A DNA stretch of 64,000 nt, taken from positions 1-64,000 of the forward strand of contig JAHBWG010000018.1 of the NCBI GenBank assembly GCA_019637095.1, given 5' to 3'. Both the position numbers and the translations under genes were made by a program. This stretch comes from Sandaracinaceae bacterium (GTDB lineage Bacteria; Myxococcota_A; Polyangia; Polyangiales; Sandaracinaceae). Under the pieces are notes generated by a model. The model had not been told where the DNA came from. It searched no databases and worked only from the letters and a program-made list of their open reading frames with translations. Position 1 is the first letter of the stretch; each line of letters starts with the position of its first letter. This document shows positions 1 to 64,000 of the stretch, one piece after another.

Positions 1-151
1 GCGCGGGCGCCGGCAGCGCCGACTCGACCGTCTGGGACTCGTCGATCTCGAACGCCGGGCGCGCCAGCGCGGTCGCGGCGAAGTCCTCGCCGCCGGGCGC
101 GGGCGCCGGCGCGCCGTCCCCCCAACCACCGGGCTGGCTCGGATCACTCAC
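1..151 (-). CDS. N-terminal fragment of an unknown protein (runs off the left edge)
   Basis: A reading frame opens with GTG at 151 on the minus strand and continues past base 1, giving 50 residues. The visible part begins VSDPSQPGGWGDGAP, is rich in Pro, Ala and Gly, and contains an acidic stretch (FEIDESQTVESAL). This looks like a disordered N-terminal tail and no domain can be named. No clear Shine-Dalgarno sequence precedes the GTG. It is the same strand as the two genes to its right, 54 bases away, so it may be the last gene of that small operon. Confidence 0.5.
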   Translation of the reverse strand, partial: MSDPSQPGGWGDGAPAPAPGGEDFAATALARPAFEIDESQTVESALPAPA

Positions 152-205
152 GGGCTCGCTCGAAGGTAGGGGACCGGTGCCCGGTTGTTCAAGCGCCTTC
201 GCCGC

Positions 206-355
206 TCAAGGGGCGGCGTCGGGGCCGGCGTCCGCGCCCGCGTCGGGGATCGGGACGCACTCGCCGCGCGCGTCGAAGATCTCACCGTCGGGGCAGCGCA
301 CCGTCTCGACGCACCCGGCGACGAGGACGAAGAGCGCGATCAGCAGCCGCCGCAT
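206..355 (-). CDS. Tiny lipoprotein, 49 aa
   Basis: A 49-residue protein starting at ATG 355. Residues 1-15 form a classical lipoprotein signal: two Arg, a hydrophobic stretch, and the lipobox LVAGC with Cys15. The mature part carries two more Cys (CPDGEIFDARGEC) and ends in a short tail of Asp-Ala-Gly-Pro. That kind of tail is typical of myxobacterial lipoproteins and probably acts as a linker. The start lies 5 bases after the stop of the PEGA-domain gene, so the two are surely co-transcribed. The mature protein is too small for an enzyme; an envelope partner of its neighbour is a guess. Confidence 0.7.
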   Translation of the reverse strand: MRRLLIALFVLVAGCVETVRCPDGEIFDARGECVPIPDAGADAGPDAAP

Positions 356-360
356 GGGCC

Positions 361-1302
361 TCAGAACCGCCCCTCGACGCCGATCCGCGCGCCGGCCGGC
401 GACGCCGACACCTCGACGCGGATCGGCGCCACCACGTCCACGACCACCGCCGCCACCAAGAGGGCGAGCCCCGTCCCGAGCAGGATGCCGGTCTGTGCGC
501 CGACCCGGATCATCTCGACGCACCCGACGTCCTCGATCTCCTCGTGACACTGGCCCTCGCGCGCGAGCGTCGAGAGCGGCGAGATCAGCGCGACGACGCC
601 GCCGATCGCGAGGGCGCCGCCGATCACCCAGTTGAAGGGGCTCCGCTCGGTGTGCACCACGCGCGGGCCGGCCGGCGCCGTCGCGCCCGGCTCGGCGGTG
701 GCGCCGATCTCGACGAGCAGCTGGGCCTCTTCGCCGCTGGTGACCCGCGCGCGCACCTGCTGGGTTCCCGCGGTGGGGTGCACGACGGTGACCGCGTGCT
801 CGCCCGCGGGCAGCGTCAGGCGCAGCGGCGTGGCGCCGTACGCGATCCCCTCGACCTCGACCCGCGCCCCCGAGGGGCTCGAGCGCACCAACACGAAGCC
901 GGTCGCGGGCGGCGCGGCCTCGAAGGCGCGGGTCACCGCGCGGGCGACGGCCTCGTCGAGGCCGCCCTCCGGGATCTCGACGATCGCCTCCGCGGGCGCC
1001 CCGGTGGGGCGGACGAGGTGCGCGCGGACGCGCGGGGGAGCCCCGCCGAGGATCTCGACGCGCAGGGTCGCGTCGGCGCCGGTCTGCGCCGCGAGCGCGG
1101 CGAGGCACTCGCCCTCTCCCTCGTCACACGCGCGCCCGTCGGGGACGCGCACGAGCCGGAGGCCGCGCTCGGCGATCGCCTCGACGACGGCCGCGCGCAG
1201 CGCGCCCGGATCGGGCGCGTCGCCGATGACCACGACGACGCTCGACGCGCGCGCGCCCACCGGGATCGCAAAGAGCACGAGGCTGAGGGCGAGCGCGCGC
1301 AC
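361..1302 (-). CDS. PEGA-domain envelope protein with two C-terminal membrane segments
   Basis: A 313-residue protein; GTG 1302 is chosen because it directly begins a signal peptide (VRALALSLVLFAIPVGARA). Residues about 25-130 resemble the periplasmic half of myxobacterial proteins that sense or bind something unknown, with a disulphide-like pair C59/C66. Residues about 135-198 fit a PEGA domain (FVLVRSSPSGARVEVEG, then LTLPAGEHAV), a small beta-fold seen in surface and wall-binding proteins. Two hydrophobic segments follow (about 225-243 and 272-292) with a Cys-containing loop between them (C252, C261). The 49-base divergent gap to the glycerate kinase must hold its promoter. The function is unknown. 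Confidence 0.75.
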   Translation of the reverse strand: MRALALSLVLFAIPVGARASSVVVVIGDAPDPGALRAAVVEAIAERGLRLVRVPDGRACDEGEGECLAALAAQTGADATLRVEILGGAPPRVRAHLVRPTGAPAEAIVEIPEGGLDEAVARAVTRAFEAAPPATGFVLVRSSPSGARVEVEGIAYGATPLRLTLPAGEHAVTVVHPTAGTQQVRARVTSGEEAQLLVEIGATAEPGATAPAGPRVVHTERSPFNWVIGGALAIGGVVALISPLSTLAREGQCHEEIEDVGCVEMIRVGAQTGILLGTGLALLVAAVVVDVVAPIRVEVSASPAGARIGVEGRF

Positions 1303-1351
1303 GGGCGCCCGAGGATGCCGTGGACGGTCGAGCCGTGCCACCGTCCTCGTC

Positions 1352-2596
1352 GTGGCTCGCTTCTCTCCCGCCCGCTCGATCCTCGGTGACCTCGCGCCCG
1401 AGGTGCGCGCCCGTCGCGAGCTCGCGCTCTCGCTCGTGGAGGCGGCGCTCGACGCAGTGGATCCCGAGCGCGCGACGCGCGACGCGCTCGCGGCGCTCGG
1501 CGACCGCGGCCCATTCACGGTCTTCGCGTTCGGCAAGGCCGCGGTGCCGATGGCGCGCGCGGCGCTCGAGCGCGTCGAGATCCGGGGCGGGGTGCTCGTC
1601 GCGCCGCCGCCGGCGACGGGAGGTCTCGCGCTCGACGGGCTCGCGTGCTTCGTCGGGGGCCACCCGGATCCCGCGCCCGACGCGGCGCGCACCGCCGAGG
1701 CGTTCCTCGCGGCCGCGGACCGGCTCGGCGCGGACGACGCGGCGCTCGCGCTGGTGTCCGGGGGGGGCTCGGCGCTGCTCGAGCTCCCGCGTCCTCCGTT
1801 CACGTTGGACGCCCTCTCGCGGCTCGCGCGCGTGCTGCGCGAGCGCGGGGCGGACATCGCCGAGCTCAACGCGGTCCGGCGGCGCGTCTCGCTCGTCAAG
1901 GGCGGCGGGCTCGCGCGGCGGATCGCGCCCGCGCGCATCACGAACCTGGTGCTCTCGGACGTGCCGGGCGCGCCCCCCGAGCTCGTCGCGTCGGGCCCGA
2001 CCGCGTCGCCGCCGCCGGGGGCCCCGTCCGCGGAGGCGGTGCTCGCGCGCTACGGGATCGAGGTGGCGCTCCCGCCGCTCGACGAGGCGCCGCTGCCCCC
2101 GATCACCACGCGCGTGATCGCCGACCAGGGCATCGCGCGGGCTGCGCTCGTCGCGGCTGCGCGAGCGCGCGGCACGCCCCTCGTCGATCGCGACGGGTAC
2201 TTCGACGGCTCGGCGGCGGCGCTCGGCCGCCGGCTCGCCCGCGAGGCGCGCGAGGCGCGCGGCGCAGGCTGGGTCGGCGGGGGCGAGACGACGGTCGAGG
2301 TGCGCGGGCGCGGCCGGGGCGGGCGCAACCAGGAGATCGTCGTCGGCGCGCTGGCCGAGGGCTGGCCCGGGGGGCTGCTGCTCGCGCTCGGCACCGACGG
2401 GATCGATGGGGCGAGCGACGCGGCGGGCGGGCTCCTCGACGAGGCCGTCGTCGCGGCCGTGCGCGCGCGCGGGCTCGATCCCGAGCGGGCGCTCGCCGAC
2501 AACGACTCTTACACGCTCCTCGACGCGGTCGGCGCGACGCTCGTGTCCGGTCCGACGGGCACGAACGTCGCGGACCTCGTGCTCTATCTGCCCTGA
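1352..2596 (+). CDS. Glycerate 2-kinase, MOFRL family
   Basis: A 414-residue protein, the usual length for the GckA/TtuD glycerate kinases, which phosphorylate D-glycerate with ATP in serine-cycle, tartrate or glyoxylate metabolism. Family marks are all present in order: GKAAVPMA near the N-terminus, SGGGSALLELP, the basic VRRRVSLVKGGG, then GGETTVEV followed by GRGGRNQE, and GTDGIDGASDAAGG in the C-terminal MOFRL domain. GTG 1352 is the best start because it gives the family's normal N-terminus; no strong ribosome site is seen. The gene ends convergently, overlapping the tail of the ArsA-like gene by 13 bases. No other glyoxylate or tartrate genes are nearby. Confidence 0.88.
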   Translation: MARFSPARSILGDLAPEVRARRELALSLVEAALDAVDPERATRDALAALGDRGPFTVFAFGKAAVPMARAALERVEIRGGVLVAPPPATGGLALDGLACFVGGHPDPAPDAARTAEAFLAAADRLGADDAALALVSGGGSALLELPRPPFTLDALSRLARVLRERGADIAELNAVRRRVSLVKGGGLARRIAPARITNLVLSDVPGAPPELVASGPTASPPPGAPSAEAVLARYGIEVALPPLDEAPLPPITTRVIADQGIARAALVAAARARGTPLVDRDGYFDGSAAALGRRLAREAREARGAGWVGGGETTVEVRGRGRGGRNQEIVVGALAEGWPGGLLLALGTDGIDGASDAAGGLLDEAVVAAVRARGLDPERALADNDSYTLLDAVGATLVSGPTGTNVADLVLYLP

Positions 2597-3693
2597 GGCG
2601 CGGTGGCGCGATCGAGGAGGGCGGCGAGATCCGCGAGGCTCGTCGGCTCGGCGTCGAGGACGGGCAGCGCGCAGCGCGCCGTCGTCGGGGGGAGGGCGGC
2701 GCCGAAGCGCGCGCGCGCGAGCGCGAACGTGGCGTTGTCGTCGTCGAGGTGGGCGCGGAGCGCGCGCGCGGCCGCGCGCACGCGCTCGGTCCCGGGGGGG
2801 CCATCGAGCGCTTCGTCCGGCCAGCCCGCCGAGCGGGCGAGCGGGGCTCCGTCCGCCGCCGCGTGGAAGGCGCGGTTGAAGATCACCGCGTCGATCGGCG
2901 TGTCGCGATCGAGCAGGCCGTCGCGCAGGTACGCGGCGTCGGAGAGGTGCGTCGGGTCGGGCGCGGTCACGAGGACGAACGAGGTCGTGGGATCGGCGAG
3001 CCGCGCGCGCACCGCCGCGGCGCGCTCGGCGAAGCCCGCGCGTAGATGCACGAACACCTCGAAGAAGGCGGCGAGCTCCTCCATCAGCGCCTCGCCCGCC
3101 ATCGCGCCGAAGAGCCGCAGCGCGACCGCCGTCCCCTTGGCGCGGAGCCACGCCCGCGGGCCGCGCGCGTCCTCGCCGACGAACGCCCCGACGACGCGCT
3201 CGTCGAGGAACCGGACCAGCCGGTCCGGCGCGTCGAGGATGTCGAGCGCGCTCCGCGTCGGCGGCGTGTCGAGCACGACGAGGTCGTGCGCGCCGCTCGC
3301 GGTCACGTCGTAGAGCCGCTCCATGGCGACGTAGGCGTGGCTGCGCGCGAGGGTCCGCGAGAACGACTGGTAGACCCGGTTCGTGAGGATGCGGTCGCGC
3401 GCGCCGGGATCGGGCGTGATGCGGCGCACGAGCGCGTCGTACGCCGCCTTCGTCTCGAGCATCGCCGCGTCGAGGGGGAGCCCGGGGACGCGCCGCAGCT
3501 CGTCGTCGAGCCCGTCGAGCCCGAGCGCGTCGGCGAGCCGCCGGGCGGGATCGATCGTGATGACGGCGGTGCGGCGCCCGGCGCGCGCGGCGCGCACCGC
3601 GAGGGCGGCGGCGACGGTCGTCTTGCCCACGCCGCCCGGCCCGACGCAGACGACGAGCGAGCGCGTCGCGGCGAGCGCGTCGAGCGTCAGCAC
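2584..3693 (-). CDS. ArsA/Get3-like P-loop ATPase, second of a pair
   Basis: A 369-residue SIMIBI-class ATPase. The P-loop is GPGGVGKT (residues 18-25): the family's signature first Lys (GKGGVGKT) is replaced by Pro. A DPARRLADALG segment and a DTPPTRSALDIL switch follow, as in the ArsA superfamily. GTG 3693 overlaps the stop of the upstream ArsA-like gene by 7 bases, so the two are translationally coupled and probably form a heterodimer, like the two halves of ArsA. Nothing near it is an arsenite pump or regulator, so an arsenic role is unlikely. Paired genes like this occur in actinobacteria and myxobacteria with no settled function. Confidence 0.8.
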   Translation of the reverse strand: MLTLDALAATRSLVVCVGPGGVGKTTVAAALAVRAARAGRRTAVITIDPARRLADALGLDGLDDELRRVPGLPLDAAMLETKAAYDALVRRITPDPGARDRILTNRVYQSFSRTLARSHAYVAMERLYDVTASGAHDLVVLDTPPTRSALDILDAPDRLVRFLDERVVGAFVGEDARGPRAWLRAKGTAVALRLFGAMAGEALMEELAAFFEVFVHLRAGFAERAAAVRARLADPTTSFVLVTAPDPTHLSDAAYLRDGLLDRDTPIDAVIFNRAFHAAADGAPLARSAGWPDEALDGPPGTERVRAAARALRAHLDDDNATFALARARFGAALPPTTARCALPVLDAEPTSLADLAALLDRATAPQGR

Positions 3694-4595
3694 GCGCCCT
3701 CCGTCGCGGCGAGGGCGCCGAGCCGAGCGAGCGCGGCGCGGTCGCTCCGCACGGGGTCGAGCGGCAGGAGCACGCGCGGCATCGGGATCGCGTGCAGCCG
3801 CTCGATCTGTCGCTGGGCGTCCGCGTGACGGGCGCACGCCGCCCGGAGCAGGCCGAGGTCCTCCGCGGCCCCTGCGTCGTGGGCGCGGACCTCGCCCAAC
3901 GTCGGGACGAGCCCCGGCTCGAGCGGCGAGGGCACCACGCGGTTGACGAAGAGCGTGCCGAGCCGCACCGAGACCTCGCCCGCGAGCCGCGCGTGGAGCT
4001 CGAGCGTCTCCTGCACGGGGAGCTGCGCGGGCAGCGTGACGAGGTGCAGGCGGGCGTGTGTCCCGTCCGCGAGCAACCGCGCGAAGCCGTCGAGCAGCCG
4101 GCGCACGGGGCCGGCCGGCACGAGCCCGTCGAACACCGCGGGCAGGCCGAGGAACATCAGCGCGTGCCCCGTCGCGTCGAGGTCGACGAGGATGGGGTGG
4201 AAGTCCGTCCCGAGGAGCTGCTCGAGCCGGAAGAGCGTCAGCACCTCGCCGACCGCGGGCGCGGCCTCGAAGAAGCGCCGCAGCGACGCGCTCGACGCGA
4301 TGCGGCGGGCGAGCGCATCGACGGGCACGTTGCGGGCGACGTAGTCCGCGAGCGCCCGGTCGACCTCGACGTTGGCGGCGTGCACGCCGGGCGCGACCTC
4401 CACCGGATCGTGGCCGATGTGCCGTGCGCCGAAGATCGCTTGCATGGACGCGCGGTGACCGAGCTCCACGACGAGCGGGCGCAGCCCCCTGTGCCGCGCC
4501 TCGACCGCGAGCGCGGCGACGACGGTCGACTTGCCGGCGCCGCCCTTGCCCGTGAAGAACGCGAGGCGGCTCGAAAACGGGTGCTCGGGGCGCAA
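3687..4595 (-). CDS. ArsA/Get3-like P-loop ATPase, first of a pair
   Basis: A 302-residue ATPase with an intact deviant Walker A, GKGGAGKS (residues 16-23), including the signature Lys absent from its partner. VVELGHRASM (around 42-51) stands where the family has a switch I Asp. VDLDATGHALMFL is the switch II region, matching the ArsA pattern DTAPTGHTLRLL only partly. The only usable start is TTG 4595, which places the P-loop at the expected distance from the N-terminus. It is the first gene of a two-gene operon, divergent from the YhhN gene with a 71-base gap. Client and cargo are unknown; a role in membrane-protein targeting, as for Get3, is possible but not shown. Confidence 0.8.
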   Translation of the reverse strand: MRPEHPFSSRLAFFTGKGGAGKSTVVAALAVEARHRGLRPLVVELGHRASMQAIFGARHIGHDPVEVAPGVHAANVEVDRALADYVARNVPVDALARRIASSASLRRFFEAAPAVGEVLTLFRLEQLLGTDFHPILVDLDATGHALMFLGLPAVFDGLVPAGPVRRLLDGFARLLADGTHARLHLVTLPAQLPVQETLELHARLAGEVSVRLGTLFVNRVVPSPLEPGLVPTLGEVRAHDAGAAEDLGLLRAACARHADAQRQIERLHAIPMPRVLLPLDPVRSDRAALARLGALAATEGAC

Positions 4596-4666
4596 CGCGA
4601 CGATGCGATAGCGTACGCGGCGCCCTCGCGCGAGCCATCGGCGCCTGGGCCTGCTAGACCGGCGCG

Positions 4667-5299
4667 ATGGCGGTGTTCTGGGGCGTCATGGGGGCGCTCG
4701 TCGCGGGCCAGCTCTGGGCGTTCGCGACGGATCGACGGCGCCTCGAGTGGGTCCTCAAGCCCGCGGCGGCGCTCGTGTTCATCGCCGCCGGCGCGTGGGC
4801 GGGCGCGCTCGCGAGCGACTACGGCCGGGTCTTGTTCGCCGGCCTGATCCTGGCGGCGTGCGGGGACGTGCTGCTCATCCCCAAGGACGAGCGCGCGTTC
4901 CTCGGGGGCCTCGTCGCGTTCCTGCTCGGCCACGTCGCGTACGCCGTCGCGTTCGTGGTGCGAGGCGTCGACCTCGCGTGGGCCGGCGGCGGGTTCGCGA
5001 TCCTCGTCGTCGCCGCGGCGCCGGTCCTGCGCTGGTTGTGGCCCCACGTCGAGCCGAAGATGCGCGGGCCGGTGCTCGCCTACGTCGCCGTGATCACCGT
5101 GATGGTGGCGCTCGCCGCCGGGACGTACGGCGCGCATGGCGACGTGCTCGTGCTGGTGGGTGCCTTCGCGTTCTACCTCTCGGACCTCTCGGTGGCGCAG
5201 GGCCGGTTCGTGAAGCAGTCGCTCGCGAACCGCGCGTGGGGGCTGCCCCTCTACTTCGCGGCGCAGCTCGTGCTCGCGGGCACGGTCGCTCCGTCGTGA
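4667..5299 (+). CDS. YhhN-family membrane protein (lysoplasmalogenase-like)
   Basis: A 210-residue integral membrane protein with about eight hydrophobic segments. It matches the YhhN/TMEM86 family, whose characterised members hydrolyse the vinyl-ether bond of lysoplasmalogens. Conserved family features are visible: an acidic pair in AACGDVLL, the FLLGHVAYAVAF segment, and YLSDLSVAQGRF near the C-terminus. Myxobacteria are known to make plasmalogens and other ether lipids, so the activity would make sense here, but that is inference. ATG 4667 is the start. Its stop overlaps the next gene by 4 bases (GTGA). Confidence 0.82.
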   Translation: MAVFWGVMGALVAGQLWAFATDRRRLEWVLKPAAALVFIAAGAWAGALASDYGRVLFAGLILAACGDVLLIPKDERAFLGGLVAFLLGHVAYAVAFVVRGVDLAWAGGGFAILVVAAAPVLRWLWPHVEPKMRGPVLAYVAVITVMVALAAGTYGAHGDVLVLVGAFAFYLSDLSVAQGRFVKQSLANRAWGLPLYFAAQLVLAGTVAPS

Positions 5300-5964
5300 G
5301 CGCGCGCGACGAGGCGCTCGCGTGGATCACGGCCGACGCCGCGCTCGGCGCGCTCGCCGAGCACGTCCGCGCCGAGGCCGACGGCGATCCGGGTCACGAT
5401 CTCGAGCACTGCCTGCGGGTCGCCGGCTGGACGGTGCGTTGCGCCGCGGGGCGCGCCGCGCCGCGCGAGTGCGTCGCCGCCGCGCTGCTGCACGACGTGG
5501 TGAACGTCCCCAAGGACCACCCCGAGCGCGCGCGCGCGAGCGCGCGCAGCGCCGAGCGCGCGCGCGTGCTCCTCGCGGCGCACGGGTTCGCGCCCGAGGC
5601 CGTCGCGCGCATCGCCGCGGCGATCGAGGATCACTCGTTCAGCCGAGGCGCCGTGCCGCGGGACGCGCTCGGCGACGCGCTCCAGGACGCGGATCGGCTC
5701 GAGGCGCTCGGCGCGCTCGGGCTCTGTCGCACGATCTCGACCGGCACCCGGATGGGGGCCGCGTACTTCCACCCCGAGGATCCGTTCGCGAAGGCGCGGG
5801 CGCTCGACGACACGCGGTACGGCGTCGACCACTTCTTCACGAAGCTGCTCGGCCTCGCGGCGACGCTCCGCACCGAGGTCGGCCGCGCCGAGGCGCGGCG
5901 CAGAGCCGGGTTCCTCGAGGCGTTCCTCGATCAGCTCGCGGAGGAGCTCGGCCGCGCGCGCTGA
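5296..5964 (+). CDS. HD-domain phosphohydrolase
   Basis: A 222-residue cytosolic protein. The metal ligands of an HD domain can be followed: GHDLEHCLRV (H34, H38), ALLHDVVNVPKD (H66-D67) and DADRLEALGA (D131/D133). The arrangement is that of the small YedJ-like HD hydrolases, which cleave phosphate from nucleotides or similar compounds; substrate unknown. The stretch HPEDPFAKARALDDTRYGVDHF and the helical C-terminus also fit that group. GTG 5296 overlaps the stop of the YhhN gene by 4 bases, so translation is coupled. It converges on the lipoprotein gene, whose stop is 17 bases away. Confidence 0.82.
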   Translation: MSARDEALAWITADAALGALAEHVRAEADGDPGHDLEHCLRVAGWTVRCAAGRAAPRECVAAALLHDVVNVPKDHPERARASARSAERARVLLAAHGFAPEAVARIAAAIEDHSFSRGAVPRDALGDALQDADRLEALGALGLCRTISTGTRMGAAYFHPEDPFAKARALDDTRYGVDHFFTKLLGLAATLRTEVGRAEARRRAGFLEAFLDQLAEELGRAR

Positions 5965-5981
5965 GCGCGCGCGTGCGTGCG

Positions 5982-6464
5982 TCAGAGGCCCGCGTCCGGG
6001 GCTTCGCACCCGCCGGCGTCGAGCGCGTAGCGCCAGTCACACGCGACGTCGCGCGCGGTGTGCCCGTGGGTGATTACCTCGACCTCGAGGGCGGGCGCGT
6101 CGGACGGCCAGAGGTCCCAGAGCGGCGTGGAGGTGCGCCGGCCGCCTTCGACCGGCTCGGTCTCGACTCTGATCCGCTCCCCGGCGACGAGAGGCGCTCC
6201 CTCGGGGCTGCGCGCGCTCCACGCGACCTCCGCGCACGACGGCGGGTTGGCCCCGAGGTACGTCACGTCGAACATCACCATGTCGAGGCCCTGGAGCCCC
6301 GTGACCTGCCGCGCGCTCACCTCGACGGTGTCGACGGAGACCCCCGTGGAGGCCGTGTCGCACCGGCGCACCTCCGGCTCGGACGGCGAGTCGCACAAGC
6401 CGAAGCACCCGAGGACCGGGGCGAGCCCGAGCAGGCCGAGCCAGCGGGTGTGGCGTCGCTTCAC
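5982..6464 (-). CDS. Lipoprotein of unknown function, 160 aa
   Basis: Starts at GTG 6464, overlapping the stop of the PLP-enzyme gene by 4 bases. The N-terminus is KRRHTRW, then a hydrophobic stretch ending in the lipobox APVLGC (Cys20), so it should be lipid-anchored. The mature part is mostly beta-strand-like (VDTVEVSARQV, MVMFDVTYLG) and has further Cys residues near both ends, ending CEAPDAGL. It resembles no family known to me. Co-translation with an amino-acid enzyme says little about its role. Confidence 0.68.
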   Translation of the reverse strand: MKRRHTRWLGLLGLAPVLGCFGLCDSPSEPEVRRCDTASTGVSVDTVEVSARQVTGLQGLDMVMFDVTYLGANPPSCAEVAWSARSPEGAPLVAGERIRVETEPVEGGRRTSTPLWDLWPSDAPALEVEVITHGHTARDVACDWRYALDAGGCEAPDAGL

Positions 6465-7630
6465 CCGCACGAGGATAGCGCCTGCTCGAGATCTGCCCAG
6501 AGGTCCTCGACGTCCTCGATCCCGACGCTCAACCGCAACAGGCCCTCGCCGATCCCCGCCGCGGCGCGCTGCGCGGGTGTCAACGAGGCGTGCGTCGTGC
6601 TCGCTGCGTGCGTGATGAGTGAGCGCACGTCTCCGAGGCTCACGGCGCGCGTGATCACGTCGAGCGTGTCGTAGCACTGGGCCCCCGCGGCGCGTCCGCC
6701 CGCGACCTCGAACGCGAGCAGCGCGCCGAAGCCGCCGCGCATCTGCCGGGCCGCGACGGCGTGGTCGGGGTGCGAGGGGAGGCCCGGGTAGAGCACGCGC
6801 TCGACGGCGGGGTGCGCCTCGAGCCGCGTCGCGAGCTCGAGCGCGCTCGCGGAGGCGCGCTGCATGCGCAGGCCGAGCGTGCGCAAGCCGCGCGCGACGA
6901 GCATCGCGGCCCAGGGGCTCGGTGCGGCGCCCGCGGTACGCACGCCCACGCGGCGGACCGCCTCGACGCGCGCCGCGTCGCCGAGCACGACGCCCCCGAC
7001 GACGTCGCCATGCCCGGAGAGGAACTTCGTCGTCGAGTGGATCACGAGATCGGCGCCGAGCTCGAGCGGGCGCTGGTGGTAGGGCGTCGCGAAGGTGGAG
7101 TCGACGACGATCGTCGCGGCCGGCGCGGCGGCGCGCGCCGCGGCGAGGTCCGTGATCGCGAGCGTGGGGTTCGCGGGCGTCTCGAGGTACACGACGCGGG
7201 TCGATGGGCGCAGCGCCGCGGCGAGGGCGTCCGCGCGGGTCGCGTCGACGAAGTCGACCGCGACGCCGAAGCGCCCGAAGTGCTCCACGAGCAGCCGGAC
7301 GGTCTCCGCATAGAGCCGCTCGCTGGCGACGACGTGGTCGCCCGCCGCGAGCGAGGCGGTGAGGGCCGCGTGGATGGCGGCCATGCCGCTCGCGAGCGCG
7401 ACCGCGCCCTCGGCGCCCTCGAGCGCGGCGAGCTTGGCCTCGAGCGCGTCGACGGTCGGGTTCCTCCAACGCGAGTACACGTAGCCGGTCCCCTCGCGGA
7501 AGCGCGCGGCGGCGTCCGCGGCGCTCTCGAAGGCGAAGGCGCTCGACGTCACGAGCGGCGGATCGAGCGCGCCGCTCGTCGGGTCCGGCGCGTCGCCCGC
7601 GTGGACCGCCAGCGTGTCGAATCGGTGCAT
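6461..7630 (-). CDS. Cys/Met-metabolism PLP enzyme (cystathionine synthase/lyase or Met gamma-lyase type)
   Basis: A 389-residue fold-type I PLP enzyme of the trans-sulphuration family. Key motifs: YSRWRNPT (52-59), SGMAAIHAAL (81-90, phosphate-binding), YLETPANPTL (148-157), VDSTFATPYHQRP (176-188; D177 contacts the pyridine N), and HSTTKFLSGHGD (198-209) with the PLP lysine K202. The VDSTFATP form, with Ser where many members have Asn, and the lack of neighbours in methionine synthesis leave the exact reaction open: gamma-synthase, gamma-lyase or O-acetylhomoserine sulphhydrylase. ATG 7630 is a clear start. It is divergent from the kinase gene and coupled downstream to a lipoprotein. Confidence 0.88.
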   Translation of the reverse strand: MHRFDTLAVHAGDAPDPTSGALDPPLVTSSAFAFESAADAAARFREGTGYVYSRWRNPTVDALEAKLAALEGAEGAVALASGMAAIHAALTASLAAGDHVVASERLYAETVRLLVEHFGRFGVAVDFVDATRADALAAALRPSTRVVYLETPANPTLAITDLAAARAAAPAATIVVDSTFATPYHQRPLELGADLVIHSTTKFLSGHGDVVGGVVLGDAARVEAVRRVGVRTAGAAPSPWAAMLVARGLRTLGLRMQRASASALELATRLEAHPAVERVLYPGLPSHPDHAVAARQMRGGFGALLAFEVAGGRAAGAQCYDTLDVITRAVSLGDVRSLITHAASTTHASLTPAQRAAAGIGEGLLRLSVGIEDVEDLWADLEQALSSCG

Positions 7631-7688
7631 CGGCGGGACCTTACGGCTCCGACCCGGCGTGCGCTACGCTTGCCGCCGAGCGGCGCGC

Positions 7689-9224
7689 ATGAGCTTCCAG
7701 CGATTCGGCCCTTACGAGCTCGTCGAGCGCCTCGGGACCGGGGGGATGGCCGAGACGTTCCTCGCCGTGCGGCGCGGCGTCGGCGGCTTCGAGCAGCACG
7801 TCTGCGTCAAGCGCATCCTGCCCATCTACGAGCGCGACCCCGCGTTCGTGAAGGACTTCCTCGAGGAGGCGCGGCTCGCCGCGCAGCTCCGGCACCCCAA
7901 CATCGCGCAGGTGGTCGACTTCGGCGAGGTCGAGGGCTCGCACTACCTCGCGCTCGAGCTCGTCGACGGGCTCGACCTGCGCACGCTGCTCGCGCGCCTC
8001 GCCGAGCGAGGGCAGCGCCTCGACACCTCGCTCGTCGTGCTGATCGGCGTCGCGCTCGCGACCGCGCTCGACTTCTCGCACACGCCGACGCGCAGCCGCG
8101 CGGCGGTGGTCCACCGTGATCTCTCTCCGTCGAACGTGCTCGTGAGCCGCTCCGGCGGCGTGTACCTGACCGACTTCGGCATCGCGCGCGCCATCGGCGA
8201 TCCGCGCCGCACCGAGACGGGGGTGGTGCGGGGGAAGGTCCCGTACATGGCGCCCGAGTACGCGCTCCACCGCCGCTTCGACGCGCGCACGGATCTGTTC
8301 AGCCTCGGCGTCGTGCTCTTCGAGGCGCTCGCGGGCCGGCGGCCGTTCGACGGGGCGACCGACCTCGACACGCTCGCGCGCATCGAGGTGGGGCGCCACG
8401 CACCGCTCCTCGAGCTCGCGCCGGCGACCCCGCCCGGGCTCGCGTTCCTCGTCGAGGCGCTGATCCGCGCGGACCCCGCGAGCCGCTACCAGAGCGCGGC
8501 GCAGCTGCTCGAGGCGCTGGCGCCGTTCGCGCCGCCCGCGACGGCGGGGCGCGAGCTCGGGCGCGTGGCGAGCTCGCTCGGGGAGTCGCTGAGCAGCTCC
8601 CTGTCGCTCGCGCTGTCGTCGCCGAGCCGCACCGCGTCGCTGACGGACACCCCGGCGCCCGCATACCCTTCCGTCTCGGCGGCCGGTCCCGACGCCGCGA
8701 CGCGGACGAGCGACGCGGGCCGCGCGCCCGCCCGCGCGGCCGAGCCGGGCTGGTCGGTCACCAACCCCGACGCGATCTCGCACCACGATCGGCCGTCGCC
8801 TTACGCGTCGGCCTCCGGCCACGACGCGCCTTCTCCGTACGCCGCGCCGCTCGCGTCACCGCCTGCCCTGGCCGCGCACGGCGCGCAGCCCACCGCCGCC
8901 GGCGCGCCCGCGTGGCCCGCGAGCCCGCTCCCCTCGGCGGCCGCCGTGGAACCCTCGTACGGTGGCGCCCTCGGGCTCGGCGCCACCCTGGCGCTCGAAG
9001 CGCCGGCCGCGTACTCGGCGACGACGCCCGCTGCCGCGCCCGCGATCCCGGTGACCCAGCCGACGCTGCCGGTCGGCTCGACCCCGTTCGCGGCGGGCGC
9101 GCCGCCGCGGCGGTCGCGCGCGGGGCTCATCGCGCTGCTCGTGGTGCTCGGCATCATCACCTTCGTCGTCGCGACCGCAGGGACGTACGCGGTGGTGGCG
9201 GCCCTCCAGGCCGGCGGTGGCTGA
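7689..9224 (+). CDS. Membrane-anchored Hanks-type Ser/Thr protein kinase
   Basis: A 511-residue kinase starting at ATG 7689. Catalytic features are complete: glycine loop GTGGMAETF, ATP-binding K41, catalytic loop HRDLSPSNV (D144), DFG (D162), and MAPEY at the end of the activation segment. HRDLSPSN, with Ser after Leu instead of Lys, is the variant common in myxobacterial kinases. After residue about 280 comes a long low-complexity Ser/Pro/Ala-rich region, then one transmembrane helix (about 480-505) and only a few residues outside. It therefore has no sensor domain beyond the membrane. It overlaps the next gene by 8 bases. Confidence 0.92.
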   Translation: MSFQRFGPYELVERLGTGGMAETFLAVRRGVGGFEQHVCVKRILPIYERDPAFVKDFLEEARLAAQLRHPNIAQVVDFGEVEGSHYLALELVDGLDLRTLLARLAERGQRLDTSLVVLIGVALATALDFSHTPTRSRAAVVHRDLSPSNVLVSRSGGVYLTDFGIARAIGDPRRTETGVVRGKVPYMAPEYALHRRFDARTDLFSLGVVLFEALAGRRPFDGATDLDTLARIEVGRHAPLLELAPATPPGLAFLVEALIRADPASRYQSAAQLLEALAPFAPPATAGRELGRVASSLGESLSSSLSLALSSPSRTASLTDTPAPAYPSVSAAGPDAATRTSDAGRAPARAAEPGWSVTNPDAISHHDRPSPYASASGHDAPSPYAAPLASPPALAAHGAQPTAAGAPAWPASPLPSAAAVEPSYGGALGLGATLALEAPAAYSATTPAAAPAIPVTQPTLPVGSTPFAAGAPPRRSRAGLIALLVVLGIITFVVATAGTYAVVAALQAGGG

Positions 9225-10140
9225 GGCGCCCGCGGGGCTGTGGGCGCGCTGGTGGTTCGCGGTCAAGCCCGGGAGCTGGCCGAAGCTCCTCGTGCCTTGT
9301 CTTCTCGGCCAGGCGATCGGCCTCGGCGCGGAGGGCGGCGTCCGGGTCGATGCCCTCGCGGCGGGGCTCGCGTTCACGGCGCTCACGACGCTCTTCATCG
9401 TGCTCCTCAACGACTGGGGGGACCGCTCCGTCGACGCGCTCAAGCGCCGGATGTACCCGCGGACGTCGGGGAAGAAGACGATCCCCGACGGCATCCTGCC
9501 GGCGCGCGCGCTCCTCGCCGGAGGGAGCGCCGCCGGGGCCGCCGCCCTCTCGCTCGGCGTGCTCGCGGGCGGCTGGCTCGACCGGCCGCTGTTCGGCGTC
9601 TTCGCGCTCGGGTGTCTGCTGATCTTCGTCGCGTACACCCTCCCGCCGATCCGCGCGAACTACCGCGGGGGCGGCGAGCTCCTCGAGATGCTCGGCGTCG
9701 GCGTCGCGCTGCCGTGGACGCAAGCTTACTTGCAGGGTGGGGCGCTGGCGCTCGATGGCCTGTGGCTCCTCGTCGGCTTCTCGCTCCTCGCCCTCGCGTC
9801 CGCGATCGCCAGCGGGCTCGCCGACGAGCGCTCCGATCGCCGCGGCGGCAAGGTCACCTTCGTCTCTCGGTTCGGGAACCTCGCGGGGCGCCGCGCGACC
9901 GAGGGGCTCGGCTTCGCGGGCGCGGTGGCGTGGCTCGCGACCGCGCCGTTGCCGCTCTGGCTTCGGGCGGCGCCGGCGGTGATCGTCCTGTTCGAGGTCG
10001 GGCGCATGCTCGCCGTGAGCGACGCGGCGGTGACGGGCGCGTTCGAGGCGCAGCGCCGCTACAAGGCGCGCCTGCACGCCGGGATGTGGCGTGGCGCGCT
10101 GGCGGCGGCCATGTTGCTCGCGTGGCGCCACCTCACCTGA
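9217..10140 (+). CDS. UbiA/MenA-family prenyltransferase
   Basis: A 307-residue polytopic membrane protein. The first Asp-rich motif, NDWGDRSVD, and the second, DERSDRRGG, bind the Mg-diphosphate of the prenyl donor. SGKKTIPDGILPARAL and YTLPPIRANYRGGGE are shared with MenA (1,4-dihydroxy-2-naphthoate prenyltransferase) relatives. GTG 9217 overlaps the kinase stop by 8 bases. A second, divergent member of the family lies 0.7 kb away in the opposite orientation. Menaquinone synthesis is the simplest guess for one of the two, but no other men gene is in view; other aromatic acceptors are possible. Confidence 0.83.
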   Translation: MAEAPAGLWARWWFAVKPGSWPKLLVPCLLGQAIGLGAEGGVRVDALAAGLAFTALTTLFIVLLNDWGDRSVDALKRRMYPRTSGKKTIPDGILPARALLAGGSAAGAAALSLGVLAGGWLDRPLFGVFALGCLLIFVAYTLPPIRANYRGGGELLEMLGVGVALPWTQAYLQGGALALDGLWLLVGFSLLALASAIASGLADERSDRRGGKVTFVSRFGNLAGRRATEGLGFAGAVAWLATAPLPLWLRAAPAVIVLFEVGRMLAVSDAAVTGAFEAQRRYKARLHAGMWRGALAAAMLLAWRHLT

Positions 10141-10829
10141 GCCGGCTCGCGGCCGCGGACGCGCGGCTCGCGCGCGCGTTCGGGCGGCTCGGCACGCTGG
10201 GCCCCGGGCGCGACGCGGCGAGCCCGCCGACCGCGCTCCACCGCGCGCTCGCGCCGCGCTGCCGTGACGAGGCGATGGCGCAGGCGCTCGCCGACGGCCT
10301 CGCGGCGGTCGCGGACGCGCTCATCGAGCACTTCCCCGGCAACCTCCTGTTCGACCTCGACGCGCTCACCGCCGGGCTCGTGCGTACCGCGCCCGACGCG
10401 GACGCGCTCGCGCGCGCGTTCGCGCAGGTCGTCGCGCTGCACGCCCGCTTCGGCCGTCACACCGCGATCCGCTTCGAGTACGTCCACGACTTCGTCTACG
10501 GGTTCGACTGGGCGAAGTGGGTCCGGCGCGATCCGGCCGCGCGCGCGCACGTCGGCCCCTTCGATCCGGTGTTCCTCGCGGCGCTCGCCTCGCGCGGCGA
10601 CGAGCTCCTCGCGCTCATCGCGGCGGACGACGCGGACTACCCGCGCCTGCGCGACGAGCGCCCGCGCAACCCGTTCGGGTTCTCGCGCGGGCCCACGGAG
10701 GAGCTGCGGCTGCACCGCGCGCTGGCGCGCGAGGGCCTCTTGCCGGTGGAGGGCTGGCGGCTCGACGCGGTGCCGGTGTGGGATCGGCCCTTCGCCGATC
10801 TACGGGCCGCTCGCGCCGCCGAGGGCTAG
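10122..10829 (+). CDS. Conserved-looking protein of unknown function, 235 aa
   Basis: I do not recognise this protein. GTG 10122 is taken as start, overlapping the prenyltransferase by 19 bases; a shorter start is not obvious. It is cytosolic and has no signal or membrane segment. The N-terminal half is helical and Ala-rich; then come FPGNLLFDLDAL, IRFEYVHDFVYGFDWAKWV and RPRNPFGFSRGPTEELRLHR, which look like conserved, possibly catalytic or cofactor-binding segments rich in aromatic and charged residues. Coupling to a MenA-like enzyme suggests a role in the same pathway. Its 3' end overlaps the convergent second prenyltransferase by 30 bases. Confidence 0.65.
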   Translation: MAPPHLSRLAAADARLARAFGRLGTLGPGRDAASPPTALHRALAPRCRDEAMAQALADGLAAVADALIEHFPGNLLFDLDALTAGLVRTAPDADALARAFAQVVALHARFGRHTAIRFEYVHDFVYGFDWAKWVRRDPAARAHVGPFDPVFLAALASRGDELLALIAADDADYPRLRDERPRNPFGFSRGPTEELRLHRALAREGLLPVEGWRLDAVPVWDRPFADLRAARAAEG

Positions 10830-11699
10830 CGCGGCGGACCAGCCGAGCGCGAGGAGCGGCCCGGCCCCCGCGGTGAGCACGACGAACGGCAGCACGGGCC
10901 GCTCGGGGCGGAGCCAGCCGAGGGAGAGCACGGCACAGAGCGCCGGTGGCCCCACCGAGAGCGCGATCCAGGCCGGCGCGAGCGCGGGGCCGACCTGGGT
11001 CGCGAGCACGAGGCCCAGGCCGCTCAGCGCCAGCGCGTCGCGGCGCGCGCGCCCATCCCCGCGGCGGACCGGCCAGGTCCGCTTGCCCGCCCTGCGATCG
11101 CCGTCGAGGTCGGGCAGGGCGGTGAGCGCGTTCGCCGCGAAGCCGAGCACGACCAGCGGCGCGAATGCGTCGTAGGGCGCGCGCGCGAGCTCGCCCGTCT
11201 GCGCGTACCAGCCGAGCAGCGGCAGCACGAGCCCGACGCCGAGCCCTTGGACGACCTCGCCGAAGCCCCGGTAGGAGAGTCGCAGGGGAGGGAAGCTGTA
11301 CGAGTGCAAGAGAAGTAGCGCGGCCAGCGCGAAGGCGGGCAGGAGCGGGCGATCGAGCGCGGCGCCGGCCGCCGCCGACCCGACGAGCAGGGCGATCGCG
11401 GCCGCGAGCGCGCCGGCGCGCAGGCTCGAGGCGCGGATGAGCCCGTCGGGGATCACGCGCGAGCCGCCGCTCACGAGCGTGCGCGCCCGCGCCTGCGCGT
11501 CGGCGTCGCGGTCGGCGTAGTCGTTGCCGAACACGATGACGAGGTGATCGAGCGCGCCGAAGCCGAACGCCACCGCGGCGAGGACGGGGTCGAACGTGTG
11601 CGTCTGCGCGTACGCGAGCGCCTGACCGAGCAGGATCGGCGGCGCGAGGTTCACGTGGGCGAGCGGACGGGCGGCCCGCGCCCACGCGCGCAGGCTCAT
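10800..11699 (-). CDS. UbiA/MenA-family prenyltransferase, second copy
   Basis: A 299-residue membrane protein starting at ATG 11699, which overlaps the upstream gene's stop (ATGA). Motif 1 is GNDYADRDAD, motif 2 is DLDGDRRAGK. SRVIPDGLIRASSLRAG and YSFPPLRLSYRGFGE are the counterparts of segments in the other prenyltransferase of this window, so the two are distant paralogues within the MenA-like branch. The hydrophobic pattern gives eight to nine helices, as expected. Donor chain and aromatic acceptor cannot be read from sequence. Confidence 0.83.
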   Translation of the reverse strand: MSLRAWARAARPLAHVNLAPPILLGQALAYAQTHTFDPVLAAVAFGFGALDHLVIVFGNDYADRDADAQARARTLVSGGSRVIPDGLIRASSLRAGALAAAIALLVGSAAAGAALDRPLLPAFALAALLLLHSYSFPPLRLSYRGFGEVVQGLGVGLVLPLLGWYAQTGELARAPYDAFAPLVVLGFAANALTALPDLDGDRRAGKRTWPVRRGDGRARRDALALSGLGLVLATQVGPALAPAWIALSVGPPALCAVLSLGWLRPERPVLPFVVLTAGAGPLLALGWSAALALGGASGP

Positions 11700-12376
11700 C
11701 CGCGCTCTTCGCGGCTCTTGCTCGGAGCCGGCGCCACGGGCATGTCGTGTCGGCCCGTGATCTCCTCCCAGGTCGGCAGGAGGTTGTCGCTCGAGACGGT
11801 CAGCACGCGCAGGCGCAGCACGACGCGCGTGACGCCGGAGGTCTGGCTGAACCGCACCTGCCGGCCCTTGCTCTGCTCGAACACCGCCTCGGAGCCCGGC
11901 CGCGGGAAGGGGTGGCTGAGCTCCATCGACTCTCCGTCGCGGAGCTGGCCGCCGACGAGGCGCGCGCCGAGCAGCGCGTGCTCGGCGTGCGCCCGGCGCG
12001 TGTTCTGGTCGATCACCGCGATGCAGACCAGCCGCGAGTCGAGCGCGTAGATCGTGTTGCGGGTCCAGATCTCCACGAACGTCCAGTCGTGGTCCGGCAG
12101 GGGCGCGGTCCGGCGCTCGTGGATCAGATCGATGTCGACCGCGGGCTGCCCCCGGCGGACCGGCCGCGCGACGCGTTGCGGCTCGACGCCCGCGGGCGGC
12201 GCCGGGCGCGCCTCGACCCGCACGGAGGCGGCGGGCTCGTCCTCGAAGCGGGCGACCTCGGGCTCGAGATCGGGGACCTCGACCTTCGGGGCGAAGCCGC
12301 GGAACGTGTTGCGCTTGTCGCGCTCCTGGGGCTTGGCAGGCCGCTTCTTGGGGTGACGGTCCGACTCCTCGCCCAT
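11696..12376 (-). CDS. Unknown soluble protein, 226 aa
   Basis: Not recognised. The first 80 residues are highly charged and probably disordered (DRHPKKRPAKPQERDKR, then an acidic VEVPDLEPEVARFEDE). A folded domain begins near residue 85 (VDIDLIHERRTAPL) and contains WTFVEIWTRNTIYALDS and VCIAVIDQNTRRAHAEHALLGARLVGGQ. That last pattern suggests a beta-rich, PilZ-like or ligand-binding barrel, but no diagnostic motif is present. ATG 12376 is preferred over GTG 12382. Translation is coupled to the second prenyltransferase. The 65-base gap to the FHA-ABC gene must hold two divergent promoters. Confidence 0.6.
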   Translation of the reverse strand: MGEESDRHPKKRPAKPQERDKRNTFRGFAPKVEVPDLEPEVARFEDEPAASVRVEARPAPPAGVEPQRVARPVRRGQPAVDIDLIHERRTAPLPDHDWTFVEIWTRNTIYALDSRLVCIAVIDQNTRRAHAEHALLGARLVGGQLRDGESMELSHPFPRPGSEAVFEQSKGRQVRFSQTSGVTRVVLRLRVLTVSSDNLLPTWEEITGRHDMPVAPAPSKSREERG

Positions 12377-12441
12377 GCGCACCGAAGGCTACACGATCGC
12401 GGTTCTGTACGCCTGCGCATTTCGGTATCCTCCGCCCTGTC

Positions 12442-15400
12442 GTGAACGCCAAGATCTGCCCGCGCTGCCAGACGCCGAACCCGCCGACCGGCCAGGCTTG
12501 CTACAACTGTGGGACGCCGCTCGCGGCGCCGGGCTATCCGCCGCAGCAGCCCGGCTATCCGCCGCAGCAGGCCGGCTACCCGCCGCAGCAGCCCGGCTAC
12601 CCGCCGTCTCAGCCCGGCTACCCGCCGTCGCAGCCCGGCTACCCGCCGCAGCAGCCCGGCTATCCGCCGTCGCAGCCCGGGTCGTACGCGGGGCACGCGG
12701 CGCCTTCGCAGGCCGGGGGGCCGCCCGCGCCGAAGGCCACGATGGCGCTCAGCTCCGAGGACGCGATGGCCGCGCTCAGCATGGCGGGCATCGGCGGGCC
12801 CAACCAGTCCTCGCCCGGGTCGATCCCCGGCGGCGGCCAGGCGGGTCCCGGCGAGGTCACCGTCGGCCGCGATCCCTCCAACGTCATCGTGTTCGACAAC
12901 CCCGTCGTCTCCGCGCGGCACGCGAAGATCGCGCGCAACCCGCAAGGCGGCTTGCTCGTCGCGGACCTCGGATCGACGAACGGCACGTACCTGCGCGGCG
13001 AGCGCATCCAGTCGCGGGTGGTCTCGCTCCTCGACGACGTGTACCTCGGGTCCGCGCCGCTCCGCATGAGCGACCCGCGGATCGCGGGGCTCGTGATCGT
13101 GGTGAACCGGCCGCCCCAGAAGGGGCAGCCGTTCGTGCTCGGCAGCGACGCGGGCTGCGACATCACGCTGCGCGACGCGCAGGTCGCGCCGCGCCACTGC
13201 CAGCTCACCGAGCTGCCCGGCGGCAGCTTCCAGGTCCAGGACCTCGGCTCCCCGGCGGGCACCGCGATCGACAACGCGTCGTTCCGCGTGCAGACCGCGA
13301 CGGCCAACGCGACGAGCACCATCATGCTGGGCGGCTTCGCGCTGCCGCTCCAGCTCCTCGCGCGGATGGTCGAGGGCGCCAAGGGCGAGGGCTCCGTCAT
13401 GCAGATGGCGGAGGCCGCGGTCCAGGGCCTCAACCTCGACAAGCCGGTGATCACCGTCGGCCGCGCGCCGGGCGCCGACCTGGTCCTGCCGCACCCGTCG
13501 GTCTCGGGCCGGCACGCGGAGATCCGCAAGCAGCCGGACGGCCGCTTCCAGATCCGCGATCTCGGCTCGACGAACGGCACCTACGTCAACGGCGTGCGCA
13601 TCAGCACGCACGTCGCGGGCCCGGGCGATCGGGTCACCGTCGGCGCGGTCACGCTGTTGCTCGGCGCACGCGGCATCGAGGGCGCGCAGCGCGCGAAGGT
13701 CCGGCTCGACATCGTGCAAGTCGGCTTGCAGGTGAAGAACCGCACGACCGGCAAGCCGCTGAACCTGCTCGAGAACGTGAACCTCTCGATCTTCCCGGGC
13801 GAGCTGATCGGGATGCTCGGGCCGTCGGGCGCGGGCAAGAGCACGCTCTTGATGACGGTGCTCGGGATCATCCGCCCGACCTCGGGCGGCGTGCTCCTGA
13901 ACGGCCGCCCGCTCTTCGAGCAGTACGAGTCGTTCCGCACGAACGTCGGCTACGTGCCGCAGGACGACATCGTCCACCCCGAGCTCACCGTGAAGGAGGC
14001 GCTCCGCTACGCGTGCAAGCTGCGGCTGCCCAAGGGCACGTCGAGCAAGCACATCGAGGAGTCGATCGACGCGACGCTCAAGGAGGTCGGCCTCTGGGAG
14101 CAGCGCGACCAGCGCATCGGCAGCGCGGAGCAGAAGGTGCTCTCGGGCGGCCAGCGCCGGCGCGTGAACCTCGCCGTCGAGCTCGTCACGGATCCCTCGC
14201 TCCTGATCCTCGACGAGCCCACCTCCGGGTTGAGCTGGACGGACGCCGCGGACGTCATCTCGACGCTGCGCCGCCTCGCCGACAACGGGCGGACGATCGT
14301 CGTCACGATCCACCAGCCCGACTACCAGGAGTACGAGAAGTTCGACGCGGTCACGATCCTCGGCCGCGGGGGCAAGCTCCTGTTCTTCGGGCCGGCGTCG
14401 CCGGACAGCTACGAGTTCTTCGGCGCGACGCCCGGTAAGCCGCGCGAGATGTTCGACCACCTCGAGCAGCTCCCGGCGGACCAGTGGCGGGACAAGTTCC
14501 AGCAGACCGGGACGTATCGACGCTTCGTGGTCGAGCGGGCGGGCAACGCGCAGGCGCAGAGCGGCGGCGCGCCGCCCAAGCCCAGAGCGCGCTCGTCGAT
14601 CCGCCAGTTCCCCGTGCTGCTCGGCCGCTCGTTCAAGCTGACGTTCCGCAACAAGACGGCGCTCGCGATGCTCGTCGTGCAGGCGCCGCTCCTGGCCATC
14701 CTCATCGGGCTCACGACCGGCGGCGCGACCGCGTTCCTCGTCCCGCAGTTCGGCTGCTCGACCCGCGAGGAGGCGGTCGATCAGTGCGCGGGCGTCGACG
14801 ACCGGCTCGCGTGCGACCCCGAGCGCCGGATGGCGATCGCCGCGCGCCTGCCCGACGTGACGACGCCGCACTCCGAGGACCGCGTGAAGGACCCGCGGAC
14901 GGCGCTGCTCGCGATGCTGATGGCGCTCTTCCTGCCGATGATCATCGCGAGCTCGAACGTCCTCGTCGCGGAGAAGACCGTCTACCAGCGCGAGCGCCTC
15001 GCGGGGCTGAACATCCTGCCGTACGTGCTCGCGCGGCTCGGGGTGCTGTTCTTCCTCGGAGGGGTCGTCGTCGTGCTGCACGTCCCGATCGCGTACTACC
15101 TCTGCGATCTGAACGCGGCGAGCGGTGCCGCGGGTGTCGTGAACCTCTTCAAGTACATGTACGTGGGGTTCCTGACGACGAGCACCGCGGCGGCGATGGG
15201 CATGGCGCTCAGCGCGGCGGTCTCCAACCCCGTGACGGCGCTCTGGGGCATCAACTTCCTCGTGATCCCGCAGCTCCTGTTCGCCGGCTCGATCAGCCGC
15301 CTGCAGGGCCTGACCGCCATCTTGAGCTGGCTCACCTCGACGCGCTTCGGCCTCGAGTCGCTGACGTCCGTGGACCTCCGCGCGCGCGACGAGCTGCAGG

Positions 15401-15576
15401 ACTGCCAGGTCGAGCGCTACCTCGAGAACCTGCCCAACTTCTTCAGCGACCCGGACTCGAAGCTCGGAGGGTTCGTGACCGAGTACCCGCTCGTCTTCGC
15501 GACGCTCGGGATGGGCATCCTCGCCTTCGGCGCGTTCGTGTTGACCGCGACGCTCCTGCGGATGAAGGACAAGTAG
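12442..15576 (+). CDS. Zinc-ribbon/FHA/ABC-2 exporter in one chain
   Basis: A 1044-residue half-transporter. In order: a zinc ribbon (CPRC at 6-9, CYNCG at 20-24); seven heptads of P/A-GYPP-Q/S-Q (30-78); an FHA domain (137-205; VGRDPSN, SARHAKI, GSTNGTY); a degenerate FHA-like segment (220-300; RHCQL, but SPAGT in place of STNGT); a third, intact FHA (335-410; VGRAPGAD, SGRHAEI, GSTNGTYV); an ABC ATPase (420-650) with Walker A GPSGAGKS, signature LSGGQRRR and Walker B LLILDEPTSG; then about six membrane helices of ABC-2 type from residue 710. The general plan is that of mycobacterial Rv1747, whose FHA domains bind phosphothreonine, so kinase control is likely. Substrate unknown. GTG 12442 is the start. 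Confidence 0.9.
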   Translation: MNAKICPRCQTPNPPTGQACYNCGTPLAAPGYPPQQPGYPPQQAGYPPQQPGYPPSQPGYPPSQPGYPPQQPGYPPSQPGSYAGHAAPSQAGGPPAPKATMALSSEDAMAALSMAGIGGPNQSSPGSIPGGGQAGPGEVTVGRDPSNVIVFDNPVVSARHAKIARNPQGGLLVADLGSTNGTYLRGERIQSRVVSLLDDVYLGSAPLRMSDPRIAGLVIVVNRPPQKGQPFVLGSDAGCDITLRDAQVAPRHCQLTELPGGSFQVQDLGSPAGTAIDNASFRVQTATANATSTIMLGGFALPLQLLARMVEGAKGEGSVMQMAEAAVQGLNLDKPVITVGRAPGADLVLPHPSVSGRHAEIRKQPDGRFQIRDLGSTNGTYVNGVRISTHVAGPGDRVTVGAVTLLLGARGIEGAQRAKVRLDIVQVGLQVKNRTTGKPLNLLENVNLSIFPGELIGMLGPSGAGKSTLLMTVLGIIRPTSGGVLLNGRPLFEQYESFRTNVGYVPQDDIVHPELTVKEALRYACKLRLPKGTSSKHIEESIDATLKEVGLWEQRDQRIGSAEQKVLSGGQRRRVNLAVELVTDPSLLILDEPTSGLSWTDAADVISTLRRLADNGRTIVVTIHQPDYQEYEKFDAVTILGRGGKLLFFGPASPDSYEFFGATPGKPREMFDHLEQLPADQWRDKFQQTGTYRRFVVERAGNAQAQSGGAPPKPRARSSIRQFPVLLGRSFKLTFRNKTALAMLVVQAPLLAILIGLTTGGATAFLVPQFGCSTREEAVDQCAGVDDRLACDPERRMAIAARLPDVTTPHSEDRVKDPRTALLAMLMALFLPMIIASSNVLVAEKTVYQRERLAGLNILPYVLARLGVLFFLGGVVVVLHVPIAYYLCDLNAASGAAGVVNLFKYMYVGFLTTSTAAAMGMALSAAVSNPVTALWGINFLVIPQLLFAGSISRLQGLTAILSWLTSTRFGLESLTSVDLRARDELQDCQVERYLENLPNFFSDPDSKLGGFVTEYPLVFATLGMGILAFGAFVLTATLLRMKDK
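12529..12675 (+). repeat. Seven in-frame 21-bp tandem repeats
   Basis: Seven near-identical 21-bp units encode P/A-GYPP-Q/S-Q heptads in the linker of the FHA-ABC exporter. Copies differ mainly at CAG/TCT/TCG (Gln or Ser) codons and at synonymous bases, so they arose by local duplication. Similar Pro-Gly-Tyr-Gln repeats occur in eukaryotic annexin VII and other self-associating linkers. This is a protein repeat, not a CRISPR. Confidence 0.9.
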
Positions 15577-15589
15577 CCGGCGAGCCGGT

Positions 15590-15605
15590 CGCGGGGCACC
15601 CCGCG
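15590..15605. terminator. Short GC hairpin between convergent genes
   Basis: A perfect 6-bp inverted repeat (CGCGGG / CCCGCG) with a GCAC loop lies in the 33-base gap between the FHA-ABC stop and the stop of the convergent lipoprotein gene. It has no T-tract, so bidirectional termination is only a reasonable guess. Confidence 0.4.
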
Positions 15606-15609
15606 TCGC

Positions 15610-16002
15610 TCACTGGCCTTCGACGCGCAGCTCGGGCGGCACCGACAAGCGCGCCGCGCAGCGCCCCTCGTGGCAGAGGCACGCGCCGCCACAGTCGAGC
15701 GTTCCGTACTGGCAGTCGGTCGTGCACATCACGTCGGCGCAGTCGGGCGCGCTCGCCTGTGCGACGCACGCCGCCGCGTGGCAGCACCCGGCGGGGACGC
15801 AGTCCGCGTCGGTGGTGCAGGCGTCGTCCGAGACGACGAGCCGACCCTCGCCGGCGCCTTCGCCGCCTTCGCCGCCTTCGCCACCTTCGGAGCCGCGGTC
15901 GTCGATGACGATCGGGTCGCGGCTCGCGGAGCTCTCGGAGGCGCCGCAGGCGGCGAGGGGCAGGGCGAGGGTGAGGAGGAGCAGCGGCAAGAGGAGACGC
16001 AT
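15610..16002 (-). CDS. Cysteine-rich lipoprotein, 130 aa
   Basis: ATG 16002 begins a lipoprotein signal (MRLLLPLLLLTLALPLAAC, Cys19). A flexible linker of Glu-Gly-Gly repeats (about 38-53) follows, then a compact domain with twelve Cys (from DACTTDADC through GGACLCHEGRC). The spacing DADCVPAGCCH recurs in many secreted myxobacterial proteins and implies a disulphide-knotted surface module. No enzymatic motif is present. It is expressed in the same direction as the OPT operon, 51 bases downstream of it, and could be its last gene. Confidence 0.72.
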   Translation of the reverse strand: MRLLLPLLLLTLALPLAACGASESSASRDPIVIDDRGSEGGEGGEGGEGAGEGRLVVSDDACTTDADCVPAGCCHAAACVAQASAPDCADVMCTTDCQYGTLDCGGACLCHEGRCAARLSVPPELRVEGQ

Positions 16003-16053
16003 GGCGGTTTCGACGCTCCGAGCGAGGGTTCGATTCGAGAGCCGGTTGGTGAT

Positions 16054-17054
16054 TCAGCCCGAGGACGCCTCGGACAACGCCGCGCGCGCGTGCTCGAGAT
16101 CGGCGGCGGCGCGCGCGAGCGAGCGCGTGGCCTCCTCCCAGTGCCGGTCGACGAGGGCGGACCACGCGCGGTTGAGGTAGCGCTCGCCGCTCGAGAGCGG
16201 GCCGAAGACGTCGGCGAACCGCGCGAGCCCGTACTTGGCCTGCACGCGCGGCGCGGCGTCCACGATCGGCTCGACCTTCTCGAGCACCACCTCGTGGATG
16301 CGGTCCTTGAGCGCGTCGAAGTCCGCGTCGGACGGCGCGCTCGCGCGCGCGGCCTCCTCTGCGAGCGCGGCGACGAGCGCGTGCAGATCGTCGAGGAGCG
16401 CGCCGAGATCGCGCGCCGCAGGCGCCTCGCCCGCGGGCCGCGCCGGCGCCGCGTGCGCCTCGCGCCGCGCGGCGACGCGGCCGAGGACGGCGCCGACGAC
16501 CACGAGCGCGAGCCCGAGCGCGAAGAGGAGCCCGCTCTCGGCGAGCCAGCTCGTGAGCCGCGCCTCGGGCGCGACCGGCTGCAGCAGCGCGGCGCGCGCG
16601 GCGGGCTCCACTTCGGCCCGAGCGGCGGCGAGCCAGCGGGCCCGGAGCTCGCGCGTGCTCACGGCGAGCCCGTCGGTCGGCGCCTGCGCGCGGCGCTCGA
16701 GCGTGGCGCGCGCCTCCGTGACGACCGCGTCGTAGGTGCTCCCGGACGCGCCGCGGGCGCTGCAGATCGCCGCGACGTTCGCGCCCGTCGCGGCCTCCGC
16801 GCTCGCCGCGGCCTCCGCGCCGGGGAGCTCGCATTCGTCCTCGGCCGCGAGGGCGCGCACGCGATCGGGCGCCGCGTCGAGCTCGCCCGCGAGCGCGGCG
16901 CAATACGCGTCCCGCGCCGCTCGGGTCGCGGCGGCGCGCATGGCGGCCTCGCCGCGCGCGACCATCTGCGCGCGCATCGGCGGAGACAGGCGCGCGCCGT
17001 AGGCGGCGGCGATGGCCACCCCGACGCAGAGGATCACGACGCCGACGTGCTTCA

Positions 17055-17055
<1 letters not shown>
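16054..17055 (-). CDS. Membrane protein paired with the OPT transporter
   Basis: A 333-residue protein. ATG 17055 shares its A with the stop of the OPT gene (TGATG), so translation is coupled. An uncleaved signal-like helix lies at 5-22, then an Ala-rich, largely helical external domain (about 25-175) with Cys at 52, 74 and 97, then a membrane helix (about 175-195). A cytosolic helical domain follows (about 215-333), containing DALKDRIHEVVLEKVEPIV and WSALVDRHWEEATRSLARA. It is not a known family to me. A regulatory or accessory subunit of the transporter is a fair inference from the coupling. Confidence 0.65.
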
Positions 17056-18791
<1,736 letters not shown>

Positions 18792-18856
18792 CGGGGGCTC
18801 CGCCTACTCGCAAAGCTCGGTCTGCGCAACCGCCGGACCGTAGGCCGAGAGGAAAC

Positions 18857-18885
18857 TTGACCGCTGTGCATCCGTCGAGTAACCC
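18857..18885 (+). promoter_or_regulatory. Possible lexA promoter
   Basis: TTGACC at 18857-18862 is followed after 17 bases by TAACCC at 18880-18885. The -35 is good and the -10 is weak. It lies 42 bases upstream of the lexA start, so the candidate operator would fall between promoter and gene. Confidence 0.3.
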
Positions 18886-18905
18886 TTTGTCCTACCGTGG
18901 CAGGT

Positions 18906-18927
18906 GTTCAGGAGAGGAGCCGTTCAG
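18906..18927 (+). promoter_or_regulatory. Two GTTCAG motifs at the lexA start (possible autoregulatory site)
   Basis: GTTCAG occurs at 18906-18911 and again at 18922-18927, a 16-bp direct spacing that flanks the ribosome site and touches the GTG start. From memory, the Myxococcus LexA box ends in GTTCAG, but the upstream CT half is not well matched here. Autoregulation of lexA is usual, so this is a plausible, unproven operator. Confidence 0.3.
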
Positions 18928-19589
18928 TGCAGAAGCTGACGCAGCGACAGCAGGCGGTGCTCGAGTACATCGTCGAGTCCATCCAGGACCGAGGCTACCC
19001 ACCGACCCTGCGAGAGATCGGGAACCATCTCGGGATCCGCTCGACGAACGGGGTGAACGACCACCTCCGGGCGCTCGAGCGCAAGGGGTACCTCACACGC
19101 GAGGACATGAAGTCGCGCACGCTGCGTCCGACGAACGACGTCGGGCGGGCGACCGCGGTGGGGCGGCCCTCGCCGGCCGCGGCCCCGGACGACGACGACC
19201 TGATCGAGATCCCGATCCTCGGCCGCGTGGCCGCCGGCTTCCCCGCCGAAGCGATCGAGGCACCGGAGGACACGGTCCGCGTCGACCGCATGCTCCTCGG
19301 CGAGCGGGGCCAGATCTACGGCCTGCGGATCGCGGGGGATTCGATGATCGAGGCGGGGATCCACGACGGCGACTACGTCTTCGTGAAGAAGCAGATCGAG
19401 GCGCGGCGCGGACAGATCGTGGTCTGCATGGTCGGCGACGAGGCGACCTGCAAGTACTACTTCCCCGAGAAGCACCACATCAGGCTCGAGCCGGCGAACG
19501 CGCAGCTCGCGCCGATCCTCGTCCCGCGGACGGACTGGCGGGAGACCTCGATCCTCGGGGTCGTGGTGGGCGTGTTCCGTCGCGTTTGA
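18927..19589 (+). CDS. lexA: LexA SOS repressor
   Basis: A 220-residue LexA. The N-terminal winged helix starts KLTQRQQAVLEYIVESIQ and has the recognition segment PPTLREIGNHLGI. The autocleavage site is A103-G104 in RVAAGFPAE, the nucleophile S139 is in AGDSMIEAGI, and the general base K176 is in DEATCKYY. GTG 18927 is chosen because GGAGAGGAG at 18911-18919 gives it a good ribosome site; a GTG 30 bases upstream lacks one. LexA represses DNA-repair genes until RecA filaments trigger its cleavage. No SOS target other than possibly itself is in the window. Confidence 0.95.
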   Translation: MQKLTQRQQAVLEYIVESIQDRGYPPTLREIGNHLGIRSTNGVNDHLRALERKGYLTREDMKSRTLRPTNDVGRATAVGRPSPAAAPDDDDLIEIPILGRVAAGFPAEAIEAPEDTVRVDRMLLGERGQIYGLRIAGDSMIEAGIHDGDYVFVKKQIEARRGQIVVCMVGDEATCKYYFPEKHHIRLEPANAQLAPILVPRTDWRETSILGVVVGVFRRV

Positions 19590-19602
19590 GCGCGGCGCTC
19601 CG

Positions 19603-20655
19603 TCAGCCGCCCCCGGCGTCTTCTTCCGCGCGTCGGAGCCAGGCGGCGAGGAGCTTGAGCGGATCGAACCCGAGCGTCGCCGTGACGCTCGCGACCTCGG
19701 CGACGCGCGAGCGCAGGTAGGTCGCGAGCGGCGCGAGCTGCGAGAGGGCTTCGACGCCGCCGATCCAGCGCGCGGACTCGCGCGCCGCCGCGCGCACCGC
19801 GTCGGCCCCGAGGGCGACCGCGACGTACGGCGGCGTCGGGTGCAGGATCACGTCGCGCACGGCGGCGGCTCGCGCCCACGCGCCGGGCTCGTACTCGCGC
19901 AGCAGCGCGCGCGCCGTCGCGCGCTCCGTGAAGAGGCCGAGGTGGATCGGCGCGACGTGGCGCTCGACCGCCTCGCTGATCACGCGGTAGTCGCGCCGCC
20001 AGTCACCGCCGAGCGGCCCGGTCCAGCGCGCGATGAGGTCGGGGCCGGCGACCAGATCCACGAGCCCGCCGCGGCGTCGCAGGACGAGCGCCGTCCACGG
20101 TGTCGTGCGGCTCCAGACGACGACGACCAGCGCGTGCTCGTCCGGCAGGACGCTGTCGAGCGCGCGCCGCACCATGCCGATCGTCGGGATGGGGACGTCC
20201 CCCATCGTGCGCGGCCAAGTGACCAGCAGGCCGGCCTCGCTCATCTCACGCACCGCCCGCGTGACCACGAGGAGCTGCGCGAAGTAGTCGTCGCCGCGCT
20301 CGATCCGGTGGGCGACGCGCTCCCCGATCTCCTCGGCGACTCCCTCGCGCAGCACCACGCAGCGCGAGGCGCGGTGCTGCGCGGCCATCGCCTCGAGCTG
20401 GTCCGGGCCGAGGTAGTCGAGCTCGCGCACGCGCCCGTGCCGCGTGTGCATCGCCTTGAGGACGCGCTCGCGATCGTCGAGCACGACGACGAGCGTCCCG
20501 CGCGCGTCGGTGACGAGCTCCTCCTCGGCCTCGGGCGCGTCGCTGCCGATCGCCTCCCGATCGAGCCGGCTCACCACGTTCGGCGCGAAGAGCGAGATCA
20601 GGTTCGTCCACGAGCGCGCGTCGAACCCTTCGAAGCGCAGGTCCTCGCTGATCAC
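19603..20655 (-). CDS. Unknown protein, 350 aa, coupled to the GH35 enzyme
   Basis: GTG 20655 overlaps the stop of the GH35 gene by 4 bases. The protein has no signal or membrane helix. The central part alternates beta and alpha elements (GTLVVVLDDRERVLKAMH, HALVVVVWSRTTPWTALVL), giving the look of two related half-domains, each with a hydrophobic strand followed by a charged helix, as in Roadblock/profilin-like folds; this is a shape impression only. The end is helical (LAPLATYLRSRVAEV). Family not recognised. The stop lies 13 bases from the convergent lexA stop. Confidence 0.68.
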   Translation of the reverse strand: MISEDLRFEGFDARSWTNLISLFAPNVVSRLDREAIGSDAPEAEEELVTDARGTLVVVLDDRERVLKAMHTRHGRVRELDYLGPDQLEAMAAQHRASRCVVLREGVAEEIGERVAHRIERGDDYFAQLLVVTRAVREMSEAGLLVTWPRTMGDVPIPTIGMVRRALDSVLPDEHALVVVVWSRTTPWTALVLRRRGGLVDLVAGPDLIARWTGPLGGDWRRDYRVISEAVERHVAPIHLGLFTERATARALLREYEPGAWARAAAVRDVILHPTPPYVAVALGADAVRAAARESARWIGGVEALSQLAPLATYLRSRVAEVASVTATLGFDPLKLLAAWLRRAEEDAGGG

Positions 20656-22718
20656 GACGCCACCGCTTCGCCGCTGCCCTCGATCGCCTGCACCGCGCCT
20701 TCGATCGCCAGCATCCGGCAGCTCCAGCCCGCCATCGGGATCGCCACCTCCTCGCGACCCTCGAAGCGCTCGCCGCTCAGCAGGTCCTCGAGCCGCGTGG
20801 GGGCGGGCACCGTCACGCGCGCCTCGAGCCGGGCCTTGCCGGGGTTCACGACGAACAGCACCCGGGGGCGCGCGGCGTCCTCGTGCACGGTCGCCTCGAG
20901 CGGCGCAGGCCGGACGGGGAACGGGCGCGCGAGCTCGAGGTCCCGCACCAGCTCGTCGACCACGTGGCGAGCGTCGTCGTCGGTGTCGATGAGCACCCGG
21001 CGGCCGTGCGACGGGACCTCGAACAGCGTGCGGCGCGCGCTCAGATCGAGGCTGGGCATCGTCGGGCCGTACACGACCGTGCCGCCGCGCTCCGCGAACG
21101 TCGTGATCCGCCGCCAGCGCGCCGGGTCGCACAGCTCGAACGACGGAGTGACGAGCACGCGCAGGCCCTCGAGCTGCTCCGCTGGCGCGTCGCCGTCGAC
21201 GTAGACGTACGGGACGCCGGCGTGGGTCAGCGCCGCGGCGAAGCGCGCCACGAGCTTCCACCAGAGCACCTGGATCGGCCCGGTGAGCCCGAACGAGTCC
21301 TCGCGACACGCCTCGACCGGCGTGCCGCCGATCGCCTCGAGCACCGTCGGGCTGAGCGCGCCCAGGAGCGAGGTCGCGCGGCTCAGGCGTGCGTACTCGC
21401 GCGGCATCATGAGCCCGACCTCGGCGCGGCGCGCGAGCGCGTGGAAGCCCACCCGATCCATCGCGGACAGGAGCTGCTTCCACGTCCCGGCCTCGACGCG
21501 CGGGTTCCCGCGGGGATCGATCGGCGCGCCGTACCAGCGGTCGCGGTCGACGGCCATGTAGAGGTTGAAGCCGCGCAGGCCGTAGGCGAGGGCGGTCATG
21601 GCGGTGAAGAGCGAATCCTCGTTCGCGAGCGGCGTGAACCACGCGGGCGCGCCGATCCCGAGCTCGGGCGCGTACGGCACGCGGTGCGTGCCCGCGAGGT
21701 AGAGCGTCCGGCGCTTGATCGTCCGGTGCTCTCGGCGCGCGTGGTAGTAGTCGAAGCCGACCAGGTCGACGACCGACTCGATCGCGGTCGAGCTCATCGG
21801 GACGCCCTGCTCGCCGAGCGGGAAGTTGTGGACCGTGACCACGTTCTTCATGCCCGCCTTCGCGAGCCGCCGTCGCATCTTGGCCAGCGCCTGGGTGATG
21901 AGATCCTCGCGAAACGCCGCCCAGTCGAGGTGGACGGCGAGCTCGCTCGGCGTCTCGGCGCGGAAGCGTTCGGGCGGCGCGCAGTCGTCCCAGCGCGCGT
22001 AGCTCGCCCGGTGCGCGTCGGCGGCTTTCTCCACGGTCGCGTAGCGGCGCTCGAGGAAGCGTCGCCAGTGCGCGAGCGCGTCGGGGTGGTAGTCCTGCTC
22101 GTAGGCTGCGTCGCGGAAGTAGTAGGAAGCCTCGTTGTCGACCTGAAGCAGCACGATGGGCCCCGCCGGGAACAGCCGCGGCGCGAGCACCTCGCCGACC
22201 GCGTCGTACCAGCGGCCGACCTCCTCGTGGAACGTGCGGCTCGCGTACGAAGGCACCGGGAACATCCGCGGAGGGAAGGGCTGCAGGACCGGGTTCTGCC
22301 GGGGCGAGCGCGCCTGACAGGCGCGGTCGTAGACGATCCGCTCGGGCAGCCCGAAGTAGGTCATCTCGGCGTTGATGTGCGGGCCGGGCCGGACGAAGAC
22401 GTAGAGCCCGAGCTCCCCCGCGAGGTCCACGAACGCGCCGACGTCCTTCTGCGGATCGTGCGCGCCGAAGTCGTGCTCGCCGGGCGCGATCTCGTGGACC
22501 TGCCAGGGCATGTAGGTCTCGACGATCGGGAGCCCGAGGTCGCGCAGCTGCGTGAGCCCCGCCCGCCACGCCGCGGGCTCGAGCCGCCAGTAGTGCATCG
22601 CCCCCGACAGGAGCGGGATCTCCCGGTCGCCCACGCGGAGCGCGCGCCCGGTGAGCGCCGGTCTTCCGGGTCGGCGCGGGCGCGTACGCCGCGCCGACGC
22701 CCTACGCGCCTTCGCCAT
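20652..22718 (-). CDS. GH35-type beta-galactosidase
   Basis: A 688-residue glycoside hydrolase starting at ATG 22718. GH35 marks: LSGAMHYWRLEPAAW near residue 40, ETYMPWQVHEIAPGEHDF (67-84), RPGPHINAEMTYFGLP (110-125), acid/base E196 in LQVDNEASYY, and likely nucleophile E352 in APELGIGAP. The C-terminal part has a beta-galactosidase-like glutamine-amidotransferase-fold region (VLVTPSFELC, GGTVVYGP) and a terminal beta-sandwich. No signal peptide; the N-terminus is very basic (AKARRASARRTRPRRPGR), so the enzyme is probably cytosolic. Substrate is likely a beta-galactoside or a related beta-linked sugar. It is coupled to an unknown protein downstream. Confidence 0.85.
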   Translation of the reverse strand: MAKARRASARRTRPRRPGRPALTGRALRVGDREIPLLSGAMHYWRLEPAAWRAGLTQLRDLGLPIVETYMPWQVHEIAPGEHDFGAHDPQKDVGAFVDLAGELGLYVFVRPGPHINAEMTYFGLPERIVYDRACQARSPRQNPVLQPFPPRMFPVPSYASRTFHEEVGRWYDAVGEVLAPRLFPAGPIVLLQVDNEASYYFRDAAYEQDYHPDALAHWRRFLERRYATVEKAADAHRASYARWDDCAPPERFRAETPSELAVHLDWAAFREDLITQALAKMRRRLAKAGMKNVVTVHNFPLGEQGVPMSSTAIESVVDLVGFDYYHARREHRTIKRRTLYLAGTHRVPYAPELGIGAPAWFTPLANEDSLFTAMTALAYGLRGFNLYMAVDRDRWYGAPIDPRGNPRVEAGTWKQLLSAMDRVGFHALARRAEVGLMMPREYARLSRATSLLGALSPTVLEAIGGTPVEACREDSFGLTGPIQVLWWKLVARFAAALTHAGVPYVYVDGDAPAEQLEGLRVLVTPSFELCDPARWRRITTFAERGGTVVYGPTMPSLDLSARRTLFEVPSHGRRVLIDTDDDARHVVDELVRDLELARPFPVRPAPLEATVHEDAARPRVLFVVNPGKARLEARVTVPAPTRLEDLLSGERFEGREEVAIPMAGWSCRMLAIEGAVQAIEGSGEAVAS

Positions 22719-22835
22719 GAGGGGCGCGAGGATACCCGAGCGGCGCGCTGCCCGGAACGCTTCGCGTGCGTCGCTCCCCCTCGAGGACGTTCGACGCATC
22801 GAGCGACCACCCTGCGAGCGCGCGATCCCAGATCA

Positions 22836-22877
22836 GGGCATCGTGCAGCGATGGGCGTTGGCTGAGGGGGCCCGTCG
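22836..22877 (-). repeat. Dispersed intergenic repeat, copy A
   Basis: This roughly 40-bp segment matches 35866-35908 at all but a few positions. It contains a 5-bp inverted repeat (CATCG, 22839-22843, and CGATG, 22849-22853) followed by CGTTGGC and a G/C run. It sits in the 183-base gap between the SDR gene and the GH35 gene. Weaker similarity continues to the left, where GATGCGTCGA on the minus strand recalls GATGCCTCGA near copy B. The rest of the gap shows no gene. Confidence 0.6.
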
Positions 22878-22901
22878 ATCGTGGCCGCGCGGCCCTCGGA
22901 T

Positions 22902-23798
22902 TCACAGACGGCCGAGCGCGGCCCCGACCGCCTCCATCGCGCTCGCGAACGGGCGGGCGCCGGAGAGGTCGTCGATCGCCGGCCAGGCCGCCGCGAGCGC
23001 CTCCGGGCTCACCTCTCCCGAGAGCGTGGTGCCCTCGCCCTCCATCACGGCGACCCGCGCGAAGTAGCCGCCGCCGACGGCGTAGGTCTGCCCGTTCGCC
23101 GGGCAGGCCTCGCTCGCGAGCAGCGCCACGAGCGGCGAGACGAGGGAGGGCTCGAGCCGGTCCAGCGTCGGCGCGTCGAGGATCGTCTCGGTCATCCGGC
23201 TCTTGGCGATCGGCGCGATCGCGTTGACCCGGATGCCGCGCTTGTCGCCTTCCTGCGCGAGCGACTTCGTCAGCCCGACGATCCCGAGCTTGGCCGCGGC
23301 GTAGTTCGCCTGGCCGAAGTTCCCGTAGAGGCCCGCCGCGCTCGACGTGTTGACGATGCGGCCGTACCCCGCGTCCCGCAGGTGCGGCCAGGCCGCATGG
23401 CAGACGTGGTAGGTGCCCGCGAGGTGGACGCGCACGACCGCCTCCCAGTCGTCGTCGGTCATCTTGTGGAAGGAGACGTCGCGCAGGATGCCCGCGTTGT
23501 TGATCACGACGTCGAGGCGCCCGAACGCGTCGAGCGCGGTCGCGACGATGCTCCGCGCGCCCTCCCGGGTGTCGACGCCCGCGAAGCTCGGCACCGCCGC
23601 GCCGCCCGCGGCGACGATCTCGCCCACGACGCGGGCGGCGGCGGCGCGATCGTCGCCATCGCCGCGGAGCGAGCCGCCGAGGTCGTTCACGACCACCTTC
23701 GCCCCGCGCGCCGCGAGCGCGAGGGCGTGAGCGCGCCCGAGCCCGCCACCCGCGCCGGTGACGATCGCGACCCGCCCGTCGAAGCGCACTTCCTCCAT
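22902..23798 (-). CDS. Short-chain dehydrogenase, (3R)-hydroxyacyl-CoA dehydrogenase type
   Basis: A 298-residue classical SDR. NAD(P) binding: TGAGGGLGRAHALALAARGA (14-33) and NDLGG (38-42). NNAGILRD (100-107) is conserved. The catalytic set is S153, Y166 and K170 in NTSSAAGLYGNFGQANYAAAK. VNDLGGSLRGDG and the overall length resemble the dehydrogenase domain of multifunctional beta-oxidation enzyme 2 (17-beta-HSD4), which acts on (3R)-hydroxyacyl-CoA. An extra C-terminal region of about 40 residues (EGEGTTLSGEVSPEALAAAW) is like the tail seen in that group. ATG 23798 starts the gene. It is transcribed alone and divergent from the FG-GAP gene. Confidence 0.87.
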   Translation of the reverse strand: MEEVRFDGRVAIVTGAGGGLGRAHALALAARGAKVVVNDLGGSLRGDGDDRAAAARVVGEIVAAGGAAVPSFAGVDTREGARSIVATALDAFGRLDVVINNAGILRDVSFHKMTDDDWEAVVRVHLAGTYHVCHAAWPHLRDAGYGRIVNTSSAAGLYGNFGQANYAAAKLGIVGLTKSLAQEGDKRGIRVNAIAPIAKSRMTETILDAPTLDRLEPSLVSPLVALLASEACPANGQTYAVGGGYFARVAVMEGEGTTLSGEVSPEALAAAWPAIDDLSGARPFASAMEAVGAALGRL

Positions 23799-23888
23799 CG
23801 CCGACCTCCGTGAGAGGGCTGGACCGTACCAGACCTGCGCGCGGGCTCGTCGATGATCCCCGCCGGCGGCTGCGCTACCTTCTCGGCG

Positions 23889-25925
23889 ATGCCCATGGTC
23901 GCCGTGCGCCGGCTCGCCTCGATCCTCGTGCTCGCGTCGCTCTCGCTCTCCTGTGAGCGCGCCCCGTGCAGCGGGGTCGTGTGCGGCGCCAGCGAGCTCT
24001 GCAACCCGACCGACGGAGAGTGTCACTGTGGAGAGCTCGACGGTCCCGTGTGCGGCGCCGCCGCCACCTGCCTCGCCGCGTCGCTGAGCTGCCTCCCCGA
24101 CCCGGCGCGATGCGGCTCGGGGACGCGCTGGTTCCCGGGCGCGATGGCGTTCGAGGAGGTCACCGACGCGTGGGGGCTGCGCGGCGTCGAGGGCACCCGC
24201 CTCACCGTCACCGACATCGACGGAGACGGCTGGGCGGATCTCGAGGTCCGGCGCGGCGCCGCCGAGGTCGAGGCGCAGGACGGGCCCCGGCGCGTGTGGC
24301 TGCTGCGCAACACGGGCGCCGGCTTCGAGGACGTGACGGCGTCTTCCGGGTTCCTCACGCGCCGCCAGCCCGGCGGCGGAGGCCGGCCCGTCGACGTGGT
24401 GGCGTGGGGCGACGTCGACAACGACGGAGACCTCGACGCGTTCTCGGCCATCCCCACCTCGGACCCGGAGCGATCGGGCGGCGAGACGACGGAGATCCTG
24501 CTCAACGACGGCACCGGACGCTTCACGCTCGGCCCGGCGGGCAGCCCCATCCGGCGCACCGACTCGGTGGACGCCCCCGCGGCCGCGTCGTTCGTCGACG
24601 TCGACCACGACGGCGTGCTGGACCTGTGGGTGCCGCAGGCGGCGTACACGGGCACGCTCGGCCAGCTCTACCTACAGAACGACCGCCTCTGGCGCGGCGA
24701 CGGCAGCGGGCGCTTCGACGACGTGACCGCAGAGCGCGGCCTGCTCACCACGGGCTGGGACTCGATGGACGATATCGACGCGGCGCGCGCCCACACGCAG
24801 GGATGGGCGGGCGCGGCCTGCGATCTGAACGGGGACGGGTGGGCGGAGCTGCTCGCCGCGTCCTACGGCCGCGCGCCCAACCACCTCTGGCTCGCCCGCG
24901 CAGGTGGCCTGGGCTTCGACAACCGCTCGGTCGCGTCCGGGTATGCGTTCGATCAGAACCTCACGTGGGAGGACAACGAGAACGCGCGCTGCTTCTGCCA
25001 GGCCAACCGCGCCGCCGAGGGGTGCGGCACGCTGCCCGCGCCGCGCATCGCGTGCACCGAAGGCGGCTGGGTCCACGAGCGGGATCGGCGGCCGTTCCGG
25101 CTCGGTGGGGTCAGCGCCGCGACGTTCTGCGGCGACCTCGACAACGATGGGGACATCGATCTGCTCACCTCCGAGATCCGCCACTGGTGGGCGGGGAGCG
25201 GCGCGGACGCGGGCGAGGTCCTGCTCAACGACGGCAGCGGCACCTTCACGCGCCCGGGCAGGGACGCGATGGGGCTCGCGATCGATCACCGCACGGTCGC
25301 CTGGGACGAGGGCCACCTGTCGGGCGCGATCTTCGACTTCGACAACGACGGGTGGCTCGACGTCTACATCGGCGGCACCGACTACCCGCGCAATCGCGGC
25401 CGCCTCTACCGCAACCAAGCCGGCGCGGTGCTCGGCTTCACGGAGGTGTTCCCGTCCGCCGGTCTGGACCACAACCGCAGCCACGGCATCGCGATCGCGG
25501 ACTTCGACCGCGACGGCGACCTCGACGTGATCGTCGGCCACTCGCGCGCGCGCTGCGCTCCGTCGGAGCCCAACGACTGCTACGAGACGAGCCAGATCCG
25601 CTTCTTCCGCAACGTCGCAGGCGACGGGGGCAACTTCGTCCAGCTCCGCCTCGAGGGCGGCCCGGGCACCAACCGCGCGGCGATCGGCGCCCGGGCGCGC
25701 GTGACCACGCCCGACGGCGTCGTGCAGACCCGCGAGGTCGACGGCGGCCACGGGCACTTCGGGGCCCAGGAGGATCTCGTCTTGCACTTCGGGCTCGGCG
25801 CGCACTGCGAGGCCGAGGTGGAGATCCGGTGGCCCGACGCGGCCCTCTCGACGCAGCGCTTCCGGGTGACGTCGGGGCATCGGTTCCACGTCGTCCAGGG
25901 CCGCTCGCCCGCGCTCGCGCCCTGA
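23889..25925 (+). CDS. FG-GAP/VCBS repeat lipoprotein with ASPIC/UnbV C-terminus
   Basis: A 678-residue surface lipoprotein. ATG 23889 gives a signal ending LSLSC; ATG 23895 is an alternative. Two small Cys-rich modules follow (CSGVVCGASELC, CHCGELDGPVCG). Seven calcium-loop motifs of the FG-GAP/integrin type are spread over the chain, including DIDGDGWADL, DVDNDGDLDAF, DLNGDGWAEL, DLDNDGDIDL and DFDRDGDLDVIV, which together should make a seven-bladed beta-propeller. The last 90 residues fit an ASPIC/UnbV domain (GARARVTTPDGVVQTREVDG, then HFGLGAHCEAEVEIRWPD). Likely role: calcium-dependent binding at the cell surface. A 21-bp duplication spans its stop codon. Confidence 0.88.
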   Translation: MPMVAVRRLASILVLASLSLSCERAPCSGVVCGASELCNPTDGECHCGELDGPVCGAAATCLAASLSCLPDPARCGSGTRWFPGAMAFEEVTDAWGLRGVEGTRLTVTDIDGDGWADLEVRRGAAEVEAQDGPRRVWLLRNTGAGFEDVTASSGFLTRRQPGGGGRPVDVVAWGDVDNDGDLDAFSAIPTSDPERSGGETTEILLNDGTGRFTLGPAGSPIRRTDSVDAPAAASFVDVDHDGVLDLWVPQAAYTGTLGQLYLQNDRLWRGDGSGRFDDVTAERGLLTTGWDSMDDIDAARAHTQGWAGAACDLNGDGWAELLAASYGRAPNHLWLARAGGLGFDNRSVASGYAFDQNLTWEDNENARCFCQANRAAEGCGTLPAPRIACTEGGWVHERDRRPFRLGGVSAATFCGDLDNDGDIDLLTSEIRHWWAGSGADAGEVLLNDGSGTFTRPGRDAMGLAIDHRTVAWDEGHLSGAIFDFDNDGWLDVYIGGTDYPRNRGRLYRNQAGAVLGFTEVFPSAGLDHNRSHGIAIADFDRDGDLDVIVGHSRARCAPSEPNDCYETSQIRFFRNVAGDGGNFVQLRLEGGPGTNRAAIGARARVTTPDGVVQTREVDGGHGHFGAQEDLVLHFGLGAHCEAEVEIRWPDAALSTQRFRVTSGHRFHVVQGRSPALAP

Positions 25926-25946
25926 TCGCCCGCGCTCGCGCCCTGA
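25905..25946 (+). repeat. Perfect 21-bp tandem duplication across a stop codon
   Basis: The 21 bases at 25905-25925, which encode the last residues and TGA stop of the FG-GAP protein, are repeated without a mismatch at 25926-25946. Only the first copy is translated. This looks like recent slippage or unequal exchange; no function need be assumed. Confidence 0.9.
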
Positions 25947-25964
25947 TCGGAGGTGCAGCATACC

Positions 25965-25994
25965 TTGACCGCGCGCGCGCGCGGGTGATATCCA
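25965..25994 (+). promoter_or_regulatory. Possible promoter of the MXAN_5187-like gene
   Basis: TTGACC (25965-25970) and TATCCA (25989-25994) are separated by 18 bases, 40 bases ahead of ATG 26034. The spacer is a run of alternating GC. The -35 is good and the -10 moderate. Confidence 0.35.
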
Positions 25995-26033
25995 GAGCCG
26001 TCCTGAGTCCAGGCCTCATCCGGGGGAGAGACG

Positions 26034-27524
26034 ATGCGGACGAAGATGATCGCCGGGAACCTCCTCGCGGTCCTGGTAGTGGGCCTCGTGTCCTTTTTCG
26101 TCGTCTCGGCGCAGCTCGAGGCGGCGCTGCTCGGCGACCTCGACCGCGCGGTCGCGCGCGACCAAGTGCTGTTCGACCAGACGTGGCGCTTGTGGGGTCT
26201 CGAGCTCGCCGAGCAGGCCGAGCAGCAGGCGCGCGAGGACGCGAGCACGGACATCTTCTCCGCCCTCGACGAGAGCGATCGCCGCGCCCGCGCGTTCGCG
26301 CGCGCGACGCGCATCCACGACTGGTTCGGGCGTCAGAACCGCGGCAACCGCGGCGCCGCCGAGATCGTCGTCGTGGTCGACGACGACGGCCGCGTCATCG
26401 CGCGCTCACAGGACCGCAACCGGATGCACGGGGACGACCTGCGCGGGGTGCTCGGGGGCCTCGCCGGCGTCCTCGCGCGCGGCGGGACGAGCGTCGACGT
26501 CTGGGAGTTCGCCTCCGGCCAGGAGAAGGTCCTGCAGACGGCGATCGCCGCGATCGTCGATCCGGCGACCGGGCGCCCGATGGGCGCGCTCGTGGTCGGC
26601 TACGACGTTTCGAACGGGATGGCCGCCCGCGCGGGTGCGCTCCTCGGCCGCGACGTCGCGTTCGTACGCGGTCAGACGCTCTACAGCGCCTCGTTCGAAG
26701 GGGACGCGGTCGATCAGCTCCGCAGCGCGCTGTTCGGAGAGGAGCACCGCGCCCGCACCGAGGCGGCGCTCGGGGAGGCCGGCACGGCGAGCGATCCGTT
26801 CCGCGTCGAGATCGGCGGGAGTGAGTACGTCGCGCTCACGGCGCCGCTCTCGAGCGCCGCGTCGGCGCGCGTCGCCTCCGTCGTGCTCGCGAACCGCACG
26901 CAGCAGGCGGAGCGCGGATCGTCCGTGCGCACGATCCTCGTCATGACCGCGGTCGGGGCGGCGATCGTGATCGTGTTCTGCTTCCTGCTCGCGAGCAGCT
27001 TCCTCAAGCCGATCGAGGAGATGGAGGAGGGCGTGCTCGCGGTGATCAACGGCCGGACCGACCTGCGGCTCGACATCGAGAGCGCGGAGCTCGGCGGGCT
27101 CGCGTACCGCATCAACCAGCTCCTCAACGTCTTCACGGGGACGCCCGAAGCCGACGCCGACGGTCGGATCTCGTCGCCACCCGCCGCGTGGTCCGATGGC
27201 GGCCCCGCGCCCGCGCAGGTGCCGGGGGCGCCGCGGGTGCCCGCCGAGGCGGCCGCCGCGGCCGGAGAGGTCGAGGACGAGGCGCTCGCCGCCGAGCTCG
27301 CGGCCGAGCCGGAGGACGCGTACTACGACCGCATCTTCGAGGAGTACGTCGCGGCGAAGCAGGCGATGGGCGAGAACGTCGCGAACATCACGAAGGACAA
27401 GTTCGTGATGCGGCTGCAGGCCAACGAGAAGTCCCTCATCAAGAAGCACGACTGCCGCATGGTGCGCTTCCAGGTGCAGACCAAGGGCACGCAGGTGAAC
27501 CTGCGCCCCGTCGTGATCCGCTGA
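26034..27524 (+). CDS. MXAN_5187-like two-pass membrane protein
   Basis: A 496-residue protein with GGGGGAGAG just before ATG 26034. A first helix (5-26) and a second (about 300-321) bracket a large periplasmic sensor-like domain, with VVVVDDDGRVIARSQD and GRPMGALVVGYD typical of Cache/PAS-like folds. HAMP-like helices (FLKPIEEMEEGVLAVING) follow the second helix, then an acidic Ala-rich linker. The end (about 425-496; AKQAMGENVANITKDKFVM, then CRMVRFQVQTKGTQVNLRP) resembles, from memory, the domain named after Myxococcus MXAN_5187. There is no kinase, methyl-acceptor or cyclase output. A sensor acting through the C-terminal domain is inferred. Confidence 0.78.
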   Translation: MRTKMIAGNLLAVLVVGLVSFFVVSAQLEAALLGDLDRAVARDQVLFDQTWRLWGLELAEQAEQQAREDASTDIFSALDESDRRARAFARATRIHDWFGRQNRGNRGAAEIVVVVDDDGRVIARSQDRNRMHGDDLRGVLGGLAGVLARGGTSVDVWEFASGQEKVLQTAIAAIVDPATGRPMGALVVGYDVSNGMAARAGALLGRDVAFVRGQTLYSASFEGDAVDQLRSALFGEEHRARTEAALGEAGTASDPFRVEIGGSEYVALTAPLSSAASARVASVVLANRTQQAERGSSVRTILVMTAVGAAIVIVFCFLLASSFLKPIEEMEEGVLAVINGRTDLRLDIESAELGGLAYRINQLLNVFTGTPEADADGRISSPPAAWSDGGPAPAQVPGAPRVPAEAAAAAGEVEDEALAAELAAEPEDAYYDRIFEEYVAAKQAMGENVANITKDKFVMRLQANEKSLIKKHDCRMVRFQVQTKGTQVNLRPVVIR

Positions 27525-27534
27525 GCTCGATGAG

Positions 27535-27549
27535 GGGTGCTTCGCACCC
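27535..27549 (+). terminator. GGGTGC-TTC-GCACCC hairpin after the MXAN_5187-like gene
   Basis: A 6-bp stem around TTC starts 10 bases after the stop at 27524. It is the same hairpin, read in the direction of transcription, as the one after the lipoprotein gene at 35995. There is no T-tract. Probable terminator or RNA-stabilising stem. Confidence 0.45.
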
Positions 27550-27595
27550 GCCGCCGCTTGCCCTGCCAGCGTCGAACGGCCATGGTGCCGCTCCT

Positions 27596-28333
27596 ATGGG
27601 TCTGCTCGACTTCCTGTCTCGGAAGAGCCCGCTCGAGAAGCACGCGGAGCGCGTCGCCAACAAGCGCACGCAGAACCCCGACCGCTGGGAGTCCATCCAG
27701 GCGCTCGGGAAGCTCGCCACCACGGCGCCCGCGGGCGGCAAGCCGGACGAGCGCGCGGCGGCCGTCGCGGCGCTCCTCGCGCGGTTCACCTTCTACGTCG
27801 ACCCGACGATCACCGACGGCGAGGAGAAGGACGAGGCGTTCCGGTGGATCTGCGAGGCCGGCGAGACGGCCATGGAGCCCATCCGCGCCGCGCTGCGGCG
27901 GCAGGAGTCCCTCAGCTGGGGCCTGAAGTGCCTCGAGCAGGTCGTGACGCCCGAGCGCTTCGTGGAGGAGCTGCTCGCCCTGCTCGAGTCGATGAGCGTC
28001 GAGTACGAGCGGGACCCGCAGCGCAAGCTCCAGGTCCTCGGGACCCTCGAGGAGAAGCGCCACGCGCGCATCGCGCCGGCGGTCGTCCCGTTCTTCACGG
28101 CCGTCAACGAGGAGGCGCGCTTCCACGCGTTCGGCGCGGCGCTCGCGCAGGAGAACGTCGCGGCCGTGCGGGCCGAGCTCCTCGAGGCGCTCGTCGAGGA
28201 GGACAGCATCCGGGTCAAGAGCCGCGTGCTCGGCGCCCTCGCCGAGCTCGGCTGGGAGGTCCCCGAGGCAGTCGAGCTCCCGGACGGCTGGGCGCGCGAC
28301 AAGAAGGGCCACGTCCGCAAGAAGGGCGGCTGA
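27596..28333 (+). CDS. HEAT-like helical repeat protein, 245 aa
   Basis: ATG 27596 starts a soluble protein made almost wholly of helices, with repeat units of HEAT/ARM character (for example SLSWGLKCLEQVVTPERFVE and DSIRVKSRVLGALAELGWEV). It begins MGLLDFLSRKSPLEKHAERV, an amphipathic helix that could touch the membrane, and ends in a basic tail (DKKGHVRKKGG). Proteins of this length and type are common in myxobacteria and unstudied to my knowledge. It may be co-transcribed with the MXAN_5187-like gene, though a hairpin lies between them. Confidence 0.8.
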   Translation: MGLLDFLSRKSPLEKHAERVANKRTQNPDRWESIQALGKLATTAPAGGKPDERAAAVAALLARFTFYVDPTITDGEEKDEAFRWICEAGETAMEPIRAALRRQESLSWGLKCLEQVVTPERFVEELLALLESMSVEYERDPQRKLQVLGTLEEKRHARIAPAVVPFFTAVNEEARFHAFGAALAQENVAAVRAELLEALVEEDSIRVKSRVLGALAELGWEVPEAVELPDGWARDKKGHVRKKGG

Positions 28334-28385
28334 GGCGCTCGCCCGCAGCCGCCGTCGTGAGAGGCGCCGGTCAGGCCGCGCGATG

Positions 28386-28416
28386 GGAGGGGTCGCAACG
28401 TCGCAACGACCCCTCC
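28386..28416. terminator. 10-bp perfect hairpin between convergent genes
   Basis: GGAGGGGTCG (28386-28395) pairs with CGACCCCTCC (28407-28416) around an 11-base loop that itself repeats GTCGCAAC. It fills the gap between the HEAT-like gene and the first outer-membrane protein gene, so it can stop transcription from both sides. Confidence 0.7.
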
Positions 28417-28422
28417 GGAGAG

Positions 28423-29331
28423 TCAGTCGGAGATCTGGATCTCCGGCGGCAGGTTCACGACGAAGCCGATGTTCATCATGTGGTGGAAGTAGAAGCGCTG
28501 GTCCTGCGCGTCGATCCGCCGATCGGGGAAGCCGCTGCCGGCCGCGCCGTCGGGGCCCAGACCGCTCTCGTCCGTGCCCGCGGGGTTCATGTCGAACGGG
28601 AAGGCGCGCCACTGGAGCGTCATCCCGAGGAACTCGTTGAAGTAGATGTTCAGGCCGACGCCGATCATCGGGGCCGGCGCGAAGCGCACCGCACGTTCCC
28701 TCTGCGACGCGACGCACTCGGCGCTGTCGCGGTTGCAGATGGGCTCGACCTCGCGTTCTCGTGGCCTGCCGTCGACGTCCGCGCGCTCCGAGACGAACGC
28801 CGCCGTGAAGCCCGCGAGGATCCAGAAGTCCGTGTCGGCGAACGCGCCCTGGAAGAGCGCGAGCTTGCCGCGGAGCGGGGCGAAGATGAGATGCACCGAG
28901 GCGAGGCCGAGCATGCGCGCGACCTGGTCCCCGAAGCCCTCGTTGCTCGGCATGCTGAGCCGGTTGCGGTCGGTCGTCTGCCCGTTGGCCATGACCTGGG
29001 AGGTCAGGTCGGTGTTGATCTGGAACGCGTCGGCGAAGTTCGCCATCGCGCCCCAGACGCCGATCCCCAGGAAGTCCGTGAAGTGGACGTGCGCGCCGAG
29101 CCCGACCATCAGGGAGCGGGCGAACTCGTCTTGCAGTGTGTAGCCCACCGTCGGGATCTCGATCTGGACGCGGCCGACGCGGTGCTGGCGCAGGCGGCGG
29201 ACCGCCGGCGCACCCGCGAGCGGGCCCGTGATCTGGATCTCCTGGGCGCTCGCGGGCGTGGCCGGCGAGAGGCACAGCACGCTCGCCGCGAGCGCGGCCA
29301 CCGAAAGCGTCTTCGTGATCTTCGACATCAT
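28423..29331 (-). CDS. Glt/Nfs-type outer-membrane beta-barrel protein (second of pair)
   Basis: A 302-residue secreted protein with a cleavable signal (to ATPASAQ, about residue 29). The rest alternates short amphipathic strands ending in aromatics (LGIGVWGAMANF, GKLALFQGAF, PMIGVGLNIYFN, YFHHMMNIGFVVNL), as in the myxobacterial barrel family that includes GltA, GltB and GltH of the gliding machine and NfsA/NfsB of the spore-coat machine. A hydrophilic Cys-containing loop lies in the middle (CNRDSAEC). It follows the other barrel gene by 10 bases. Assignment to this family comes from length, pattern and company; sequence identity was not measured. Confidence 0.72.
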   Translation of the reverse strand: MMSKITKTLSVAALAASVLCLSPATPASAQEIQITGPLAGAPAVRRLRQHRVGRVQIEIPTVGYTLQDEFARSLMVGLGAHVHFTDFLGIGVWGAMANFADAFQINTDLTSQVMANGQTTDRNRLSMPSNEGFGDQVARMLGLASVHLIFAPLRGKLALFQGAFADTDFWILAGFTAAFVSERADVDGRPREREVEPICNRDSAECVASQRERAVRFAPAPMIGVGLNIYFNEFLGMTLQWRAFPFDMNPAGTDESGLGPDGAAGSGFPDRRIDAQDQRFYFHHMMNIGFVVNLPPEIQISD

Positions 29332-29341
29332 CGTCCGTTCC

Positions 29342-30256
29342 TCACCGCGGCAGTCGGTAGTCGAACTCGGGGGGCAAGAAGATCGTGAGCCCGAGGTGCA
29401 CGGTCACGTTGTTGGTGAAGGCCGGGTCCGGCTGCGCCCAGGTCTCCTGAGACAGCCGCTCGTCTCCGAGCGCCACCTCGAGCGCCTCGAGCTGCTCCAG
29501 GTACATGTAGTTGCGGATCTCACCGAAGATGGCGAGCCAGCGCGACACGAACACGCGGATGCCGATGCCGAGGTTGAAGGCGACCCGGATGCCGTACTCG
29601 AAGTTGCGGATCTCGGGGTCGACCACCGGCACGGGGCGCGTGTGCATCAGGCCGATGCCGCCCACGATGTACGCGTCCCACTGGAAGATGAACTCGTTGA
29701 ACATCGAGAACTTCCCGTAGAGGGGCACGTACGTGAAGTTCAGGTGGAGACCGAACTGGTAGCTGCTCACCGGCACCGCGAGGCGGGTCGAGCGGCGCGT
29801 GTAGAAGCTCAGGTCCGACTCGGACTCGAGCCCCTCGTACCAGAGGAAGTTCACGCCGATCGCGAGGACGTTCGTCCACCAGTAGTTGAGCCCCAGCGCG
29901 AGCGCGGCGTGGCTCACGAACGGGTCGTTCAGCGTGAAGGCCGCCGAGGGCAGGAGCTCGACGCGGTTGATCCGCAGCGCGTAGATCTGCTGGACCGCGA
30001 AGATCTCCTCGCGGGCCTCGCCGGTACGCGCCGGGCGATCGCGCGGACCCTCCTGCGCCGCGTCGCCGCCGGCGAGCGAGTCGATGACGTCGCCGCCCCC
30101 GCCGTCCGTGCTGCCACCGCCGTCGTCGGTGAAGTCCATGTCGCTGCCACCTCCGTCGTCGGAGGTGAAGTCCATGTCCGCATCCTGCGCCGTCGCGAGC
30201 CCGCCCGTGCCGAGCACGAGCGCCACCGCCAGCGCGAGCATCCAGAGCCTCTTCAT
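29342..30256 (-). CDS. Glt/Nfs-type outer-membrane beta-barrel protein (first of pair)
   Basis: A 304-residue secreted protein from ATG 30256, preceded by AAGGGG. The signal ends at LATAQ. The mature N-terminus is an unusual acidic, Gly-rich stretch with DMDFT repeated (residues about 25-60), then a barrel of amphipathic strands (GLNYWWTNVLAIGVNFLWY, SSYQFGLHLNFTYVPLYGKF, GIRVAFNLGIGIRVFVSRW, HLGLTIFLPP). It shares the plan of the next gene, and the pair probably forms or joins one outer-membrane complex. In Myxococcus, gltA and gltB are likewise adjacent. Which is which cannot be told without alignment. Confidence 0.72.
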   Translation of the reverse strand: MKRLWMLALAVALVLGTGGLATAQDADMDFTSDDGGGSDMDFTDDGGGSTDGGGGDVIDSLAGGDAAQEGPRDRPARTGEAREEIFAVQQIYALRINRVELLPSAAFTLNDPFVSHAALALGLNYWWTNVLAIGVNFLWYEGLESESDLSFYTRRSTRLAVPVSSYQFGLHLNFTYVPLYGKFSMFNEFIFQWDAYIVGGIGLMHTRPVPVVDPEIRNFEYGIRVAFNLGIGIRVFVSRWLAIFGEIRNYMYLEQLEALEVALGDERLSQETWAQPDPAFTNNVTVHLGLTIFLPPEFDYRLPR

Positions 30257-30446
30257 CGTGACCCCTTCTTCCGAACCGGCCCGGGCGCGAGCTCCGCCCA
30301 GCGATCGCTCAGCGCGATCGCCCTGGGAGATCGGGTGCATGTTGGCTGCCGAGTCGAACATCTACGTCGCGGATCCGCCGGCCGAGAGGAGCCGGCAACT
30401 GTCTGAAATTGCAGAGGAAAACGCCTCTCGATGCGAGGTGGCGGCG

Positions 30447-30476
30447 ACTATATCACGCGCGCATCGCGCCGAGCAA
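30447..30476 (-). promoter_or_regulatory. Possible promoter of the barrel operon
   Basis: On the minus strand TTGCTC (30476-30471) is followed after 18 bases by TATAGT (30452-30447). The leader to ATG 30256 would be about 185 bases. No open reading frame of note lies in the 227-base gap 30257-30483. Confidence 0.45.
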
Positions 30477-30483
30477 CGGGGTT

Positions 30484-31818
30484 TCACGCGGTCGCGCTTT
30501 CCTGATCGGGGTGAGCGAACAACGCCTCCACGAAGGCCCCGGCCTCGAACTCGCGCAGGTCCTCGACCCGCTCGCCGACGCCGATGAAGTGCACGGGCAG
30601 CCCGTGCTCGTCCACGATCCCGAGGATCACGCCGCCCTTCGCGGTGCCGTCGAGCTTCGTGAGCGCGATCGCGCTCACGTCGATCGCTTCCTTGAACTGC
30701 GCGGCCTGCTGGATCGCGTTCTGTCCGGTGGTCGAGTCGAGGACGAGCAGGACCTCGTCGACCGGGCGACCGAGCGCCTTCTCGCCCGAACGCGCGACCT
30801 TCTTGAGCTCCTCCATGAGGTTGCTCTTCGTGTGCAGCCGGCCCGCGGTGTCCGCGATCACGACGTCCGCGCCGCTCTCCTGGGCTTGCTTCACCGCATC
30901 GAAGATCACCGCCGCGGGATCCGCCTTGCGGCCCTTGCCCGTGACCACCGGGCAGCCGACGCGGCGGCCCCAGACCTCGAGCTGCGGGACCGCGGCCGCG
31001 CGGAACGTGTCGCCCGCGGCGAGGATCACGCCCTTGCCCTCGTCCTTGAACCGAGACGCGAGCTTGCCGATCGTCGTCGTCTTGCCGACGCCGTTGACGC
31101 CGACCACGAGGATCAGGCTCGGCGAGGCGGCGAGCCGCAGCGGCCGCTCCGCCCGCCCGAGGATCGCGCTCGCCTCCTCGCGGAGCGCCGCCCACACGCG
31201 ATCTTCGTCGTCGAGCTCGCGGTTGTCCATGCGCTCGCGCAGGCGCGCGAGGATCTTCTCGGAGGTCTTCACGCCGACGTCCGCGGTGATCAGGACCTCT
31301 CGCAGCTCGTCGAGGAGCTCGGGATCGATCTCCTTCTTCTTGCGGAAGATGTTGGCGATGCGCGCGATGAACCCGCCGCGCGTCTTGTCGAGCCCGGATC
31401 GGAGCGCCTCGACGGCCTCCTTCGTCGGACCAGCGGGCTTCGCCGGGGCCGCCGGCCTCGCGGGCTCCTCGCCGCGCGCCTCGACCTCCTCGCCCTCTTC
31501 GGGCTCGCCCGCCGCGGGCGGCTCCTCCTTCGGCGGGCGCTCGGACTTCGCGGGCGGGTGATCGGACTTGGCGGCCGGGCGCTCCGACCTCTTCGTCGGC
31601 TCGGTCTTCTTGGTCGGCTCGGTCTTCTTGGTCGGCTCGGTCTTCTTGGTCGGCTCGGTGGGCGCGGGCTTCGCAGCCTCGCTCGACGGCAGCTTCGGCT
31701 TGGCCTCGCGCGGTGCTTCGAGCTCGCCGGCCCCCTCTCCCTTGCTGCGGAAGAGGAAGAACCAGACGAGCGCGGCGACCACGATCAGTCCGATCACGAT
31801 GCCCGCGATGGTCTCCAT
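30484..31818 (-). CDS. ftsY: FtsY, signal recognition particle receptor
   Basis: A 444-residue SRP GTPase that receives ribosome-nascent-chain complexes at the membrane. The N-terminus is a true membrane helix (IAGIVIGLIVVAALVWFFLF, 4-23), then a charged linker (25-135) with TEPTKK repeats, then the NG domain. G motifs: GVNGVGKTTT (240-249), DTFRAAA (270-276), DTAGRLHTK (323-331), TKLDGTAKGG (387-396). ATG 31818 has AAGGAG 12 bases upstream. The transmembrane N-terminus is unlike the amphipathic A domain of E. coli FtsY. It sits between the two groups of Glt-like genes. Confidence 0.95.
   Translation of the reverse strand: METIAGIVIGLIVVAALVWFFLFRSKGEGAGELEAPREAKPKLPSSEAAKPAPTEPTKKTEPTKKTEPTKKTEPTKRSERPAAKSDHPPAKSERPPKEEPPAAGEPEEGEEVEARGEEPARPAAPAKPAGPTKEAVEALRSGLDKTRGGFIARIANIFRKKKEIDPELLDELREVLITADVGVKTSEKILARLRERMDNRELDDEDRVWAALREEASAILGRAERPLRLAASPSLILVVGVNGVGKTTTIGKLASRFKDEGKGVILAAGDTFRAAAVPQLEVWGRRVGCPVVTGKGRKADPAAVIFDAVKQAQESGADVVIADTAGRLHTKSNLMEELKKVARSGEKALGRPVDEVLLVLDSTTGQNAIQQAAQFKEAIDVSAIALTKLDGTAKGGVILGIVDEHGLPVHFIGVGERVEDLREFEAGAFVEALFAHPDQESATA
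31595..31659 (-). repeat. 18-bp tandem repeats in the ftsY linker
   Basis: Three full, identical 18-bp units plus an 11-bp remnant encode consecutive TEPTKK hexapeptides. The identity at DNA level indicates recent slippage. Copy number probably varies between strains without harm, since the linker is disordered. Confidence 0.88.
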
Positions 31819-31926
31819 CTCGTCGTCGGCTCCTTGTTCCGGCTCTCGTCGTTCCGGTGGGGACTGAGGCCGCGCGCCGTGGCGGCCCCGAAGGGCGCCC
31901 ACTGTACAGAGGCGGTCGTCCGCGCG

Positions 31927-33609
31927 TCAACGCGCGGTTGGGCCCTTCTGCACTTCGCCCACCCGCACCTCGCCGGCCAGTCGCGCCGCGCGCTGGCCGA
32001 TCGCGTCGACCTCTTCGGGCGCGGGAGGCGTGGACGACCACACCGCGCGCTCGACCTCGTCGGTGACCGCCTCCACGTCGCGACGTGCTCCCGCGCGCGC
32101 GCGGCCCGCGAGCTCCCGCGGGGTCCAGAACGCCCACCAGCGCCGCTCGGGCGCGAGCGCCTCGGCGAGCGGGGCGTACCGGTGCAAGGCGAGCTGACGC
32201 AGGCTGCGCAGACGCACGTCGATCGCGCCGAGGGCGCCGCGGTGCGGGAGCTCGACCGTCGCCTCGCGCGCCTCGTACCCGGCGTACTCGATCCGCAGCG
32301 TCCAGCGGCCGTCGGGGACGTCGGCGAGGGCGAACGCGCCCGCCGAGTCGGTCTGCGTCTCGAGCGCGCGTGCGCCGCCGGAGAGCGTGACGCGAGCGCC
32401 GCCGAGCGGGTCGCCGTCGTCCGCGTCGAGCACGACGCCTTCGAGATCGCGGCGCGTCGCCTCGCGGGCGCCCGGCGGGGCGCGCAGGTGGATCCCGGGC
32501 GGCGCGGGAGCGAGCGACGCGACGCGGGCCTCCACCGCGCGCGCCACGCGCCGTCCGCGCCAGAAGAGCGCCAGGATCGCGAGCGCGCTCACCCCGATCG
32601 GGAGCAGTAGCCAGGGCAGGGAGGTGGCGCCGCGCGGCTCGACGCGCACCTCGACGGCGTCGCTCGCCGCCGCCGGTCGCCACGGGGCGTCGCTCTCGAA
32701 GCGCGCGGTGAGCGCGACGGGGCCGTCGGCGTCCTCGAGCACGACGACGCTCTCGAACCGCCCGTCCGCGTCGGTGAGGACCGTCTCGAGGTGGCGCTCA
32801 CCAGCGAACACGCCGACGGCCTTGCGCGCGAGCGGCCCCTCGCTCGTACCGAGCGTCCCGCGCACGCGCAGCGGCTGCCCCGCGGTCACCGTGGCGGTGG
32901 GCGCCTCGAGGGTCAGCCGGGTGGGGCGGAAGCGGACCACGAGCACCTCCGTCTGCGCGGGCGCGCGGACGGCGTCCCCGGTCGTCCGCACCACGAGCCG
33001 GCCCGCGGCCGGGCCGCCGAGCGCCTCGCTCGACACGGTCAAGAGGAGCGAGCCGTCCGCTCCCGTCGTCCCGGACGCGAGGGGCTCGTCGAGCTCGTTC
33101 TCGAGCTGCACGAGCAGCCCGGCGCCGCCCGCGTCCGACTCCGCGCGGACGCGGATCGGGTGCGTCGGGACGTCGAGATCGATGCGATCGAGGCGCCCCT
33201 CGAGCGGCGCGAGCACGAGCCGCACGTGCGCCCGCTCGAGGTCGAGGAGCAGCTCGACGCGGGTCTCCGCGTAGCTCTCGTCCCCGGCGTACCTCGCCTC
33301 GAAGCGGTAGGTGCCCGGCGGTACGTCGAAGTCCGCCGCGAGATCTCCGTTCGCGTCGGTCGCGCCGCGGGTGAGCCCCCGGGTGAGCCCGCCCGGCTCG
33401 GCGACGCGGAGCTCGAGCGCGCGGCTCGCGAGCCCGCTGCCGCGATCGTCGCGGAGGGTCGCGCGCACGCGCACGCGGGGGCCCCGCTCGACGCGCAGCT
33501 CGATGCGCGTCTCGGCGCGCACCCAGACGATCGGCTGCGCGGCGGCGACGCCCGGCAGGCCGAGCAGGCAGGCGAGGGCGAGCGCGCGGCGCACGCCCGG
33601 ACGGTGCAT
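31927..33609 (-). CDS. Secreted/membrane protein with Ig-like and carboxypeptidase-regulatory-like domains
   Basis: A 560-residue protein. ATG 33609 begins a good signal peptide (to GVAAAQ, about 25); an upstream ATG at 33690 would bury it. Residues about 30-330 are beta-rich, with three or so Ig-like/CarboxypepD-regulatory units recognisable by GLASRALELRV, TDANGDLAADFDVPPGTYRF and TGADGSLLLTV. One membrane helix lies near 350-370 (LPWLLLPIGVSALAILALFW). A cytosolic carboxypeptidase-regulatory-like unit follows (GVVLDADDGDPLGGARVTLS, VPDGRWTLRIEYAGYEAREA), then a helical end. Probable envelope scaffold; it lies between the barrel genes and the gltC-like operon. Confidence 0.75.
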   Translation of the reverse strand: MHRPGVRRALALACLLGLPGVAAAQPIVWVRAETRIELRVERGPRVRVRATLRDDRGSGLASRALELRVAEPGGLTRGLTRGATDANGDLAADFDVPPGTYRFEARYAGDESYAETRVELLLDLERAHVRLVLAPLEGRLDRIDLDVPTHPIRVRAESDAGGAGLLVQLENELDEPLASGTTGADGSLLLTVSSEALGGPAAGRLVVRTTGDAVRAPAQTEVLVVRFRPTRLTLEAPTATVTAGQPLRVRGTLGTSEGPLARKAVGVFAGERHLETVLTDADGRFESVVVLEDADGPVALTARFESDAPWRPAAASDAVEVRVEPRGATSLPWLLLPIGVSALAILALFWRGRRVARAVEARVASLAPAPPGIHLRAPPGAREATRRDLEGVVLDADDGDPLGGARVTLSGGARALETQTDSAGAFALADVPDGRWTLRIEYAGYEAREATVELPHRGALGAIDVRLRSLRQLALHRYAPLAEALAPERRWWAFWTPRELAGRARAGARRDVEAVTDEVERAVWSSTPPAPEEVDAIGQRAARLAGEVRVGEVQKGPTAR

Positions 33610-33755
33610 GCCGGCGGGCGATGTCGCAAGCGCTCCGAGGGCGAGGTCGTCGTTGAACCTCCCGCGGGTGCCGGGCGATACTCGGCTCATCGCTTGAAGG
33701 TTCGGCGATCGCCGCCGTCTGACGTCGTGTCGGCGGGGCAGAGAGGTTCATCGGG

Positions 33756-34673
33756 TTGGATCAGGGCTCTCGTACTCGGCGCCGCCTCGCGCGACTCGTC
33801 CTCGGCGTGGCGGGCGTGGCCGTCCTCGCGATCGCGGCGAGCGTCGCCGCCGACGCGCGCACGGACTACCTCGTGCGCGCGCTCCGCACCTCGCCGATGT
33901 TCCGCGTCCGCGCGCAGGCCGCGATCTCGCTCGGCAGCGTGCAGAACGAGCCGCAGGTCACGCGCGCGCTGACCGACGCGCTCGGCGACGAGCACCCCGC
34001 GGTGCGCGCCGCCGCCTGCGCGGCGATCGAGCGCCAGCGCGATCCGAGCGCCCTCCCGGCGGTGCGGCAGCTCGCCAGCGACCGCGAGGCCGCCGTTCGG
34101 ACGGCGTGCGCGACCGCCGCCACGAGCCTCGAGCGCGCCGCGCGCACGCAGCCGCAGCGCGAGCGGCTGCCGGCCACTTCGGAGACGGGGCCAGAACCCC
34201 CGCGCGGCGACGATCGCTTCTACGTCGCGGTCGGTCAGCCCGCGACGAAGGTCCGCGGGATCGACGAGGGCACGCTCGCGTCCGCGCGCCAGATCATCCG
34301 CGCCACGACCGGGCAGATGAGCGGGGTGCGCCTCGCGCCGGACCGCGAGACGCCTGCAGCAGCGCAAGCCGTGTTGCGGGACGGTCTCGCGGGCTACTAT
34401 CTCGACACCTCGATCACGTCGGTCGAGCAGACCCCGCAGGGGCTGCGCGTGGCGGTGTCGGTCGTCGTGCAGTCCTATCCCGATCGGAACATCCGCAGCA
34501 TGCTGAGCGGCGCCGCCACGGTGCCCGGCGGGTCGGGCCCGGCGGCGGAACGCCAAGCGATCGAGGGGGCGCTCCGCGGGGCGCTGCGAAATCTCCCTCA
34601 GGCGATGGCGGCGAGCGCGGGCGCCGGGCCGAGCCCCGGCGGCGCCTCGGGCGGCGGAGGGCGGCGGCGATGA
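33756..34673 (+). CDS. HEAT-repeat envelope protein, 305 aa
   Basis: TTG 33756, preceded by GAGAGG, starts a protein with an N-terminal membrane helix (about 14-33, signal anchor or signal peptide). Three HEAT-like units follow (about 40-125; RVRAQAAISLGSV, AVRAAACAAIERQ, AVRTACATAA). A mixed domain (about 150-280; FYVAVGQPATKVRG, GYYLDTSITSVEQTPQGLRV) looks like a conserved periplasmic module, then a Gly-rich end. Function unknown. Same strand as the HAMP gene 79 bases downstream. Confidence 0.72.
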   Translation: MDQGSRTRRRLARLVLGVAGVAVLAIAASVAADARTDYLVRALRTSPMFRVRAQAAISLGSVQNEPQVTRALTDALGDEHPAVRAAACAAIERQRDPSALPAVRQLASDREAAVRTACATAATSLERAARTQPQRERLPATSETGPEPPRGDDRFYVAVGQPATKVRGIDEGTLASARQIIRATTGQMSGVRLAPDRETPAAAQAVLRDGLAGYYLDTSITSVEQTPQGLRVAVSVVVQSYPDRNIRSMLSGAATVPGGSGPAAERQAIEGALRGALRNLPQAMAASAGAGPSPGGASGGGGRRR

Positions 34674-34752
34674 GCGCGTTCGGACGCGCCGGGCCCGTAA
34701 GTGGACACCGACCCGAAGTGCCCGATACCGTTTCGGGTGGAATCGAGGCGTC

Positions 34753-35403
34753 ATGACGGCTGAAACGCAGAGCGTCCCCAAGCAGGGCGGCGGAGCCCCG
34801 CCGAAGCGTCGGCTGCGGAACTTCCTCCTCGATCCGGGCTTCCAGCTCAAGTACACGGGGATGGTCGTGCTCGTGACGGCGATCGTCACGGGCGGTGTCG
34901 GCGCCTGGCTCGGCTACGAGGCGTACAACTACTCGCGCGGCATGTCCGAGATGCTGCTGATGCAGCAGGGCGGCGCGATGGAGCTCGACGATGGCCTCCA
35001 GCGGCTGCTCGAGGCCGAGTCGCAGGAGGAGGACGCGCGCGTCCTGCGCCAGATCACCGTCGGCATCGTGGTGCTCGTGGTGGTGCTGAGCCTCGCGCTC
35101 GGCGTGACGGGCATCGTGATCACGCACCGGATCGTCGGCCCGGCGTACAAGCTGAAGCTGCTCCTCGGGGACGTCGCGAGAGGACGCCTCAACGTCCGCG
35201 GCGGGCTGCGCAAGGGAGACGAGCTGCAGGACGTCGGCGAGGCGTTCCAGCAGATGGTCAAGGCGCTGCGCGATCGGCAGGAGGAGGAGATCGCGGAGCT
35301 CGAGGCGATCCTCGAGCGCGCCGGCGACGAGGGCGTCGACGACGAGGTCGTCGCGAAGATCACGGCGCTGCGCGATCGCATGCGCGCGGCGCTCGAGGTC
35401 TGA
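34753..35403 (+). CDS. HAMP-domain membrane protein without an output domain
   Basis: A 216-residue protein from ATG 34753. Two membrane helices (about 34-58 and 100-124) enclose a short, 40-residue external loop. HAMP follows (about 125-178; THRIVGPAYKLKLLLGDVARG, then DELQDVGEAFQQMVKAL). A coiled-coil tail (REEEIAELEAILERAGDEGVD) ends the chain. No methyl-accepting or catalytic domain is present, so a signal could only pass through the coiled coil to a partner. Proteins of this kind are annotated as signal proteins in myxobacteria. Confidence 0.8.
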   Translation: MTAETQSVPKQGGGAPPKRRLRNFLLDPGFQLKYTGMVVLVTAIVTGGVGAWLGYEAYNYSRGMSEMLLMQQGGAMELDDGLQRLLEAESQEEDARVLRQITVGIVVLVVVLSLALGVTGIVITHRIVGPAYKLKLLLGDVARGRLNVRGGLRKGDELQDVGEAFQQMVKALRDRQEEEIAELEAILERAGDEGVDDEVVAKITALRDRMRAALEV

Positions 35404-35412
35404 CCAGGGCGC

Positions 35413-35838
35413 TCAGAAGGCGCCCTCGACGTGATCGATCTGCGCCTCGGCGCCCTCGAACGTGATCGCGATCGCGTCGAAGCGGACCGCTTCTGCGGGC
35501 CGTCCGTGCGCGAGGCGCCACGCGAGCGCGGCGCGGCGCAGCCGGTGCTGTTTGGCCGCGTCGATCGTCTCGAGCGGGTGGGGGCCGCTCGTGCCGGTGC
35601 GTGAGCGGACCTCGCAGAACACGAGGAGCGCGCCGCGCCGCGCGATCAGATCGATCTCGGCTCGCCCGACGCGCGCGTTCGCCTCGACGATCTCGTAGCC
35701 TGCGCCCTCGAGCCGCTCGCGCGCGATCCTCTCGGCGCGCGCGCCGAGGGCGCGGGCCGCGTGTCGTTCGTCTCGTGCCACGCGCCGGTCATCGGCTCGC
35801 CCGTCGCCCGGTTTCGCCTCCCGCGCTCGTCGAGGCAT
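35413..35838 (-). CDS. YraN/UPF0102-family nuclease-like protein
   Basis: A 141-residue protein from ATG 35838. The family core is plain: ARALGARAERIARERLEGAG, YEIVEANARVGRAEIDLIAR, LLVFCEVRSRTG, and ETIDAAKQHRLRRAALAW. The E-x-D-x16-E-V-K-like set (here E, D, E, V, R) recalls Holliday-junction-resolvase and restriction-nuclease folds; the final Lys is replaced by Arg, as in many members. The extra N-terminus (PRRAREAKPGDGRADDRR) is basic. A longer open frame upstream runs through repeats and is not taken as coding. It converges on the HAMP gene with 9 bases between stops. Confidence 0.88.
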   Translation of the reverse strand: MPRRAREAKPGDGRADDRRVARDERHAARALGARAERIARERLEGAGYEIVEANARVGRAEIDLIARRGALLVFCEVRSRTGTSGPHPLETIDAAKQHRLRRAALAWRLAHGRPAEAVRFDAIAITFEGAEAQIDHVEGAF

Positions 35839-35865
35839 CCCGGCCGACGGCGCCATTCGAGGCCA

Positions 35866-35908
35866 GGCCATCGCGCAGCGATGGCCGTTGGCCGAGGGGC
35901 CCCCATCG
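35866..35908 (-). repeat. Dispersed intergenic repeat, copy B, in a structured gap
   Basis: This matches copy A at 22836-22877. It has the stem CATCG (35869-35873) / CGATG (35879-35883). Next to it is a second, longer hairpin: CCCCATCGC (35901-35909) with GCGATGGGG (35921-35929), 9 bp perfect. The repeat lies 28-70 bases upstream of the yraN-like start, in the same orientation to the neighbouring minus-strand genes as copy A. Confidence 0.6.
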
Positions 35909-35967
35909 CTCCATCGCCCCGCGATGGGGTCGAACGCGGCGCCGCCGCGTGCGGGCTGGAGAGGGGG

Positions 35968-35986
35968 AGGGGTGCGAAGCACCCCT
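35968..35986 (-). terminator. AGGGGTGC-TTC-GCACCCCT hairpin after the lipoprotein gene
   Basis: An 8-bp perfect stem around a 3-base loop lies 8 bases beyond the stop of the cysteine-rich lipoprotein (35995). Read on the minus strand it has the same stem and TTC loop as the hairpin at 27535-27549. Likely terminator; no T-tract. Confidence 0.55.
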
Positions 35987-35994
35987 CGGCGAGC

Positions 35995-36468
35995 TCAGCT
36001 CGCGGGGCAGGCGTCGAAGACGGCCGAGTCGAGGTTGCGGGGATTGCCAGGTTCGATGCAGGGGACGCAGTAGCCGCCGCGCACGCCTTCGCCGCCCGTG
36101 GTGACGATGTCGTTCACGCAGTTGAAGCCCTCGCCGCAGTCGCAGAGCGGGGTGTTCGCCTGGCCGCCTTCGCTGATCGAGCAGCGGCAGCTGCAGAAGA
36201 CCTGCGAGTTGACCGTCGCGCGCGGGAGGCAGCCGGGCGCGTTGCCCGTGTCCTCGCAGATGTTCCCCGGATCGCCGGTGAGCTCGTACACCATGCAGAC
36301 GCGCGTGCGGCACTGCACGGAGCTCGTCTCGAGGTAGATCTCGCGCGCGTCGAAGCCACCGGGCGGGATGGACTCGGGGACGCACGGGTCGCCGACGGGG
36401 GAGCCGGTGCAGCCGGCCGCGAGCAGGAGGGCGAGGACCAGCGAGGGGCCGCTCATCCGACGATGCAT
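35995..36468 (-). CDS. Cysteine-rich lipoprotein, divergent from the Glt-like operon
   Basis: A 157-residue lipoprotein from ATG 36468, with GGAG 10 bases upstream. The signal ends LALLLAAGC. The mature part holds more than a dozen Cys (for example CRTRVCMVYELTGDPGNIC, FCSCRCS, CDCGEGFNC, YCVPC), so it should be a small disulphide-rich surface protein. It faces the gltC-like gene across 313 bases. In Myxococcus a lipoprotein gene (cglC/gltK) adjoins gltB-gltA-gltC, so this could be a functional counterpart, but I see no sequence evidence for it. Confidence 0.75.
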   Translation of the reverse strand: MHRRMSGPSLVLALLLAAGCTGSPVGDPCVPESIPPGGFDAREIYLETSSVQCRTRVCMVYELTGDPGNICEDTGNAPGCLPRATVNSQVFCSCRCSISEGGQANTPLCDCGEGFNCVNDIVTTGGEGVRGGYCVPCIEPGNPRNLDSAVFDACPAS

Positions 36469-36781
36469 GCTTCGTTTCTCCAAAACAGTCGACCCAAGGA
36501 GGCCGCTTCGAGTGGTTCTGAGGGGGCTGTGACTCGCCCGGCCGCCGCGGAACGCCCGGAACGCTACGCCGCCCCGGCTCGACGTGTCAAGACGCTCTTC
36601 TCGGCGAACCGGCCCCGCGCCATGGGCCTTGACAATGGAAGCGACAACTCTCTATGATGGCGCCCCATCGGCATCTAAGCCGTCGATATCGCTGATGATT
36701 TTGGCGGGTCGAGGGCGGATGCCGAGACGGCTGATCCTCGCGATCGACAGACAGCGACACTTCCGAACAAGGGACGAGCCC
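36469..36781. other. 313-base divergent intergenic region
   Basis: No gene is seen here. It has a lower GC content than its surroundings in its right half, contains the strong rightward promoter at 36629-36658, and must also carry the leftward promoter of the lipoprotein gene, which I cannot place. The 123-base leader between the promoter and the gltC-like start holds no clear hairpin. Confidence 0.7.
36629..36658 (+). promoter_or_regulatory. Near-consensus sigma-70 promoter for the gltC-like operon
   Basis: A perfect TTGACA (36629-36634) is followed after 18 bases by TATGAT (36653-36658), one mismatch from TATAAT. Such a match is rare in so GC-rich a genome. It lies 123 bases upstream of ATG 36782 and points toward the gltC-gltD-gltE-like genes, suggesting steady, strong expression. 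Confidence 0.75.
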
Positions 36782-38431
36782 ATGAGGCATGACCGGCGGT
36801 CCGTTTGCGTTCTCGTAGCGATTCTCTCGAGCGTCACCTCCGTGGCGGGCGCGCAGGACATGGTGTTCTCGGTGGAGGAGACGGGGCAGCCCCCCGCGCC
36901 GCCGGCCGAGGGGCCTCCGTCGGAAGCGCTCGCGAACGCGCTGCGGCTGTACCAGCAGGAGCGGTACATGGAGTCCGCGGTGCAGTTCCAGCGCGTCGTC
37001 GAGGGGGAGACGCAGGACGCGCCGGCGAACGTGCAGAAGGCGCAGTTCTTCCTCGGCAAGGCCCTCTACCACCTGCGCTACTACCAGTCGGCGCTCGCGA
37101 TCTTCGACGAGATCACGCAGCAGGGGCAGGGCCACAACTACTTCGGCCAGACGCTCCAGTGGCTCGCGCAGCTCGCCACGCAGCTGCCGGAGCCCGCGGG
37201 GATCATCGAGAAGGTCGGCCGCTACGGCGCGGCGGAGCTCGAGCAGTTCAACACCTCCGAGAGCCGCGACCTCTACAACCACCTCATCTACCTGATGGGC
37301 CGGTTCAAGTACGGCCAGGGTGAGTTCGACGAGGCGATCGCCCTCTTCCAGCAGGTGAGCCGTCAGAGCGATCACTTCGTGTACGCGCGGTTCTTCGAGG
37401 GCATCTCGCACGTCCGCCTCCGCCGCGCGCAGCCCGCGATCCAGTCGTTCCGGGCGATCACCGAGGCGATCGCCGAGGGCGTCAGCGGCGTCGAGGACAC
37501 GCAGCGCATGCGCGACCTCGCGTGGCTCTCGCTCGCCCGCGTCTACTACACCGCGGCCAACCGGACGAACGCGGAGACCGGAGAGCGCTCGATCGACGGG
37601 ACGCTGCTCGGCAACGCGGTCGCCTCCTGGCAGCAGGTGGGGCAGGGCAGCGAGTACTGGCTCGACGCGCTCTTCGAGGAGTCGTGGGCGTTCTTCCTCG
37701 CGGATCAGTACTCGCGCGCGATGGGCAACGTCCACACGCTGTACTCGCCCTACTTCGACGACGCGTACTACCCCGAGGCGCTCGTCCTCAAGGCGGTCAT
37801 CTTCTTCTCCGCGTGTCAGGTCGAGAACGCCGAGGCGATGGTCGCGCTCTTCCACGAGCGCTACGACCCGGTGCAGGCGGAGCTCCAGTCCACGCTGCAG
37901 CAGTTCGAGGACAACCAGCAGTTCTTCGAGTTCCTCCAGCGCGTGCGCTCGGGCGAGGCGAACCTCTCGCCGCGCATCCGCGGGGTCGTCGCGTCGGCGC
38001 TCTCGGACCGCACGCTCCTGCGCCACGTCGAGTACGTGCGCCTGCTCGAGGCCGAGGAGGCCCGGCTCAACCAGTCGCCGGCGGAGTTCCGCAACAGCAG
38101 CCTCGGCGCGCGGATCCTCCAGGACATCTTCGTCGCGAAGTCCTTCGCGATCGACCAGACCGGCGATCTCGCGCGCGGCCGCTACAACCGCCTGATCGAC
38201 GAGCTCGGCGAGCTCATGAACCAGGTGGACACGGTCGAGCTCGAGATCGCGACCTTCCAGCGCGGTCAGCTCTCGCAGGAGATGCAGGAGCAGCAGACCG
38301 CGGTCGCGCGCTCCGGCGGCCTCAACGTCGAGGTCGACGAGGAGCACCAGATGTGGCCGTTCGACGGCGAGTATTGGCGTGACGAGCTCGGCTTCTACCG
38401 GCAGCAGGTCACGTCCCAGTGCGGACGCTGA
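36782..38431 (+). CDS. GltC/NfsC-like periplasmic TPR protein
   Basis: A 549-residue secreted protein from ATG 36782. The signal ends at SVAGAQ (about 24). TPR-like helical pairs run from about 50 to 350 (SEALANALRLYQQERYMESAVQ, KALYHLRYYQSALAIFDEI, GQGEFDEAIALFQQVSRQS, DQYSRAMGNVHTLY). The C-terminal third is helical and Glu/Gln-rich, with a WPFDGEYWRDELGFYRQQV end that looks conserved. Context makes it the GltC counterpart: it is secreted, rich in TPRs, and directly precedes the gltD-like gene. In Myxococcus GltC is a periplasmic part of the trans-envelope complex. The assignment rests on architecture and order, not on alignment. Confidence 0.78.
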   Translation: MRHDRRSVCVLVAILSSVTSVAGAQDMVFSVEETGQPPAPPAEGPPSEALANALRLYQQERYMESAVQFQRVVEGETQDAPANVQKAQFFLGKALYHLRYYQSALAIFDEITQQGQGHNYFGQTLQWLAQLATQLPEPAGIIEKVGRYGAAELEQFNTSESRDLYNHLIYLMGRFKYGQGEFDEAIALFQQVSRQSDHFVYARFFEGISHVRLRRAQPAIQSFRAITEAIAEGVSGVEDTQRMRDLAWLSLARVYYTAANRTNAETGERSIDGTLLGNAVASWQQVGQGSEYWLDALFEESWAFFLADQYSRAMGNVHTLYSPYFDDAYYPEALVLKAVIFFSACQVENAEAMVALFHERYDPVQAELQSTLQQFEDNQQFFEFLQRVRSGEANLSPRIRGVVASALSDRTLLRHVEYVRLLEAEEARLNQSPAEFRNSSLGARILQDIFVAKSFAIDQTGDLARGRYNRLIDELGELMNQVDTVELEIATFQRGQLSQEMQEQQTAVARSGGLNVEVDEEHQMWPFDGEYWRDELGFYRQQVTSQCGR

Positions 38432-38465
38432 GGGCTCGAGGAACATGACCCGGAGAGGTGAGTAG

Positions 38466-41400
38466 ATGCGTCGCAATCGACTCGGAGCCTTGCTGATCGC
38501 CTCGGCGCTCGTCGCGGGCGGCATCCCGCTCGCGGTGGGCGCCCAAGAGGGCGCCAGCGCACCGCCGGCGGGCGTCCCCCCGGCACCCGCCGGCGTCTGC
38601 ATCCGCCCGGTGGCGAACCAGAACGTGGCCGAGTGCCCGTCCGGTGCGCCGCCGCCGAGCAAGCGGGCGGGCGCGGCGAGGCCGGGGGCGCCGCAGGTCG
38701 CCTCCCACTTCCGCGAGACGAAGCGGCGGCAGGAGGAGTCGCGCGGCGGCGGCCCGACCGGCCCGAGCATCGAGCTCGACGCGGCGAGCCGGCGCAACCG
38801 CGAGCGCATCGAGGTGCGCGCGCTCGAGCTGCTGCAGCGCGAGGTGCAGGTGCTCGAGCGGCTCGTCCAGCGCACGCGCGCGGGCGACCCCCGCGGCGCC
38901 GACTACCTCCTGCGCCTCGCGGAGACCTACTTCGAGCTCCAGCAGTACTACAACACGCGCGCTCGCAGCCTCGACGAGCCGCTGTTCCAGGCGCGCAACG
39001 CGAAGAACGCGGCGCGGGTCCGCGAGATCGAGCAGCAGCAGCAGCAGGCCGAGCAGCAGCTCACCGCGCAGCGCGAGCAGGCCATCCGCACGTACGCGCG
39101 GCTCGTCCAGGACTACCCGAACTACCGCAACATGGATCAGGTGCTCTTCTCGCTGGCGTTCGGCCTCGAGGAGATGCGGCAGTTCCAGCGCGCGCGGCAG
39201 GTGTACCACCGGCTGATCAAGGGCTACCCGCAGAGCCAGTACATCCCGCACGCCTACTTGTCGTTCGCCGAGTACTACTTCGGCGAGGGCGACATGCGGG
39301 CCGCCCAGCAGTTCTACAACAAGGTCACGGAGATCCCGCCCGAACGAAACCCGGTGTACGGGTACGCGCTCTACAAACAGGCGTGGGCGATGTACAACCT
39401 CGAGGACTTCCGAGGGGCGCTCACCCAGTTCGTGCGCACGATCGAGTTCGCGACGCAGAACCCGGAGGCGCGAGACGCGGCGAACCTCGCCCGGCAGTCA
39501 CGCCGAGAGCTCGTCTTACCCTACTCGCGGGTCGGCCGACCGCGGCAGGCCCTGGAGTTCTTCCGCCGCTACGCGACGAACGAGGACCAGGCGGTCGAGA
39601 TGCTCGAGAGCCTCGCGGAGCTCTACTACGACACCGGCCAGTGGGGTGAGACGATCGAGACGTACCAACGGATGATGGCGGAGCGCTCGTCCGGACCACG
39701 GCTCTGTTACTGGCAGAGCCGGGTGACGAACGCGGTGATCTCGTCACGCCCCAAGGACGATCAGGTCCGGGAGGTGAGACGGCTCGTCGACGTCTACGGC
39801 GCGTTCATCGCACAGAGCCACCCACAAGAGGCGGTGACCGAGTGCAAACAGGCGACGGCGTCGATCCTCGTCTCGCTCGCGACGGCGTGGCACCGCGAGG
39901 CCGTCGGGACCGACGACCAGCCCGGCACCAACGACCGCAACACGATGCGCGCGGCCGCCGCGCTCTACCGCATCGCCGTCGAGCGGTTCCCCGACATGGG
40001 GCAGATGCAGTTCCCGGACATCGATCGGCGCGACTGGCCGAACGAGTACCGCGTCGCGTACTTCTACGCCGAGCTGCTCTGGCGCATGGAGGACTGGGCG
40101 CAGTGCGGCCCCGCCTTCGATCGCGTGGTCGAGCTGAACCCGCAGGGCGAGTTCACGCAGGACGCCGCGTACGCCGCGGTCCTCTGTTACAACAGCCTCT
40201 ACCAACAGCAGTACCAAGGGCGCGAGCGCGAGACGAGCGGGGCGCAGGCCTCGACGCGGGCACGCGGGCGGACGCCACGCGGGCGGCAGCAGGCCGAGGA
40301 GGCCGCGCCGACCGTCAACGTCCCGCGCGAGCTCACCTCCACGGAGACCGGGATGCTGGCCGCATTCCAGCGCTTCGTCTGCTACGTGAGCGACAGCGAC
40401 GAGCTGCCGACCATCAAGTACCGGCGTGCGCGCATCTACTACGAGTCCAACCGCTACGAAGAGGCGGCGGTGTTGTTCCGCGACATCGCGATGAACCACC
40501 CGCAGAACGAGCTCGCCGAGTACGCGGCCAACCTCTACCTCGACTCGCTGAACGTGCTCGGCACCCAGTGGCAGCGCACGCAGTGCATCAACGACATCCG
40601 CGACAACATCGAGCCGATGTCGAACCTGTACTGCAACACGCAGCAGCAGCGGGACGCGCACCCCGATCTCTGCGGGGTCCTCGGGCAGCTGCGGTGTGAC
40701 ACGATGCGGCTGCAGGCCGAGGCGGCGCAGCGCGAGCGGCGGTTCCGCGACGCCGCGCAGATCCTCGTCACCATCGCGCGCGAGCACCGCGAGTGCGGGC
40801 GCCTCGACGAGGTGCTCTACAACGCGGCGCTCAACTACGAGGCCGCGCGCCTCCTCGGCCGCGCCATCCGCGTGCGCACCATCCTCATCCAGAACTTCCC
40901 GCAGAGCGAGCACGCGCGCCGCGCGATCTACCTCGTCGGCGCGAACTACCACGCGCTCGCGATCTACAACCAGGCCGCCGACTGGTACGAGCGCTTCGCG
41001 CGCGAGTACCCGGGCGAGGACGGCAGCTCCTGCACCGAGGAGCAGCGCCGCGCCAACACCTGCGCGATCGCCCACGAAGCGCTGCAGAACGCCGTGTTCT
41101 TCCGCCTCGGCCTCGGCCAGGAGGACCAGGCGATCGAGGACGCGCGGCTCTACGAGCGCAACTACATGCGCCGCATGCCCGTCGAGACCTCGCAGGTCAT
41201 GTTCTCGCTCGGCTCGATCTACGAGCGGCAGCAGAACTGGCGGCGTGTCCACGACCACTACCGCGACTGGCTCCGCCGCCACGGCCGCCGCGCGTTCCCG
41301 CACGAGGTCATCCGCGCCAACGTGCAGATGGGCCGCGCGCTCTGGGAGCAGGACGACAAGAACGGCGCGCGCCGCTTCTTCGAGACGGCGACGCGCGAGT

Positions 41401-42113
41401 GGCAGCGCGACGCCGGCCAGCGGATCGCGGCCCTCGACGGCGTCTCCGACGAGGATCGGGCCCTCTACCTGGTGCGCGCGAAGGACGCGACCAGCGAGGC
41501 GCTCTTCTATCTCGCGGAGTACGAGTACGCGGCGTTCCGCGCGATCCACTTCCCGCGCTTCAACGGCGGCCGCAACCTCCAGCGCGTCCAGCAGTGGGCG
41601 GAGACGTCCTTCTCGCAGTGGCTCGTCCAGAAGCGCGAGGCGCTCGTCCGCGCGGAGCAGGCCTACAACCTGATCGCGCAGCTCGAGATCCCGCAGTGGG
41701 AGATCGCGGCGGCGGCGCGGATCGGCGAGATGTACCGGAGCTTCATGGACCAGATCCGCGGCGCTCCCATCCCCGAGGAGATCGAGAACGACGACGAGCT
41801 CTACTCGATCTACGTCGGCGCGCTCGAGGACGCGGCGCGCCCGCTCAACCAGCAAGCGATGGACAAGTTCGAGTTCTGTCTGAACACGGCGACGCGCGTG
41901 CGCTGGTTCAATCAGTACTCGTCGCAGTGCGAGCGGGAGCTCAACCAGCTCGACCGCGCGCGCTTCCCCATGGCGGCCGAGCTCCGCGGTGAGTCGAGCT
42001 ACATCCAGCGCCAGCTGGCGCAGCCGGGTGTGGTCAGCCTCGAGCGGAGCCAGGACGAGGGCCTCGGCTCCGCCGAAGCCGCCGAGGACTCCAGCGTACC
42101 GGGAGCCCAGTGA
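38466..42113 (+). CDS. AgmU/GltD-like large periplasmic TPR protein
   Basis: A 1215-residue secreted protein, very close to the roughly 1.2-kb-residue AgmU/GltD of Myxococcus. GGAGAGGTGAG precedes ATG 38466. The signal ends at PLAVGAQ. Helical repeats fill most of the chain (ETYFELQQYYNTRARSLDEP, SFAEYYFGEGDMRAAQQFYN, LGRAIRVRTILIQNFPQSEH, YNQAADWYERFAREYPGEDG), broken by a short basic insert near residue 595-615. The C-terminal quarter is aromatic-rich and less repetitive. AgmU spans periplasm and inner membrane regions and travels with the gliding complexes. Here it is 34 bases after the gltC-like gene and overlaps the gltE-like start. Confidence 0.83.
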   Translation: MRRNRLGALLIASALVAGGIPLAVGAQEGASAPPAGVPPAPAGVCIRPVANQNVAECPSGAPPPSKRAGAARPGAPQVASHFRETKRRQEESRGGGPTGPSIELDAASRRNRERIEVRALELLQREVQVLERLVQRTRAGDPRGADYLLRLAETYFELQQYYNTRARSLDEPLFQARNAKNAARVREIEQQQQQAEQQLTAQREQAIRTYARLVQDYPNYRNMDQVLFSLAFGLEEMRQFQRARQVYHRLIKGYPQSQYIPHAYLSFAEYYFGEGDMRAAQQFYNKVTEIPPERNPVYGYALYKQAWAMYNLEDFRGALTQFVRTIEFATQNPEARDAANLARQSRRELVLPYSRVGRPRQALEFFRRYATNEDQAVEMLESLAELYYDTGQWGETIETYQRMMAERSSGPRLCYWQSRVTNAVISSRPKDDQVREVRRLVDVYGAFIAQSHPQEAVTECKQATASILVSLATAWHREAVGTDDQPGTNDRNTMRAAAALYRIAVERFPDMGQMQFPDIDRRDWPNEYRVAYFYAELLWRMEDWAQCGPAFDRVVELNPQGEFTQDAAYAAVLCYNSLYQQQYQGRERETSGAQASTRARGRTPRGRQQAEEAAPTVNVPRELTSTETGMLAAFQRFVCYVSDSDELPTIKYRRARIYYESNRYEEAAVLFRDIAMNHPQNELAEYAANLYLDSLNVLGTQWQRTQCINDIRDNIEPMSNLYCNTQQQRDAHPDLCGVLGQLRCDTMRLQAEAAQRERRFRDAAQILVTIAREHRECGRLDEVLYNAALNYEAARLLGRAIRVRTILIQNFPQSEHARRAIYLVGANYHALAIYNQAADWYERFAREYPGEDGSSCTEEQRRANTCAIAHEALQNAVFFRLGLGQEDQAIEDARLYERNYMRRMPVETSQVMFSLGSIYERQQNWRRVHDHYRDWLRRHGRRAFPHEVIRANVQMGRALWEQDDKNGARRFFETATREWQRDAGQRIAALDGVSDEDRALYLVRAKDATSEALFYLAEYEYAAFRAIHFPRFNGGRNLQRVQQWAETSFSQWLVQKREALVRAEQAYNLIAQLEIPQWEIAAAARIGEMYRSFMDQIRGAPIPEEIENDDELYSIYVGALEDAARPLNQQAMDKFEFCLNTATRVRWFNQYSSQCERELNQLDRARFPMAAELRGESSYIQRQLAQPGVVSLERSQDEGLGSAEAAEDSSVPGAQ

Positions 42114-43504
42114 TGGAGCGGATGATGACCAGGGTTGGCTCGACGGTGGGGCTCGCCGCGGCGCTCGCGCTCGCGGGCGGCTGGGCGGGCTGCGGCGGTG
42201 GCAGCGACGGCGGCGGCGGCGGCGGCGGTGACGGCGCGGGCGGCGGCATCCGCACCGCCGGCGGCGCGACCGTCAGCGAGGCGGCGCAGAACCATTGGAA
42301 CGAAGCGGTCCAGATGTTCCAGCGCAACGACACGACCGCCAACGGGTGGACCGCCCAGAACTGCCAGCAGACGCAGGCGAAGTTCGAGCAGGCGAACTCG
42401 GCCCAGGGCGGGCGCTTCACCGAGGCGATCTACATGCAGGGCGTCGTCAACACGCGCTGCCGCAACGACGAGGCGGCGCTCGGCTTCTACCGCCGCGCGC
42501 TCGAGACGAACGAGCGGTACTGCGGCGCCCGCGTCGGGGTCGGCCTCGCCGACCTCGCGGCGGGCCGAACCGCGCCGGCGCGCGAGCACTTCGAGCGCGC
42601 GATCCGCGACGACAACCAGTGCACCTCGGCGTACGTGAACCTCGCGATCATCCAGCGGCAGAACCCCGCGGAGGTGCGCGAGGCGCTCAACAACCTGCGC
42701 CGCGCGCTGGCGATCGAGTCGGACTACCTCCCCGCGTTCAACCAGATGGCGCTCCTCTACCTCGCGCAGGCGACGGACACGCAGCGCCAGATGCTCGATC
42801 TCGCCGAGGTCGTCTGCCGGCAGGCGCAGCTGATCAACCCGAACTACGCCCCGATCTACAACACGTGGGGCCTGATCAACGTGCGCCAGGGGAACATCAT
42901 CGCCGCGCTCGCGAAGTTCGAGCGCGCCTTCAACCTCGACGCGGACTTCTTCGAGGCCTACATGAACTTCGGGCAGCTCACGCTGAGCTTCCGGGGCTAC
43001 CAGGACGCCGTCCGCGCGTTCACCCAGGCGCGGCGCCTGCGGGCGCAGGACTACGACGCGACGATCGGCCTCGGCGCGGCGCAGCGCGGGCTCACCCTGC
43101 TCGACGAGGCGGAGGCGACGTACCGCGCGGCGATCGCGCTCGACGCGAACCGCCCCGAGGCGTACTTCAACCTCGGGCTGCTCTACCAGGACTTCAAGGG
43201 CGGCTCGATCCCCGAGCTGCGCCAGGCGACGGGGTTCTACCAGCAGTTCACCCAGCGCGCGGGGAACCAGCCGCGCTACGCGGAGACGGTGGAGGCGGTG
43301 ACGCGGACCTGCCGGCGCCGCCCGCAGCAGACGACCAGCCGCACGCGCCGGGCACGCACCGGGCAGAGCGAGTGGGTCGGCGACTGCCGCCCCGGCCGCA
43401 ACCAGCAGATCACGCTCGCCATCGAGCTCCAAGAGCAGCTCCAGCAGATGCAGCAGCAGATGCAGCAGCAGGGCGGCGGAGGAGAAGGCGGCGGCGAGGG
43501 CTAG
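42113..43504 (+). CDS. AglT/GltE-like TPR lipoprotein
   Basis: A 463-residue lipoprotein. ATG 42113 shares a base with the upstream stop (TGATG); GTG 42110 is an alternative. Lipobox GGWAGC puts the lipid on Cys27, followed by a Gly-rich linker. TPR units occupy about 55-400 (AIYMQGVVNTRCRNDEAALG, FYRRALETNERYCGARVGVG, NLGLLYQDFKGGSIPELRQA). The tail is Gln/Met-rich (LQEQLQQMQQQMQQQ) and then Gly/Glu-rich. In Myxococcus aglT follows agmU in the same way and encodes a TPR lipoprotein of similar size needed for A-motility. Confidence 0.83.
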   Translation: MERMMTRVGSTVGLAAALALAGGWAGCGGGSDGGGGGGGDGAGGGIRTAGGATVSEAAQNHWNEAVQMFQRNDTTANGWTAQNCQQTQAKFEQANSAQGGRFTEAIYMQGVVNTRCRNDEAALGFYRRALETNERYCGARVGVGLADLAAGRTAPAREHFERAIRDDNQCTSAYVNLAIIQRQNPAEVREALNNLRRALAIESDYLPAFNQMALLYLAQATDTQRQMLDLAEVVCRQAQLINPNYAPIYNTWGLINVRQGNIIAALAKFERAFNLDADFFEAYMNFGQLTLSFRGYQDAVRAFTQARRLRAQDYDATIGLGAAQRGLTLLDEAEATYRAAIALDANRPEAYFNLGLLYQDFKGGSIPELRQATGFYQQFTQRAGNQPRYAETVEAVTRTCRRRPQQTTSRTRRARTGQSEWVGDCRPGRNQQITLAIELQEQLQQMQQQMQQQGGGGEGGGEG

Positions 43505-43605
43505 GCGGCGAGGGCCTGGCCCCCCGCCGCCTCGCGGCCCATCATGAGCGGGTCGGCGCCACGGAGCCGTTGACCGTGGGCGCGCGCCGCCTGTAGGATT
43601 CGCAC

Positions 43606-43628
43606 CGCTCCCGTGGGCTCCGGGAGCG
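43606..43628 (+). terminator. 8-bp hairpin between gltE-like and cglF-like genes
   Basis: CGCTCCCG (43606-43613) pairs with CGGGAGCG (43621-43628), 7-base loop, 35 bases before ATG 43663. It may end part of the transcripts from the gltC-D-E group, setting the ratio to downstream genes, or protect a processed end. The 158-base gap has no other feature. Confidence 0.5.
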
Positions 43629-43662
43629 CCGCTCGGTGAGCGGCAAGGATTCGGAGAGACGT

Positions 43663-43902
43663 ATGAAGAAGCTGCTCATCGTAGTGGGTCTCGTGGGTTC
43701 GACCTCGCTCCTCGGCGGCGTCGCGTTCGCCCAGGGCGACGCGGACACCACCTACGACTTCGAGGACGATCTGGTCACCGGCGATCTGGTCCGTCCCGAC
43801 GGCGAGATGCTGAACGTGCGCCGCCGCGGTCGCCGCGCGTCGCTGATCCGGGTCCGCGAGCACTTCATCCCCGAGATGTTGAAGTCGGTCGAGAACCTCT
43901 GA
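43663..43902 (+). CDS. CglF/GltF-like small secreted protein, 79 aa
   Basis: ATG 43663 has GGAGAG at a 6-base spacing. A clear signal peptide (MKKLLIVVGLVGSTSLLGGVAFAQ) leaves about 55 residues. The mature part is acidic at first (DADTTYDFEDDLVTGDLV), then basic (NVRRRGRRASLIRVREHF) and ends PEMLKSVENL. Its position between the gltE-like and gltG-like genes is where Myxococcus carries gltF/cglF, which from memory encodes a small non-lipidated envelope protein. The match is by position, size and signal type. The mature protein has no Cys and no membrane helix. Confidence 0.7.
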   Translation: MKKLLIVVGLVGSTSLLGGVAFAQGDADTTYDFEDDLVTGDLVRPDGEMLNVRRRGRRASLIRVREHFIPEMLKSVENL

Positions 43903-43993
43903 CGGCAGGAACCTCTGCGCCGACCCGGTGTCGTAGGGCCGTGACGAGAACATGGCTCGCGATGCGCGCGGGCGTACGGCAGGAGCACGAGCA

Positions 43994-45973
43994 ATGAGCC
44001 ACAACGTCCCGATTACGTTCAAGATCTACAAGGGCGAGGAGCTCGTCGGAACGGAGACGCTGACCCAGGACATCATCAAGGTCGGCAAGCTTCCGTCGAG
44101 TCACCTCCGCATCGAGGACGACAACGTCTCTCGCATGCACGCCGTCATCGAGGTCACGTCGCCCGACGAGATCTTCGTGATCGATCTCGGGTCCGCGGCC
44201 GGGACGATCGTCAACGGCAAGAAGGTCAACAAGACCCAGCTGCAGAGCGGCGACGAGATCGTGCTCGGCGAGACGCGCGTGATCATCGAGATCGGCGGCG
44301 CCGCGGCGACCGACGACGCGCCGACCGAGGTCGGGGCGGTCGCGGCGGTCGCGGCAGCGGCCCCGATCGCCGCCGCGCCTCCGCCGTCGCCTCCCGCCGC
44401 GCGGCCCAACCCGTTCGCCGCGGCGGCGGCTCCGGCGGCGCTCCCGAACCCGTTCGCCGCGCCGCCTCCGGCCGCGCACGCGCCGGCGGCCGCGGGGAGC
44501 GGGGACGTCCGCTACGGGATCGCCGCGAGCGGCCCGCCGGTGAACCCGGCCGAGGTCGAGAGCCACACGTCGGCGGCCGAGGTCGTCGTGATGTGGGGCG
44601 ACATGTCCGTGCTCCACGTCGAGCACCTGTCGCCGCCGCGCTCCTTCTACGTGGGCGAGGGCGACGTCGACTACCTGCTCGAGTCGTCGGTGCTCGGCGC
44701 CTCGCGCTTGCCCGTGACCACGGCGGTCGGCGGCGGCGTCGCGGTCGTCGTGCCGGAAGGCGCCGAGGGCGACGTGACCGTCGGCGACCAGACCATGTCG
44801 CTCGCCGATCTGAAGGCGCAAGGGAAGTTGCAGCCGTGCCCCGAGATGGCGGGCGCGATGCAGTACCCGCTGCCCGACGGAGCCGTCGCGAAGGTCCGCT
44901 ACCGCGGCTTCACCTTCATGACCAAGAGCACGGCGGCGGGCCGCGTCGTCGGCAGCGGCGTCGAGGTCGAGTGGCGCCGCTACATCTGGACCGCCGTCTC
45001 GCTCGCCGTCCACGGCGCGTTCCTCCTGATGTTCTACTTCCTGCCGCCGCGGCCCTCGTCGCTGTCGCTCGACCTGCTCACCGCGGACTCGCGCCTCGTC
45101 GAGTACCTGATGGAGCCGCCGGCGACGCAGGAGGAGGAGACGCCCGACTGGCTCGAGGAGCCCGAGAACCAGGACGACAACGAGGGCGGCACCGGCAAGC
45201 GCCATCGCGACGAAGAGGGCGCGATGGGCGAGGAGACCTCGAAGAAGACGACGAACCGCTTCGGCATCGAGGGCCCGCGCGACAACCAGAACCCGCAGAT
45301 GGCGCGCGAGCAGGCGCGGGAGCAGGCGGCCAACGTCGGCGCGATCGGCATCCTGCGCGCGATGACGGGCTCGTGGAACTCGCCGACCTCGCCGTACGGC
45401 GCCGACCAGGCGCTCGGCAACGATCCGATGAGCGCGATCGGCGCGCTCATGGGCGACCAGATCGGCAGCAACTTCGGCTTCGGCGGCCTCGGTCTGCGCG
45501 GCACGGGTCGCGGCGGCGGCGGCACGGGCGAGGGCACGATCGGCCTGGGCAACCTCGGCACGATCGGCCACGGCGGCGGCGGCGGCACGGGCTCCGGCTA
45601 CGGCCGCGGCGCGGGCGGCCTGCGCGGCCGCACGGATCGCGTCCCGCGGATCCGGACGGGCAACGCGGACGTGCGCGGCTCGCTCTCGCGCGAGGTCATC
45701 CGCCGCGTCATCCAGCGCCACATCAACGAGGTGCGGTTCTGCTACGAGCAGGAGCTCTCGCAGCGCCCGGATCTCGAGGGTCGCGTGATGGTCAGCTTCA
45801 TCATCTCGCCGACCGGCGCGGTGCAGGCGGCCTCGGTCGGCAGCACGACGATCAACAACGCCCGCGTCGAGGGCTGCATCACCACGGCGGTGCGGCGCTG
45901 GACGTTCCCGGCGCCCGACGGCGGCGGCGTCGTCGGCGTGAACTACCCGTTCGTGCTCACCTCCTCGGGCTGA
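43994..45973 (+). CDS. GltG/PglI-like FHA protein with TM and AgmX/PglI tail
   Basis: A 659-residue bitopic protein; AGGAG sits 9 bases before ATG 43994. Cytosolic side: an FHA domain (1-100; VGKLPSSHLRIED, SRMHAVIEV, GSAAGTIVNGKKV), a Pro/Ala linker with PNPFAA repeats, and a second folded region (170-325). One membrane helix lies near 331-350. Periplasmic side: an acidic then Gly-rich extension (365-545) and a C-terminal TonB-like domain (560-659; SLSREVIRRVIQRHINEVRF, GRVMVSFIISPTGAV, GCITTAVRRWTFP) of the kind named AgmX/PglI, with Cys583 and Cys628. This architecture is that of GltG in Myxococcus and would link cytosolic phospho-signals to the outer membrane. Confidence 0.88.
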   Translation: MSHNVPITFKIYKGEELVGTETLTQDIIKVGKLPSSHLRIEDDNVSRMHAVIEVTSPDEIFVIDLGSAAGTIVNGKKVNKTQLQSGDEIVLGETRVIIEIGGAAATDDAPTEVGAVAAVAAAAPIAAAPPPSPPAARPNPFAAAAAPAALPNPFAAPPPAAHAPAAAGSGDVRYGIAASGPPVNPAEVESHTSAAEVVVMWGDMSVLHVEHLSPPRSFYVGEGDVDYLLESSVLGASRLPVTTAVGGGVAVVVPEGAEGDVTVGDQTMSLADLKAQGKLQPCPEMAGAMQYPLPDGAVAKVRYRGFTFMTKSTAAGRVVGSGVEVEWRRYIWTAVSLAVHGAFLLMFYFLPPRPSSLSLDLLTADSRLVEYLMEPPATQEEETPDWLEEPENQDDNEGGTGKRHRDEEGAMGEETSKKTTNRFGIEGPRDNQNPQMAREQAREQAANVGAIGILRAMTGSWNSPTSPYGADQALGNDPMSAIGALMGDQIGSNFGFGGLGLRGTGRGGGGTGEGTIGLGNLGTIGHGGGGGTGSGYGRGAGGLRGRTDRVPRIRTGNADVRGSLSREVIRRVIQRHINEVRFCYEQELSQRPDLEGRVMVSFIISPTGAVQAASVGSTTINNARVEGCITTAVRRWTFPAPDGGGVVGVNYPFVLTSSG

Positions 45974-45994
45974 TCGAGGGGCCCACGGGGGCAT

Positions 45995-46026
45995 GAAGAG
46001 GCGAGGCTCTCGGGCCTCGCCTCTTC
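45995..46026 (+). terminator. 12-bp perfect hairpin after the gltG-like gene
   Basis: GAAGAGGCGAGG (45995-46006) pairs with CCTCGCCTCTTC (46015-46026), 8-base loop, 22 bases after the stop. It is the strongest stem seen in the window and very likely ends the gltC-to-gltG transcript, though the T-tract is absent. Confidence 0.75.
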
Positions 46027-46071
46027 GCGTTCGAAGCGCGCGAACGCTCGAAAAACACGCTGCTTTTCTGC

Positions 46072-46101
46072 TTGAGCCGCGCGCGCGGATCTCAGTAGTA
46101 T
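46072..46101 (+). promoter_or_regulatory. Possible promoter of the TPR lipoprotein-gltI-tsaE group
   Basis: TTGAGC (46072-46077) and TAGTAT (46096-46101) with an 18-base spacer, 34 bases before ATG 46135. Together with the hairpin just upstream it suggests a new transcription unit. Confidence 0.45.
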
Positions 46102-46134
46102 CGCCAGCGCAATCTGCCCAGGGAGACCCCTTCG

Positions 46135-47004
46135 ATGCACCGCCTCAAGGCCATCTCGGTCGGCCTCTTCACGTTCGTGTTCATGATCGGCGGCAACTGC
46201 TCGCGGACGCGCGTCGAGTCGCTGAACCGAATGAACGAGGGCGTCGTCCTCGCCTCGCAGAAGCAGTACGTCCAGGCCGCGGAGAAGCTCCAGAGCGCCA
46301 CGGTCATCGATCCGCAGAACGACCAGGCGTTCTGGAACCTCGCGATCGTGCACATGGAGATGCACAAGTTCGAGCGCGCGCGCGACGACCTGCAGCGCGC
46401 CATCGACGTGAACCCGAACGTCGCGGGCTACCACGAGAAGCTCGGCACGGTGCTCATGGAGCTGTCCGACTGGGACGGCGCGCGCCAGCGGTTCACGCGC
46501 GCGCTCGAGCTCGACGACACGCTCTTCAAGGCGCACTACAAGCTCGGCCAGGTCCACGAGCGGATGGACAACCCGCAAGAGGCCTTGCGTGAGTACACGC
46601 GCGCGGTCGAGACGGGGCCCCGCTTCATCGAGGCGTATCGCGCGCTCGGCCGGCTCTACGCGGATCTCGACTACCTCGCCGAGGCCATCCAGGTCTTGCA
46701 GAGCGGGTTGCAGGTCGTGATCCAGGGGACCGAGGACGAGGGGCACCTGCACCACCTGCTCGGCACCGTCTACCAGCAGCAGCGCAACTACGACCGCGCG
46801 GTCGAGGAGTTCCGCGCCGCGCTGCGCCTCGTGCCGACGCTGCGCGAGGCGCTCTTCGCGCTCGGCTGGACCTACTCGCTGCAGGACAACCGCGAGGAAG
46901 CGCGCCGCTTCCTGCGCCAGTACGTGGACAACGCGGGCGCCGAGGCGCCCCCGCACTACCTCAAGGCCGCGCGCGATCGGCTCAACCTGCTCGGTGAGCC
47001 GTAG
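46135..47004 (+). CDS. TPR lipoprotein between gltG-like and gltI-like genes
   Basis: A 289-residue protein; GGGAG precedes ATG 46135. The N-terminus is a lipoprotein-like signal ending FMIGGNC (Cys22). The rest is a continuous row of about seven canonical TPRs (MNEGVVLASQKQYVQAAEKL, LAIVHMEMHKFERARDDLQR, LGQVHERMDNPQEALREYTR, LGWTYSLQDNREEARRFLRQ). These repeats are more regular than those of the gltC- and gltD-like proteins. In Myxococcus, from memory, gltH and other genes lie in this interval. The protein would be tethered to a membrane in the periplasm and offer a docking surface. I cannot match it to a named Glt subunit. Confidence 0.8.
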   Translation: MHRLKAISVGLFTFVFMIGGNCSRTRVESLNRMNEGVVLASQKQYVQAAEKLQSATVIDPQNDQAFWNLAIVHMEMHKFERARDDLQRAIDVNPNVAGYHEKLGTVLMELSDWDGARQRFTRALELDDTLFKAHYKLGQVHERMDNPQEALREYTRAVETGPRFIEAYRALGRLYADLDYLAEAIQVLQSGLQVVIQGTEDEGHLHHLLGTVYQQQRNYDRAVEEFRAALRLVPTLREALFALGWTYSLQDNREEARRFLRQYVDNAGAEAPPHYLKAARDRLNLLGEP

Positions 47005-47078
47005 CCAGCGGATGCGCCGGCCACGCGACAGAAACGACGTCTGGGGGTCGGCCTCGCCGGCCTCCCATGGAGGCACCC

Positions 47079-50000
47079 GTGTCGGATGAAGCGCTGACGG
47101 AAGAGACGCGAGCGAAGCTCGCCGAGCTCGACGAGGCGATCGAGAAGTTCACCGGTCAGAAGCGCTGGTCGGACGTGATCAAGGCGGTCGTCCAGAAGGC
47201 CGAGATCCATCCCGACCCGGCGGCCAAGGTGGAGCTCTTCGCCGAGGCCGGTCGGATGTACCTCGACAAGTCCTCCAACCAAGCCGAGGCGATCAAGTGC
47301 TTCGAGCAGGTGCTCGAGCACGACGCGGGCAACGTCGAGGCGATCGAGCAGCTCAAGGAGATGTACGAGAAGCGCCGCGACTGGGAGTCGCTCGTGCGCG
47401 TCCGTCAGCGCGCCGCGCAGCTCATGGACGAGGCGGATCGCCTCTTCGAGTACGTCGAGATCGCCAACATGGCGACGCAGCGCCTGCGCAAGCCCGAGCT
47501 GTGCATCGAGCTGTGGCAGGTGGTCCTCGAGGAGGACGCGGAGAACCCCGAGGCGCTCAACGCCCTCGCGCAGCTCTACGAGCGCGCGAGGGAGTGGGAG
47601 CCGCTCGCGCGCGTGCTCGACAAGCTCGTCGCGCAGATCGAGGACACCGAGGAGCTCAAGGCCGCGCTGAACAAGCTCGGGATGATCTACGCCGACAAGG
47701 TCGGCGACGACCGCGGCGCGGTCGACGCGTTCCGCCGCCTGCTCGCGCTCGATCCGGACGACCGCCGCGCGCAAGAGCAGCTCAAGCGCCGCTACGCGTC
47801 GCTGCGCGCGTGGGACGACCTCGAGGAGTTCTACGCGGCCACCGACAAGTGGGACGAGCTCATCCGCGTGTTCGAGCGCGAGGCCGAGGGCAAGGAGGCC
47901 TCCGACGAGGAGCGGATCGACCTGCTCTTCCGTTCGGCGCGCCTCTGGATGGACAAGCTCGAGAAGCCGGATCGCGCCGCGCGCGCGTACGAGAAGGTCC
48001 TCGCGAAGGACGAGAACAACCTCGACGCGGCACTCGCGCTCTCGCCGATCTACGAGGAGGCGGGCGACGCGAAGAAGCTCGTCGGCGTCTACGAGGTGCG
48101 CCTGCGCCACGCGACCGAGCCGGCGGAGCGCGTGCACCTGCTCCGCGAGAGCGGCCTGCTCTACGAGGAGAAGCTCCGCCGCCCGAAGGAGGCCTTCGAC
48201 GCGTTCATCGCCGCGTTCAAGGCCGACCCGACGCAGGAGGTCATCCGCGAGGACGTCGCGCGACTCGCCGAGGCGACCAAGGGCTGGGACGAGGCGATCG
48301 CCGCGTACGGCGTCGCGATCGACGAGGCGACCGAGCCGGACGTGCAAGTCGATTTGCGCCTCCAGCTCGGCGCGCTGCTCACTCAGGTCGACCGCGTCGA
48401 GGACGCGATCGCGCAGTACCGCGCGGTCTACGAGTCCGAGGGCGACAACATGGCGGCGATCTCGGCGCTGGAGGAGCTCTACCGCCGCACCGAGAAGTAC
48501 GCCGAGCTCATGGAGGTCTACGAGCGCCGCATGGAGCTCGAGTCGGACCCCGACGCGCGCCGCCAGCTCGCCTACGGGCGCGCCTCGCTCTACGAGGGCG
48601 AGCTCGGCGACGCGGCCCACGCGATCGACGCCTACCAGGCGATCCTCGCGGAGTGGGGCGACGACGAGTCCGACGCGTACGCCGCGCTCGACCGCCTGTT
48701 CGAGGCCGAGTCGCGGTGGGCGGACCTCGCCGCGACGCTCGAGCGGCGGATCGACCTCGGGCCCGAGAGCCCGGAGGAGCTCGCCGCGCTCAAGTTCCGG
48801 CACGCCAACGTGCTGACCGATCACCTCGAGGAGAAGGAGAGGGCGCTCGAGCTCTACCGCGAGGTCCTGGTCCTGAACCCCGAGCACGACGGCGCGCGCG
48901 CGCGCCTCGAGAGCTTCCTCGATCGCGCGGATCTCGGGGCGAGCGCGGCGACGATCCTCGAGCCGATCTACGAGATGGGCGGCCACTGGGAGCCGCTCGT
49001 GCGCGCGCTCGAGGTGCTCGCGAAGGGCTCGGAGGACCCGGAGCGCCAGCTCGAGATCCTCACGAAGGTCGGCGAGGTGTGCGGCATCCAGATCGGGGAC
49101 TCTGCGCGCGCGTTCGACGCCTTCGGGCGTGCCCTGCGCGTGATGCCGGAGAGCCTCGAGACGCTCCAGCGCCTCGAGCTGCTCGCGGAGGAGCAGGAGC
49201 GCCAGGACGACCTCGTCGCGCTCGTCGAGGAGCTCGCCGGCGAGACGGCGGACCCCGATCTCGCGCGCACGCTCTGGCTCAAGGCCGCGGCGATCCACGA
49301 CGGCCAGCGGCGCGACATCGACCGCGCGGTCGCCGCGTACGGCAAGATCCTCGAGCTCGACCCGGCGGACGCCGAGGTCCTCGACGCGCTCGACGCGCTC
49401 TACCGGCGCACCGAGCGCTGGCGCGACCTGCTCGGCGTCGTGCGCCGCAAGGCGGAGCTGACCGACGACGTGGCGCTGCGCGAGGAGCTGCTCGCGCAGA
49501 ACGCGATGATCTTCGAGGAGATGCTCGAGGAGCCCGAGAGCGCCATCGGCGTCTACAGCGACATCCTCGAGCTCGATCCGTCGAGCCAACGCGCGCTCGT
49601 GGCGCTCGACCGGCTCTACGAGCGGCTCGAGCGCTGGACGGACCTCGCCGACAACATCGGGCGGCAGCTCGCGATCGCCGAGAGCCCCGACGCCGAGACG
49701 GCGTTGATGCTGCGGCTCGGCGCGCTGCGCGAGTCGCGGATGGGCGCGGTCGACGCGGCGATCGAGATCTACCGCGAGGTGATCGAGCGCGACCCGCAGA
49801 ACGAGCGCGCCCTGAGCGCCCTCGAGCGGCTGATCCAGACCGAGGAGCACCAGCTCGCGATCGCGACGATCCTCGAGCCGATCTACCGCGACGCGAGCCT
49901 CTACGAGCAGCTCATCTACGTGCACGAGATCCAGGCGCACCACGCGTCGAGCCCGGACATGCGGGTCGAGCTGCTGCACCAGATCGCGGAGCTCTACGAG

Positions 50001-53000
50001 GTGGCGCTCGAGGACTACGGCAACTCGTTCAACTCGTACGCCCGGGCCCTGGGCGAGGAGCCGGCCGACCTCAACACGCAGGAGCAGCTCGAGCGGCTCG
50101 CGCGCGCGACGGGTGCGTTCGAGCAGCTCGCGGTCGTCTACGAGGAGCGCGTGCAGGCGCTGCTCGAGGCGGGCGCCCCGGAGGATCCCACCCTCGCCTC
50201 GCAGCTCCTCGTGAAGGCCGCGACGATCCGCGAGGAGCAGCTCGGCGACGTCGAGACCGCGATCACGCACTACCAGCGGGTCCTCTCGCTCGAGCCGCGT
50301 CACATCGAGGCGGCGAGCGCGCTCGAGCGGCTCTTCCAGATGTCCGAGCGCTACACGGAGCTCGCGGCGATCCTGCTGCAGAAGGCGGGGATCCTCGACG
50401 TCCCCGACGACCAGAAGGCGCACCTCTTCCGCGCCGCGGCGATCCACGAGGAGCTGCTCGAGAGCCCGACCCAGGCGATCGACGTCTACAAGCGCGTCCT
50501 CGAGGTCGACGCGGAGGACCTGCGCGCCCTCGACAAGCTGATCGAGCTGCACCTCTTGCTCGAGAAGTGGCCGGACCTGCTCGCGTTCTACGAGCGCAAG
50601 GCGGACATCGTCTTCGACCCGGACGAGAAGAAGGCGATCTTCGTCGAGGTCGGCGCCGTGTACGAGCGCGAGATCGGCGACGTCGAGAAGGCGATCGACA
50701 CCTACCAGCGCATCCTCGAGATCGACCCGGACGACCTCACCGCCATCGGGCGGCTCGACGCGCTCTACCAGGCGAGCGGCAACTGGGAGGAGCTGCGCGC
50801 GATCCTCGAGCGTGAGGCCGACCTCTCGACCGATCCGAACGAGGTGATCTCGTACCGCTACCGCATCGCCGACCTCTGGGATCACAAGCTCGGCGACGCG
50901 AGCCGCGCCGTCGACGGCTACCGCGAGATCCTCGCGGTGCTGCCCGATCACCAGCCGACCCTCGAGGCGCTCGAGCGGATGATCGCGGAGGGCAAGGAGG
51001 CGAACGAGGCCGCCCTCGTCCTCGAGCCGATCTACAGCCAGTACGGCGAGTTCGAGCGGCTCGTGGCGGTGCTCGAGGTGCAGGTGCGTCACGAAGAGGA
51101 CGCGCTCGCGCGCGTCTCGCTGCTGCACCGGATCGCGGAGCTCTCCGAGGTGCAGCTCGAGCGCACGCGGCAGGCCTTCGACGCGTACGCCCGCGCGTTC
51201 CCGCTCGACAGCGGGAACGAGACGACGATGGGGAGCCTCGAGCGCCTCGCCGAGGAGCTGAACGCGTGGCCGGAGGTCACCGCGCTCTACGATCGCGAGG
51301 TGCAGCGCCTGCGCGCCGACGCGCCCGACGCGGTCGTCGAGCTCGCGCTCCGCGTCGCGCAGATCTATTTCATCCAGCTCGGCGACGTGGACAACGCGAT
51401 CGCGCGCTACCGCGTCGTGCTCGAGGTCGAGCCGTCGCACGTGCAGGCGGTCGAGGCGCTCGATCAGCTCTACGAGCAGACCGAGCGGTGGGCCGAGCTC
51501 GCGGAGATCCTCCAGCTCGAGGTGCAGCTCGCGTCGAGCTCCGACGACATCCTCGCGCTGTCCTTCCGGCTCGGACAGGTCTACGAGCACTACCTCGACC
51601 GCGTCGGCGACGCGATCGAGCAGTACCGCGAGATCCTCGCGTCGGCGCCCGAGCACGAGGAGGCCCTCGTCGCGCTCGAGATCCTCCTCGGCCGCGGCGT
51701 GAGCCCGATCGCCATCGCCGAGATCCTCGAGCCGCTCTACCGGATGAGCGAGTCGTGGGATCGCCTCATCGGCGTCAACACGGTGCAGCTCCAGCACCAG
51801 ACCGACCCGGACGAGCGCGTCCAGATGATGCACCGCATCGCGGAGCTCGCGGAGGATCGCGCGGGAGACCACCAGCTCGGGTTCGAGTGGATGCAGCGCG
51901 CGCTGCTCGAGGGGCCGCGCAACGAGCACACGGTGGCCGAGGTCGAGCGCCTCGCGGGGATGCTCGACCGCTGGGACCAGCTCGCGAACACCTACGCGGA
52001 CGTCCTGGCGCAGTCCGAGGACCCGCAGGCGATCGCGGAGATCGGCAAGCGCCAGGCGCGCGTGCTCGAGGCCGAGCTCGGCGACGTCGAGGGCACCGTC
52101 GCGGCGTACCTCTTCGTCCTGAAGAGCAACCCGGCCGAGGCGGAGGTGCTCGAGCAGCTCGACCGCATCTACACCGACCACGGCGCGCACGAGGCGCTCG
52201 CCGAGACGCTGAAGCGGCGGGTCGCCGCGAGCCAGGACGAGCGGGAGAAGGTCGACCTCTCGTTCCGGCTCGGGCAGGTGCTCGAGAACGAGCTCGGGCG
52301 CATCGACGAGGCGGTCACGGTGTACGACGGCCTGCTGCGCACGCTCGACGCGGAGCACGAGCCGTCGATCAAGGCGCTCCAGAACATCTACACGGAGAAG
52401 CAGGACTGGCCGGCGCTGTTCGCGACGTTCCAGCGCGAGATGGAGGTGGCCGTCGGCGACTCCGCGCGCTCGGACGTGACCGCGCGGATGGCGCACGTGT
52501 CGGCCTTCTACCTGGGCCAGCCCGAGAAGGCGATCGAGCTCTGGAAGGAGGTGCTCGACATGCGCGGCGAGGATCCCGAGGCGCTCAACGCGCTCGGGAA
52601 CATCTACGCGCACCTCCAGCGGTGGGGCGAGCTCGTCGAGATCCTCGATCGCGAGGTCACCGTCGCCGACACGGACGAGGCGCGCGTCGCGATCTTCACG
52701 GACATGGCGCGCACGTTCTACCAGCGCCTCGGCAAGGTGGACGCGGCGATCGACAGCTGGGAGCGCGTGCTCGACATCGAGCCGGCGAACCCGAACGCGC
52801 TGTTCGGGCTCGCCGAGATCCGCCGCAACGCGGAGCAGTGGCACGAGCTCGCCGACACGCTCCACCGCGTCGTCGACGTCGGCGCCGCGACGCTCGACGA
52901 CCGCACGCTCGCCGACGTCTACATGCAGCTCGGCGCGCTCTACGAGTACACGCTCCTCGAGCCGGCCCGCGCCGCCGAGGCGTACGCGCGCGCGGTCGAG

Positions 53001-56000
53001 GTCGACCCCCACGACTTCGACGCGATGGACGCGCTCGAGCGTGTCCACCGGGCGCAGGGCGACTGGGTCGACGCCATCGGCGTGATGGAGAAGCGCGTCG
53101 AGGCGACCGAGGACGAGGCCGCGCGCGTGGCGATCTTGCTCGCGATCGCGGAGGCGTGGCAGGTCCACGCCCAGGAGCCCGACCGCGGCACCTCCGCGTA
53201 CGAGCGCGTGATCGAGCTCGAGCCGAGGCACGAGCTCGCGTTCACGCAGCTCGAGATCCTGCACCGCGCGGCGGAGCGCTGGGACGCGCTCGTCGACCTC
53301 TACCTCGCGCGCATCGACACGTGTGAGGAGCCGGAGGAGATCATCGATCTGCTGCGCCGCGTCGCGAAGGTCAACGAGGTGCACCTCGAGGACCTCGCGC
53401 AGGCCCAGGACGCGCTCGTGCTGGCCTGGGAGCAGGACTTCACGAACGCCGAGACCGCGGACGAGCTCGAGCGCATCTGCGCGCTGACCAAGGACTGGAA
53501 CACGCCGCTCGAGCTCGCGAACACGACGCTCCAGCAGCTCCAGGCCGACCAGGAGCACGACACGCGCGCGATCAAGATCGCGCTCTGTCTGCGCTGCGCG
53601 CAGTGGTACGGGACCCGGCTCAACCACCCCGAGTACGCCGTCCCCTACTACAACCAGATCCTCGCGCTCGATCCGACGAACTACCAGGCGATGAACTCGC
53701 AAGCGAACTTGCACCGGCACCTCGGCCAGTGGCAGGCGCTCGCGCAGATGCTCGGCCGCATGTCCGAGATCGTGAAGGCGCCTCACGAGCTCGCGTCGGT
53801 GTTCGTCGACATGGGCGAGCTGTGCGAGACGCACCTCGGCGTGCCGGACCAGGCGCCGATGTACTTCCGCAAGGCGCTCGACGCGGACAAGACCCACCTC
53901 GGCGCGATCGCCAACCTCGAGCGCCTCCACACCCAGGCGGAGAGCTGGAACGAGCTCCTCAAGATCCTGCGCTTGAAGGTCGCTGCGCTGAAGGACGTCG
54001 AGGAGCGCTGCGACGCGCAGCTGCAGGTCGCGGAGCTGCTCGAGCTGCGCTTCGAGCAGGCCGACGACGCGATCGCCGAGTACAGCAAGATCCTCGAGAC
54101 CAGCCCGAGCGAGCTGCGGGCGCTGAAGGGCCTCGAGCGGCTCTACGCGCAGCGCGAGGACTGGCAGCCGCTGCACGACGTGCTCGCGCGCGAGTACGAC
54201 CTCGTCTCGACCGAGAAGGAGCGCGTCTCGATCCTCATCCGCCTCGCCAGCATGCTGGAGGAGGAGTTCATCAAGCCCGAGCAGGCGGCGGATCGGCTCG
54301 AGCAGGCGCTCACCATCGACGCGAACAACGAGACGGCGCTGCGCGGCCTCGAGCGGCTCTACCGCCGCATGCAGCGCTGGCCGGACCTCATCGGCGCCTA
54401 CGAGCGACACATCGAGGCCTCTCCCGAGCGCGCGGTGAAGGTCGAGTGCTACGCCGCGATCGGCGAGGTCTACTCGGGTGAGCTGCGCGACGTCGACCGC
54501 GCGATCGACAGCTACCTCAACCTCCTCGCCATCGACGAGAACAGCGTCGGCGCGCTCGACGCGCTGACTCGCCTCTACGAGAAGCGCCAGGACTACGGGC
54601 AGGCCATCGACATGATGAACCAGCTCGCGCGCCTCGAGACCGACCCGGCGAAGGTCGTCGACATGCGCTACCGCATGGGGCGCATCCTCGACGAGCACCT
54701 CGCCGATCGCGACGGCGCGGTCGACAGCTACCGGCGCGCGCTCGAGGGCGACCCGGGGCACCTGCCCACGCTGGCGGCGATGCGCCGCATCCAGCTCGAC
54801 ATGGGCGACTGGCTCGCGGCCGCACGCACGCTCGAGCAGGAGACGCAGTACACGCAGAGCCCGCGGCAGACCTCCGAGCTGCTCGTCGAGCTCGGCCGCC
54901 TCTACGACGAGCGCCTCGAGGAGCACGAGCGCGCGGTCGAGTGCTACGAGGCGGCGTTCCGGCAGGCGAGCGACAACGAGGACGCGGCCCTCCCGCTCGC
55001 CGAGGAGTACGTCAAGCAGGGGCGGTGGGACGAGGCGTTCCCGATCCTCGACATGCTCGTCAAGGGGATGGGCAAGCGCGAGGCGCACGAGCAGCACCAC
55101 CTCTCGCTGACCCTCGGTGACGTCGCGCTCCGGCTCCAGAACGCGGACGACGCGATCAAGGCGCTCCTCAAGGCGTACCAGATCGACCAGCACCACCTGC
55201 CCACGCTGATGAAGCTGGCGGACGCCTACTACCTCGCGAAGGACTGGGAGAAGGCGTTCAAGTATTTCCAGATGCTGCTCGTCCACCACCGCGACGCGCT
55301 CGGTCGCGACGAGATCACGGACGTCTTCTACAAGCTCGGTGTCGTCAAGCGCGAGCAGGGTGATCGCCGCAAGGCGCTCAACATGTTCGACAAGGCACTC
55401 GAGGAGGATCCGCACCACCGCCCGACCCTCGAGGCGATGGTCGGCGTGTACGAGTCGTCGAGCGACTGGGAGCAGGTCATCCACTACAAGAAGCAGGTCC
55501 TCGAGGTCGCCGAGATCGAGGAGCGCTTCGAGCTGCTGCAGGAGATCGGCGACCTCTGGGCCGACAAGGTCAAGAACGCGCAGAAGGCGATCGAGTCCTA
55601 CGTGGAGGGCACGGAGCTGCAGCCGGGCAACCACCGCCTGCTCCACAAGCTCCTCGCGCTCTACCAGCAGACGCGGCAGTGGGACGAGACCATCGCGATC
55701 ATCCAGCAGGTCAGCGACCTCGACGAGCGGACCTCGGTGAAGGCGAAGTACGCGTACACGGTCGCCGTCATCCTGCGCGACGAGATCAAGGACATGGACC
55801 GGTCGATCGCCAAGTTCAACGAGGCGCTCGATCTCGACCACTCGATGCTCAAGGCCTTCGAGGCGATCAACAAGATCCTCACGCAGAAGAAGGACTGGAA
55901 GCAGCTCGAGCGGGCGTTCCGCAAGATGCTCCACCGCATCACCGGCGAGGGGAACCTCGACCTCGAGTACAACCTCTGGCACAACCTCGGCGTCATCTAC

Positions 56001-57146
56001 CGGGACCGGCTCAAGCAGTACGACAACGCCGTCGCCGCGTTCGCGACGGTCACCGATCGCATCCGACCGGACAGCACCGTGGACCACCAGATCCTCGCGG
56101 AGCTCCACACGCTGATCGGCGGTGACAACATCGCGAACGCGATCGGCGAGCACCAGTGGCTCATCCGGCAGGACCCGTACCGCATCGAGAGCTATCAGAA
56201 GCTCTACAAGCTCTACTTCGACGCCCGCGCGTACGACAAGGCGTGGTGCCTCGCGGCGACGCTGAACTTCTTGAAGAAGGCGGACGTCGAACAGCAGCAG
56301 TTCTTCGCGGACAACCGGCCCAACGGGCCGATCCGGCCGACGAACCGCCTCAACGACGAGCGCTGGCTCAAGGATCTCGCGCACCCCGAGCAGGACCTGT
56401 TGGCGGCGAAGATCTTCGAGCAGCTGTGGGGCGGCGTGCTCTCCCTCCGCCACCAGACCGACAAGGCGGCCGGGCTCTCGCCCAAGTACGAGGTCAACCC
56501 CGCGGACAGCACGGTGACGTTCGCGCGCACCTTCGGGTTCGTCGCGAACGTGCTCGGGCTGCCGTGCCCGCGCCTGTTCCTGCGCACCGACGTACCGGGC
56601 GGGCTGACCGCGCTGCCGGTGTGGCCGCTCGCGTCGATCTCGGGGGCCACGCTCCTCAGCGGCTACCAGCCCAACGACCTGATGTTCGTGGTCGGCCGGC
56701 ACCTCGCGGACTACCGGCCCGAGCACTACATCCGCACGATGCTGCGCTCGAACACCGAGCTCAAGACGGTCCTCATGGCGGGCCTGCGGATCGCGGGCGT
56801 GCTGCCGGCCTCCGAGCCGGCGATCGAGGCGGCGGCGCAGCAGCTCGCGCCCAAGATGCAGCCGGCGCAGGTCGACGCGCTCCGCCGCCTGGGCAAGCGC
56901 TTCGTCGACGCGGGCGCGCGCACGGACATCAAGCGCTGGCTGCAGGCGGTCGAGCTCACCGCGTGCCGCACCGGCTTCCTCGTCTGCAACGACCTCGACA
57001 CGGCCGCGCGCATGGTCACGCAGCTCCCGGCCGCGGCCGTCGACGTGCCGCCGAAGGACAAGGTCAAGGAGCTCGTGCTGTTCAGCGTGAGCGAGGAGTA
57101 CTTCCGCTTGCGCGAGCACCTCGGGATCCGCATCCCGCTCGCGTGA
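47079..57146 (+). CDS. AgmK/GltI-like giant TPR protein, about 3355 aa
   Basis: An open frame of 10 kb without interruption. GTG 47079 is preferred for its GGAGG five bases upstream; ATG 47067 would add four residues. There is no signal peptide or membrane helix, so the protein is predicted cytosolic. Nearly all of it is built from helical modules with a period near 73-75 residues (two TPR-like hairpins each, with W..L..VYE, LYE..L.....A and LERLY as anchor positions), about 40 by estimate. The last 275 residues or so (from [12 protein letters not shown]) are different and look globular ([20 protein letters not shown]). Size, repeat type and neighbours fit AgmK/GltI of the gliding machine. 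Its stop overlaps tsaE (GTGA). Confidence 0.85.
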
Positions 57147-57628
57147 TCGAGCTCGAGCCCATCGTGCTCCCGAGCCGCCGGGCGACCCGGCGGCTCGCGG
57201 CGGCCCTCGCGCCCCTGCTCGTGCCCAGCGACATCGTCTGGCTCGAGGGGGACCTGGGCGCGGGCAAGACGTTCTTCGCGCGTGGCCTGCTGCGCGCGCT
57301 CGGGGTGCCAGAGTCGATCCCCGTCACGAGCCCGACGTTCGCGATCGTCCACGAGCACGAGGGGCGGGTGCCGATCCGACACCTCGACCTCTACCGGCTC
57401 GGCGACGCGGGCGAGCTCGACGAGCTCGGGCTCGCCGAGGCGCTCGAGGGCACCGTCGCCGTGATCGAGTGGGGCCGGCGGCTGCGCGGCGCGATCGGCG
57501 AGCGCGGGATCGAGCTCGTGCTCGAGGCGCCCGCGAGCGGGCCCGGGCGCCTCGTGCGCGTGCGCGGAGTCGACGCACGCGGACGCGCGATCGTGGACTC
57601 GCTTGCGCGGGCCACCTCCCTACGGTAA
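57143..57628 (+). CDS. tsaE: TsaE, tRNA threonylcarbamoyladenosine ATPase
   Basis: A 161-residue protein of the usual TsaE length. Walker A is [14 protein letters not shown] (about 34-47), then [14 protein letters not shown] and [18 protein letters not shown], both diagnostic, and [10 protein letters not shown]. TsaE works with TsaB, TsaC and TsaD to make t6A37 in ANN-decoding tRNAs. GTG 57143 overlaps the stop of the giant TPR gene by 4 bases, so this likely essential gene depends on translation of a 10-kb reading frame, unless it has an internal promoter. carB follows after 14 bases. Confidence 0.93.
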
Positions 57629-57642
57629 TCCGGCCCCCCGAG

Positions 57643-60600
57643 ATGCCGCGACGAAACGATCTCCGGAGGATCCTCCTCGTAGGCTCCGGACCGATCGTGA
57701 TCGGCCAGGCCTGCGAGTTCGACTACTCCGGCACGCAGGGCGCGAAGGCGCTGCGCCAGGAGGGCTACGAGGTCATCCTCGTGAACTCGAACCCGGCGAC
57801 GATCATGACCGATCCGCAGTTCGCCGATCGGACGTACGTCGAGCCGCTGACCGTCGAGGTGCTCGAGGCGATCATCGATCGCGAGCGCCCGGACGCGCTG
57901 CTGCCGACGCTCGGCGGGCAGACCGCGCTGAACCTCGCGCTCGGGCTCGCCGAGGCCGGGGTCCTGGCGCGCTACGGGGTCGAGCTGCTCGGGGCCAAGC
58001 CCGAGGTGATCCGCAAGGCGGAGGATCGCGACCTCTTCAAGGCGGCGATGGAGCGCATCGGCCTCGACGTGCCGCGCGGGCGCGTCGCGGGCTCGCTCGA
58101 GGACGCGTTCGAGGCCGCAGGCGAGTTCGGCTTCCCGCTCATCCTGCGCCCCTCGTTCACCCTCGGCGGCACCGGCGGCGGCATCGCGTACAACCGCGAG
58201 GAGCTCGAGTCGAAGATCCTCTGGGCGCTCTCGCAGAGCCCGACGCGCCAGTGCCTCGTCGAGGAGAGCGTGCTCGGCTGGAAGGAGTTCGAGCTCGAGG
58301 TCATCCGCGACCGCGCCGACAACTTCACCGTCGTCTGCACCATCGAGAACATCGACCCGATGGGCGTGCACACGGGCGACTCCGTCACCGTCGCGCCCGC
58401 GATGACGCTGACGGACCGCGAGTACCAGCGCCTGCGCGACGCCGCGCGCGCGGTCATCACCGAGATCGGCGTCGAGACCGGCGGCAGCAACATCCAGTTC
58501 GCGGTCGACCCCGCCAGCGGCCGGGTGGTCGTCATCGAGATGAACCCTCGCGTCTCGCGCTCGAGCGCGCTCGCGAGCAAAGCCACCGGCTACCCGATCG
58601 CGAAGATCGCCGCGAAGCTCGCGGTCGGCTACACGCTCGACGAGCTCACGAACGACATCACCGGGACGAGCGCCGCGTTCGAGCCGACCATCGACTACGT
58701 CGTCGTGAAGTGGCCGCGCTTCGCCTTCGAGAAGTTCCGCGGCGCCGACCCGCGCCTCACGACGCAGATGAAGTCCGTCGGCGAGGCGATGAGCATCGGC
58801 CGCACCTTCAAGGAGGCGATCCAGAAGGCGGCGCGCTCGCTCGAGATCGGTCGGGAGGGCCTCGTCACGTTGCGTGAGCGGACGGACTATCGCGAGCTCG
58901 TCGCGATGGTCCGGGCGCTCGAGACGCGCTCCGAGGGGCTCGAGCCGCCCGCGGGCCCGCCGCGCCGCGAGATCCCGCTCCCGGACGCCACCGCGGAGGA
59001 GACGCTCGAGGCGCTGCTCGAGCTCGTGCGCGCGCCGCTCGGGGATCGGCTCTGGTACCTCGTCGACGCGCTGCGCCTCGGCGCGAGCGTCGAGCAGCTG
59101 CACGCGCTCAGCCGCATCGACCCGTGGTTCTTGACCCAGCTCGCCGAGATCGTCGCCGCGGAGGCGGAGATCCGCGACGCGCCCGAGCTCGACACCGCGC
59201 TGCTCTCGCGCGCCAAGACCCTCGGCTTCTCCGACCGCCAGGTCGCCGCGCTGCGGGGCCTCTCCGTCGAGGCGATCCGCGAGCACCGCGTCGACGCGGG
59301 CGTGCGCCCGATCTACGCGCGCGTCGACACCTGCGCGGCCGAGTTCGTGGCGCACACCCCGTACCTCTACTCCACCTGGGGACGCGCCTCGGAGGCCGCC
59401 CCGACCGGGCGCGACAAGATCATGATCCTCGGCGGCGGCCCGAACCGCATCGGCCAGGGGATCGAGTTCGACTACTGCTGCGTCCACGCGAGCTACGCGC
59501 TGCGCGAGCTGGGGTTCGAGACCATCATGGTCAACTGCAACCCCGAGACGGTCTCGACCGACTTCGACACGTCCGACCGGCTCTACTTCGAGCCGCTGAC
59601 GTTCGAGGACGTCATGAACATCGTCGAGATCGAGCGGCCGAAGGGCGTGATCGTCCAGTTCGGTGGCCAGACGCCGCTCAAGCTCGCCGTGTCGCTCGCG
59701 CGCGCGGGCGTGCCGATCCTGGGCACGAGCGCGGACGCGATCGATCGCGCCGAGGATCGCGAGCGCTTCGAGGAGCTGCTCGGCCTGCTCGGCCTGCGCC
59801 GCCCGCGCGGCGGGATCGCGCGCGGCCCTGCCGAGGCGATGCGCGTCGCCGACGCGATCGGCTACCCGGTCGTGGTGCGGCCGAGCTACGTGCTCGGCGG
59901 GCGCGCGATGGAGATCGTCCACTCGCGCACGGACCTCGCGCGCTACATGGCGGTCGCGCTCGAGGCGGTCGAGGACTCCGAGGCGCAGACGATCCTGCTC
60001 GACGAGTTCTTGCGCGACGCGATCGAGGTCGACGTCGACGCGGTCTCGGACGGCAAGTCGGTCGTCATCGGCGGGCTGATGCAGCACATCGAAGAGGCGG
60101 GCGTCCACAGCGGCGACTCCTCGATGGTCTTGCCCGCGCACGCCCTGCCGCCGGAGGTGCTCGCGACCATCCGCTCGAGCACGCGCGCGCTCGCGCTCGA
60201 GCTCGGCGTCGTCGGCCTGATGAACGTCCAGTTCGCGATCCGCGGCAGCGCCGTCTACGTCATCGAGGTGAACCCGCGCGCCTCGCGCACGGTGCCCTTC
60301 GTGAGCAAGACCATCGGCGTCCCGCTCGCGAAGATCGCGGCCAAGGTCATGGCCGGCAAGACGCTCCGCGAGCTCGGCGTCGAGCGCGAGATCGTGCCCA
60401 AGCACGTCGCGGTGAAGGAGTCGGTGTTCCCGTTCGCGAAGTTCCCCGGCGTCGACACGCTGCTGGGCCCGGAGATGCGCTCGACCGGCGAGGTGATGGG
60501 CGTCGACCGCGACTTCCCGCGCGCGTTCCTCAAGGCGCAGGAGGCGACGGGCGCGCGGCTCCCCGACGCGGGGCGCGTGTTCGTGAGCGTGCGCGACGAC

Positions 60601-60975
60601 GACAAGCCGGCGGCGACGGACCTCGCGATGCGGCTCGCGGAGCTCGGCTTCACGGTCGTGGCGACGGGCGGCACCGCGCGCGTCCTCGCGCGCGCGGGTG
60701 TGGAAGCGGAGCACGTCTTCAAGGTCTACGAGGGTCGCCCGCACATCGTCGATCGCTTGCGGAGCGGCGAGATCGCGATGGTGATCAACACGACCGAGGG
60801 GCAGCAGGCGATCCGCGACAGCTACTCGCTGCGTCGCACCGCGCTGACCTCGGGCGTCCCGTACTTCACCACCATCGCGGCGGCGACGGCCGCGGTGAGC
60901 GCGATCGAAGCGCGACGGCAAGGTACGCTGACGGTCTGCTCGCTTCAGGAGTACCATGAGTCCCTCGGGGCCTGA
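57643..60975 (+). CDS. carB: Carbamoyl-phosphate synthase large subunit
   Basis: A 1110-residue CarB, about 40 longer than the E. coli enzyme. N-terminal half: [31 protein letters not shown], the ATP-grasp loop [34 protein letters not shown]. Second half: [62 protein letters not shown]. The MGS-like allosteric end contains [15 protein letters not shown] and [18 protein letters not shown]. It makes carbamoyl phosphate from bicarbonate, glutamine-derived ammonia and two ATP for pyrimidine and arginine synthesis. The glutaminase subunit gene carA is not in the window. ATG 57643 is well placed before the first motif. Confidence 0.97.
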
Positions 60976-60990
60976 GCCTCGGGAAGGGGC

Positions 60991-61923
60991 ATGCGCGCAC
61001 GACTTCAGCTCGGGCTCGGATTGGCGGCGATCGCGGCGGTCGCGGCCTGGCCTCCCGAGCGGGGCGACGCGCAGACGGACGAGCAGGAAGAGTTCGTCCA
61101 CTACCGCCGCCTGACCGTCGCGACGAGCTTCGGCGAGCGCAACGTCCTCGTCACCTATCCGCGCCGCCGCGATCGGCGCGAGCACCCGCCGGGGGAGCGC
61201 TATCCCGTCGTGATCGCGCTCCACGGCCAGGCGGAGGCGCTCGCCGGCCCCCGCCGCGGCCACCTCGGCTGGTCGTTCCTCTACCGGCTCCCGACGGCGA
61301 TGAGCGCGGTGCTGCGGGGCCGGCTGACCCGCGCCGACTACCAAGGTCACGTGCGCGACGAGCACCTCGCGTACGTCAACGCGACGCTGCGGGCGCGTCC
61401 GTTCCGAGGGGTCGCCGTCGTCACGCCGTACATGCCGAACATCGGCGGCCCGCTCGGTTCGGAGGCGGTCGCCGAGTACGGCGACTGGCTCGCGGGCCCG
61501 CTGCTCGCGGCGGTGCGGGAGCGCTTCCCCGGCCTCGCGCAGACGCGCGAGGGCGTCGGGATCGACGGCGTCTCGCTCGGCGGTCGCGTGGCGCTCGAGG
61601 TCGGCTTCCGACACCCCGAGGCGTTCGGCGCCGTCGGCGGGATGCAGCCGGCCATCCGCGGGCTCGAGGACGGCCTCGCCGATCTCTCGCGCGACGCCGG
61701 TCGGAGCCGCCCGCAGCGCGTGCGCGTGCTCTCGAGCGCGGCCGACCCGTTCCTGTGGGCGACCCGCCGCCTCTCGAGCGCGCTCCGCGACCGCCAGGTC
61801 CCCCACACGCTCACCGTCGTGCCGGGCCCGCACGACTACGAGTTCAACCGCGGACCGGGGAGCCTCGAGCTGTTGCTGCACGCGGACGCGGCCCTCGTGC
61901 ACGAGCCCGTCGACGAGGATTGA
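60991..61923 (+). CDS. Secreted alpha/beta-hydrolase (esterase-like), 310 aa
   Basis: ATG 60991, 15 bases after carB. A signal peptide runs to about GDAQT (28). The hydrolase fold is supported by YPVVIALHGQAEALAG (oxyanion strand and His-Gly), the nucleophile elbow GIDGVSLGGRVAL (Ser in G-V-S-L-G), VRVLSSAADPFLW (likely acid) and VVPGPHDYEFNRG (catalytic His). This resembles the putative esterases of the D/Esterase family (Fes, tannase-like). Substrate unknown. It interrupts the carB-greA neighbourhood seen in many proteobacteria. Confidence 0.78.
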   Translation: MRARLQLGLGLAAIAAVAAWPPERGDAQTDEQEEFVHYRRLTVATSFGERNVLVTYPRRRDRREHPPGERYPVVIALHGQAEALAGPRRGHLGWSFLYRLPTAMSAVLRGRLTRADYQGHVRDEHLAYVNATLRARPFRGVAVVTPYMPNIGGPLGSEAVAEYGDWLAGPLLAAVRERFPGLAQTREGVGIDGVSLGGRVALEVGFRHPEAFGAVGGMQPAIRGLEDGLADLSRDAGRSRPQRVRVLSSAADPFLWATRRLSSALRDRQVPHTLTVVPGPHDYEFNRGPGSLELLLHADAALVHEPVDED

Positions 61924-61961
61924 GCGGCAGCCGGTCCACCCATTCGTGCTAGGACAGCGCG

Positions 61962-62438
61962 ATGGAGAAGGTACCGATGACCCCCGAGGGTCACGCCGCG
62001 CTCAAGGAGCTCCTCAAGGAGAAGAAGGCGGAGATCATGCGCCTCGCGAAGGCGATCGGCGAGGCCGCCGAGGAGGGCGATCTCAAGGAGAACGCCGAGT
62101 ATCACGCGGCCCGCGAGCGCCAGGGCATCGTCAAGGCCCAGGTCGACGAGATCGAGGACAAGCTCGCGCGCGCGGAGGTCATCGACACGAGCGGGATGCG
62201 CGGAGAGCGCGTCGCGTTCGGCGCCTGGGTCACCCTCGAGGACACCGACAAGGGGGACTCCGTCACCTACCGCATCGTGGGCGCCGACGAGGCCGACGTC
62301 GAGGCGGGCTCGATCAGCGTCACCTCGCCGATCGCGCGGGCGATGATCAACCGCGAGGTCGGCGACGAGGTGAAGGTCAAGACACCGGGCGGCGTGCGCA
62401 CGTACGAGGTCGTCGACGTGCGCTGGAGGGACGCTTGA
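61962..62438 (+). CDS. greA: Transcript cleavage factor GreA
   Basis: A 158-residue GreA of standard length. The N-terminal coiled coil (MTPEGHAALKELLKEKKAEI) carries the acidic tip in EEGDLKENAEYHAARERQ, with the Asp and Glu that coordinate the cleavage Mg in RNA polymerase. The C-terminal FKBP-like domain has YRIVGADEADVEAGSISVTS, SPIARAMINREVGDEV and TPGGVRTYEVVDVR. GreA rescues backtracked polymerase. ATG 61962 is clear. Its stop overlaps the next gene by 4 bases (TTGA). Confidence 0.96.
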   Translation: MEKVPMTPEGHAALKELLKEKKAEIMRLAKAIGEAAEEGDLKENAEYHAARERQGIVKAQVDEIEDKLARAEVIDTSGMRGERVAFGAWVTLEDTDKGDSVTYRIVGADEADVEAGSISVTSPIARAMINREVGDEVKVKTPGGVRTYEVVDVRWRDA

Positions 62439-62902
62439 AGACGCAAGCGCGCGTGACCTTCGTCGAGAGCTTCGCGGTCTCCCCGGAGCGGCTCTTCGAC
62501 GCCCTGCTCGATCACGAAGGGATGAGCGAGTGGATGGGCGCGCGCGTCAAGGTCGTGAGCGGCCCGGACGACGGCGGCGTCGGTACGGTGCGCCGGATCG
62601 CGATGCCGGGCGGCGGCGCGCTCGACGAGGAGGTCACTTACGTCCTCTACCCGCGTCGCATGGTCTACCGCATCGTGCGCGGGCTCCCGATCGTGCGCTT
62701 CCATCGCGGCGAGATCCTCGTCGAGCCGTGGGGGCAGACCGGCGCGCAGCTCAGCTGGGACATCGTGCTCGACTCGGCGATCCCGGGCGTTGCCGCCGCG
62801 ATCGTCGCCATCCTGCGGCCGCGCATCCGCGCCGGGCTCGCGAAGCTGCGGGGCCAGCTGGCCGCCGAGCGCGAGGCAGGCGAGGCGCGACCGGCCGCCT
62901 GA
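62435..62902 (+). CDS. SRPBCC (START/Bet v1-like) domain protein
   Basis: A 155-residue protein from TTG 62435, with GGAGG six bases upstream and a TTGA overlap with greA. The fold is read from FVESFAVSPERLFDALLDHE, the ARVKVVSGPDDGGVGTVRRI strand pair, VTYVLYPRRMVYRIVRG, and a long C-terminal helix (RPRIRAGLAKLRGQLAAERE). Members of this superfamily bind hydrophobic ligands such as lipids or polyketides. The last helix is basic. Ligand unknown; coupling to greA is probably only an operon convenience. Confidence 0.82.
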   Translation: MKTQARVTFVESFAVSPERLFDALLDHEGMSEWMGARVKVVSGPDDGGVGTVRRIAMPGGGALDEEVTYVLYPRRMVYRIVRGLPIVRFHRGEILVEPWGQTGAQLSWDIVLDSAIPGVAAAIVAILRPRIRAGLAKLRGQLAAEREAGEARPAA

Positions 62903-62905
62903 GCG

Positions 62906-64000
62906 TCACTGCTCTTCGTCGGAGGCCGCCCGCGGGGGCGCGGCCGGCTCCTCGCGGGGCAGCCAGCCGCTGCGGTACGCGTCGAGCAGGAGCTTGCCGA
63001 CCTCGACGGGCAGACCGAGGTAGGGCTCGTCGTAGCGGATCGCGGGCGCGTGCTTGCGCGTCAGGACGAGCTGCCGCGCCTCGTGCGCGCCCTCGAGCAC
63101 CGACCACTTGGTCTTCGCGTCGACGGTCACGCCGACGAGCTCCTTCCAGCGCGCGCGCAAGATCCCTTGACGTGTGCGGATCAACACCTCGGCGGGCGTG
63201 AGGACCATCGCGAGGCCCTTGCGCGGCGAGACCTCGCGGCGGGTCATCCAGAGCCAGCGCCCGGGGACGGCGAGGAGCGCCAAGAAGAGCCCCGCGATCA
63301 TCCAGGGCTCGAGGGCGCCCCAGACCGCGGCCCCGCCGCGCGACAGGCCGTCGAGGGCGACCGTCGCGACGAGCAAGAGGGCGTACGGCCCCTTCTTGAG
63401 CCAGCCGAGATCGTGCCGCACCACGGTCGTCCCCGGCTCGGCGAGGCCCGCCGCCGCCGCGTCGTAGACGCGGCTCGCGAGCGAGGCCGGCTCGGCCTCC
63501 GCCTCGCGCGGCTCGGGCGCCGAGCCTCGCCAGCGCATGAGCCGCTCGGCGAGCCGCCCGGGCGTGTCGTCGAACACGGGGGGCAAGGCGACGTGCGTGC
63601 GACCGAGCGCGGGATCGACCACCACGAACACCTCGCTCCATCGGCGGCCCGCCTTGCGCGTCTGCCACTGGCCGCGCTCGGCGATCCCGACCACGCGCTC
63701 GCGCGGGACCACCACGTCGTGCGTCGGCGTCCGGTAGAGCAGCCCCTCGCTCGTGAGCACGAGGCCGTGGCGCGAGGTCGTCAGCCACGTCCGCACGCGG
63801 CCCGCGAAGACCGCCCCGAGCAGGATCACCCGCAGGGTGAGCCCGAGGGCGACGAAGCGCAGCAGCATCCCGATCGGATCGAGGCTCGACTCCGCGACCA
63901 CCTCGCGGAACACCGCGGCGGCCCACGCGATCGCCGCGAGCACGGGCGCGAGCACCGCCTTGGCGCCGTCCGCGTCGAGGAGCGGCGGACGCACGACCAC
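62906..64000 (-). CDS. Membrane protein with two-domain PH-like plan (5' end may be outside)
   Basis: At least 364 residues; the frame is open to the right edge, where a GTG at 64000 could be a start, so the N-terminus is uncertain. Two pairs of hydrophobic segments (about 14-30/40-65 and 210-225/235-250) each precede a similar beta-rich stretch: LVLTSEGLLYRTPTHDVVVP then VGIAERGQWQTRKAGRRW, and MVLTPAEVLIRTRQGILRAR then VGVTVDAKTKWSVLEG. This internal repeat looks like two TM-pair plus bacterial-PH units. The end is charged. Function unknown. It converges on the SRPBCC gene with 3 bases between stops. Confidence 0.72.
   Translation of the reverse strand: MVVRPPLLDADGAKAVLAPVLAAIAWAAAVFREVVAESSLDPIGMLLRFVALGLTLRVILLGAVFAGRVRTWLTTSRHGLVLTSEGLLYRTPTHDVVVPRERVVGIAERGQWQTRKAGRRWSEVFVVVDPALGRTHVALPPVFDDTPGRLAERLMRWRGSAPEPREAEAEPASLASRVYDAAAAGLAEPGTTVVRHDLGWLKKGPYALLLVATVALDGLSRGGAAVWGALEPWMIAGLFLALLAVPGRWLWMTRREVSPRKGLAMVLTPAEVLIRTRQGILRARWKELVGVTVDAKTKWSVLEGAHEARQLVLTRKHAPAIRYDEPYLGLPVEVGKLLLDAYRSGWLPREEPAAPPRAASDEEQ

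Follow-up and report, generated by a model that had tools for sequence, protein, structure and literature searches.

The gene at positions 12442 to 15576 of the window (the whole 64,000-nucleotide stretch of Sandaracinaceae DNA that was analysed) encodes a conserved exporter which looks phospho-regulated and represents a variant of the known FHA-ABC design. We propose, with a probability of about 0.5, that it is an ABCG/White-type half-exporter, active as a homodimer, whose gating depends on threonine phosphorylation via the linker threonine T100 and its own FHA domains. The conservation of T100 is a new point, absent from the earlier sequence reading, and the part most worth testing: with an invariant threonine next to two intact FHA domains, the vague notion of an "FHA-regulated transporter" is reduced to one residue, one peptide and two domains. 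The chain is organized as zinc ribbon, disordered linker, FHA1, pseudo-FHA2, FHA3, ABC ATPase and ABC-2 membrane domain, with the following features:

12442..15576, + strand: whole exporter gene, 1044 aa, with a GTG start at 12442 and a stop codon ending at 15576
12457..12522, + strand: zinc ribbon, residues 6-27 (CPRC...CYNC), four conserved Cys, seen in the AlphaFold2 model, under the Pfam cut-off
12529..12675, + strand: seven [PA]GYPP[QS]Q units, residues 30-78, none of them in the aligned orthologues
12739..12750, + strand: TMAL, residues 100-103, with T100 as candidate phospho-acceptor and FHA ligand, disordered in the model
12856..13050, + strand: FHA1, residues 139-203, Arg/Ser/Asn contacts present
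13132..13332, + strand: FHA2 (pseudo-FHA), residues 231-297, modelled as a folded domain that lacks the Arg and Ser contacts to phosphothreonine
13450..13644, + strand: FHA3, residues 337-401, contacts present, adjoining the ATPase domain
13768..14226, + strand: ABC ATPase domain, residues 443-595, Walker A GPSGAGKST, signature LSGGQ
14602..15333, + strand: ABC-2 membrane domain, residues 721-964

The third-position GC of the exporter ORF is 0.98, which marks it as a real gene; the antisense ORFs over the locus, including one of 985 aa, were taken as high-GC shadows. The genome that carries it is 9.25 Mb in size, in 197 contigs. Pfam recognized FHA in three stretches (whole-protein E 1.5e-49), along with ABC_tran (443-595) and ABC2_membrane (721-964). 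As in FHA-ABCG half-transporters, at least one canonical FHA lies N-terminal to the ATPase domain, which is followed by ABC-2 in the same chain. An extra hydrophobic segment is found beyond the ABC-2 domain, at residues 1017-1035. The zinc ribbon scored below the curated cut-off of Pfam DZR (20.1 bits against 27.3; E 7e-4), yet we accept it because its four cysteines are kept in 9/9 orthologues with a sequenced N-terminus and AlphaFold2 models residues 1-30 with block-mean pLDDT values of 88-95. The model, which covers residues 1-432 and was built with 48 sequences in the alignment, gives linker residues 31-130 as disordered (pLDDT 41-61) and the three FHA domains mostly above 90. The stretch of FHA1 and FHA2 (about 138-310) is folded with pLDDT >90, and FHA2 is separated from FHA3 by a short segment of low confidence (about 314-330). 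Pfam, AlphaFold2 and the repeat analysis together bear out the layout given in the first-pass annotation, i.e., an FHA-ABC chain with a ribbon, repeats, three FHA-type units and ABC-2. Its Rv1747-like assignment is supported as well, the nearest solved FHA domains including those of GarA, OdhI and FHA-2 of Rv1747 (6cah, matched by FHA3 of the window protein with E 2e-9, and at rank 11 in Foldseek).

In its own genome, the only full-length match to the exporter is the exporter itself. Among the relatives searched, 19 of 38 genomes (own genome counted) possess a match at 1e-60, as do 9 of the 10 family genomes, the remaining one being 75% complete. Named records among the closest homologues include a Sandaracinaceae and a Sandaracinus MAG. 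Our alignment comprises nine orthologues with an N-terminus, the window protein included, and L103, which lacks it; L019, one of the nine, is unassigned to a family and truncated within its membrane domain. All nine combine a ribbon and linker with three FHAs and ABC, and the three FHAs are present in 10/10. Three FHAs also precede the ATPase motif in 70 of 86 distant homologues, a count that includes repeated protein copies and 86 of 87 loci (L062, left out, matches when searched individually). Removal of identical C-termini and of other FHA counts gave 63 distinct three-FHA proteins, nearly all from Myxococcota, every second of which entered the first AlphaFold2 alignment. FHA counts outside the Pfam calls come from a custom FHA HMM. 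A homologue of the FHA3-ATPase-membrane core is encoded by about half of the sampled Myxococcota genomes (180/371; E 1e-60).

A ribbon-like CxxC...CxxC, scored as a cysteine pattern only, precedes the first FHA in 16/59 sampled homologues of the phylum, which is not an unbiased rate since the 60 loci (L204-L263) were hand-picked among the matches listed, taking in the greater part of those from outside the own order and a sample from within it; L260 was left out of the count and matches when searched individually. Seven three-FHA ribbon proteins of family f31 (L207, L208, L210, L211, L214, L217, and L223) resemble the exporter in combining a CxxC pair and a linker with three FHAs and ABC, but have the Arg of FHA1 replaced by Tyr (six) or Phe (one) and carry TRPE instead of TMAL in the linker. 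L044, another Myxococcota record, combines a ribbon match with two FHAs, while L032 has a GYF_2 domain at the place of the ribbon, as does L029 with a score slightly under the Pfam cut-off. With differing small domains in the same place, the front end looks like an interchangeable slot. The combination had initially been considered odd, a view that does not hold: the orthologues and the seven f31 proteins alike carry a ribbon and a linker ahead of three FHAs and ABC, and with the design recurring and the linker ranging from 50 to 112 residues that claim is largely given up. A search of the phylum with ribbon and linker matched mostly inside a low-complexity stretch and was therefore left unused.

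Contacts of Arg, Ser and Asn with phosphothreonine were described for Rad53 and mapped onto FHA I of Rv1747 (PMC5549992). We found that all three residues are present in FHA1 and FHA3 in 10/10 orthologues, among which are two near-identical pairs, while both Arg and Ser are missing from FHA2 in 10/10. Judged by these residues, FHA1 and FHA3 should bind phosphothreonine and FHA2 should not, so the earlier reading of two binding-competent FHAs and a degenerate one holds. The mark by which degeneracy had been called, SPAGT in place of STNGT, picked the right domain but is not diagnostic, as L097, L098, and L099 read SPNGT and still lack Arg and Ser. In the 63 distant three-FHA homologues, FHA1 is without both Arg and Ser in 57 and FHA3 has all three contacts in 63; their FHA2 retains Arg in 62/63 and Ser in 63/63 but Asn in merely 5/63, which makes the label "live" less certain for this domain. 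The two groups share the FHA-FHA-FHA-ATPase order and a long Ala/Pro/Gly-rich linker. Yet, in the distant proteins FHA1 is the contact-less domain (57/63) and the linker precedes FHA3, whereas in the exporter FHA2 is contact-less and the linker precedes FHA1. When scored against the distant domain classes, FHA3 of the window family fits the FHA3 class best in 10/10, FHA1 fits the FHA3 class in 9/10, and FHA2 fits the FHA1 class in 7/10 and the FHA3 class in three. A rotation of the array that would have brought its last domain to the front was rejected: the inter-domain stretches, compared by eye, are alike and in the same order in both groups, and the FHA3-to-FHA3 match in 10/10 also counters it, while the class scores of FHA1 and FHA2 do not settle the rest.

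T100 is the sole threonine in the 112-residue linker of the window protein (residues 27-138). Across nine linkers T100 and A102 are invariant, M101 is replaced by V once, and the position +3 from T100 is always hydrophobic; P68 is the only other invariant column. The T[MV]A[LMF] motif is present in 9/9 linkers versus 0.04 expected from shuffles, a contrast inflated by the shared ancestry of the orthologues, which are not nine independent events. Identity between the two orthologue sub-groups is a fairer measure, and it amounts to 0.80 for the motif, 0.24 for the remaining linker, 0.51 for the ribbon and 0.56 for FHA1. In the AlphaFold2 model, which is of the unphosphorylated protein, the T100 segment has pLDDT <50. 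FHA domains are described as specific for pThr (PMC7761784), and in Bdellovibrio the FHA of DgcB is reported to bind its own N-terminal T14, with the +3 position being stressed (PMC6733907). GarA, OdhI and DgcB resemble the exporter in that a flexible N-terminal tail bearing a conserved Thr leads into a canonical FHA, but they are not transporters and their tail motifs differ.

By analogy with GarA, OdhI and DgcB, we propose that a Hanks-type kinase would phosphorylate T100 and that pT100 would be captured by FHA1 or FHA3, be it in the same chain, in the dimer partner or in a neighboring transporter. The half-transporter layout points to a homodimer, the ATPase and membrane domains of which would export a substrate. 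Two outcomes are conceivable: pT100 may fill the FHA sites as a self-ligand in the manner of GarA/OdhI/DgcB, with a presumed effect on transport, or it may cross-link transporters, resulting in Rv1747-like clustering. The zinc ribbon would then act as a docking or structural cap tethered to the disordered N-terminal linker, and the PGYPP repeats as an interchangeable disordered spacer. What the gating model takes directly from observation are the domains, the loss of contacts in FHA2, the invariance of T100 and the disorder of the linker in the model. Counted against T100 as a self-ligand were a modelled strand in the distant homologue L040, a possible helix cap, the motif in no other FHA-bearing frame, and the non-synteny of the kinase.

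The FHA domains may instead read phosphothreonines on other proteins, with TMAL serving as a docking helix or helix cap and not as a phospho-acceptor. This is in agreement with the low-confidence helix modelled at residues 105-114 just after T100, which means that T100 might cap a docking helix, with the partly conserved DAM.ALS.AG into which the motif runs in the closest orthologues, and with the proposal of Rv2623, phosphorylated at T237, as a ligand of Rv1747 FHA I (PMC5549992). However, the residue at position 100 is always T and never S in the nine orthologues, while the helix residues that follow it vary or are missing, and no other Thr exists in the linker of the window protein; we thus consider this alternative plausible but on the unlikely side. 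The motif T[MV]A[LMF] is found in no other FHA-bearing frame of the own genome (59 frames found), and TMA[LMF] as a genome-wide companion of FHA domains, present in 1/59, was discarded. Other threonine motifs occur in related proteins, namely TRPE in 7/7 linkers of the f31 ribbon proteins (0.02 expected) and [KR]..T[VIML].G just before FHA3 in 58/63 of the distant three-FHA group (0.33 expected), both having been read from the same sequences that were then used for testing. The five proteins without the latter are four gammaproteobacterial ones and L115. In L040, AlphaFold2 places RTVIGELN (residues 227-234) in a strand opening FHA3 at moderate confidence (block-mean pLDDT 60 for 221-230 and 81 for 231-240), so the conservation of the distant motif can be structural and reflect the fold alone; KHRTVIGEL of the distant homologues was dropped as a clean phosphosite for this reason.

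As for the repeats, TRF detects a 21-bp tandem array at 12528-12680 (7.3 copies, 90% matches, score 222), and the PGYPP array is not a product of chance. It is missing from every aligned orthologue. The orthologue linkers hold different Pro/Gly/Gln-rich sequences, in some cases including PGYGQQ or PGQ stretches akin to the repeat, or lack such sequence altogether. The own genome contains the two-unit DNA pattern six times, always inside the exporter array, and nine other family genomes contain it once (in G002, on a contig different from that of the G002 orthologue). We infer that the array is a recent 21-bp expansion within one species; the overall design recurs in the phylum, while the PGYPP repeat is confined to one species. 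In the first-pass annotation the repeat linker was thought to drive clustering. Phase separation and clustering driven by the PGYPPQQ array would be compatible with the disorder of the linker in the model, with the Pro/Ala/Gly/Ser/Gln-rich linkers of the family and with the reported phase separation of Rv1747 residues 1-310, which include a linker of its own (PMC9312465). Nevertheless, it is improbable, given that the two-unit pattern is seen nowhere else in the own genome and only once, on a non-exporter contig, in the family, and that orthologue linkers of 50 to 112 residues have other sequences. The PGYPP repeats as such are not supported as a clustering element, because the orthologues lack them. 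The idea that FHAs and linker merely assemble the dimer, phosphorylation control having been lost, accords with the missing phosphate contacts of FHA2 in 10/10 but is equally hard to credit, as Arg, Ser and Asn are all retained by FHA1 and FHA3 in 10/10, including orthologues with about 45-50% identity to the window protein across this region, suggesting that phosphothreonine binding is under selection.

Like Rv1747 of Mycobacterium tuberculosis, the exporter possesses N-terminal FHAs, a disordered linker, and an ATPase followed by a membrane domain in one chain. It differs in having three FHAs, one of them contact-less, and a zinc ribbon, and its long disordered stretch is N-terminal (about 31-133), whereas the linker of Rv1747 lies between FHA-1 and FHA-2. 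The kinase gene pknF is described as part of the operon of the transporter Rv1747 (PMC3908365); in contrast, the exporter has no kinase gene in the same operon. PknF is reported to phosphorylate Rv1747, which lowers the concentration for phase separation of residues 1-310, and endogenous Rv1747 to form nanoclusters (PMC9312465, PMC7761784). Phosphatidylinositol mannosides, the suggested substrate of Rv1747 (PMC5549992), cannot be transferred to the exporter. If gating through T100 is true, Rv1747-type phospho-gating would extend well beyond mycobacteria, with natural variants for comparison in where the linker and the dead FHA lie. No paper dedicated to FHA-ABC proteins of Myxococcota appeared among the best literature matches, which were represented by titles and the beginnings of abstracts and included few subscription papers.

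On a broader and distinctly speculative note, myxobacterial FHA-ABC exporters might represent one kit of live FHAs, a contact-less FHA and a Thr-bearing linker, rewired across lineages into a two-input gate that would respond to phosphorylation and to zinc or partner docking. The majority of the homologues sampled have FHA1 as the dead domain and their linker ahead of FHA3; the window family has FHA2 as the dead domain, and there a ribbon-capped linker with a different Thr motif precedes FHA1.

The kinase gene nearest to the exporter (Pkinase, 7614-9224) is parted from it by other genes, including 11696-12382 on the opposite strand. It was rejected as the cognate kinase since it is not a conserved neighbor in the four testable neighborhoods, i.e., the four, out of eight fetched for the family, that extend 7 kb or more upstream of the exporter. 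Two of these (L171 and L172) gave no kinase match upstream. In L170 and L175, which belong to the same genus, a kinase is encoded about 3-7 kb upstream (40-43% identity), which in this genome matches best to a gene of contig 13 (73 and 63% identity, respectively), with the window kinase ranking 8th and 14th. It is possible that some kinase is kept near the exporter in this genus. With 150 of 282 candidates scored, the Pkinase matches of the own genome number at least 153, which rules out naming any cognate kinase. Near distant homologues, kinase matches turn up at 19/76 loci, no more often than around the genome's own FHA genes (16/52, with shorter loci), and no argument was built on them. The product of the upstream gene 11696-12382 has no Pfam match; this gene lies beside the exporter in three sister genomes (L172, L173, and L174) as well, with 71-73% identity, and in L172 and L173 the other side of the exporter is occupied by OPT transporter and LexA genes.

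The membrane part of the exporter contains four cysteines that are retained in its aligned orthologues:

14755-14814, cysteines C772, C782 and C791, in the loop that follows membrane helix 1
15403-15405, cysteine C988

In the alignment, all three loop cysteines are conserved (10/10 orthologues), as is C988 in the 9/9 sequences long enough to include this position; the loop cysteines and C988 may form disulfides on the outer face.

The exporter is divergently neighbored by a gene whose product gave no match in a Pfam search:

11696-12382, (-) strand, protein of 228 aa

Its counterpart adjoins the exporter in three sister genomes (71–73% identity). Related kinase genes are found upstream of the exporter in two loci of the same genus:

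L170, 17072-17986, - strand, kinase
L175, 12105-12929, - strand, kinase

These kinases are encoded on the same strand as the exporter; their counterpart in the window genome (G000:C13:46339-47202) lies on a different contig from the exporter. The homologues L021, L024, L025 and L031 are gammaproteobacterial three-FHA ABC proteins (Idiomarina, Nitrincola, Aliidiomarina), and a kinase-like match at 25–28% identity occurs approximately 3 kb upstream of all of them (4/4).

Other architectures were detected among the homologues. Five (L216, L219, L221, L224 and L229) possess four FHA domains ahead of the ATPase motif, and two FHA-ABC proteins carry an N-terminal GYF_2-type domain:

L029, 5530-8244, + strand
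L032, 5722-8463, + strand

The linkers of the latter two each include two threonine motifs, RTMAVPSL or GTMAIPSL followed by RTMLG.

Elsewhere, the longest of the genes called within the window is a single ORF:

47067-57146, + strand, 3359 aa
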